A stretch of DNA of 39,541 nt from an uncultured Clostridia bacterium (GTDB lineage: Bacteria; Bacillota; Clostridia; Christensenellales; UBA1242), in the NCBI GenBank assembly GCA_946484195.1, contig CAMLSW010000006.1, positions 1-39,541 on the forward strand. The letters are read 5' to 3'. The translations under genes were made by a program, and so were the position numbers. The notes beneath the pieces are model-generated. The model ran no database searches and had not been told where the DNA came from. It worked only from the letters and a program-made list of their open reading frames with translations. Below, piece by piece: positions 1 through 39,541 of this stretch (its first letter is position 1; the number at the start of each line of letters is the position of its first letter).

Positions 1-103
1 TAATTTTGCTAAACGCAAAAACACAATAAATTGTGTTCATCACATAGTATGAAAACCCCTCAGCCTCACCCTTGCAAGCAAGTTCGGCTTCCGATGATAT
101 AGA
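1..103 (-). repeat. Cloverleaf-like intergenic repeat, copy A (module a + module x), truncated by window start
   Basis: Reverse complement reads ATCGGAAGCCGAACTTGCTTGCAAGGGTGAGGCTGAGGGG...ACTATGTGATGAACACAATTTATTGTGTTTTTGCGTTTAGCAAAATTA, matching copies G, K and L. Confidence 0.9.
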
Positions 104-238
104 CAATGTGATGCTAAAATTTCATTAGTATGAAATTTTATAAATTCTAACGAATTTGCGTGCTTCGCCCGCCTATCACATAGTATATATAACCATCAGC
201 CTCACCCTTGCAAGCAAGTTCGGCTTCCGGTTATATAA
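104..238 (-). repeat. Intergenic repeat, copy B (module a + module y), in tandem with copy A
   Basis: Reverse complement: CCGGAAGCCGAACTTGCTTGCAAGGGTGAGGCTGATGG...ACTATGTGATAGGCGGGCGAAGCACGCAAATTCGTTAGAATTT...AGCATCACATTGTC. Confidence 0.9.
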
Positions 239-547
239 ATGTCCTCTCCTTTCAATCAATAAGTAATTTAAAGTTTTTTCGTTAAAAATAAAAACTCGGA
301 TGTTTGCTTTTAAATTTTTATGTAAAAATAATTGAAGGTTTTAAACAAATTTTTTATCAATATTTTAGTTTTTTATTACTAAAAGTATTTTTTTGATGGA
401 AAAATTTAATTTTTTACTATTTTTCTTCTAAATTTATTAAAAAATACTTAAAATTTTGTTTTATTTGTGTTATTATATATATAGACTAAAGGCTTTATCT
501 ATATATCTTTATATTTGTTAAGATTTTTTATGGAAAAGCCTATATTA

Positions 548-569
548 CGCCAATATAAAACAATTGGCG
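548..569. promoter_or_regulatory. Inverted repeat in parA leader (CGCCAAT-8nt-ATTGGCG)
   Basis: Perfect 7-bp arms about 35 bp upstream of the parA start; possible operator or leader hairpin. Confidence 0.45.
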
Positions 570-605
570 ATTTAGCAAATATAATCAAGATTTTAAGGGG
601 TACTT

Positions 606-1433
606 ATGGGAAAAATTATTTCTTTTGCTAATCAAAAAGGTGGTGTTGGTAAAACGACTACGTGTATAAATCTTGCCGCATATGTTGCAGCTATGGGGAA
701 GAAGGTCTTAGTTGTTGACCTCGACTCTCAAGGCAACGCAACAAGCGGTCTTGGTATTGAAAAGACTAAAGAGTTAAAGACAATTTATGACCTTATCTCT
801 GGTGACACCAAGATGGAAGAAGTTATAAAACCAACTTTGCTTGAAAATTTGGATATAATACCTTCAACTGTTGACCTTGCTGGCGCCGAGATTGAGATGG
901 TGCAAATGCCTCAGAGAGAAAAGATTATAAAGGGTATACTCGAACAGATTAAAGATAGTTATGATTTCATAATGATTGACTGTCCACCATCCTTAGGATT
1001 GATTACAGTTAATGGACTGACGGCAAGCGATAGTGTTATAATACCAATACAATGTGAGTTTTTCCCGCTTGAGGGGTTAACGCAACTTATGAACACCATT
1101 AAATTGATAAAATTTCATCTCAATCCAACTATAGATATAGAAGGCGTTGTAATGACGATGAAAGATAAACGTTCAAATCTAACAACGCAGGTGAGTGATG
1201 AAATATTAAAATTCTTTGGCAAGAGGGTGTTCTTCACATATATACCAAGAAATATAAGACTAGCCGAAGCACCAAGTCACGGTGAACCAATTTTAATTTA
1301 TGAACCATCTTCTAAGGGTGCTGAAGCGTATATGTCCTTAGCTGAGGAGTTTCTAGATAGAAATAAGATAAAGTACAATCCTATTACAAGGGAAACAAAA
1401 ATAAAATTAAGAGAGGTTAAAGACAATGGATAA
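606..1433 (+). CDS. parA: Chromosome partitioning ATPase ParA/Soj
   Basis: Deviant Walker A QKGGVGKTT, DLDSQGNAT, IDCPPSLG; adjacent to parB. Confidence 0.97.
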   Translation: MGKIISFANQKGGVGKTTTCINLAAYVAAMGKKVLVVDLDSQGNATSGLGIEKTKELKTIYDLISGDTKMEEVIKPTLLENLDIIPSTVDLAGAEIEMVQMPQREKIIKGILEQIKDSYDFIMIDCPPSLGLITVNGLTASDSVIIPIQCEFFPLEGLTQLMNTIKLIKFHLNPTIDIEGVVMTMKDKRSNLTTQVSDEILKFFGKRVFFTYIPRNIRLAEAPSHGEPILIYEPSSKGAEAYMSLAEEFLDRNKIKYNPITRETKIKLREVKDNG

Positions 1434-2388
1434 GAAAAAGGGATTAGGAAGAGGACTTGAGTCACTATTCGGTTTATATGAAGAAGAAAGTAATAAAAAC
1501 ATAACCAATCAAAATGCCGTTAAGCCTGCACAAAAGTTAGAAAGTAACGACGTAACAGAACTTGATATAAATAAAATTATACCAAATCCAAACCAGCCAA
1601 GAAAGCATTTTGACGAAGAGGCATTGCAGGAACTTGCTAGTTCTATTAAACTTCACGGTGTTATTCAGCCATTAGTTGTAAACAGAGCTGAGGATGGCAG
1701 GTATATGATTATCGCGGGCGAGCGTAGATGGCGTGCGTCCAATATGGCAGGACTAACTAAGGTACCTGTAGTTATCAAGAACTATACCGAAAAACAAATC
1801 AAAGAAATCTCTATTATAGAGAACCTTCAAAGGGAAGACTTAAATCCTATTGAGGCGGCTCGTGCTATCAAGCAGTTGATGGATGAATACAATCTAACTC
1901 AAGAAACTGTTTCGGACAGAATTGGTAAGAGTAGGTCATCTGTAGCCAATACATTAAGGTTGTTATCGCTTTATCCAGATGTAATCAAGATGATTGAGGA
2001 CGGACGCCTCTCTAGTGGTCACGCAAGAAGTTTGGTGGTAGTTGATGATACCACACAGCAAATAAAACTTGCAAAACAAGCTGCAGACGGGAAAATGTCT
2101 GTAAGGGAACTTGAGAAGGCTGTTAAAAATTATCTAAATCCGCCAAAAAATGCTAGCACTAAAGTAAAAGAGCAGTCTTTAGAGTTAAAAGAATTAATAA
2201 ATGAAATGCAACGTGTATTTGCAACCAAGGTGTCTGCAATTGGTAATGATAATAAGGGTAGAATATATATAGATTACTATTCTCGGGACGACTTAGATAG
2301 ACTTGCAGATATGATAGAACTTTTAAAGAAAAAAGAAATAACACTTGGAGACCTTCGTAATTATAACAAGCGCCATCCAAATGGTTGA
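1426..2388 (+). CDS. parB: Chromosome partitioning protein ParB/Spo0J
   Basis: GLGRGLESLF N-terminus, NPNQPRKHFDEEAL, GERRWRASNMAG CTP-binding motif, HTH; overlaps parA by 8 bp. Confidence 0.97.
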   Translation: MDKKKGLGRGLESLFGLYEEESNKNITNQNAVKPAQKLESNDVTELDINKIIPNPNQPRKHFDEEALQELASSIKLHGVIQPLVVNRAEDGRYMIIAGERRWRASNMAGLTKVPVVIKNYTEKQIKEISIIENLQREDLNPIEAARAIKQLMDEYNLTQETVSDRIGKSRSSVANTLRLLSLYPDVIKMIEDGRLSSGHARSLVVVDDTTQQIKLAKQAADGKMSVRELEKAVKNYLNPPKNASTKVKEQSLELKELINEMQRVFATKVSAIGNDNKGRIYIDYYSRDDLDRLADMIELLKKKEITLGDLRNYNKRHPNG

Positions 2389-2521
2389 AAAAGCAGGATA
2401 ATTTTAATAAAAACTAAGTAAATTTATCTTAGAACGCATAAAATAGTTAAAGTTTTTATATATAAATTAAATACCAATATTATAAAAATAAAACTTGTTT
2501 GCAATAACAATAATAAGGTTA

Positions 2522-2671
2522 TAATATCGGAAGCCGAACCAAGCACAACTTTAGTTGTATTTGAGTGAGACTGATGGTTTTACATACTATGTGATGAGCG
2601 TGCAACGCACGCAAATTCATTAAAAAATAAAATTTTATGATAATAAAATTTTAACATCACATAGTCTATAA
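2522..2671 (+). repeat. Intergenic repeat, copy C (module b + module y)
   Basis: ATCGGAAGCCGAACCAAGCACAACTTTAGTTGTATTTGAGTGAGACTGATGG...ACTATGTGATGAGCGTGCAACGCACGCAAATTC...AACATCACATAGT. Confidence 0.9.
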
Positions 2672-2820
2672 TATCTAAAGCCGAACCAAGTACAGCATTA
2701 GTTGTAAAAGAGTGAGACCTGAGAGGTTATACCATACAATGTGATGAACACAAATCATTATGTTTTCAATAATATTAAAATTTAACTTGTTTAAATTTCA
2801 ACACTACACAGTTTTATAGT
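2672..2820 (+). repeat. Intergenic repeat, copy D (module b + module x, diverged)
   Basis: AAAGCCGAACCAAGTACAGCATTAGTTGT...AATGTGATGAACACAAATCATTATGTT...AAATTTAACTTGTTTAAATTT. Confidence 0.8.
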
Positions 2821-2962
2821 ATCGGAAGCCGAACTTGCTTGCAAGGGTGAGGCTGATGGTCTTACAACACTATGTGATGAGTGAGCATAGTACATAAATT
2901 CTCTAGAATTTACAAAAATTCATATTATAATAAAATTTTAATATTATAATTATATAAAGTAA
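2821..2962 (+). repeat. Intergenic repeat, copy E (module a + module y, diverged 3' end)
   Basis: ATCGGAAGCCGAACTTGCTTGCAAGGGTGAGGCTGATGG...ACTATGTGATGAGTGAGCATAGTACATAAATTCTCTAGAATTT. Confidence 0.8.
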
Positions 2963-3135
2963 AAATAGGGTGTTAATAGCAATAATAAAAACTAGAAGCT
3001 GATAAAAGTTATATCACACTGTCTATCTTATAAAACATACAAAAATGCCGAGATTTCTAACAGTTGTCGTATTTAAGGCACAAGTTTTACAGAAATTACA
3101 CACAGCGCAAACACGAACGCTTTATAAAATAGGGG

Positions 3136-3168
3136 AAAAGGAAACACATTTAGGTGTCTCCTTTTTTA
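3136..3168 (+). terminator. Rho-independent terminator-like hairpin
   Basis: AAAAGGAaACAC-atttag-GTGTcTCCTTTTTT. Confidence 0.7.
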
Positions 3169-3900
3169 TATATAAGAATATAAAAGCATCTTCATTTCAA
3201 GACAAAGACAACAATATTTAAAAACAGAAGAATAATATAATAAATTAAACCATAGCAATAATTAGTTATATCAAAAAACCAACTCGCTGACAACACTATG
3301 ATTGAATGGACAACAATAACTTAAGCATCACGAAGTTTTTAAAATAGTACAAATTTTAAAAAGTCACAATTTACAATAAAATTTAATTTTAGCAAAGGTC
3401 AGATTATGCTCATAAAGTAGTTTTAAAGAAATAAAATCAATTAAACTAAGTCTGCGCCTTGTTTGTTTCATATTATTTTTTTATAAAACTTTCAGAATAT
3501 TAAACAGTAGATAATAATTTTTTATTTTATACAAATAATTTGCTACAGCAAAAACATTTCAAAAAATTCAAAACCTGAATGAATGCTTGAATTTTTTAAA
3601 AACGCATCATAGTATAATCAATAATAAACTATAAAGTATATAAATTGAAACTTGAATATATACGCAAGCTTTTTAAAGATAATTTTTAAATGCTTTAATT
3701 GATCACTTAGAAATTTATTTTAAAACAAATCAGTTTGGAAAATTTGCACAGTATACGTAGAAAATAATTAGCTAATCAAACATTTTTATAATATTTTCTA
3801 ATTTTGCCTTTAAAACAAAAACTTATTTTAAAAAAATCAATAAGTGCATAAGTTAAATATTATATTTTAAACTGAATTAGTATATACTAATAACAAAAAT

Positions 3901-3916
3901 TGTTTCACGTGAAACA
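3901..3916. promoter_or_regulatory. parS: parS site 1
   Basis: Exact TGTTTCACGTGAAACA, the established bacterial parS consensus. Confidence 0.97.
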
Positions 3917-3941
3917 AAGAATAGTTTGATTGTGTGTAGAA

Positions 3942-3957
3942 TGTTTCACGTGAAACA
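3942..3957. promoter_or_regulatory. parS: parS site 2
   Basis: Exact TGTTTCACGTGAAACA, 41 bp from site 1 start to start. Confidence 0.97.
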
Positions 3958-4350
3958 ATTATAGCTATAGTTAAGATTAGGGAATTTGCGTGAACCATTA
4001 TAACACTCTTTAATTATAGCCGATACAGAAATAAATATATGCTGAAGCAAATACAAAGGTGAATTCAAAATGTGCAGTATACATTGTCAGTTGCAACAAG
4101 GTAAAACAAGAATAAATATCAAAAATCATTGTGATTGTCTTATAAAATAAACTTGTTATTGATAAATGTTTTAATAATAAGGGAGAATAATAGGCGTAAA
4201 CATATATTGTTAAAATAAATTGTGCTGAATTGCATTTTAATGACAATGTTAGTAAAATAACGCTGTGCGTCCGTAATATTTATAAAATATTAAGGGTTTT
4301 ATATGAATATGGGGTTAGTCAGTTTAAGAGAGTTATAATTGTTTTCGAAA

Positions 4351-4366
4351 TGTTTCACGTGAAACA
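4351..4366. promoter_or_regulatory. parS: parS site 3
   Basis: Exact TGTTTCACGTGAAACA. Confidence 0.97.
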
Positions 4367-4631
4367 ATATTAAAATATATGTAAAGATGGGATATATAAA
4401 ACTATGTTTTTCAATAATGGATAGAAACATTTGTACAAAATAATTATTATTAATTTTTTACTCGTTTTCTTTGATTTATTTAGTGAAAACGTAGAAGATA
4501 ATGTAAAAATCATTATAGCGCATTATTGTTTTAAATTAAATAACGTTAAATGACTTATAATTTTAATAATTAACTAGAGAGTAGTAGAAATCAATTTTGA
4601 AAATTAGGAAAACAAAAAGTTTAAAAATATT

Positions 4632-4659
4632 TTGATTTAAGAAGAATTTATGGTATAAT
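4632..4659 (+). promoter_or_regulatory. Sigma-A-type promoter for rubrerythrin
   Basis: TTGATT-16bp-TATAAT with extended -10 TGnTATAAT. Confidence 0.65.
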
Positions 4660-4675
4660 ACAATAGGAGGTTAAA

Positions 4676-5218
4676 ATGAAAGAATTAAAGGGAACAAAAA
4701 CAGAAAAAAATTTAATGGAAGCTTTTGCGGGCGAAAGCCAGGCAAGAAACAAATATACTTTCTATGCATCAAAAGCTAAGAAAGAGGGATATGAACAGAT
4801 TGCAAGCGTTTTTGAAGAAACGGCAAACAATGAAAAGGAACACGCTAAACTCTGGTTCAAAGCATTACATAATGGAGATGTTCCAACAACTCTTGAAAAT
4901 CTACTAGATGCTGCAGCTGGTGAACACGGTGAATGGACAGATATGTATGCAAGAATGGCTAAAGAAGCTAAAGAAGAAGGTTTTGACGAACTTGCATATA
5001 AGTTTGCTGCTGTAGGCGAAATAGAAAAGCGTCACGAGGAAAGATATCAAAAACTTGCAGAGCTTGTAAGAGAACATAAGGTTTTCAAAAAGACCGAAAA
5101 GAGAGTTTGGATTTGCAGAAATTGTGGCCATATATATGTTGGGGATCAAGCTCCAAAGGTATGTCCGGTATGCAATCATCCTGAAGCATACTTTGAGTTG
5201 TTTGTAGAAGAGTTTTAG
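4676..5218 (+). CDS. Rubrerythrin
   Basis: Ferritin-like diiron domain ([15 protein letters not shown]) plus C-terminal rubredoxin-like [10 protein letters not shown]...CPVCNHP; RBS AGGAGG. Confidence 0.96.
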
Positions 5219-5276
5219 TATAAAGCAATTCTAGTATAAGAAAAACATTTGTATAAAATTAATTTTTAGAAAAAGG

Positions 5277-5312
5277 AAAAGACTTTTGCGTTTATGCGCT
5301 AAAAGTCTTTTT
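5277..5312 (+). terminator. Terminator of rubrerythrin gene
   Basis: AAAAGACTTTTGCG-tttatg-CGCTAAAAGTCTTTTTT. Confidence 0.8.
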
Positions 5313-5770
5313 TATATGAATTTTCTTGCGCTATTTGTTTTGTATAATATAATAAGAGGATGACTTTGTAAACATAAACTATAATTTTAATTAAATCTGA
5401 ATGTCAGTAGAATGGATGTAATTTTAAATGTGTGAGGTTAAATATAATAAAACTACTTTTAAGATAAGAACTTAAATTTAATATTGTTGAAATTAAATTT
5501 GCTTGCCTAATTAAACTGAAAATAGTTTTTTTATAAAAATCAAAAAATACAGAACATTATTGGTTGTAATGATGCTTAATTGACATTATTTTTTTAACAA
5601 ACAACTAAAAGAAAGATATTAAAATATATATCATCTTAAGAAACTTGCTTGTGAAAAATCACGCTTAAAAAGAGTAGTATTCAAAAGTTAGTTAGAAATT
5701 GAAGATATCGCAATGTGGTTTCTAAATTTGACTGTGTTTTGAAAAGTAAATTGTAAATTTTGATGCAAAC

Positions 5771-5893
5771 CTTGTATCCTAATTTGCTCGCAAGGGTGAG
5801 ACAGAGTTCTTTTTACTATATGATGAAATTTATAGTGTGTTTTACATTAGTAAAATTAAAATTTAAACAAGTTTAATATTATATAGTTTATAT
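5771..5893 (+). repeat. Intergenic repeat, copy F (diverged, module a-like + module x-like)
   Basis: TTTGCTCGCAAGGGTGAGACAG...ACTATATGATGA...TTAAACAAGTTTAA...TATATAGTTTATATT; directly abuts copy G. Confidence 0.6.
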
Positions 5894-6031
5894 TATCGGA
5901 AGCCGAACTTGCTTGCAAAGGTGAGGCTGAGGGTTATACATACTATGTGATGAACACAATTTATTGTGTTTTTGCGTTTAGCAAACTTAAAACTTAACTT
6001 GTTTAAGTTTTAACATCGCATTGTTTATATT
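5894..6031 (+). repeat. Intergenic repeat, copy G (module a + module x)
   Basis: Near-identical to copies A and L; TTTTAACATCGCATTGTTTATATT 3' end. Confidence 0.92.
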
Positions 6032-6180
6032 ATCGGAAGCCGAACCAAGCACAACTTTAGTTGTATTTGAGTGAGGCTGAGGGTTTTTCACACTATGTGA
6101 TGGGCGGGCAAAGTACGCAAATTCGTTAGAATTTATAAAATTTTATTATAATAAAATTTTAGCATCACATAGTTTATATT
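6032..6180 (+). repeat. Intergenic repeat, copy H (module b + module y)
   Basis: CCAAGCACAACTTTAGTTGTATTTGAGTGAGGCTGA + ACTATGTGATGGGCGGGCAAAGTACGCAAATTCGTTAGAATTTATAAAATTTTATTATAATAAAATTTTAGCATCACATAGT. Confidence 0.92.
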
Positions 6181-6320
6181 AGCGAAAGTCAAATCAAACT
6201 TAACCTTTAGTTGTATTTAAGCGAGACAGATGTTCATACACGCTATGTGATGAACGCTCAAAGCAGGCAAATTCGTTAGAATTAAAAAATTTTTATGACT
6301 ATTTTAGCATAAATTAGTTA
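6181..6320 (+). repeat. Intergenic repeat, copy I (module b + module y, diverged)
   Basis: AAAGTCAAATCAAACTTAACCTTTAGTTGTATTTAAGCGAGAC...GCTATGTGATGAACGCTCAAAGCAGGCAAATTCGTTAGAATT. Confidence 0.75.
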
Positions 6321-7579
6321 ATAATATAAAAACTTACACTACACTAGTAAATGAAAAAAGTTCGTAAATCGTAAAATATATAAGACTATCAGCTCTTTCT
6401 GAGCAGGTTTGACTTTCAATATAATATTTTATTATTTAAGACATAAGTGTGAGAGTAAACTAAGTGTTATTTTAAAATCTTAAATCGGATTTTGTGTGTT
6501 GTATTTCAGCTTTTACTAGTAACTTGAGTTTTTAAAAATGCTAGGAACACTTGCGCTTATGTAATTCAGACAACAAATTCTTGTATCTCTCGTTTTTAAT
6601 CATAGTCCGTTTTAACCCTACGGGTTATAAATTGGTTGCGTTTTTTATTAAAACCCAAGTTTAGAAAATAATTTTTTTACCTTATTTGAATACCTTTGTG
6701 GATTTTTAAGAGCGGGTATTTTAACTGTCAGAATTTAAGCTGTCAAAAACTCAAGTCACTAGAAAAGAGAATACTTTGTAATATAAAAATATCATATTGA
6801 CAACGATGCCAGCGACTACATTAGTTTCAACTTTTTAAAGTTTTTTAGTCATTTTAAAAATGCATTTCTAGCCGTTTAATGAATAAGTAAAAAATCTTTG
6901 TGAATCTGTCGCTTTCGAGAATGTTAATACTTTTTGGTTTGTAATCTAATTGCTTGCAAAAAACTTACAAACATATTTTTATGTTATTATCTTACAAATA
7001 GTACTCTGTATTTTTTATAAATTATAACAAGACAAGCGGTTGCGTTTATAGAGTGTTATTTTCTCTTGTTGTATTTGTGTCACTTTGTTCAGGTTATAAA
7101 TTTTTTCTATGTATAAGCTAAAAAATACCTCATCTAGATATCATTAACAAAAAGTTATAAAATAATAACCTTAACATTTTGTAAAAACGTTAATGTGTTG
7201 TTTTTATTAAAATATATCTGCGAAATACTAGTGAAAGCCAGGAATAAATTTAATTAAATAATAATTTTGAATTCGCTGTTCTATGAAATAGTACCCCAAA
7301 AGTGTGGAGAACCTAAAAAGTTGGTTTAATTAAATCATCTGATATTCAAATTGGTGTTTTGTTTTAGTACCACAAAAAATGGAAAGAACTTTAATATTTG
7401 CATTGCTATATTTTGAGTTTGTTTTTTTACCGCGTATTGGCTCATTTTTGATTATAGGTTTATTTTTTCAAGTAATAATATGCATTCTTTAGTTTGTCAA
7501 TGAAAGTGTTAATTTTTAGGTTTATTTTCTTTAATAAAGTGAATTTTAAAAGTTAGATATCTTTAGAAGTTATCCTATA

Positions 7580-8205
7580 TTAAACTAACTTTAAAATTGC
7601 AAGCACTATAAGTATTATACCACTTAGCCAAGACAAATTAAACTTTTTGTTTGTTGATAGTTTTCTTCCGAGCTTATAGCCTACAAAGGATAAGAGTAAC
7701 TCAAAAACAAAAGACAGGATTATAATTAAGTACGGGAAGGCGCTCTCTCCTCCAAGTCCTATTCCAGCCGAAAAACTATCAATCGATAGAACAAAACCTA
7801 TAAGGCAGGCCTCCTTAAATGAAAGTATTTTGTCTTTGTTTAGGTCGGCCTCTATTGGATTTAAGCATATGTTGATTATCACTTGAAATTAAAAAGGTTT
7901 ATATGAAGGTCTTTGTCTCTTTTCCTGTCAAGCCATATTTTTAAAAGTTCGCTAAACAGTTTGGTGAGCCCGATGAGTATAAGCAAGGCAAATGAAATGT
8001 ATTTAAAGATGTTTAGGTCTACAACACTAGCTAAAAAGTAGCCGATTGCTAGACCTAAAGACAATACTAGTATGCTTATAAAAATGGATGATATGAGTTT
8101 TGAAAAGGAGACTTTCAGTCCTTCCGCGCCATAGCCAAAAAAGGCGACCAGTGAGTCCAAAGAAAGCGACAGCGAAAACAATAGCGAGAACCAAAAATTT
8201 GTCAT
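7580..8205 (-). pseudogene. ytaF: YtaF-like (MntP/DUF204 family) membrane protein gene split into two overlapping ORFs (7879..8205 and 7580..7882)
   Basis: N-terminal half LSLSLDSLVAFFGYG and C-terminal half NPIEADLNKDKILSFKEACLIGFVLSIDSFSAGIGLG resemble the two halves of one YtaF protein; ORFs overlap by 4 nt (GTGA) in different frames. Confidence 0.7.
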
Positions 8206-8229
8206 AATCCACCTAAAACATATTATTAT

Positions 8230-8393
8230 ATACTATGTGATGTTACTATGTGATGTTAAAATTTAAACAAGTTAAATTTTAAATTTACTAACGCAAAAAC
8301 ACAATAAATTGTGTTCATCACATAGTATGTAAAACCCTCAGCCTCACCCAAATACAACTAAAGTTGTGCTTGGTTCGGCTTCCGATAATATAA
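8230..8393 (-). repeat. Intergenic repeat, copy J (module b + module x)
   Basis: Reverse complement: ATCGGAAGCCGAACCAAGCACAACTTTAGTTGTATTTGGGTGAGGCTGAGGG...ACTATGTGATGAACACAATTTATTGTG...AAAATTTAACTTGTTTAAATTTTAACATCACATAGT; outer-stem segment TACTATGTGATGT duplicated in tandem. Confidence 0.9.
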
Positions 8394-8521
8394 TTTAAGT
8401 GGAATTGTTAAAGGAAATATGAAGATACAAAAATGATTGTTTTAAAGAGAAGTTTTATAAGAATTATGTTTATAAATAATTAATTATAATTGCGAGTTTT
8501 TCGTGAAAACTAAAAAAAACA

Positions 8522-8550
8522 TTGTATTTTTGCAAAAATTGTGTTATAAT
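8522..8550 (+). promoter_or_regulatory. Promoter for ABC-F leader
   Basis: TTGTAT-17bp-TATAAT. Confidence 0.7.
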
Positions 8551-8578
8551 GCTTAAAAATAAGAAAAAGGAGAGACCA

Positions 8579-8608
8579 ATGAGAATAATTGTTGTTAATA
8601 TTTTATAA
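8579..8608 (+). CDS. Putative leader peptide uORF (MRIIVVNIL)
   Basis: ATG preceded by AAGGAGAG; in leader between promoter and attenuator. Confidence 0.55.
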   Translation: MRIIVVNIL

Positions 8609-8610
8609 TT

Positions 8611-8647
8611 CACAACAAAAATTTGTGCTTGTAGCTTTTTTGTTGTG
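8611..8647 (+). promoter_or_regulatory. Leader hairpin 1 (possible anti-terminator/regulatory stem)
   Basis: CACAACAAAAA...TTTTTGTTGTG inverted repeat immediately after the uORF. Confidence 0.55.
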
Positions 8648-8697
8648 AAAACAGGAAAGTTGACAAGTTTACGCTTATTGGTGGTAAAATTCTAATG

Positions 8698-8730
8698 GGT
8701 TACGAGTTTGCTTTCTTGTAACCTTTTTTT
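8698..8730 (+). terminator. Attenuator (intrinsic terminator) upstream of ABC-F gene
   Basis: GGTTACGAG-8nt-CTTGTAACC followed by TTTTTTT, 26 bp before the CDS. Confidence 0.75.
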
Positions 8731-8756
8731 GTTTAATCTTATAGGGAGGTGAAAGT

Positions 8757-10232
8757 ATGGCACAAATAAATATTCAAAATTTAACATTTTCTTATGATGG
8801 CAACTATGAAAACATCTTTGAAAATGTCAGTTTTTCTTTTGATACCGATTGGAAAATTGGTTTGATTGGGAGAAATGGAAGAGGAAAAACTACCTTTTTA
8901 AACTTGCTCTTAGGCAAATTGAAATATAATGGAAAAATAGTCACATCTACGCATTTTGATTATTTCCCATATGAAGTAAAACATAAAGAGAAGATGGTGA
9001 TTGACTTGCTTGAAGAGGTTAGTCCGGAAATAGAGCTTTGGGAGACAATGAAAAATTTTAAAGATTTGGACTTGGATGAAAACTGCCTTTATCAGCGTTT
9101 TGAAACCCTCTCAAATGGAGAACAAACCAAATTACTTCTTGCTATTTTATTTGCTAAAGAAAACAATTTTTTGCTTATAGATGAACCGACAAATCATCTT
9201 GACTATAAAAGTCAAGAATGCGTTAAAAATTTTTTAAGTAAGCAGAAGGGATTTATAATTGTTTCACATAGTAGAGAATTAATTGATTGCTGTGTTGACC
9301 ACATAATTTCTATTAATAAAAATGATATAGAAATTCAAAAAGGCAATTTTTCAACTTGGTGGAAAAACAGACAAAACCAAGATAACTTTGAACTTATGCA
9401 AAATGAGCGATTGAAAAAAGATATATTAAAATTGCAGGAAAGCGCAAAAGAGAGACTGGAATGGGCGACTCAAGTTGAAAATAGTAAAAACAAGCGTGTT
9501 TCAGGACTGCGACCTGATAAAGGTTATATTGGACACAAAGCTGCAAGAATGGCAAAAAGTGCTAAAGCTATTGAACAAAGAAAAAACAAAGCCATAGAAG
9601 AAAAAGAAAAACTGCTTAAAAACATAGAAAAACAAGACGATTTGTTTTTAAATTCTATAAAAATCAAAAAAGAAACAATGATATTAGTTAAAGACTTATC
9701 TATTTTTTATGATAACAAGGAAGTTGCAAAGAATATTAATTTTGATGTTGAATATGGCGATAAGCTTGCTGTATGTGGAGCCAATGGTAGCGGGAAAACA
9801 AGCCTACTTAAAATTTTGTGTGGCGACGATATTAAACATACTGGGGACATCTATAAAGATAGAGAATTAAAGATTTCTTATGTAAGTCAGCAATATGAAT
9901 GGACAGGAGGAAATTTAATAGAATTTGCGAAAGAGCTTAAGTTAGACCAAACAAGATTTTTTACAATGCTTTTTAAACTAGGCTTTAAGCGTGAACAGTT
10001 CAATTCTGATATAAAAAAATTCAGCGAAGGGGAAAAGAAAAAAATTTTAATAGCTAAAAGTCTATGCGAAGAGGCAAATTTATACATTTGGGATGAACCG
10101 CTAAATTATATTGATGTTATTTCACGCTTGCAAATAGAACAGCTATTAAAAAACACAAGTATAACGCTTATTTTTGTTGAACACGATATGACGTTTGTTA
10201 AAAATATCGCAAATAAAGTAGTAAATATTTAA
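8757..10232 (+). CDS. ABC-F family ATPase, ribosomal-protection type (Lsa/Vga/CplR-like)
   Basis: Two ABC domains (GRNGRGKTT...LSNGEQTK...LLIDEPTNHLD; GANGSGKTS...FSEGEKKK...WDEPLNYID), no TM segments, attenuator leader. Confidence 0.88.
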   Translation: MAQINIQNLTFSYDGNYENIFENVSFSFDTDWKIGLIGRNGRGKTTFLNLLLGKLKYNGKIVTSTHFDYFPYEVKHKEKMVIDLLEEVSPEIELWETMKNFKDLDLDENCLYQRFETLSNGEQTKLLLAILFAKENNFLLIDEPTNHLDYKSQECVKNFLSKQKGFIIVSHSRELIDCCVDHIISINKNDIEIQKGNFSTWWKNRQNQDNFELMQNERLKKDILKLQESAKERLEWATQVENSKNKRVSGLRPDKGYIGHKAARMAKSAKAIEQRKNKAIEEKEKLLKNIEKQDDLFLNSIKIKKETMILVKDLSIFYDNKEVAKNINFDVEYGDKLAVCGANGSGKTSLLKILCGDDIKHTGDIYKDRELKISYVSQQYEWTGGNLIEFAKELKLDQTRFFTMLFKLGFKREQFNSDIKKFSEGEKKKILIAKSLCEEANLYIWDEPLNYIDVISRLQIEQLLKNTSITLIFVEHDMTFVKNIANKVVNI

Positions 10233-10311
10233 ATATTAACAAAAAATATCAAAAGATTTTAATTTGTTTAATAAATATTGTAAAATTAATTAATAAAAAA
10301 TTGGAGGTAAT

Positions 10312-10899
10312 ATGAATTTTTCTAAAGGATATATTGTTCCGCTTAGGGATGAGGTGGAGGAAGGATATGATTATAAGGGCAAAACTGTAACAGCGAATGT
10401 CTCGTATGAAAAGATGAGGGGTATGATTTTAGATTTTATTGCCGGTCTAGTAGAGCCTTGCTTTTTTATTCTTGAACTGCCGGCTACGCGTCAGCAAGAA
10501 GAAACGCTAAGGGCAGATGATTGTGCGCCTTTTCACAGCAATGTTTATTATGCAGATGGACTTAGCAAAAAACAACTTTTAGAAATTATGAATAGTTACG
10601 GCGAAATTTTAATAAATGATGGAGTTTGCGAATTTGGCTTTGCATCACATATAACTCGCGACGAGATTTTTGTATGTAAATATAATATTGTCAAAATCTT
10701 TTCAACAAATGAGGCGATGATAAAAGGTTTGTTTGACAGACACAATATACCTCGAAGAGAAAGTTTAAAGACAGCGTGGGATACTTTTAGTCAAACCTCT
10801 CCCGGAGACAGCAAGGCTATAGAAATAGACGGACTTACTTGTTATGACTTGGTGGATAAATTAGAAAGTTTTGGCTTATATTTTGCAGAAATTAGGTGA
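10312..10899 (+). CDS. Hypothetical protein
   Basis: 195-aa ORF with RBS TTGGAGG; no family recognised. Confidence 0.75.
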   Translation: MNFSKGYIVPLRDEVEEGYDYKGKTVTANVSYEKMRGMILDFIAGLVEPCFFILELPATRQQEETLRADDCAPFHSNVYYADGLSKKQLLEIMNSYGEILINDGVCEFGFASHITRDEIFVCKYNIVKIFSTNEAMIKGLFDRHNIPRRESLKTAWDTFSQTSPGDSKAIEIDGLTCYDLVDKLESFGLYFAEIR

Positions 10900-11370
10900 T
10901 TTTTGGCGTTTTTTATCAATAAATTGCTAGTTTTTGTTTAAATTACTAAGAAAATTGATTCATTTTTCTGTTTTTGTATCGGGGTAAATTAAAAGAGGGA
11001 ATAGCAAAAATTGTGTGTTTTGTGGTGAAAAGTTTGACATAATATTTTGTTATTTTTATAATATTTGTGGGAGAAGTAAAGGCGTTAAAAGTGAAGTTTT
11101 TATAGACGTCAAAAATTTTTAGTATATTCATTTTCTGGCATAATGGCATTATGAGCTATAACTATAAAATTGTGAGAAAGCAATCGGGGTTTGACTAATA
11201 TTTGTGAGTATGCCGAATAAATAGTGTCAAAATGTTTCTGTCATATGAATCTAAGTGAGAAATCTCATAGCTATGTCATCATTGATAGAATTATTTATGA
11301 CAAGTAAATTTTATTTAATAGTAAAACTAAGGTTATAAAAACATAACTAAAAATAAACAAAGGAATTATT

Positions 11371-12072
11371 ATGAAAAATTTAGTAAAAGAAATGTTTTTT
11401 AAATATGGATATGATTTGACGGAAAGGCAGGTAGAACAATTTTGCTTGTGCTATGATTTTTTGGTGGAAGAAAATAAAAAGTACAATCTTACCGCAATAA
11501 CCGAGCCAAAAGACGTTGTTTTAAAGCACTTCATTGACAGCGTTATAGGTGAAAAATTTATCAGAAATGGTGCGAGCATAATAGATGTTGGTACGGGCGC
11601 GGGCTTCCCAGGCGTTCCACTAAAGATTGTTAGGCAAGATATAAAACTCACCTTGCTTGACAGCCTGCAAAAAAGAATAAATTTTTTAAATGAATTGCTG
11701 AAGAAACTAGGCATAAATGATGTTATTACCGTGCACGAGAGAAGTGAGGATTATTGCCAAAAGCATAGGGAGATGTTTGATGTGGCATTATCAAGGGCGG
11801 TTGCGCCAATGGTTACCCTTTCTGAGTATTTATTGCCATTTGTTAAGGTGGGTGGCAAGGTTTTGATGTATAAGGGAGCAAAACTTGAAGAGGAACTTTT
11901 AGAGAGTAGAAAAGCCATAGAAATTTTAGGCGGAAAAGTTAAGGCTTGTCATAGCTTCAGCCTCGAAGAAATAGACAGCGAAAGGTTTATACTTGAGATT
12001 GATAAAGTGAAAAGGACAGACAAAAAGTATCCGCGAGGGAAAAATCTTCCACGAGTAAAACCTTTAAAATAG
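11371..12072 (+). CDS. rsmG: 16S rRNA (guanine(527)-N(7))-methyltransferase RsmG
   Basis: NLTAITEPKDVVLKHFIDS, IDVGTGAGFPGVPLKI, RAVAPM motifs of GidB/RsmG. Confidence 0.96.
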   Translation: MKNLVKEMFFKYGYDLTERQVEQFCLCYDFLVEENKKYNLTAITEPKDVVLKHFIDSVIGEKFIRNGASIIDVGTGAGFPGVPLKIVRQDIKLTLLDSLQKRINFLNELLKKLGINDVITVHERSEDYCQKHREMFDVALSRAVAPMVTLSEYLLPFVKVGGKVLMYKGAKLEEELLESRKAIEILGGKVKACHSFSLEEIDSERFILEIDKVKRTDKKYPRGKNLPRVKPLK

Positions 12073-12117
12073 AGAATACTTGTAAAATTAAACTTTTCTT
12101 TTAGTGATAAGTTATGA

Positions 12118-12366
12118 TATCTAAATATTTATGCTGGAGATAAACCTATAAATGATAAATATTGCATTAGTGTAAAAGGTAAAAAAAGATACATAGTTCC
12201 TCTTGTGCAAGTCAATGGGAAAGTTGCAAGAATAGATGATATAGACGATTCTTGCAAAGAAGCGGTAAGACAATATAAAAATTTAACACGTTCAAAATAT
12301 ACAGGGTTTGACTTCGAGTTCAAACCATACTCATTTGAAAATACAATAAAAGATGAATTATCTTAA
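12118..12366 (+). pseudogene. Truncated gene remnant (C-terminal fragment, unknown family)
   Basis: 82-codon open frame with no ATG/GTG/TTG start: YLNIYAGDKPINDKYCISVKGKKRYIVPLVQVNGKVARIDDIDDSCKEAVRQYKNLTRSKYTGFDFEFKPYSFENTIKDELS; ends just before a terminator. Confidence 0.5.
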
Positions 12367-12369
12367 ACG

Positions 12370-12399
12370 AAAAACTAAATCAAGTAGATTTAGTTTTTT
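12370..12399. terminator. Terminator hairpin
   Basis: AAAAACTAAATC-aagta-GATTTAGTTTTTT. Confidence 0.85.
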
Positions 12400-12556
12400 G
12401 TTTCGTAATTTATCAAAATTGATAACTTTTATCGATTTTTTTGTGGTTTTTTGCATATTTTTTCTTAATTTTTGATAAATTATAGATTTTTTGTGGATTT
12501 TTAATCTTAAATTTTAGGTTAAAAGTGATAAGATTTTATTGATAAAAATTTTTATG

Positions 12557-12600
12557 TATTAGTATGCTTTGTTCGCTTATCGCATAGTATGAAAATCCCT
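12557..12600 (-). repeat. Remnant of the intergenic repeat
   Basis: ATGCTTTGTTCGCTTATCGCATAGTATGAAAATCCCT resembles copies A/B (GCTTCGCCCGCCTATCACATAGTATGAAAACCCCT). Confidence 0.6.
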
Positions 12601-12752
12601 TTTATCTAGTAAAGTAAAAATTTTTAGTTTTTTTTCTAAACAAAATAAAAGGTGAAAATAAGTTGGTTTTTTGAGAACTTAATATGGAGAAAAAATAAAA
12701 CAAAATCACACAGGCTAATTTTTGTAAAAGGCGCTTAATTTCGTCAAAATAT

Positions 12753-12782
12753 TTGCAACATTTAGTATAAATATATTATAAT
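12753..12782 (+). promoter_or_regulatory. Putative promoter of giant surface-protein gene
   Basis: TTGCAA-18bp-TATAAT. Confidence 0.5.
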
Positions 12783-12812
12783 AAATTAACAATAACTTTA
12801 TAGAGGTGTGTT

Positions 12813-15800
12813 ATGTTAAGAAAATGTCTAAAAGGTTTTTATTGCGTGGCGCTTTTGCTGTTAGCTATAGGGCTAATTTTATTTGTGCCGGGAGTGAAGA
12901 GGTCACAACTCGCACAGGCAGAGACGATGTCCACAGGTGATGACAGCCTATCACAATTATCTGGCGATGCGTGGATGGATGCGGACGTCATAACTCAGGT
13001 GACGAGTGATGACATTATGTTTATCAATGGGAATATCTCTCCAGAGGGAGATTACTATTATATTAAAACTGCGCTAGGGTTAGCGTCAGTAGCACACCAC
13101 GTCAATAATGGAGATAGAGATTATCTTTCAGGGGTGTTTCTTTTAGGTAACGACATTGATCTTCAAGGCGCCATTTGGACGCCTATTGGTACAGCAGAAC
13201 ACCCATTTAGTGGAGTCTTTGATGGAAACGGTCACAAAATATCAAATGTTGTTGTGCAGTCGGTGGGAGTACCTTCTGGGAGTGGTCAAGGGCTTTTTGG
13301 AAATATAAATAACGCGATCATCTCCGATTTGATTTTGGATGGAACCTATTCTATTTCAGAACCAACAGGTGGTACACTCGTTGGAGTTGCTACAAATAGT
13401 ATGATAGTTTCTGTACACGATAATGCTCTTGATGATGTTGGTGGGAACTCTTCAATGCAACAAATCTATACAATTGGAAGTAATTCTTCTAATGTTCAAG
13501 TGTTTTTGTCAACCGCAACTCTAGTGAGAAATTTATACTCCTACGATCCAGTGACGTCAGATGTTGTGTTTCAATATTATGTCACTGATTTAGGGACGCT
13601 TGGGAAAGTGGATAGCCAGGCAAACATAAATTTTGCTGGTTACGCTGTATATTATTTAGCTGTTAATAATACACCAACGGGAGAACCTACATATAAATAT
13701 GTTAACAATGAATTAACAAATTATTTTATTGTTTTAGTTGACAGTGATTTTGATGATTTTTCTGGTTCTCTTACATTACAAAACTCTGTATATAAAGCTA
13801 ATACCTACCCTAGTGGGTATATGAGTTTAATGATGAGAAAAAATGCTATATATTTTACACATAAACCTAAACTTCGTGAACAACTGTCTCCTACTGATAC
13901 TGAAGTCCCATATGTAATAGCGAGAGGGTACAAGGTGACTATAGAAACACCTTCAGTTGATGATTGTTATTGTGAAATAAATCTCGCGGAAGCGTATGAG
14001 ACGACAATTAACTTTAATTACAATTACGGAAATAGAATTTATCGGGCTGTTGGGTATTATTACGACTATGCCCTAGACGATATTTTTGGAGGGAATGCAT
14101 ACCTAACAGATAGACTTGGGTTTACCCTTAAATCTATTAGCACTCAGTCAAAGGGAGATATATCGCAATCACCAAGTTTTTACTATAACTATCCAAGCTA
14201 TCCAAGTGATACAGTAAATTTTGAGTGGGCTCCACTTAATGATAGGGCCTTTGATTTCTATTTTCTTGTTGATAGCGAAAGTTACGCAAACGGAAGTTTG
14301 ACTTATGCGGATGTAAGTTCAGCTATAGGTGGCGTTAGTGTAAACAAGGGGTCGCTTGACACAAACCTTGTTGCAACAAATGGCAGATATACCGTTAAAG
14401 GGCTTACTTCTGACGACAACAACTTGTCAAATGAGGTCACCTTAACCTTTACCATAGACGCAGGCTATGAAATAGCCGTTGTGGGTGAAAATGGAGTTCA
14501 AGAGAGCCTTGTTATAAATGAAGATGATATAAATAACGGCTTTGATGGAAACAGCAACTATGTTTACAGCAAGACGAGCGGAATTTATCTTAACTTTACA
14601 AATTTTACAGGCGAGGGTTCAAGTTACAACTCTGCTAATGCCAATAATGACAGTTATTGCCAGGTTAGCGCAAGTGGAAGCGTAAGAAATACAAGCGGAA
14701 GCGGGGTTGTAAGCAGTCGCGAAGAGCGAACTTACAGCGTAACGATATCAAATATTGCTGGCACAACAGGCAATGTCTACATTGTTGTCAAGAGAGCGGC
14801 TCAAGAGATAAATGTTGTAACCTCAGTTTACGCATTTGAGGACGCAGACCTTGACAGCTTTGCTTATATCTATGGCGGTGTTGAATATCGAGAAAATTCT
14901 TTCTATATCAAGGGTGGTATAGGTCAGACCGTTGAGATAACCTTGAGAATTGACGATGATGTCAACTACTTTGTGCTTAGCTCCAACACAGGCACAAGTT
15001 CACTTACCGCAACACAGGTGCCAGTTGATGGTGGTAGACAAATGACGGTCAACGGGCGTACCTATTATTCCTATGTGACCTTTAGAATTACCATAAATAA
15101 CCTTGAAGAGGGTATGACCTTTAATGTCGGTATCGGTGGACTTCGCTCATACTTTAAGTTTGAAGTTCAAGACGGGGAAGGCAATATTTTGACTCCTAGT
15201 GATGTTGACAATTCGACAAAGGGAATATCGGCGGTTGTAAACGATATTGACGGCGTCGGTTTGAATGGTACGGGACTTCTTGAAGTGAGAGGCATTGAAG
15301 GGGTGCTAGCTGACTATGTCGGCATTGTTACAAACGGCTATTATACGCCAACTCATATAACGATAAATCATAATGGTCAAGGCAATGTTATAACAAATGC
15401 CGTGCTTGAATTTAACGAGATGACTGGCAGATATGAATGGGGAGCAACTTCGCCGGCGCAAAATGTCTTTAATCAGATTTATCAGGGCGGTCAAGATGTC
15501 GACTTTATCATAACTATTACGGTGGCACAGACCGAGTACAAGCTTGGCTGGGAAAACTTTACCTTCAACATCTCAAACGGGGAGTCGGTGACGAGGTATA
15601 CAGGACGCGACAACTTAGATTTCCTTGACGACCTATTCTCGCTCAGCTTTACCTCAAATGCCTTTGTTCCAGGGCAGAGCGGAAGGGTGACCTTGACGCT
15701 TACCGACCTAGGACTTGCTCTTCTCTATGGTGACACTGACAGCTTTAATGCAAGCAGTATAAACGGCTTTGATGACACGGTCAATGACGGCTATCTTGCA

Positions 15801-18800
15801 ACCACTATTGACAGCGTCGATGTGACAAATGTAAACACTGGCGTTTGGGCATTTGACTTCACAAGCGGAACCTTTGATTTTGACTTTAATTTTGACTTTA
15901 CTTATAAAGAGGTTACAATAAACGCAAACGGGCTTGTCCTTAACGGCTCTTATGCACCAATAGACGTGACAGAGGATTTGTTTATAGGAAATAGCGGAAG
16001 TTTTAGATATAACTATACAATCTCAGACGGGCAAGGGCAGGTTAGCCTTGCAAATGCAGGTTTTGGTGGAATACAAATTCACACTCAGTATTATAACCTT
16101 GGCTGGTACCTCAAAAATGGCGAGGTGGTGACGATTGCAAATGGCAATTATAACGATATCGTCACAAATGCCAACTTGCTTTCGGCATATCAAGACTTTT
16201 CAAGGACTAGCAACGCCTCAAACTTTGCTGTCAACGTTCAAGCAATCGTCTCGCCAAGAACAGTTACCCTTAATTATGATGGTGGCAACGCTCAAAAAGG
16301 TCAGCTTATCGAAGTTGATTTGACAAGCGACACTATCACCTACTCAAACGGGGTGACTTTAAAGCAGGCGTACAGAAACAAGGGTTACACCTTTGCAAAT
16401 TATAGCTATACAATCGGCACAACTAATTTTACGGCAAACGCAGGAGCAAACTTTGTTATCACAGGACTCAACTTTGCAAACCTCTTCGGCAGTGGCAGTT
16501 TGCTTCAAACTTGGACGAGCTTTGTCGATGAGAGCGCGCTTGCAACCTCATCTGCGACAAATTTGACGCTCGTTTCTAATTGGAATGTTATCAAATACAA
16601 CCTCATTATCGATGGAACTACTGTTCAGTCAGCGCTTGAAATTGGCGATGAGATACGCTTTATCGCAAATGACCCAAGCCTTAAAAACGGGCAGGGTGTA
16701 TACCACATATTTAGAGAGGGCATTGAGGTTGCCTCGTACAATGGCGGAGTGCTTGGCGGATACACTGCGGGCGGTTTTGAACTTAGCCTTGAGGGCAGAC
16801 TTTCAGCAAATATTGACGGCGACTACGCCTCAATCTTGTTTGACGGAAATAACTTTGACACCCTCATTGGCACAAATTATGACACCCTTCGCAGTATCAC
16901 TGCATCAACGCTTAGAGCAGCCTCAAGCTATAAGGTTTACATAGAAAGCTCTCAGTATTTTGATGTCACTGTAAGTGGCAGTGGTAGCAATTTCGGTCAA
17001 GATGAGAACGGTGTTTACGTTGTTGTAACCTATAACGCTCTTCCAAGCGTGCTTGACAAGAACAGTGAGGACTTTCTTTTTAACACCTCATCTATAACAG
17101 GCAAGAACATCACGATTACTCGCGTTGGATACAACTTTGAAGGCGACTTTTACAACTTTGACCCTACTGAAATTTTTGATAACCTAACAGATATTACAAT
17201 CAGCCCTATCTTTACAAAATCTAATGTCTCGGCAGGCGAGGCAACTATTGCGTTTAGTGATGACTCGACGGGCGCAAACTTCTTCCTTCTAAATAGCCAC
17301 GATATCACAATCGGTTCGCTTATAGATTTTGCCAACCTTGAAGACGATAGCGATGACATTACAATCTCACTTACCGAAGATGTAATTATGCTTTCAAATG
17401 GCGACCAGGTGAGCGGATATGGCTTTGCGCTTGTAAAAGATGGGCAAACAACATACTATGAAGGCAATACCTTTAATATCAACAATATTTATGAGGATGG
17501 ACTATATTCAATTTACTTCTATATAGACCTCATAGACACCTTGCACAACTCAAGTGAAAATTATAGCTATAGACTTGGCTCATCAAGCCTCACTTTCACA
17601 ATGAACAAAAATGCCTTTGGCTTTGATAGCAATTTTGTATCGGCATACAACGGCACAAGCGAGTTTGTTCCAACCCTTTCAAGCGAAGGTTATAGCAATG
17701 TAAACGACTACGGCAATGTTTACCTTGTGTACGGCTTTGATGGCGAGGCAAGCGAAGAGGAGAGAGTGACCTTTAACACTGACGACTTCTTTAGAAGTTA
17801 TGTGCTGTCAGGTGGCGACTACAATGTTGGCGAAGATAAAGATTTAATTCTCACTATTGACAGCGGTTACTTCACTCAAGTTACAAATATTGGCGGAGTT
17901 GCAGTCAACTCTTCAACCAACTTTGCAAACCTTATCAGCGGAGTTGTGGTAAATGGCAGTGATTACACCTACACTCTTGAGGATGGAGCGACTATTGTTA
18001 GGGCTAGGTTTATAATCAGCTTTGGCAACACCTCAACCTATTACTTTGACGGCGTAACACTGATTGTCTACACTCACGATGGCAACAATAGAACCTTCCA
18101 AATAGGAAGAGAGTATTTTAGCTACAACCTTTCGCGCATTGTCTATACTGGCGATGCGGTTGACAGCGATACCACCTTCACAGGCGCAAATAGAGGGGTG
18201 TTTGCTGTTGAGGGCCTGACAATTGACGGACAGGCGTATGATGGCAATAAAGATAGCAGTTTTGAGTATGTCCTTGATGGTCAATTTAGACTACTTAGCT
18301 CTGCTAGTGCAATTAAAAATTACTACTCAACAAGATATTTGACTGCAACGAACGGAGTGCTTAACGACGCCCTTCTTCAAGACTATAGCGGGCTTGTAGA
18401 TGGACTTTATTTGACAGGTGTCTATGTAGACGGCGGCGAAGTCATAGTTACAGGCAGTCAATTTACCTATGATATTGACGACAACGTCATCTTTAGCGTT
18501 GTAAATAACGACACAGAAAACCTTCAAATCTTTGTGAATAGAGAGATGCTAACCTCTCACACACTTAGCTATAGCGTTGCAGTTTCATTGACAAATGAAA
18601 GGCTCAGCCACTTGACACTTCTCACTTTTGGCACTTCTCCAAATGGCAGAGACTATGACGAGATGTTAAGTTCAGATTTCTCTGACCCAGGCTCAAACGC
18701 CGACCCTTATCAAGTGTTTACAATGGCGACAGATTCTCAAGATAGCAACCTCTATGCAATCTTGACTGATGTACGCAAACTTTCATTTAATTATAACGGC

Positions 18801-21800
18801 GGACATAACGCTAGCGGGCAATCAAGTGAAATCATTTATCTATCTTATTCTAGCGCAGGTGGAGAGTATATTTTAGACAATCCAAGCTATGACTATAGCG
18901 GACTTACTTTCAATGGTTACTTCTACTCTGCAAATGGTCTTACCGCTGAGCAGAGCGGTGAGGACGCCTATAGGTTTGTCTCACTCGATGGTGGCTCGCA
19001 AGTAGAACTCATTGCGCTTTGGGAGCTTACCGGCGTAGATTACAGCCTTGTCAGTGATAGTCTCGACCTCAAAGCAAGCCTTAGCTCACAAGAGATTGAA
19101 GCTACAAGCTTTGTATCACCTAAGGCGCTCACTGGTGGAAGCTATAACTTCACCTTAACTAAAAAAGATGACCCTAGTGTGAGTTTTAGCTCTAGCGATA
19201 GCTTTACTTTTGCAGATTCGACGGGCAGAGTTCCAACCTCGCTTGGAGGTGAATATATCCTTACTATCACTTTGACTTTTACAAATGCCTACCAAGCAGG
19301 GCAGACCATAAGCCAAGATGTTGATGTGACTATAAATATAGAGGAAAGCACCATAGGCATAGTAGGACAGAACGTTTTAACCTTCAATAATGCCGACCGC
19401 AAGAGTGATATAACACTGCAAATAAGATTGAATGGTACGCCTTCCCCTCAAATGACACTTACAAGCCTTTTACAAACAGGTCTTGCAAGCTATGGCGTTG
19501 ATGTGACGATTTCACCAAATAATGAGATTAGAAATGCAGGGCAATACACTGTATCACTCTCAATCAATAGCGCATATGCAGAGTTCTTTGAGATTGAAAA
19601 TGGCTTTGGACAGATGCAGGTTACTATCAATAAATTTGACTTGACGCTCGCTGACTATGCAAGTCAAATTGAGGTTTATAAATTCTTTGGGCAAAGTGAC
19701 CCAAATCCTATAAGAGATACCATAACAATATCTCTTGTAAATACAGACAGCGTTGAGCTTAACTTTACAAGGCAGGCAGGCGAGTCGATTGGTAACCACC
19801 TTCTTCTTACCGCCACCTTGACAGACCCAACAGATATAAACAACTACAATCTCATTACCGATGGCTTTGTTGCTTACTTTGTAATCCGAGTGCCAGACAA
19901 TGGCTTGTTTGTAAGACTTGATGGCAATCTAACCTACACCTACAATGGCGAGGCGTTAACCTCACTTAGCACAAGGTATAACAGCGATACTCAAAAGTTT
20001 GAAGTATACGGCTTTGAAGGAAGCGAGCAGGTTAGTCAATCGTTTAGCCTTTACTACCTAAGTGATGGCGAAGAGATTGAGGTTCCTATTTCAGAAAGAG
20101 AAACCTATGCTAGATATATCACCTTTAACTCATCTTCTGCAGGCAAAAATGTAGGCACCTATGAGTTTAGCGTAAGCTTGTCAAGCGAAGGACAAAGCGC
20201 TGGCTGGAGCGAAGCTAATATTGACACAAATTCAATAGCGCAAGATTACAACACTATCACAGTTACCAAGAGGACGATTACCTTAAACGCTATTAGCAAG
20301 ACTTTTGACCAATCAAACGCCTTCACCTTTAGTATGTTTGCTCAAAATAGCGGTGTAAGCGCTGATATATTAAACTATGTAGAAGGCGACAACATTATCA
20401 TAAACGGCGTAGCGGATAGCGAACTTGCAGGGCGAAGGGATATTGAAGAGATTGCCCTAGATAGCTTAAGCGATGCAAATTACATCTTAGAGCTTGCAAG
20501 CGGACTTCAAATTTTGATATTGCCGTCGATAGAAACAGTTGATGTAGTCACCAATATCACTTCTATAGAATACGGTTCACTTAGACAAGATGATGTGCTA
20601 ACAATAATCTTGACAGAATTCCCGCTTGTATTCAATGGTGGCGATATTAATTCAAGCTATCTTAATGTGGCAGGTTATCAATTTGTTTCACCATCCTTCT
20701 CAACAGGTGGCTACCTTGAGGTAGGCTCTAATGCAATCACAATCACCCTAACTTCAATAAACTACACCTTTGGCGGAGATGTCTTAGATGAAGGGCAGGT
20801 TTATCAGACAACTGTAACAATTTCTTTTGAGGTTACAAAGCTTGATATAACGATAAACAACTCTGAAGTTCAAATAACAAAAGAATATGACAGCACTAGC
20901 GAGATTGGCGAAGATAACCTTAATCAAGTTGTCAACGGACAGACAAGCCCATACCTATCTGACGGACTTTTAAGCGGTGATGTCATCCGTATTATAGGCG
21001 GGCAGTATTACGATAGCACGGTCGGCAACAATAAGAAAATTATATCACTTGTATTTGACAGCACTCTTGATGACTCAAACAACTATACAATAACCTATCC
21101 AGTCTTGGTAGGTTCTATAACAAACCATATTATAACCTTCAATGTAAATGCAACTACCGAGCATATCGACCTCGTCACTGACGGCGCCTTCGTTGAGGAT
21201 GGACTCAGCCCACTTGTGCAAGAGACTTTCTTTACTTTTGAATATCCAAATGTGCTTACAGGGCTTGAGCTATTGTCACAGATGGAGCTTCCTACAAGAA
21301 CAGGCTACACCGCATCTGGCTGGGCATATATGGAGGACGGCGAGTATATACCTATAACTGTCGACAACATACAGACGCTTATCAGAGAGGTTGCCTTAGA
21401 TGAGGCTAACATCGATGAGACGATAACCATCTATGTTATCTGGCAAATAGATAACTATCAAATCACAGTTTTAGGTGAGGGCGTTGAAAGCTATGAAGTG
21501 ACCGGGCAATATTATAATAACCTTTCAGAGAGCGCAAGATACTTTAGCGACATTGAAATAAACTTTACTATATCAAAAGGCTATAAGATAGCAAGATATG
21601 AGGTTAATGGTAGATATTCAAGAGCTGTACTTGACGATGTTGGCGGGTCTAATGGTAGCGCTCAAGTTTATGGCGTTGGCTCTGACCTTGAAATTACAGC
21701 TTTTACAAGCGAGATTGAGGTCACCTTTGATATTGACACAAACATCCCAGATTACACCTCACGCACCGATTCAAATAGGACATATTTCACTTACGACTAC

Positions 21801-24800
21801 TCAGCTATTGCAAATATTTATGTGGATGACCTTCCAGCCTTCAGCGTAACTGCAGGCACATATACACTTGCAGGCTTTAGCTATAGCGGTGGAGATATCG
21901 GCGCGCTTTCACTTAAAGAGGTGGTAGATAACCTCTATCCAAATCTTGACGAAGATGTCAGTGTTGACCTTACGGCAAACTGGGCAGGTGTACAGTATGT
22001 TGTCACCTTCAATCCTGCAGGAGGCACGCTCACGGGCGATAGCAATCAAAACGTGACCTATGGAAGGGCCTTTACAAGTCCTCTTCCTCTTGCAACCTTG
22101 CCAGGTCGCAGTGGTGTTTGGACTGATGCAAACGGCGTAACCTATACAGATGGAAGCGTTTTCCACACAATCGGAACACTGATTGGCGGGGTATGGAATG
22201 CAAGTTTAGTTGCCGAATATCAGAACAATACCTACACTCTAACCGTGCAGTTTGACAATAGACTTCAAGTTTTCTATAACGGAAGCCGAATCGCAAGTGG
22301 AGAGACATTTGACATAACCTATGATACAACTAATATCACTTTCGATATAACACCATTACAAGGCTATAGCTATGATATTGACACTGCTAGCCTTAATGGA
22401 AACGTAACAGAAAGCGCAAACTCTGTTTCTGTTTACAACCTCACGGATGATGGTGTTCTCAATATTGTTACAGTGCTTGGCACAAACAGAATGACCATTG
22501 CCGGCTATAATATAGATGGCTACAGCGTGACCATCGATGATGTTGTGCAACCGACAACCTCGGTATACAACGTGCTTACCGAAAGCATCGTTGAAATCAC
22601 CTTCACAGCAAGTTTTGGCTATGAGTTTGATGAGAGCTCTCTAAGCCACACGACGACAAATTCAACTATTGATATCGAGATATCACTAGATAAAAAGACT
22701 ATGATTGTCACTTGGAGCAACTTTACCTCTGACATAACCTTTACGGTTGAGGCAAATCCAACGCTCAACACAGTGACCTATAATGATGTAAGTTCAATCT
22801 TTACAAGTCTTCAGTTTAACGGCGAAAGCGTAGCCCTTAACGGCGGAACGTACGGAGTTTACACTGGAGAAGACCTTGTAATCACGGCGTCACTTAGATA
22901 TGGCTATTGCGATGGCAATGTGAGCGCAAGCATTGAGTCTTTCTTGACAAGTGTACAATGTAACTATCTAAGGGCTGACGGACTTTATCACCTTGATGCA
23001 AGCTTAAATGATATAAACGAAAGCTTTAGTCTAACCTTTACCGCCACCGAGCGAAGCTATAACTTTGTAATAGCTGTTGAGAGTGGTAGTGAGGAGTTTG
23101 GACAAATTACCGTACCACAAAGTCAAACGGTTAAATTTGGACAGAGCCTGCAACTTGGTGTAACCCTATTAAGAGAAGATTATATCTTCTATGGCTGGGA
23201 ATTTGACGGCGATATCATCTCTAGAGAAGAAAACACAAGCATAGAACTTACTTCTTCGCTTAGACAGATGCTTGAAAGCGTAACGCCAGGGCAGAGCATA
23301 ACCATCTATGCAACCTTCATTGATAGAGTGACTAGCATATCCTTCACCGCTGGCAATCACGGACAGATAATCTTCTACCAAGAGGACAGCACTCAAACAA
23401 CAGTCAATGGTGGACGCACTGAAATCGGGCAAGTGAGATATGGCTATGACCTTATCATTGACATATTGCCAGACGAGGGCTACAGACTTGACCAAATTTT
23501 AGTTGACGGACAGCCTACTACAGAAGGCTACGACCAAGAAAACTCTAGATTTACTGTTTATCTTGATGTAGTTGAGAGTATATCAACTATTGAGATAACC
23601 TTCACTGCCGAAGAAATCACTGTAAATGTTCAGACAGTTGTACAGCGCAATTATGAGTTTATCTATGGTGATCCAACGGGGGGATTAATCTATCTTGTAG
23701 ACTATGAAGGTACAAGGCTTGGCGACGAATATTACATCTGCTCAAGCGATAAACTTTACTATGATTATAGTGCAAATTCAGTGACATACGGAACGCTCTA
23801 CTTTACCTTAGAAATAGAGAGCGGTTACAATGCTATTATAAATTCAACGACGCCGGGAGTCATTGTAAGCGAGTACAATGCAAATGGCATTAGAATATGG
23901 GCGGTAAGCGGACTTAGTCAAGGTGCAAACATACAAGCAATATTTATCCCTGTTGAAAATAATATCGAGGTTAGGTTTGTAACTGCCGACACCACAACCG
24001 CACTCAGTGCAGGACGCATCAGCGTTGACACCTCATCAATAGATGTCAGAGCAAGTCAAAACAACACTTATAACACCTTTATCAGCGCAATTACAGGCGC
24101 AACAATCAATATAGATGTCTATTCTATGTTCACCTATGACCTTCTTGCCGACGAGCAAGGAAACCTAAGATACTATGTTGTTTATAGTAACGGGTCGTTT
24201 GATGAGGGAGCAGTTGTGGCAGGACTTGTTGAAGAGAGCGATATCTATTCAAACGGCTTTACAAAGCGTGCAACTCTTGAGATTACAAATGCAAATGCAA
24301 GCGCAACAATCTACATTCTTGTAGAGCCTAGAGTATACAGCCTAAACTTCTATGTGACAGAAAATCTTTCAGTTCGAATCGATAATGCATTAATCTATGG
24401 ACAGGCACTTCCTATGACAAACCTTACAGAAGAACAGCGTGCCCTTGTGTTCTCAACAAGACGTGGCTACACGCTTGGCGGTTATTATACAATGCAACTT
24501 GCAAGAGGCACTCAGTATTTAGACGGTAATGGCAACCTGCTCAAAAATTGGAGTGAGACCGGTTATAGATGGACAGGTTATGGTTATGTGCCAACCGACA
24601 ACTTCGATGAAGACACTCAGACCTTCACCATATACGCCGCTTGGGTATATGATAGGGCGTCTATCAATCTTAATTTCCTGCCAGTTGGTTTCTATTCAAA
24701 CTTTGAAAACTTCAATATCACCGACTTTATAACAAATATTGGAAGCGATTATTGGATGAATCAAACTGACAAGTGGTATGTCGAGGTGCCGGCAGGAGTA

Positions 24801-26345
24801 AACCTTCACTTTGAGGCAATTCCAGTTGAAGGCTATCAGTTTATAAATTTCCTTGTTTCTATTGATAATGGAGAGACAGTGGCGTATAAAAGCGGTTTTG
24901 ACCTTGAGTATAGCGTCGGTTCATATAGCGTCACAGCGGTATATCAGCCAATTCTCACCTTGAGCAGCACCGAGGGCGGAAGCGCTCAAGGCTATCAAAG
25001 TGGAAGTTTGGTAGAAGGCTCCTTCTCGCCTGATATTCCACTTACGCTTAGAGCGACGGCAGAGGAAGGATACAACTTCTTGTACTTCTTAAACACGGCA
25101 ACAAATGAAAGGTATTATGCACAGTTTGATAACGCAAGCGGAAGCTATAGCTATACTTTTGCTGATTTGATATCTACTCCACTTAGCATCAGGGCGGTAT
25201 TTGAAGGCAAACCAATTACCATAAATATTGACTTTACAGATGCCTCGGGCATACATAGAATCCTCAATGTTTACCTTGATGGCAGAGCGGTAAGTTATTC
25301 TGGTCAAATTCTTGCAAATGTTGGACAGAGTCTTGTAATCGTCATTGAAAGAGAGTACGGCTATGCTATCACAGTAAATGGTGGTATCTATAGCGAGAGT
25401 GTAGATAATAACGGCTATTATAGATATACCTTTGCGCTTACTGCAGACGGACTTGTTGAGGACGGCGAAAGCTATGTGCTTGACATCGATATTGGCGCAA
25501 TCCGAGAGAATGTCAACCTCATCTTTGATATGCAGGTTGAAGACGAGGTAAGTGATAATGAAATCTTGCGTGCAGGCGCATTAAGCTTTGTAGACGCAAA
25601 CGGCAAAACATACAATGTCAGCGCTGGCTCTAGCTATCAAATCTTATATGGGCAAAGCGTCAGCCTAAGGGCGTACGTGCTTGCAAACTACCAAATCACC
25701 GACGTTTTACTTGATTATGATGGCGAGCCAGTAAGTTTGATGAGTTATCTTTTGGACAACACGCTTATCATCAATGAGTCCTTCCTAAATCGCTATCAGG
25801 CATATAACCTCAAGATAACAGTTGTCTACTCAAGACTTTTGTGGACCGATGAAGAAGTTTTATCGGGATATATTGAAGGCACAAGCAGACTTCTTGGCAG
25901 TGGAACATCAAACAATCCTTATTATATAAGAAGTGCACAAGAACTTGCCTTTGTTGCATATGCTGTCAACAATGGACTAACTAATAGTGATGACATCCTC
26001 TATAGTGAGGCGTACTATCAGATAGTTGCCGACATCAGCCTTAGTGGAAGGTTCTGGGAGCCTATCGGTGTTCCAGACAGTCCTTTCAATGGCACGATGG
26101 ACCTTGGCGAATATGTAATATCGGGCTTGAGTCTCTACAGAAGTTATCCAGCGCCAGAGCTATCTCATAGTGGCTTATTCTGGTGTCTTGGCGATAATGC
26201 AAGGATAATTAAAGATACAAACACCTTGACGATTGTGCTTTGGATAATTTTCGCTCTCATTATACTTGCGATTATCATAGCAATCATCGTCTACTTCTAT
26301 AGAAGATACAAGAGAAGAAAGATGAACGATATAGCAAATAACTAA
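12813..26345 (+). CDS. Giant (4510 aa) secreted, membrane-anchored surface protein with InlB/Listeria-Bacteroides-type and MBG-like beta repeats
   Basis: N-terminal signal/TM segment; repeated YNGG...GY.F.GW/AxW-type units (LNYDGGNAQKG, VTFNPAGGTLTGDS, FNYNGGHNASG); MBG-like YNGEAL/TVTKRTITL segments; C-terminal TM (IIFALIILAIIIAIIVYFY) plus RRYKRRK. Confidence 0.93.
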   Translation: MLRKCLKGFYCVALLLLAIGLILFVPGVKRSQLAQAETMSTGDDSLSQLSGDAWMDADVITQVTSDDIMFINGNISPEGDYYYIKTALGLASVAHHVNNGDRDYLSGVFLLGNDIDLQGAIWTPIGTAEHPFSGVFDGNGHKISNVVVQSVGVPSGSGQGLFGNINNAIISDLILDGTYSISEPTGGTLVGVATNSMIVSVHDNALDDVGGNSSMQQIYTIGSNSSNVQVFLSTATLVRNLYSYDPVTSDVVFQYYVTDLGTLGKVDSQANINFAGYAVYYLAVNNTPTGEPTYKYVNNELTNYFIVLVDSDFDDFSGSLTLQNSVYKANTYPSGYMSLMMRKNAIYFTHKPKLREQLSPTDTEVPYVIARGYKVTIETPSVDDCYCEINLAEAYETTINFNYNYGNRIYRAVGYYYDYALDDIFGGNAYLTDRLGFTLKSISTQSKGDISQSPSFYYNYPSYPSDTVNFEWAPLNDRAFDFYFLVDSESYANGSLTYADVSSAIGGVSVNKGSLDTNLVATNGRYTVKGLTSDDNNLSNEVTLTFTIDAGYEIAVVGENGVQESLVINEDDINNGFDGNSNYVYSKTSGIYLNFTNFTGEGSSYNSANANNDSYCQVSASGSVRNTSGSGVVSSREERTYSVTISNIAGTTGNVYIVVKRAAQEINVVTSVYAFEDADLDSFAYIYGGVEYRENSFYIKGGIGQTVEITLRIDDDVNYFVLSSNTGTSSLTATQVPVDGGRQMTVNGRTYYSYVTFRITINNLEEGMTFNVGIGGLRSYFKFEVQDGEGNILTPSDVDNSTKGISAVVNDIDGVGLNGTGLLEVRGIEGVLADYVGIVTNGYYTPTHITINHNGQGNVITNAVLEFNEMTGRYEWGATSPAQNVFNQIYQGGQDVDFIITITVAQTEYKLGWENFTFNISNGESVTRYTGRDNLDFLDDLFSLSFTSNAFVPGQSGRVTLTLTDLGLALLYGDTDSFNASSINGFDDTVNDGYLATTIDSVDVTNVNTGVWAFDFTSGTFDFDFNFDFTYKEVTINANGLVLNGSYAPIDVTEDLFIGNSGSFRYNYTISDGQGQVSLANAGFGGIQIHTQYYNLGWYLKNGEVVTIANGNYNDIVTNANLLSAYQDFSRTSNASNFAVNVQAIVSPRTVTLNYDGGNAQKGQLIEVDLTSDTITYSNGVTLKQAYRNKGYTFANYSYTIGTTNFTANAGANFVITGLNFANLFGSGSLLQTWTSFVDESALATSSATNLTLVSNWNVIKYNLIIDGTTVQSALEIGDEIRFIANDPSLKNGQGVYHIFREGIEVASYNGGVLGGYTAGGFELSLEGRLSANIDGDYASILFDGNNFDTLIGTNYDTLRSITASTLRAASSYKVYIESSQYFDVTVSGSGSNFGQDENGVYVVVTYNALPSVLDKNSEDFLFNTSSITGKNITITRVGYNFEGDFYNFDPTEIFDNLTDITISPIFTKSNVSAGEATIAFSDDSTGANFFLLNSHDITIGSLIDFANLEDDSDDITISLTEDVIMLSNGDQVSGYGFALVKDGQTTYYEGNTFNINNIYEDGLYSIYFYIDLIDTLHNSSENYSYRLGSSSLTFTMNKNAFGFDSNFVSAYNGTSEFVPTLSSEGYSNVNDYGNVYLVYGFDGEASEEERVTFNTDDFFRSYVLSGGDYNVGEDKDLILTIDSGYFTQVTNIGGVAVNSSTNFANLISGVVVNGSDYTYTLEDGATIVRARFIISFGNTSTYYFDGVTLIVYTHDGNNRTFQIGREYFSYNLSRIVYTGDAVDSDTTFTGANRGVFAVEGLTIDGQAYDGNKDSSFEYVLDGQFRLLSSASAIKNYYSTRYLTATNGVLNDALLQDYSGLVDGLYLTGVYVDGGEVIVTGSQFTYDIDDNVIFSVVNNDTENLQIFVNREMLTSHTLSYSVAVSLTNERLSHLTLLTFGTSPNGRDYDEMLSSDFSDPGSNADPYQVFTMATDSQDSNLYAILTDVRKLSFNYNGGHNASGQSSEIIYLSYSSAGGEYILDNPSYDYSGLTFNGYFYSANGLTAEQSGEDAYRFVSLDGGSQVELIALWELTGVDYSLVSDSLDLKASLSSQEIEATSFVSPKALTGGSYNFTLTKKDDPSVSFSSSDSFTFADSTGRVPTSLGGEYILTITLTFTNAYQAGQTISQDVDVTINIEESTIGIVGQNVLTFNNADRKSDITLQIRLNGTPSPQMTLTSLLQTGLASYGVDVTISPNNEIRNAGQYTVSLSINSAYAEFFEIENGFGQMQVTINKFDLTLADYASQIEVYKFFGQSDPNPIRDTITISLVNTDSVELNFTRQAGESIGNHLLLTATLTDPTDINNYNLITDGFVAYFVIRVPDNGLFVRLDGNLTYTYNGEALTSLSTRYNSDTQKFEVYGFEGSEQVSQSFSLYYLSDGEEIEVPISERETYARYITFNSSSAGKNVGTYEFSVSLSSEGQSAGWSEANIDTNSIAQDYNTITVTKRTITLNAISKTFDQSNAFTFSMFAQNSGVSADILNYVEGDNIIINGVADSELAGRRDIEEIALDSLSDANYILELASGLQILILPSIETVDVVTNITSIEYGSLRQDDVLTIILTEFPLVFNGGDINSSYLNVAGYQFVSPSFSTGGYLEVGSNAITITLTSINYTFGGDVLDEGQVYQTTVTISFEVTKLDITINNSEVQITKEYDSTSEIGEDNLNQVVNGQTSPYLSDGLLSGDVIRIIGGQYYDSTVGNNKKIISLVFDSTLDDSNNYTITYPVLVGSITNHIITFNVNATTEHIDLVTDGAFVEDGLSPLVQETFFTFEYPNVLTGLELLSQMELPTRTGYTASGWAYMEDGEYIPITVDNIQTLIREVALDEANIDETITIYVIWQIDNYQITVLGEGVESYEVTGQYYNNLSESARYFSDIEINFTISKGYKIARYEVNGRYSRAVLDDVGGSNGSAQVYGVGSDLEITAFTSEIEVTFDIDTNIPDYTSRTDSNRTYFTYDYSAIANIYVDDLPAFSVTAGTYTLAGFSYSGGDIGALSLKEVVDNLYPNLDEDVSVDLTANWAGVQYVVTFNPAGGTLTGDSNQNVTYGRAFTSPLPLATLPGRSGVWTDANGVTYTDGSVFHTIGTLIGGVWNASLVAEYQNNTYTLTVQFDNRLQVFYNGSRIASGETFDITYDTTNITFDITPLQGYSYDIDTASLNGNVTESANSVSVYNLTDDGVLNIVTVLGTNRMTIAGYNIDGYSVTIDDVVQPTTSVYNVLTESIVEITFTASFGYEFDESSLSHTTTNSTIDIEISLDKKTMIVTWSNFTSDITFTVEANPTLNTVTYNDVSSIFTSLQFNGESVALNGGTYGVYTGEDLVITASLRYGYCDGNVSASIESFLTSVQCNYLRADGLYHLDASLNDINESFSLTFTATERSYNFVIAVESGSEEFGQITVPQSQTVKFGQSLQLGVTLLREDYIFYGWEFDGDIISREENTSIELTSSLRQMLESVTPGQSITIYATFIDRVTSISFTAGNHGQIIFYQEDSTQTTVNGGRTEIGQVRYGYDLIIDILPDEGYRLDQILVDGQPTTEGYDQENSRFTVYLDVVESISTIEITFTAEEITVNVQTVVQRNYEFIYGDPTGGLIYLVDYEGTRLGDEYYICSSDKLYYDYSANSVTYGTLYFTLEIESGYNAIINSTTPGVIVSEYNANGIRIWAVSGLSQGANIQAIFIPVENNIEVRFVTADTTTALSAGRISVDTSSIDVRASQNNTYNTFISAITGATINIDVYSMFTYDLLADEQGNLRYYVVYSNGSFDEGAVVAGLVEESDIYSNGFTKRATLEITNANASATIYILVEPRVYSLNFYVTENLSVRIDNALIYGQALPMTNLTEEQRALVFSTRRGYTLGGYYTMQLARGTQYLDGNGNLLKNWSETGYRWTGYGYVPTDNFDEDTQTFTIYAAWVYDRASINLNFLPVGFYSNFENFNITDFITNIGSDYWMNQTDKWYVEVPAGVNLHFEAIPVEGYQFINFLVSIDNGETVAYKSGFDLEYSVGSYSVTAVYQPILTLSSTEGGSAQGYQSGSLVEGSFSPDIPLTLRATAEEGYNFLYFLNTATNERYYAQFDNASGSYSYTFADLISTPLSIRAVFEGKPITINIDFTDASGIHRILNVYLDGRAVSYSGQILANVGQSLVIVIEREYGYAITVNGGIYSESVDNNGYYRYTFALTADGLVEDGESYVLDIDIGAIRENVNLIFDMQVEDEVSDNEILRAGALSFVDANGKTYNVSAGSSYQILYGQSVSLRAYVLANYQITDVLLDYDGEPVSLMSYLLDNTLIINESFLNRYQAYNLKITVVYSRLLWTDEEVLSGYIEGTSRLLGSGTSNNPYYIRSAQELAFVAYAVNNGLTNSDDILYSEAYYQIVADISLSGRFWEPIGVPDSPFNGTMDLGEYVISGLSLYRSYPAPELSHSGLFWCLGDNARIIKDTNTLTIVLWIIFALIILAIIIAIIVYFYRRYKRRKMNDIANN

Positions 26346-26356
26346 GGTTTAAAATA

Positions 26357-26387
26357 AAAAACTCTATGGTAATCCATAGAGTTTTTT
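26357..26387 (+). terminator. Terminator of giant CDS
   Basis: ACTCTATGG-taat-CCATAGAGTTTTTT. Confidence 0.9.
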
Positions 26388-26589
26388 GGTGCAAAACATA
26401 CAAGCATTTATAAAAACTTTGATGAGTAAAAATTGTTGTTTTAATAATAATATTAATCAAAAATTTTTTGAGTATTTTCAACAAGAAAAACAACATTTAA
26501 TTAATTTTGATGTAAATAATGGCAAAATTTTATATTTTCTGTTTAAAAATATATTTAGATGTTAAAAATCAACGGAAATAGAGAGGAGT

Positions 26590-26626
26590 TTTGACAAATC
26601 TCTTCTTTATATTTTTGACTTCGACA
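26590..26626. promoter_or_regulatory. Putative Spo0A (0A) boxes upstream of spo0A
   Basis: TTCGACA at 26620-26626 (reverse complement TGTCGAA core) and TTTGACAAA near 26590 (one mismatch to TTTGTCGAA on the reverse strand). Confidence 0.4.
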
Positions 26627-26789
26627 GATAGCGGGGAATTTAAAGGTTTTTTATCATTTTTATATCCGCTTGCTTGCAAGAGGACGAAAAATCAACAAAA
26701 CTCAACATTTTCCGTCATTTTTCAACACTGTGAACGCTTTTATTTGTGACTAAAAAGTGCTATCTTTAGAATTAGTAAAAGGAGACAAA

Positions 26790-27533
26790 ATGGAAAACAA
26801 AGAAAATATAAGATTGTACATTGCAGATGAAATAAGAGATAATGAGGTGTATAACTATTTTAAAAACAAAGAGGGCTACCAAGTGGTAGGCACCGGCACT
26901 GCTGGTTTGCAGGTGGTAAAGGATGTCAAGGTGATGCGTCCAGACTTTCTTATCTGCGAGGTTATGCTGTCTGAGATAGATGGCTTTAAGGTTTTTGAAA
27001 CGCTAAAAGAGGAGATGGGAAGTGAGTGCCCTAAGGTAATTTTTGTAAGCTCGCTCTCGCACTCGGGCTTTGTATCAAAGGCGATGAAAGAGGGGGCAAG
27101 TTACTTTATGTTTAAACCGATTATGCCTGAAAACCTAGAGGAGAGATTGCAGGACCTACTTAGCCCAAACCTTATTGTCGACCCAAGCAAAGTGTTAGAC
27201 GAGAGGATAGCAAGTATATTTATCAGCATTGGCATACCTGCCCATATCAAGGGCTATCAATTTTTAAGAGAGGCGGTTAAGCTTGCCGTTCAGGAGCCTA
27301 ACATAATAAGTCAAATCACCAAGAAGCTCTATCCAACGATAGCTGAAAAGTTTGAGACAAGTTCCTCTAAAGTAGAGCGCGGTATGCGTCACGCAATTGA
27401 AGTGGCTTGGAATAGAGGCAAGATTGAAAACATCAACAACATATTTGGCTTTAAAGTTTATGGCAACAACGAAAAACCTACAAACAGCGAACTTATTGCC
27501 CTGATTGCCGACAAAATGATTATGGACGGCTAA
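26790..27533 (+). CDS. spo0A: Sporulation transcription factor Spo0A
   Basis: REC domain plus Spo0A C-terminal domain (GIPAHIKGYQFLREAV...LYPTIAEKFETSSSKVERGMRHAIEVAWNRG); RBS AAAGGAG favours ATG at 26790 over the tracked start 26757. Confidence 0.95.
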   Translation: MENKENIRLYIADEIRDNEVYNYFKNKEGYQVVGTGTAGLQVVKDVKVMRPDFLICEVMLSEIDGFKVFETLKEEMGSECPKVIFVSSLSHSGFVSKAMKEGASYFMFKPIMPENLEERLQDLLSPNLIVDPSKVLDERIASIFISIGIPAHIKGYQFLREAVKLAVQEPNIISQITKKLYPTIAEKFETSSSKVERGMRHAIEVAWNRGKIENINNIFGFKVYGNNEKPTNSELIALIADKMIMDG

Positions 27534-27601
27534 AAAGTTTTTAGTTATAATAAAAATGCTTTTTACTTGACAAAATCATAAAAAAGTTCAATAATAAATT
27601 T

Positions 27602-28195
27602 ATGAAAGTATTTTTACAAGTTTTTGCAATTTTACTAAGCACTCTGTCCTTCACGCCTTCACAGTCGGTGAGGGTGATTGCCTCGTATTGTTATCTTTAT
27701 AGCGAGCCGTCATTTGAAAGCGAAGTGGTTTTAGATGATGGCAAGCCATATATGGCAAACCTTGGCGACACTCTCACGATTGTCAGTGATAGTGACGGCG
27801 ATTTTGCGCTCGTCTCTGTTCCTGACACCGATATTTCGGGCTATATATATAAATATTACATCACGGCAAACAGTTCGCAAATCGTCTATCCTGTCTTTAA
27901 TGGAAAGATAAGGCGGGAGAGCGTTTTATACGACATCGACAAACAGCCAACATCGTACACTTTGCAAAGCGGGCAAGAGGTCTATATCTATAGTGGCTTT
28001 GATGACGACCAAGAATACACCGCAGTGCAGGTGGTTTTAGAGGATGGCTCGCTTTATAACGGCTATATATTGACCGCTGACCTCGCTCCAGAAGGCATAA
28101 GTCCTCTTTTGATTGCGGGTATAGCCATAATAGTGGCAGCGGTTACAGTGATTTTGTCCCTTGTTTTAATAAAAAAGGTAAAAAAGCAAAAATAG
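27602..28195 (+). CDS. SH3-like secreted/membrane-anchored protein
   Basis: Signal peptide, bacterial SH3-like region (VIASYCYLYSEPSFESEVV), C-terminal TM and KKVKKQK tail. Confidence 0.7.
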   Translation: MKVFLQVFAILLSTLSFTPSQSVRVIASYCYLYSEPSFESEVVLDDGKPYMANLGDTLTIVSDSDGDFALVSVPDTDISGYIYKYYITANSSQIVYPVFNGKIRRESVLYDIDKQPTSYTLQSGQEVYIYSGFDDDQEYTAVQVVLEDGSLYNGYILTADLAPEGISPLLIAGIAIIVAAVTVILSLVLIKKVKKQK

Positions 28196-28257
28196 TTGGC
28201 AGTAACTATTGCAATTCGCGATATCTCTGAGGTAAAATCTTGCCAAAGGAGATAAAT

Positions 28258-29700
28258 ATGATAAGTTTAAACGACAATATAGAAAAATTAAAGAAGGAGC
28301 TTTGGCATCTTAACAACGTCAAACTTCCCAAGCTTCAACAGCTCATTGAGGAAAGTGGCATAGGCGATCTGACAAACATCAATGATGCACTTTCACAGTG
28401 TCAAACAGACATCGGCACGATTGAAGACAATATCACCACTCTTCAGAGCAGTGTTTCGTCAAACGGGCAGTCAATCACCTCATTACAAAACACCTTAAAC
28501 ACCGCAGTTGACGATATAGACACGATAGACGGCGTCACAAAAGGGCTTGAAAGTGACGTAACCTCTCTTCAAAGTAGCGTAACAAGTATTAATAGCACGC
28601 TGAACTCTCTTGACGGCGATATCACCTCGATAGAAGGCGACATTAACACAATAAATTCAAGCATAGACGAAGTGGCGCTTAGCATTGAAAGTATCAACAA
28701 CAACCTCGACTTTGTGCTTGGCAGGCTTGAAACACATAACTCGTCGATTATAAACACAAATCAAGCGGTTTATGCATTAGGCACCAAATCTAACACTCTT
28801 GAGGACAATATTGAAACGCTTACATCAACGGTCGATGGCATAAGCACTACGGTAAATAGCTTAAACACCACGGTAAGTGCCTTAAGTACAACGGTTGATG
28901 GTTTAAGCACTTCAGTTAACACGATAAACTCCACACTAAATGAGCTTGACGGCATCGATGAAACGGTTGAGCAGCTTAGCACAAACTTAACAAGTCTAAG
29001 CGGAAATGTGACAAACCTGACTTCAACTGTCAATTCCCACGCCACATCTATAAGTACCCTGACCTCAAATCAAAATGAATTGATAGCCGACTTTTATCCG
29101 CTTGAGACCGAACACGACCAGCTTATGACCAATTTTGAAACGCTATCAACAAATCATAATACTTTAGCGTCAACGGTGTCCACCTTGTCTGCAAAACACA
29201 CCGAATATGATAGCTCGATATCAGAAATCGAAAGCGATATCACAAGTTTGACAACGCGCGTAACGACCTTAGAAAACACCGTCGATGACCTGCCGGGTGG
29301 CTCAACAGGCGGAAGTCAAACTGTGACGGTCTACGATAGGTCGAGTGACGACGCAAATATAAACAAAAACTTGCCAAACGGTTTGGTTATAGGCAAAACA
29401 CTGTCTATTGACCTAACGGCATACAACGCAATCACCTTATTTTACAACCTCGACGGCACAGGCGCGCAGGCGACTTTTAGGATTGACCAAAGCAGAGAGA
29501 CTGTAGATTTTTCTGTCTATGCCGGCAATAACGGCTTTTTGACACATTATACAACAAAGTTGACGGTGGCTAAAAGCAGGAGAATAATATCTACAAGCTT
29601 CGTAGCAGAGATTGTTGTCAATAGCGATGGCACGGTGACACAAACTTTAAAGTCTCAAGACGCAAACTTCTATATTTATAGAATTGATGGAATAAAGTAA
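28258..29700 (+). CDS. Coiled-coil fibre-like protein with C-terminal globular domain
   Basis: Long heptad array (LxxxVxxLxSxVxSIxSTLNSL), Gly-rich hinge GGSTGGSQ, beta-rich C-terminus; RBS AAAGGAG before ATG at 28258. Confidence 0.75.
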   Translation: MISLNDNIEKLKKELWHLNNVKLPKLQQLIEESGIGDLTNINDALSQCQTDIGTIEDNITTLQSSVSSNGQSITSLQNTLNTAVDDIDTIDGVTKGLESDVTSLQSSVTSINSTLNSLDGDITSIEGDINTINSSIDEVALSIESINNNLDFVLGRLETHNSSIINTNQAVYALGTKSNTLEDNIETLTSTVDGISTTVNSLNTTVSALSTTVDGLSTSVNTINSTLNELDGIDETVEQLSTNLTSLSGNVTNLTSTVNSHATSISTLTSNQNELIADFYPLETEHDQLMTNFETLSTNHNTLASTVSTLSAKHTEYDSSISEIESDITSLTTRVTTLENTVDDLPGGSTGGSQTVTVYDRSSDDANINKNLPNGLVIGKTLSIDLTAYNAITLFYNLDGTGAQATFRIDQSRETVDFSVYAGNNGFLTHYTTKLTVAKSRRIISTSFVAEIVVNSDGTVTQTLKSQDANFYIYRIDGIK

Positions 29701-29888
29701 AAATGCAAAAATTTAAAAATGTTATTTAAAAACTTTTTTCTAAAAAATAAAACTGTCTTAAAAATAGTAAAATCATTTTTCCAAAAACAAAGCTATCTTA
29801 ATAAATATAGTTCATCAACTTAAAACGATAATAAAAACATAATTAAATCAATTTTCTTAATTACAAAGTTATTTTAAAATATAAAAAG

Positions 29889-29958
29889 CAGTTGTTATAA
29901 TGCGATGCAACCGAAAATGTTGGGTTTTTAAGGTACGTCACATAGCAACTGTTTTTTT
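29889..29958 (+). terminator. Long-loop hairpin with terminator tail / candidate small structured RNA
   Basis: CAGTTGTTA...TAGCAACTG followed by TTTTTTT, enclosing inner CAAC/GTTG hairpin. Confidence 0.5.
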
Positions 29959-30063
29959 ATTATCAATTTTTTGATTATTTTTTTGTAATTTTAATTTTAA
30001 ATGCTTTATGTTTTTATTTTTAAATTCTTTAAATTAATTTTAACCAAACTTAAATATTATAGC

Positions 30064-30372
30064 TTAGAACTGAACCTCAAGTTCGCCAGAGACAAACCCG
30101 TAAACAATCAAAAATATTACAAGGGCAAACATCAACACTGCAAGCAAGGCATTTATTCTCTGCCAAGGATTGCCAACGCGGATATCTTGAAGATTGCTGT
30201 TAAAGCCAAATATAATTGCCATTGCATAGGCTATCGAGATAATGCAAAGCCAAGGGGACAGTATCTCAAGAAACCTTAACACTATGCCTGCTATAGCAAT
30301 CAAGCAAGCCAAAATGCCAAGAAGCCTTGACATCATCATTCTATTTCTAAGATGTTTTGCGTAATCGTTCAT
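30064..30372 (-). CDS. Small integral membrane protein
   Basis: 102-aa ORF with three or more hydrophobic segments. Confidence 0.65.
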   Translation of the reverse strand: MNDYAKHLRNRMMMSRLLGILACLIAIAGIVLRFLEILSPWLCIISIAYAMAIIFGFNSNLQDIRVGNPWQRINALLAVLMFALVIFLIVYGFVSGELEVQF

Positions 30373-30510
30373 AAATGCTCCTAAAAATTAAATTTTATTA
30401 TAATTATTTTAAATCAAAATAAAACTATTGTCAAACAATTTGGCGTAAGTTTAGCTTGCTTTATATTTTAATAAAAACAATATGATTTTAAAATCCGAAC
30501 AAGTATCGAC

Positions 30511-30572
30511 TAAAAAACTAGCTACCAAATAGGTAGCAAGTTGCATACCCCTTGCATCTGTCGCGGGGATTT
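30511..30572. terminator. Pair of adjacent terminator-like hairpins
   Basis: GCTACCAAATAGGTAGC (U-run on minus strand) and CCCC...GGGGATTTTTTT (U-run on plus strand). Confidence 0.65.
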
Positions 30573-30574
30573 TT

Positions 30575-31348
30575 TTAAATATCTTTTACAACTTCAAGCT
30601 CTATTGCTATAACGCCATATTTTTCTTGCTCTGCCTTCGCATAATATTTTCCCATATCACTAGGGCGAGCCACCTCATCCTCTTTATAGCCCAGCTTCAC
30701 TTTATCAAACACCTTATAGAGCGAGTCAAAGCTGTCAAACTTGTAAATATTTTTTATTTTGCACCATAGCCTCTCGCCATCTTTGACATTTGAAAAGATG
30801 ATATAGTCTCCTATCTTTAATTTTTGTCTCTTTTCATCATTTAGGCGCATTTCAATGGTTTTGTAGCCATTCTTTATCGCTTGAAAAGGGCTATCTTGCA
30901 ATTTCATACTGTGTTTTTTGCAATTTTCTGGGTAAAGATGGCTATTTTTAAACCATTTGTACATACCATCCATATTTTCGGGAGAGTGCTTAAGTCCAAA
31001 CTTTTTGTAAAACTCAATGTTGCCAGGAGTTGGCGTGAGCTCTAGTATGAACTCATCTCGCTCGTCAACAAAAGCTTGGATTTGACTTAATAGGTCTTCC
31101 ATTACAACTCTGCCGTATCCCTTCTTTTGCATCTCGGGATGGACAATCACATCACAAAGCACGCCGTGCACAGCAAAGTCGCCTACAACTCGCGCCATTG
31201 CGACAACCTCTTCGCCTTCTCGTACCGCAGACACAAACATCGTGTTTTTAAGGGCAATCTCTATCTGCGTGTCGCTCAGTATCTTCCAGCCCACCGCAAT
31301 ATGCAGGCGTTGAAAGTCTTCTACAGATATTTTTCTTTCTACTTTCAT
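30575..31348 (-). CDS. GNAT acetyltransferase fused to ASCH domain
   Basis: GNAT motif DVIVHPEMQKKGYGRVVMEDLL followed by ASCH-like SPFQAIKNGYKTIEMRLNDEKRQKLKIGDYIIFSN; RBS supports start at 31348 rather than 31399. Confidence 0.85.
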   Translation of the reverse strand: MKVERKISVEDFQRLHIAVGWKILSDTQIEIALKNTMFVSAVREGEEVVAMARVVGDFAVHGVLCDVIVHPEMQKKGYGRVVMEDLLSQIQAFVDERDEFILELTPTPGNIEFYKKFGLKHSPENMDGMYKWFKNSHLYPENCKKHSMKLQDSPFQAIKNGYKTIEMRLNDEKRQKLKIGDYIIFSNVKDGERLWCKIKNIYKFDSFDSLYKVFDKVKLGYKEDEVARPSDMGKYYAKAEQEKYGVIAIELEVVKDI

Positions 31349-31468
31349 AATTTCTCCTTTTATCATTAAATTTATTGAAATTTTTAAAAATTTTTGCATA
31401 AAATGCTTTTTATTTAGTGTTAATCAATCTTTTTTAAATTTTTTCACTGATTAAAACAAGCCAAAATA

Positions 31469-32320
31469 TCAATTAAAATCTGGGATATAATCTTCACTAG
31501 ATGAAGATAACTCTTGAATATATCCTTGGTTTAGCCCCAATTTTTCAGCATAATTTAGGACTATTTTATACTCAAGTGGATACAGTCTTCGCTTGATTGA
31601 GGAGTATTTTGTTGGCGTGAACTGGCACATTAGACTAATTTGCGTTTTGCCAAGGCTAGCGATGTAGTCAAGCACCTTTAGGCTGTCTTTATAGCAAGAG
31701 GGGAGTATCAGGTGGCGAATAAGCAGGCCTTGCCTCATCTGACCATTTATGATGATGTCGGGCTTTAGTTTTCTCATCGCTCTAATGCTTTCGCTTGCAT
31801 AGTCAAAGTAATCCTCGGCAAGAGAGTACTTTTTAGATAGCTCGCTTGAATAATACTTTAAATCTGGCATAAATACGTCGACAATCTCGGCAAGCTTCTC
31901 TATCATATCCTTCTTTTCATAACCGCTACTATTCCACACGACTGGCAAGGGCAGTTTTTTACCCCTTAGCGCCTCAAGTAAGAGTGAAGAAAAGTGAGTG
32001 GGCGTAATAAATTCAATTGCCGAGTACTTAGATAGGTCAAAGTTTGAAAGATACAAATAAAATTCATTTGGCGAGTACTCTTTTCCTTTTGTCGTTCTAG
32101 AAATTTGATAATTTTGACAAAACTCACACTTTAAATTGCAACCTGCGAAGAAAATAGCAAGCGTCCCTTTTTCGCCACTTATAGATGGCTCTTCCCAAGC
32201 AAAATTTTCTATCACTTTTGCAACAACAATCTTATTAGGCGCGCCACAAAAGCCTGTAGTTTTGCTTCGGTCAACTAGACAATTGCGCGGACAGTCTTGA
32301 CATAAATTTTCATTTAACAT
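31469..32320 (-). CDS. Radical SAM protein, PflX/COG1313-like
   Basis: N-terminal Cys cluster CQDCPRNCLVDRSKTTGFCG and radical SAM CNLKCEFC. Confidence 0.88.
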   Translation of the reverse strand: MLNENLCQDCPRNCLVDRSKTTGFCGAPNKIVVAKVIENFAWEEPSISGEKGTLAIFFAGCNLKCEFCQNYQISRTTKGKEYSPNEFYLYLSNFDLSKYSAIEFITPTHFSSLLLEALRGKKLPLPVVWNSSGYEKKDMIEKLAEIVDVFMPDLKYYSSELSKKYSLAEDYFDYASESIRAMRKLKPDIIINGQMRQGLLIRHLILPSCYKDSLKVLDYIASLGKTQISLMCQFTPTKYSSIKRRLYPLEYKIVLNYAEKLGLNQGYIQELSSSSEDYIPDFN

Positions 32321-32383
32321 AGGATAATTATAGTAAAATGATGGAATTTTTCAAAATAAATCTTAATTTTTCTTATTTTTTTG

Positions 32384-32722
32384 CTATTTTAGCACAATAA
32401 TCGTTATTCCTGGGTTTGCTTTGCCCATATCTTCATCGTTATAGATTGTTTTATCTTTATTTAAAATCTCAAGGGTCTCCTTATCAAAAATATTCCAGCG
32501 GTCACCACCAAAATAGTCTACAATGCGCTTTTGCTTTTTATAAGTACTAAGCATCTGGCGAAGCGCCACCAAGATTGCCCCGCCTCTACCGTGTGAGCCA
32601 TAGCCGTGTAAAACCTTTATTGCCGCCTCTCCTTCCTTAATCGCACTTTCAATCTCCATCTCAACTAGCACAAGCGCGTAGTCCACTGGGCAGTTTTCTT
32701 TTTTTAAGTCTATAAACTTCAT
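32384..32722 (-). CDS. Smr-domain protein (small MutS-related)
   Basis: Compact Smr-like: DYALVLVEMEIESAIKEG...VLHGYGSHGRGGAI. Confidence 0.8.
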   Translation of the reverse strand: MKFIDLKKENCPVDYALVLVEMEIESAIKEGEAAIKVLHGYGSHGRGGAILVALRQMLSTYKKQKRIVDYFGGDRWNIFDKETLEILNKDKTIYNDEDMGKANPGITIIVLK

Positions 32723-32804
32723 TTTGTCTCCTTAAAGCAATTATATCATAGAAAGAGATAATTTTAAAATATATATTTCACGATTTATTGGCAATAATAC
32801 TTTT

Positions 32805-34529
32805 ATGGATAAATTTGTTTTGCCATTCACAAATGGTGTGGGAATTTATGAGAAAAATAAGTTTTGCGTAAGCTATATAGACAGCTACGGCGATAAGAAG
32901 ATAAAAGGCTGTAACGTTAAGCCCTACAATAAGGTTTTTGACCTGCCTTTTATAAGAGGTTATACTTACTTTTTTATGTCACTTTACCTCTATGTCAAAG
33001 CCTTCAAACTTCAAAGAGAGGTTGGCGACAAAAATAAGTCTGCCAAAAATGCCGACAGCCTTGGCTTTTTATCGTCATATATAATGTTGATAGCGGGAGC
33101 TATAGTTGCCTTTTTGATAGGGCTACTTCTCTTAGGAGTACTGCCAAGCTTTGTGTTTGATAAGGTGTTTTTTAGTGCGAGTTACTACTTTAGAAGTTTT
33201 ATAATAGCCCTTCTTCGAACGGCGATAGTCTACCTACTTTTTGTGATTTTAAAATTCTGTCCTTTCACAAGCGGGCTTTATGGCTTTAACGGCGCGGGCA
33301 ATCAACTTTTAAGCGGAGGCGAGGACAAGCGAGCGCGAGCATATCCCCTCAATTTTCTAAATTTTATTATAAATGTTTTTTTATTTTCGCTATTTGTGGT
33401 ATCATTGATTGCAGTTAATATTCATTTTATTGCAAACTTTTTTATCAATCTAGCAATAATTTTATTGATTTTGCCACTTTGTTATGAGGCACTTCGGGCG
33501 ATTTCAAATGCAAAACAGCCTATTTTCAAAAGCATAACACTTGTGACAAACTTTCTTGTTTGCAATAAACCGAATATCACACACGAGGAGGTTGCTATGT
33601 CTGGCGCGTATGAAAATTCTAATTATGACAGCTTTGACGGTGAAGAGCAGGGCAAGGTTGCTATGTCGTCACTTCTTGCCGAGATGAAAATTAAGCTTAA
33701 AAATAGCGAGCAGGTGGAAGAGAGTGATATTGACTGGATAATTGCAACAGTTTTAAATAAAAACCGCGCCGAAATCAAGCTAGTGCGTTATGTAAGCCAA
33801 AAGGAGTACCGAGATATTATCAGGGCGACAGAGAAAAGGGCTAAAGGGCAACCACTGTCGAGTATATTTGGCTTTGTAGATTTTTATGGCTTGCGACTTG
33901 ACGTCAATAAAAAGGTGCTTTCACCGCGCAGTGAGACAGAACTTCTAGTTGACCAGGCGCTCAAGAAAATTAGAGAGCAAGAACTTATCGAGGTGCTAGA
34001 CCTATGCACAGGCAGTGGCGCGATAGCAATTGCAATTGCAAAGTTTTATCCGTGCAAGGTCAGCGCTATAGATGTCTCTAAAGGGGCGTTAGGCGTGGCG
34101 CAGAGCAATGCAAGCAAAAGTGGGGTAAAGATTGATTTTATTTTATCAGACCTATTCAAAGGATTGAAAAAAAGTAAAAAATATGATATAATTGTGTCAA
34201 ATCCACCATATATAAGAAGTGGCGACATCGAAAAACTTGATGTCGAGGTGAAAAAGTATGACCCGCGCATTGCCCTTGATGGCGGTGAAGATGGTCTTGA
34301 TTTTTATAGAGAGATAACCTTAGGCGCGCCTCGTCACCTCACTAAGAAGGGCTGGCTATATTTTGAAGTAGGGCAAGGTCAGGCAGAAAAGGTTAAAGAG
34401 ATTATGCAAGATGGCGGATTCGACGATATTGAGATAGTTAAAGATTATAATAAGATTGAAAGGATAGTTTATGGAAGAATTAGCAAGAGAGTTATTGCAA
34501 AAAACAAGAAAAAGCAAAGAGAGGTATGA
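32805..34529 (+). CDS. prmC: Fusion of a divergent DUF1385 (YqhQ-like) membrane domain with PrmC release factor glutamine methyltransferase
   Basis: N-terminus NGVGIYEKNKF...LPFIRGYTYFFMSLYLYVKA and multiple TM; C-terminus PLSSIFGFVDFYGL, DLCTGSGAIAIA, SNPPYI (PrmC NPPY). Confidence 0.88.
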   Translation: MDKFVLPFTNGVGIYEKNKFCVSYIDSYGDKKIKGCNVKPYNKVFDLPFIRGYTYFFMSLYLYVKAFKLQREVGDKNKSAKNADSLGFLSSYIMLIAGAIVAFLIGLLLLGVLPSFVFDKVFFSASYYFRSFIIALLRTAIVYLLFVILKFCPFTSGLYGFNGAGNQLLSGGEDKRARAYPLNFLNFIINVFLFSLFVVSLIAVNIHFIANFFINLAIILLILPLCYEALRAISNAKQPIFKSITLVTNFLVCNKPNITHEEVAMSGAYENSNYDSFDGEEQGKVAMSSLLAEMKIKLKNSEQVEESDIDWIIATVLNKNRAEIKLVRYVSQKEYRDIIRATEKRAKGQPLSSIFGFVDFYGLRLDVNKKVLSPRSETELLVDQALKKIREQELIEVLDLCTGSGAIAIAIAKFYPCKVSAIDVSKGALGVAQSNASKSGVKIDFILSDLFKGLKKSKKYDIIVSNPPYIRSGDIEKLDVEVKKYDPRIALDGGEDGLDFYREITLGAPRHLTKKGWLYFEVGQGQAEKVKEIMQDGGFDDIEIVKDYNKIERIVYGRISKRVIAKNKKKQREV

Positions 34530-35556
34530 GGAGTTAAATACTTTGGTCATTGACCCTAAAATTATTGCCGACAACAAGGAGTGGAAAAAGTTTGTCAAAG
34601 AGCGCTCAGCCATCGAAGATGTCGCGTTTGCATATGACAGGCTTGAAAAACTTTTAAAAGAGCTTGACGACTGCGTAAAACAGCACGATAGCGAGACCGA
34701 TAGCGAGCTTCGCGCTATGTTCTATGACGAGATTGGCAGACTTAAGGGCGAAATCGAAAAGGAAGTGGAAGAGATAAAGGTTTTACTTCTTCCTAAAGAT
34801 GAAAATGACGACAATAATGTAATTATTGAGATTAGACAGGCGGCAGGCGGTGAGGAGTCGGCTCTCTTTTGTAGCGTGCTTTATAGGATGTACTCTATGT
34901 ATGCTGACAAGAAACACTGGAAGGTTGAAGTGACCGACCTTAATGAAACCGAGCTTGGCGGTATAAAGGAGATAACCTTTTTGGTGAAAGGCAAAGGCGC
35001 ATACTCAAGACTTAAGTACGAAAGTGGTGTTCACCGCGTGCAAAGAGTGCCAGAGACCGAAAGTCAAGGGCGTATACATACCTCAACTTCAACCGTTGCA
35101 GTACTTCCTGAAGTTGAAGATGTCGATATTGAGATAGACGAAAAGGATTTGAAGATAGACACCTATCGCTCTAGTGGCGCGGGCGGACAGCACGTCAATA
35201 AAACCGAGTCGGCGATAAGAATTACACATATACCAACGGGAATTATTGTTGCCTGCCAAGACGAGCGCTCGCAACTTAAAAACAGAGAGAAGGCGATGAA
35301 CGTTCTTCGTGCAAAGCTCTACGATTACTACCAAGGTCAAAAAGAAGCCGAGCAGAAGCAGGAGCGACGCTCTCAAGTTGGCACGGGTGACCGCTCTGAG
35401 CGTGTGAGAACATACAATTATCCTCAAGGCAGGGTTACCGACCACAGAGTCAACGTCACCTCATACAATTTACAAGGCGTACTTGACGGAGATATAGATA
35501 TTTTTATCGACGCCCTTGCCATCAAAGACCGTGCAGAAAAACTTGCAAACGCCTAA
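34471..35556 (+). CDS. prfA: Peptide chain release factor 1
   Basis: GGQ motif (RSSGAGGQHVNKTESAIRITHIPTGI), RVPETESQGRIHTSTSTVAVLPE typical of RF1. Confidence 0.96.
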   Translation: MEELARELLQKTRKSKERYEELNTLVIDPKIIADNKEWKKFVKERSAIEDVAFAYDRLEKLLKELDDCVKQHDSETDSELRAMFYDEIGRLKGEIEKEVEEIKVLLLPKDENDDNNVIIEIRQAAGGEESALFCSVLYRMYSMYADKKHWKVEVTDLNETELGGIKEITFLVKGKGAYSRLKYESGVHRVQRVPETESQGRIHTSTSTVAVLPEVEDVDIEIDEKDLKIDTYRSSGAGGQHVNKTESAIRITHIPTGIIVACQDERSQLKNREKAMNVLRAKLYDYYQGQKEAEQKQERRSQVGTGDRSERVRTYNYPQGRVTDHRVNVTSYNLQGVLDGDIDIFIDALAIKDRAEKLANA

Positions 35557-35719
35557 ATTATTTTTGTAAATATTGATAATTTACAAAAAATTTAAGGTTT
35601 TTTAATAAAAAACAACAATTTTTAAGGTAATTTTAAGTTTTTTAGCATAATTAATACAATAAAGTTTTTAATAAAATTAAGTGAAATTTATAAAGTTAAA
35701 ACTTATTGAAAATTAAGAA

Positions 35720-35763
35720 AACAAAAAAGCCGTAATTTGTGACCACATTTTACGGCTTTTTAG
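35720..35763. terminator. Bidirectional terminator
   Basis: AAAAAAGCCGTAA...TTACGGCTTTTT. Confidence 0.85.
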
Positions 35764-35850
35764 ATTAATTAAATTCAATTAAATAAATTCATTAATTAAA
35801 TATTTTTTTGATAATTTTAACAACTTAAATTTTTCCCTAACTCAAAATTT

Positions 35851-36741
35851 TTATTCAACATCAACTTCATCATTTTCGACAACGATTTTTACAGGTTTTT
35901 TAGTTTTAGCTGATGGTTTTTTAGCTGTCTTTGCTTGATTTGGATTGTTTTCGTTGTCCTTTTCTGGCTTCTTTGATGCTTTTTCAATCATATCTCGTAG
36001 TTTTCTCAAATCTGAGCTCAAATTATCTATATGAGATATCTGCACCTTAACGTCATCAATTGTAACAGTGGTTATTTTTGCTTGATCTTGTACATACTCT
36101 TTTGCGTATTCATTTATCATTTCCATAATTTCTTTGCAAAACTCAGGTCTGAACTTGCCGTATACACCTGTAAACACTATATCACAAAATCTTTTTAGGC
36201 TATAAAAATCATTAGCATTTTTGATGCGATCTTTGATAATAGGCTCGCCAACATCTGGATATTTAATTGCGAGGTATGTAAAAGCATTATAATTGCCTTT
36301 GCCTATAATTATGTAGTCTAAACGCAAATCGCAAAGTTCTTCCATAAAGCCAGGGGTACGAACAACTGACTCTGGCACAAGTTTAAAGTTTTTAGGTATG
36401 AAACGAACTGCATCTATAAGTGAATAGTCGTCACCTTCGATGGTATATAAGATATCGTCGTAAAATTTGGGGTTATCGTGAAATTGAGGGAAGAGTTTGT
36501 AAAGTTCTGGATAGTACCTTACGCATTCACTTGCATCTTTCATATTTGTCTTTAATGAAGGAAAACAATCAAGATAGCCATTATTTAAGTTGATTAAAAA
36601 TGCAACACTACTTAGTTTGCGGTAAAGGTATGGAGAAGAGGGAATCTTTTTCTTTTCTATCCACTTTTTCCCTTCTTCTAGATTATCTCTAAACCAATCA
36701 CGTTTGTATACTATTTTTTCAAAAGCCTTTTCAATTCTCAT
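35851..36741 (-). CDS. Hypothetical protein with low-complexity Lys/Asn-rich C-terminus
   Basis: 296-aa ORF with RBS; no recognised family. Confidence 0.75.
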   Translation of the reverse strand: MRIEKAFEKIVYKRDWFRDNLEEGKKWIEKKKIPSSPYLYRKLSSVAFLINLNNGYLDCFPSLKTNMKDASECVRYYPELYKLFPQFHDNPKFYDDILYTIEGDDYSLIDAVRFIPKNFKLVPESVVRTPGFMEELCDLRLDYIIIGKGNYNAFTYLAIKYPDVGEPIIKDRIKNANDFYSLKRFCDIVFTGVYGKFRPEFCKEIMEMINEYAKEYVQDQAKITTVTIDDVKVQISHIDNLSSDLRKLRDMIEKASKKPEKDNENNPNQAKTAKKPSAKTKKPVKIVVENDEVDVE

Positions 36742-36758
36742 AATATTTTCTCCTTGCC

Positions 36759-36916
36759 TATATTATCGGAAGCCGAACCAAGCACAACTTTAGTTGTATT
36801 TGAGTGAGGCTGATGGTTTTACATACTATGTGATGAACACAATTTATTGTGTTTTTGCGTTTAGCAAAATTAAAACTTAACTTGTTTAAGTTTTAACATC
36901 ACATAGTTTATATTAT
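36759..36916 (+). repeat. Intergenic repeat, copy K (module b + module x), solitary and intact
   Basis: Bounded by direct repeats TATATTAT (36759-36766 and 36909-36916); perfect outer stem ACTATGTGATG/CATCACATAGT. Confidence 0.95.
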
Positions 36917-37063
36917 ACAATAATTTTTTAAGATTTTCAAGGGCTGATTTTTATTTTTTGTGTAGATTTTATAAAACTTATGTTTTTTAACAGAAAAATT
37001 CGACTTTTTCGGCTGTTTTTATGTCAAAAATGATGTATTTATATAAAATTATTTCTTTTTATA

Positions 37064-37092
37064 TTGCACAATGGTAAATTATGGTGTATAAT
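37064..37092 (+). promoter_or_regulatory. tilS promoter
   Basis: TTGCAC-17bp-TATAAT. Confidence 0.7.
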
Positions 37093-37137
37093 ATCCTTAC
37101 TAAAAAGTGGCAGTGCCATTAAAATAAAGGAGAAAGT

Positions 37138-38472
37138 ATGCTATCTTGCGAGGAATTCATTACAAAAAACAAACTTTTTAAGCGTGGAGAGATTATAGGC
37201 GTTGGCTGTAGTGGGGGGAGCGACTCAATTGCACTTCTTCACTATCTTGCCTCAAATCAAGAGAAATTTGATATTGAGGTTGTTGCCATCCACGTTGACC
37301 ACGAGATAAGAGAAAATAGCTATATTGACGCCGATTTTGTCAAAGAAAAAGCCAAAGAGCTTGGTGTGCGTTACTATAAATTCAGAGTTGATGCGCCAAA
37401 GATTGCGCGCGAGAAGGGGTTGAGCCTTGAGACCGCAGCAAGGCAGGCAAGGTATGGCGTGTTCAAATCACTTTTGCAAAAGGGACTTGTCGACAAGATT
37501 GCTCTTGCTCACCATATGTCAGACCAAGCCGAAACTATCTTGATGCACATATTTAGAGGTAGTGGGGTGGCAGGCGCCAAGGGAATGAGTCCAATTAGCG
37601 ACAAGGTGTATGTAAGACCATTTTTAAACGCCTCAAAGGATGACATCTATCAATATTTGGCAGAAAATCACCTTGATTACTGTGAAGATGTAACCAATGA
37701 GGATACAACCTACAACCGCAACTTCGTTCGCAATGTCATTATGAAGAACATCGTGTCGCGCTGGCCAAATGCCATCGAGGCTATCGTCAATTTCGGACAA
37801 GCCATTGCTGATGACGACGAGTTTATCAACAAGCAAATCTACGCAGAGGCGATTATCAATGAAGACAAACTTGTAAGAATTCCGCTTTCATACTTCTTGT
37901 TTGATAATGCCATTGTCACAAGAATTATCTTTAGGGCGGTAAAGTCCATTGGCATAACTCAGGACATCGAAAAGAGGCATATCGACCTTATTAAAAAGCT
38001 TGCTCTTAATGGCGAGAATGGTAAAAAATTGTCATTGCCTTTTGAGGCTGTTGCTATTAAGGAGTATGACTACCTTACTATTATGAATAACCATAAAGAA
38101 AAGGTGAACTTTGAGGCGCCTTTCAAGTGTGGCGAGTTTGACCTTCCAAATGGTGAAAAACTCATTGTGAAACGCGTTAAAGACTATGCGTTGAAAGAGG
38201 GGCAACTTATAATTGATTATAGAAAGGTTCCTAAAGATGCTATATGGAGATTTAGACGTGAGGGCGATATGTTCACCAAGTTTGGTGGCGGGACTAAGAA
38301 ACTTAAGTCTTATTTGATTGACAAGAAAATCCCTGCAAGATTGCGCGACACATTGCCAGTGCTTGCCGATGAAAATCAAATTTACGCCATAGCAGGTGTG
38401 GAGATATCCGACCTTGCCAAAGTTGAGAACGTTCCAACAGCGTATTTGATAGAAATTAAAACCCAAACTTAG
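37138..38472 (+). CDS. tilS: tRNA(Ile)-lysidine synthetase
   Basis: PP-loop GCSGGSDSIALLHYLA, HHMSDQAETILMHIFRGSG, C-terminal KKLKSYLIDKKIPARLRDTLPVL. Confidence 0.96.
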   Translation: MLSCEEFITKNKLFKRGEIIGVGCSGGSDSIALLHYLASNQEKFDIEVVAIHVDHEIRENSYIDADFVKEKAKELGVRYYKFRVDAPKIAREKGLSLETAARQARYGVFKSLLQKGLVDKIALAHHMSDQAETILMHIFRGSGVAGAKGMSPISDKVYVRPFLNASKDDIYQYLAENHLDYCEDVTNEDTTYNRNFVRNVIMKNIVSRWPNAIEAIVNFGQAIADDDEFINKQIYAEAIINEDKLVRIPLSYFLFDNAIVTRIIFRAVKSIGITQDIEKRHIDLIKKLALNGENGKKLSLPFEAVAIKEYDYLTIMNNHKEKVNFEAPFKCGEFDLPNGEKLIVKRVKDYALKEGQLIIDYRKVPKDAIWRFRREGDMFTKFGGGTKKLKSYLIDKKIPARLRDTLPVLADENQIYAIAGVEISDLAKVENVPTAYLIEIKTQT

Positions 38473-38516
38473 CCAGCCTTACGCTCGGCGCCAACCTTAG
38501 GTTGGACCATTGTCGG

Positions 38517-38940
38517 CAAACTTAGTTTGCATCAGTATCGTTTATTGTATCTTTCATTCGGTTTTACCTTGGTCCGCCCGAATTTATTAAAGAAAAAGGG
38601 TGTCAACGACACCCAATCTTAGCCAAACTTAGGTTGGACCATTATCGGCAAACTTAGTTTGCATCATTGTCGTTTATTGTGTCTTGCGTTTTGCTTTACC
38701 TTGGTCCGTCCGAGTTTGTTAAAGGAAAGAGGTGTCGACGACACCCAAACTTAGTTTGCATCAGCATCGTTTAGTGTGTCTGTTGCTTTGTGGTATTTTG
38801 GTCCGCCAAACTTAGTTTGGATCAGTATCGTTTAGTGTGTCTGTTGCTTAACTTTACCTTGGTCCGTCAAACTTAGTTTGGATCAGTATCGTTTATTGTA
38901 CCTGTTCTTTAACTGTACCTTGGTCCGTTAGAGTATATTA
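38517..38940 (+). repeat. Palindromic direct-repeat array (5 units)
   Basis: CAAACTTAGTTTG at 38517, 38649, 38746, 38807, 38868, each followed by ATCAG(T/C)ATCGTTTA(T/G)TGT..CT...ACCTTGGTCCG-like sequence; last units have period 61 bp. Confidence 0.85.
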
Positions 38941-38955
38941 AAGAAAAAATAATAA

Positions 38956-38990
38956 TAGCATCCAAGCCTAATGCTTGGTTGCTGTTTTGT
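38956..38990 (+). terminator. Terminator-like hairpin
   Basis: AGCAtCCAAGC-ctaat-GCTTGGtTGCT followed by GTTTTGTTTT. Confidence 0.65.
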
Positions 38991-39162
38991 TTTACCAACT
39001 ATGACCCGCTCACGTTTTTGTGTTTGCTCCTCGCTCCGCTCGCGCCCGCGGGACCTCTGACCCTGCGAGGCACGTCGCTCCGCTGTATCTCTTCGAACGA
39101 GTAAACAAGAAATACAGCATAAACCTCACTTGTATAAAAACAGGAGATAGGATAATTAAAAG

Positions 39163-39363
39163 TTGAAGGTCCACCTAAGTTTTAACAAAATAACATTCTT
39201 TGGTTGCAGTAAATTAGCTTCAGTAATATTTGAAAACGCCAGTAATTGGTATGTAACTACTTCAGCTTCAGCAACAAGCGGAAGGGATGTTGACGTAACA
39301 AATCCAAGCACTAACGCAAACAATCTTACTGGGCAGTATCTCACTTACTACTGGAAACGATAG
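39163..39363 (+). pseudogene. C-terminal remnant of a BspA-like leucine-rich-repeat surface protein
   Basis: FGCSKLASVIFENASNWYVTTSASATSGRDVDVTNPSTNANNLTGQYLTYYWKR resembles the C-termini of BspA/LRR_5 proteins; only a TTG start and no preceding repeats. Confidence 0.6.
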
Positions 39364-39393
39364 GCAAAAACCTGCAGAAATGCAGGTTTTTTG
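39364..39393 (+). terminator. Terminator
   Basis: AAAAACCTGCA-gaaa-TGCAGGTTTTTT. Confidence 0.9.
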
Positions 39394-39438
39394 GTGTTTG
39401 TTTTTATTGACTTTAATGTTTGTAATTTTTTATATATT

Positions 39439-39541
39439 TATATTATCGGAAGCCGAACTTGCTTGCAAGGGTGAGGCTGATGGTTTTACATACTATGTGA
39501 TGAACACAATTTATTGTGTTTTTGCGTTTAGCAAACTTAAA
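39439..39541 (+). repeat. Intergenic repeat, copy L (module a + module x), truncated by window end
   Basis: TATATTATCGGAAGCCGAACTTGCTTGCAAGGGTGAGGCTGATGGTTTTACATACTATGTGATGAACACAATTTATTGTGTTTTTGCGTTTAGCAAACTTAAA. Confidence 0.95.

Follow-up and report, generated by a model that had tools for sequence, protein, structure and literature searches.

The DNA analysed here, a stretch of 39,541 nucleotides referred to below as the window, carries two adjacent modules, x and y, which a preliminary description made from the letters alone proposed to encode the same three-hairpin topology in different sequences. This raises the question of whether the two modules do fold alike and, if so, what kind of element would keep a fold while its letters change.

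Two modules with one topology

The hairpins of both modules (copies G and H of the preliminary description) are real and could be located letter by letter in the window sequence:

5942-6024, plus strand: module x (copy G), outer stem 5942-5952/6014-6024 closing hairpins hp1, hp2 and hp3
5942-5952, plus strand: left arm of the outer stem of module x, ACTATGTGATG
5954-5969, plus strand: hp1 of module x, ACACAAT/ATTGTGT
5971-5985, plus strand: hp2 of module x, TTTGC/GCAAA
5989-6011, plus strand: hp3 of module x, AAAACTTAA/TTAAGTTTT
6014-6024, plus strand: right arm of module x, CATCGCATTGT
6092-6173, plus strand: module y (copy H), outer stem 6092-6102/6163-6173 closing hp1 to hp3
6104-6118, plus strand: hp1 of module y, degenerate in this copy (GCGGGC aaa GTACGC)
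6119-6134, plus strand: hp2 of module y, AAATTC/GAATTT
6137-6160, plus strand: hp3 of module y, AAAATTTTA/TAAAATTTT
6163-6173, plus strand: right arm of module y, CATCACATAGT

When segments 5940-6024 (x) and 6091-6175 (y) were folded, both gave an outer stem closing three hairpins with DNA as well as RNA parameters, so the proposed common topology was borne out. With DNA parameters the folds reached -20.7 kcal/mol for x (z -7.0, from dinucleotide shuffles) and -20.8 kcal/mol for y (z -7.5), with RNA parameters the z-scores were -5.0 and -6.6, respectively, and none of the shuffles folded as well as the originals. The reported similarity of the hp2 loops was also seen. Other details needed correction. 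The outer stem is present in both copies, but the right arm of x, CATCGCATTGT, has two mismatches relative to CATCACATAGT; a clean y hp1, GCGTGCaacGCACGC, exists in copy C near position 2597, whereas that of copy H is degenerate. The statement that x and y have no obvious sequence homology was too strong, as the modules are partly homologous through hp3 (AAAATTT...AAATTTTAACATCACATAG) and chimaeras of the two exist.

The modules belong to a longer mobile unit

Each module is the 3' part of a longer unit with a hairpin, the head, at its 5' side. In the window, modules x and y are contained in two complete units within an array at 5765-6320:

5765-5892, plus strand: remnant of an x-type unit, decayed, on the 5' side of the array (sequence; partial blastn match 5814-5896)
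5893-6029, plus strand: complete unit a-x with module x, TTATCGG ... CATCGCATTGT TTATA (boundaries from empty sites and flank statistics)
5897-5934, plus strand: head hairpin type a of this unit, with an AGCC/GGCT helix, G-A mismatch loops and a CTTG tetraloop hairpin
6030-6178, plus strand: complete unit b-y with module y, head-to-tail directly after unit a-x
6034-6086, plus strand: head hairpin type b of this unit (sequence and folding)
6179-6320, plus strand: decayed third unit, y-type (sequence; partial blastn match 6175-6255)

Further copies were found elsewhere in the window:

103-239, minus strand: unit a-y; the next unit on that strand is an a-x truncated by the contig end
2524-2952, plus strand: array of b-y, decayed b-x and decayed a-y (sequence and blastn)
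8245-8392, minus strand: unit b-x (sequence and blastn), with an additional outer arm copy at 8232-8242
36763-36912, plus strand: solo unit b-x, flanked by a minus-strand ORF (35851-36741) and tilS
39443-39541, plus strand: unit a-x truncated by the contig end (sequence and blastn)

From the alignment of all copies, the layout of the unit is TTATCGGAAGCCGAAC, then head a (TTGCTTGCAAGG) or head b (CAAGCACAACTTTAGTTGTATTTGA), then GTGAGGCTGATGG...ACTATGTGATG, then x or y, then CATCACATAGTYTATA. The unit starts with TTATCGG and is about 137 bp long with head a and 150 bp with head b. Heads and modules were combined freely among the 131 parsed copies (a-y 51, a-x 44, b-x 15 and b-y 11), and five chimaeras carried hp1 and hp2 of y with hp3 of x (loci include L053, L055, L079 and L088). 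Short units of 62 bp, consisting of head plus tail, occur in tandem in one genome. Head a (window 5908-5916) and hp3 of x (5996-6006) have the motif AACTTG in common (AACTTGCTT in some species), and in some copies both show a switch from CTTG to CTCG. In IS605 elements the left and right hairpins can likewise have a common loop motif.

Allowing one mismatch, the window has 18 copies of the outer arm ACTATGTGATG, against 0.6 expected and a maximum of three in 100 shuffles. The 1.34-Mb genome has 64 exact copies of the arm, and a 171-bp query gave 62 blastn matches in it, many of them at contig ends. At window 8232-8255, where the minus-strand unit has its 3' end, the arm is tandemly duplicated. 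By blastn the family was detected in 12 of 37 genomes of the same genus and not in the 24 other genera sampled. When a genome collection was scanned, copies came from about 25 metagenome-assembled genomes labelled uncultured Clostridia, Firmicutes or Christensenella, along with a few matches in unrelated organisms that were judged to be chance, and the phage and plasmid collections gave no match.

Both neighbours are known for 56 arrays; 50 of these did not overlap an ORF of at least 70 amino acids, and no orientation relative to genes dominated among the 56. A cis-regulatory role was considered and rejected, since neither orientation nor distance to genes is fixed. No gene-carrying (autonomous) copy was found when far-apart heads and tails were scanned in the collected loci and four genomes.

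Both ends of the contig (window 1-105 and 39443-39541) lie inside x/y units, like many other contig ends of this genome. As so many contig ends fall within the repeat, x/y repeats break this assembly and others of the genus, which is a caution for annotators. The window is probably near the replication origin, because it contains, at 3900-4370 and 606-2388, ParA and ParB genes and then at least three TGTTTCACGTGAAACA-like parS sites. Two other features of the window are a single ORF of 4510 amino acids at 12813-26345 with a GC content of 0.42, compared with about 0.29 nearby, and a separate repeat array downstream of tilS (38490-38960), the units of which are built around GGTTGGACCATTGTCGGCAAACTTAGTTTGCATCAG and have no visible relation to the x/y units.

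Helices are maintained by compensatory change

Covariation was analysed in sets of 50 (x) and 51 (y) distinct copies, using FastTree trees, parsimony states and an R-scape-like script of our own with a tree-based null (not R-scape itself), and was significant for some of the pairs. The proposed pairs were standard in 98% of cases for x (50 copies) and 96% for y (51 copies), and most were invariant across copies. Where pairs did change, double changes that kept the pair were mapped 8 times on the x tree and 14 times on the y tree, compared with means of 0.30 and 0.61 and maxima of 4 and 6 when partners were shuffled. The structure-restricted E-values were 1.1e-5 for hp3 of x, 2.3e-4 and 2.1e-3 for hp1 of y, and 6e-3 for the exchange between heads a and b; RNAalifold, run on two alignments of 20 sequences, detected 5 and 8 pairs with double changes. 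The helices of the unit are therefore kept by compensatory change. The outer stem is conserved in the same 50 x and 51 y copies but without significant covariation; the evidence for its pairing is conservation, folding and the relatives beside tRNA-Val genes described below.

Insertion is precise and occurs 3' of NATA

Two clean orthologous empty sites were obtained. The first, AATTATA/AAAAGG, lies in genome G032 and corresponds to the element at locus L030, with a difference of one A in a homopolymer; the second, AGTGAATA/ATATATGC, lies in G000:C10 and corresponds to the element at L064. In a third pair (L074 and G000:C75) the right boundary agrees and the left flank has diverged. Left flanks end in NATA. 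A left flank of AATA, GATA or CATA faces TATA at the right boundary in 14 cases, and AATA or CATA there in one case each. Since the right-hand TATA persists when the left flank differs, the TATA that often brackets the unit is mostly no target duplication: the left base is supplied by the target and the right TATA by the element. The empty sites and the flank pairing together define an element that starts with TTATCGG, ends with YTATA and inserts 3' of NATA. Its ends, TTATCGG and CATAGTYTATA, are not complementary to each other, and insertion is precise, without target duplication or terminal inverted repeats.

Each end has a palindrome nearby: the head hairpin is separated from the left end by 7 nt, and hp3 from the right end by about 18 nt. 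Compensatory changes are present in both hairpins. Right flanks additionally favour TTAT after TATA, which may reflect decayed neighbouring copies. At orthologous positions of close genomes different units can be present, such as a-x (L118) and b-y.b-y (L041), or a-x.a-y (L094) and b-y (L036).

The MITE explanation, in which the unit is the remnant of a DDE transposon and its hairpins are functionless by-products of inverted duplications, fits short, AT-rich, intergenic sequences with many copies, but it is very improbable and largely refuted by ends that are not inverted repeats, by empty sites without target duplication (the two hallmarks of classical MITEs, both absent here) and by internal hairpins kept through compensatory changes, which are not expected of by-products.

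Relatives beside tRNA-Val genes

A covariance model built from y was searched over 151 genomes of the order, representing 91 genera. Matches were found in seven of the genomes, all of the same genus, and none in the other 90 genera. Some of the matches had an unrelated module sequence. Of 30 genomes selected mostly for lacking the blastn family, 14 contained a 20-nt core of the head, GAACTTGCTYGCAAGNGTGA; the match in G024 (L208), inside a gene, looks like chance. In eight genomes (G003, G005, G016, G021, G026, G033, G071 and G165; loci L227-L233 and L207) the units lie directly 3' of tRNA-Val(TAC), mostly as arrays, and in seven of the eight species an rRNA operon ends a few kilobases away.

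In the tRNA-Val units the outer stem, CTCCCACCA/TGGTGGGAG, pairs the 3' end of the tRNA itself with a complementary arm, and the last letters of each unit, TGGTGGGAGTTATA, are complementary to that 3' end. In all seven species with arms that could be matched by pattern, the tRNA-Val segment folds into exactly three hairpins, and the three of these folds that were compared with shuffles gave z-scores from -6.1 to -10.2. The claim of one topology in different sequences can therefore be extended beyond x and y, to units of unrelated sequence in seven species. The hp3 of these relatives resembles a bidirectional terminator, and in G026 the tRNA 3' end recurs beside a terminator-like hairpin at the far end of the array.

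Units with the head core also recur beside TTATCCACA, a DnaA-box-like sequence, in three genomes (L234:3451-3900, L236 and L204); with the arm pattern used, only the G071 unit at this site gave three hairpins. In G005 the same site has a tandem period of 114 bp. At L238, L239 and L242, head-core units adjoin tRNA-Arg or carry tRNA-like fragments (T-arm TTCGAACCC and its complement).

The location of these relatives bears on an explanation by integron-like or other integrase-driven cassettes, where a tyrosine recombinase would act on folded or double-stranded sites with a TATA-centred crossover, and the tRNA-Val arrays would be the original site, each unit restoring the tRNA 3' end. The units 3' of tRNA-Val(TAC) in eight genomes, with their TGGTGGGAGTTATA ends, fit this explanation, and the far-end copy in G026 is what would be left after integration into a tRNA 3' end. 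A shape kept without sequence conservation, in head-to-tail arrays, also recalls attC cassettes (PMC2727003), and NATA on the left with TATA on the right is compatible with any single crossover to the right of N. However, no integrase gene was noticed within the units, the main family occupies many sites with only ATA(TT) in common, and a single hairpin with extrahelical bases of the attC kind was not recognised. We regard this as a less likely account of the units than the reading favoured below.

DNA or RNA

The folds could also have been selected in transcripts, as a tRNA tail, a terminator-like structure or an RNA that is reverse transcribed, with mobility of the DNA being secondary. The solo b-x unit as a whole folds strongly as RNA (-48.6 kcal/mol, z -7.1; z -7.2 with DNA parameters), the RNA fold including GA/GA internal loops in the head. 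A CUUG tetraloop is another feature of the head, and the hp3 of the tRNA-Val relatives looks like a tRNA terminator. Against this, Rfam 15 at gathering and relaxed thresholds returned no family at the units and only rRNA or tRNA matches in related loci, and the units follow no orientation rule relative to genes. G-U changes were not favoured over A-C changes: counted as G-T and A-C they were 33 to 27 (p = 0.52), which gives no strand bias by wobble, and GC skew gave no significant bias either (26 units against 16 on the G-rich strand). A hammerhead-like reading of CTGATG was rejected by eye, as the order of motifs does not fit.

The loops fit DNA tetraloops better than GNRA. The hp2 loops of y are c(GNNA)g in 49 of 52 copies, and the RNA-favoured GNRA in only 11; the loops of head a are g(CTTG)c or g(CTCG)c, and those of head b include c(GAA)g. 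Both d(cGNNAg) and d(gCNNGc) are named as stable DNA tetraloop motifs in the title of a 2002 paper by Nakano et al. (cited in PMC6811676), so the loop motifs lean towards DNA rather than RNA. Selection as a structured RNA appears unlikely.

A unit that may be recognised by its shape

The reading we favour, held at about an even balance of belief and doubt, treats x and y as alternative inner modules of a single non-autonomous mobile element, which would work like a PATE (palindrome-associated transposable element) and be moved as folded single-stranded DNA. Mobility is supported by the copy number, the arrays and the many contig ends inside the repeat. As the folded shape stays even when the sequence changes completely, it is suggested that the enzyme recognises the unit by shape. 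One strand could fold while it is single-stranded during replication or repair, and a transposase or recombinase acting in trans would then recognise, mostly from their shape, both the head hairpin and the junction of three hairpins. This enzyme would join the ends at the TATA junction and reinsert the single strand 3' of another NATA, in a peel-and-paste manner similar to HUH/Y1 enzymes. Head-to-tail arrays would be a consequence of the 3' TATA of each copy being itself a target for the next copy, and if shape rather than sequence is read, hairpins could be exchanged (x for y, a for b) or diverge fully, as in the tRNA-Val relatives.

The single-stranded reading has its own difficulties, as the TTAT preference of right flanks is not predicted by an IS200-type mechanism, there is no significant strand bias, no gene-carrying copy was found, the clean empty sites number only two, and the tRNA-Val relatives look just as much like insertions by an integrase. 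Y1_Tnp (PF01797) was not found in G000, nor in the carriers G028, G029 (98% complete), G007, G030 and G061. It is present in 5 of 41 genomes of the genus as ordinary IS200 copies with ends unrelated to the unit, and was rejected as the resident mobiliser. These IS200 loci (L147-L152, in G025, G063, G032 with one TAA inside, G008 and G022) have hairpin ends of their own.

A bolder possibility, which we offer tentatively and consider rather unlikely, is a new class of mobile DNA. Its recombinase, of no family yet linked to such elements, would read by shape a four-way junction (one stem and exactly three hairpins) together with a conserved head hairpin. The ancestral form would reside at tRNA-Val, each unit building its outer stem from the tRNA 3' end and restoring it, and a derived form would have left it for NATA sites in general and become dispersed across the genome. 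The tRNA-Val arrays suggest how a site-specific element might have become a dispersed one. Together, x, y and the seven tRNA-Val relatives with unrelated letters are a clear natural case of a conserved topology with free sequence, and if a shape-reading enzyme moves the unit, that enzyme would represent a new single-strand recombinase whose target, NATA, is very short.

Comparison with known systems

BOX elements of pneumococcus (boxA-boxB-boxC) are, like the unit, modular and strongly folded interspersed repeats of a low-GC Gram-positive organism (PMC3049150). However, BOX has terminal inverted repeats and target duplications (PMC3049150) and the unit has neither; modules are here exchanged, not repeated within one unit, and no sequence relation was seen.

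Integron attC sites are also recognised by their folded shape with almost no sequence conservation, and they too form head-to-tail arrays (PMC2727003). Membership of this group is defined by an integron integrase and a GTT/AAC-bounded single hairpin with extrahelical bases. The unit folds into a four-way junction, carries no cassette gene and is dispersed 3' of NATA, and no integron integrase or attI was seen.

REP/BIME sequences, with their RAYT (TnpA-REP), share with the unit the intergenic location, the palindromic repeats, the mosaics and the tandem copies, and an HUH enzyme is presumed to move them in the form of single-stranded hairpins (PMC8266576, PMC3733652). The present units differ in their length of about 137-150 bp, their multi-branch fold and their direct rather than alternating orientation in arrays. 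The GTAG or CGTC tag of REP was not seen in the aligned copies, and the family to which RAYTs belong (PF01797) is absent from several carriers.

Also close to the unit are the PATEs of Haloquadratum, which are non-autonomous relatives of IS200/IS605 (PMC3119063). Both have palindromes near the ends without terminal inverted repeats or target duplication, are too short for a transposase, insert beside a conserved targeting oligonucleotide and have short versions made of the termini only (PMC3119063), and the features of IS200/IS605 elements in PMC7290912 are in line with these PATE-like traits. An IS605-type element with ends matching the unit was not found (Y1 is present in 5 of 41 genus genomes, always as IS200); as its ends match no resident transposon of this type, the unit is not filed as a PATE, only as working like one. 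It differs from PATEs in having two ends of different structure, a conserved internal three-hairpin junction, exchange of a with b and of x with y, head-to-tail arrays and relatives at tRNA-Val.
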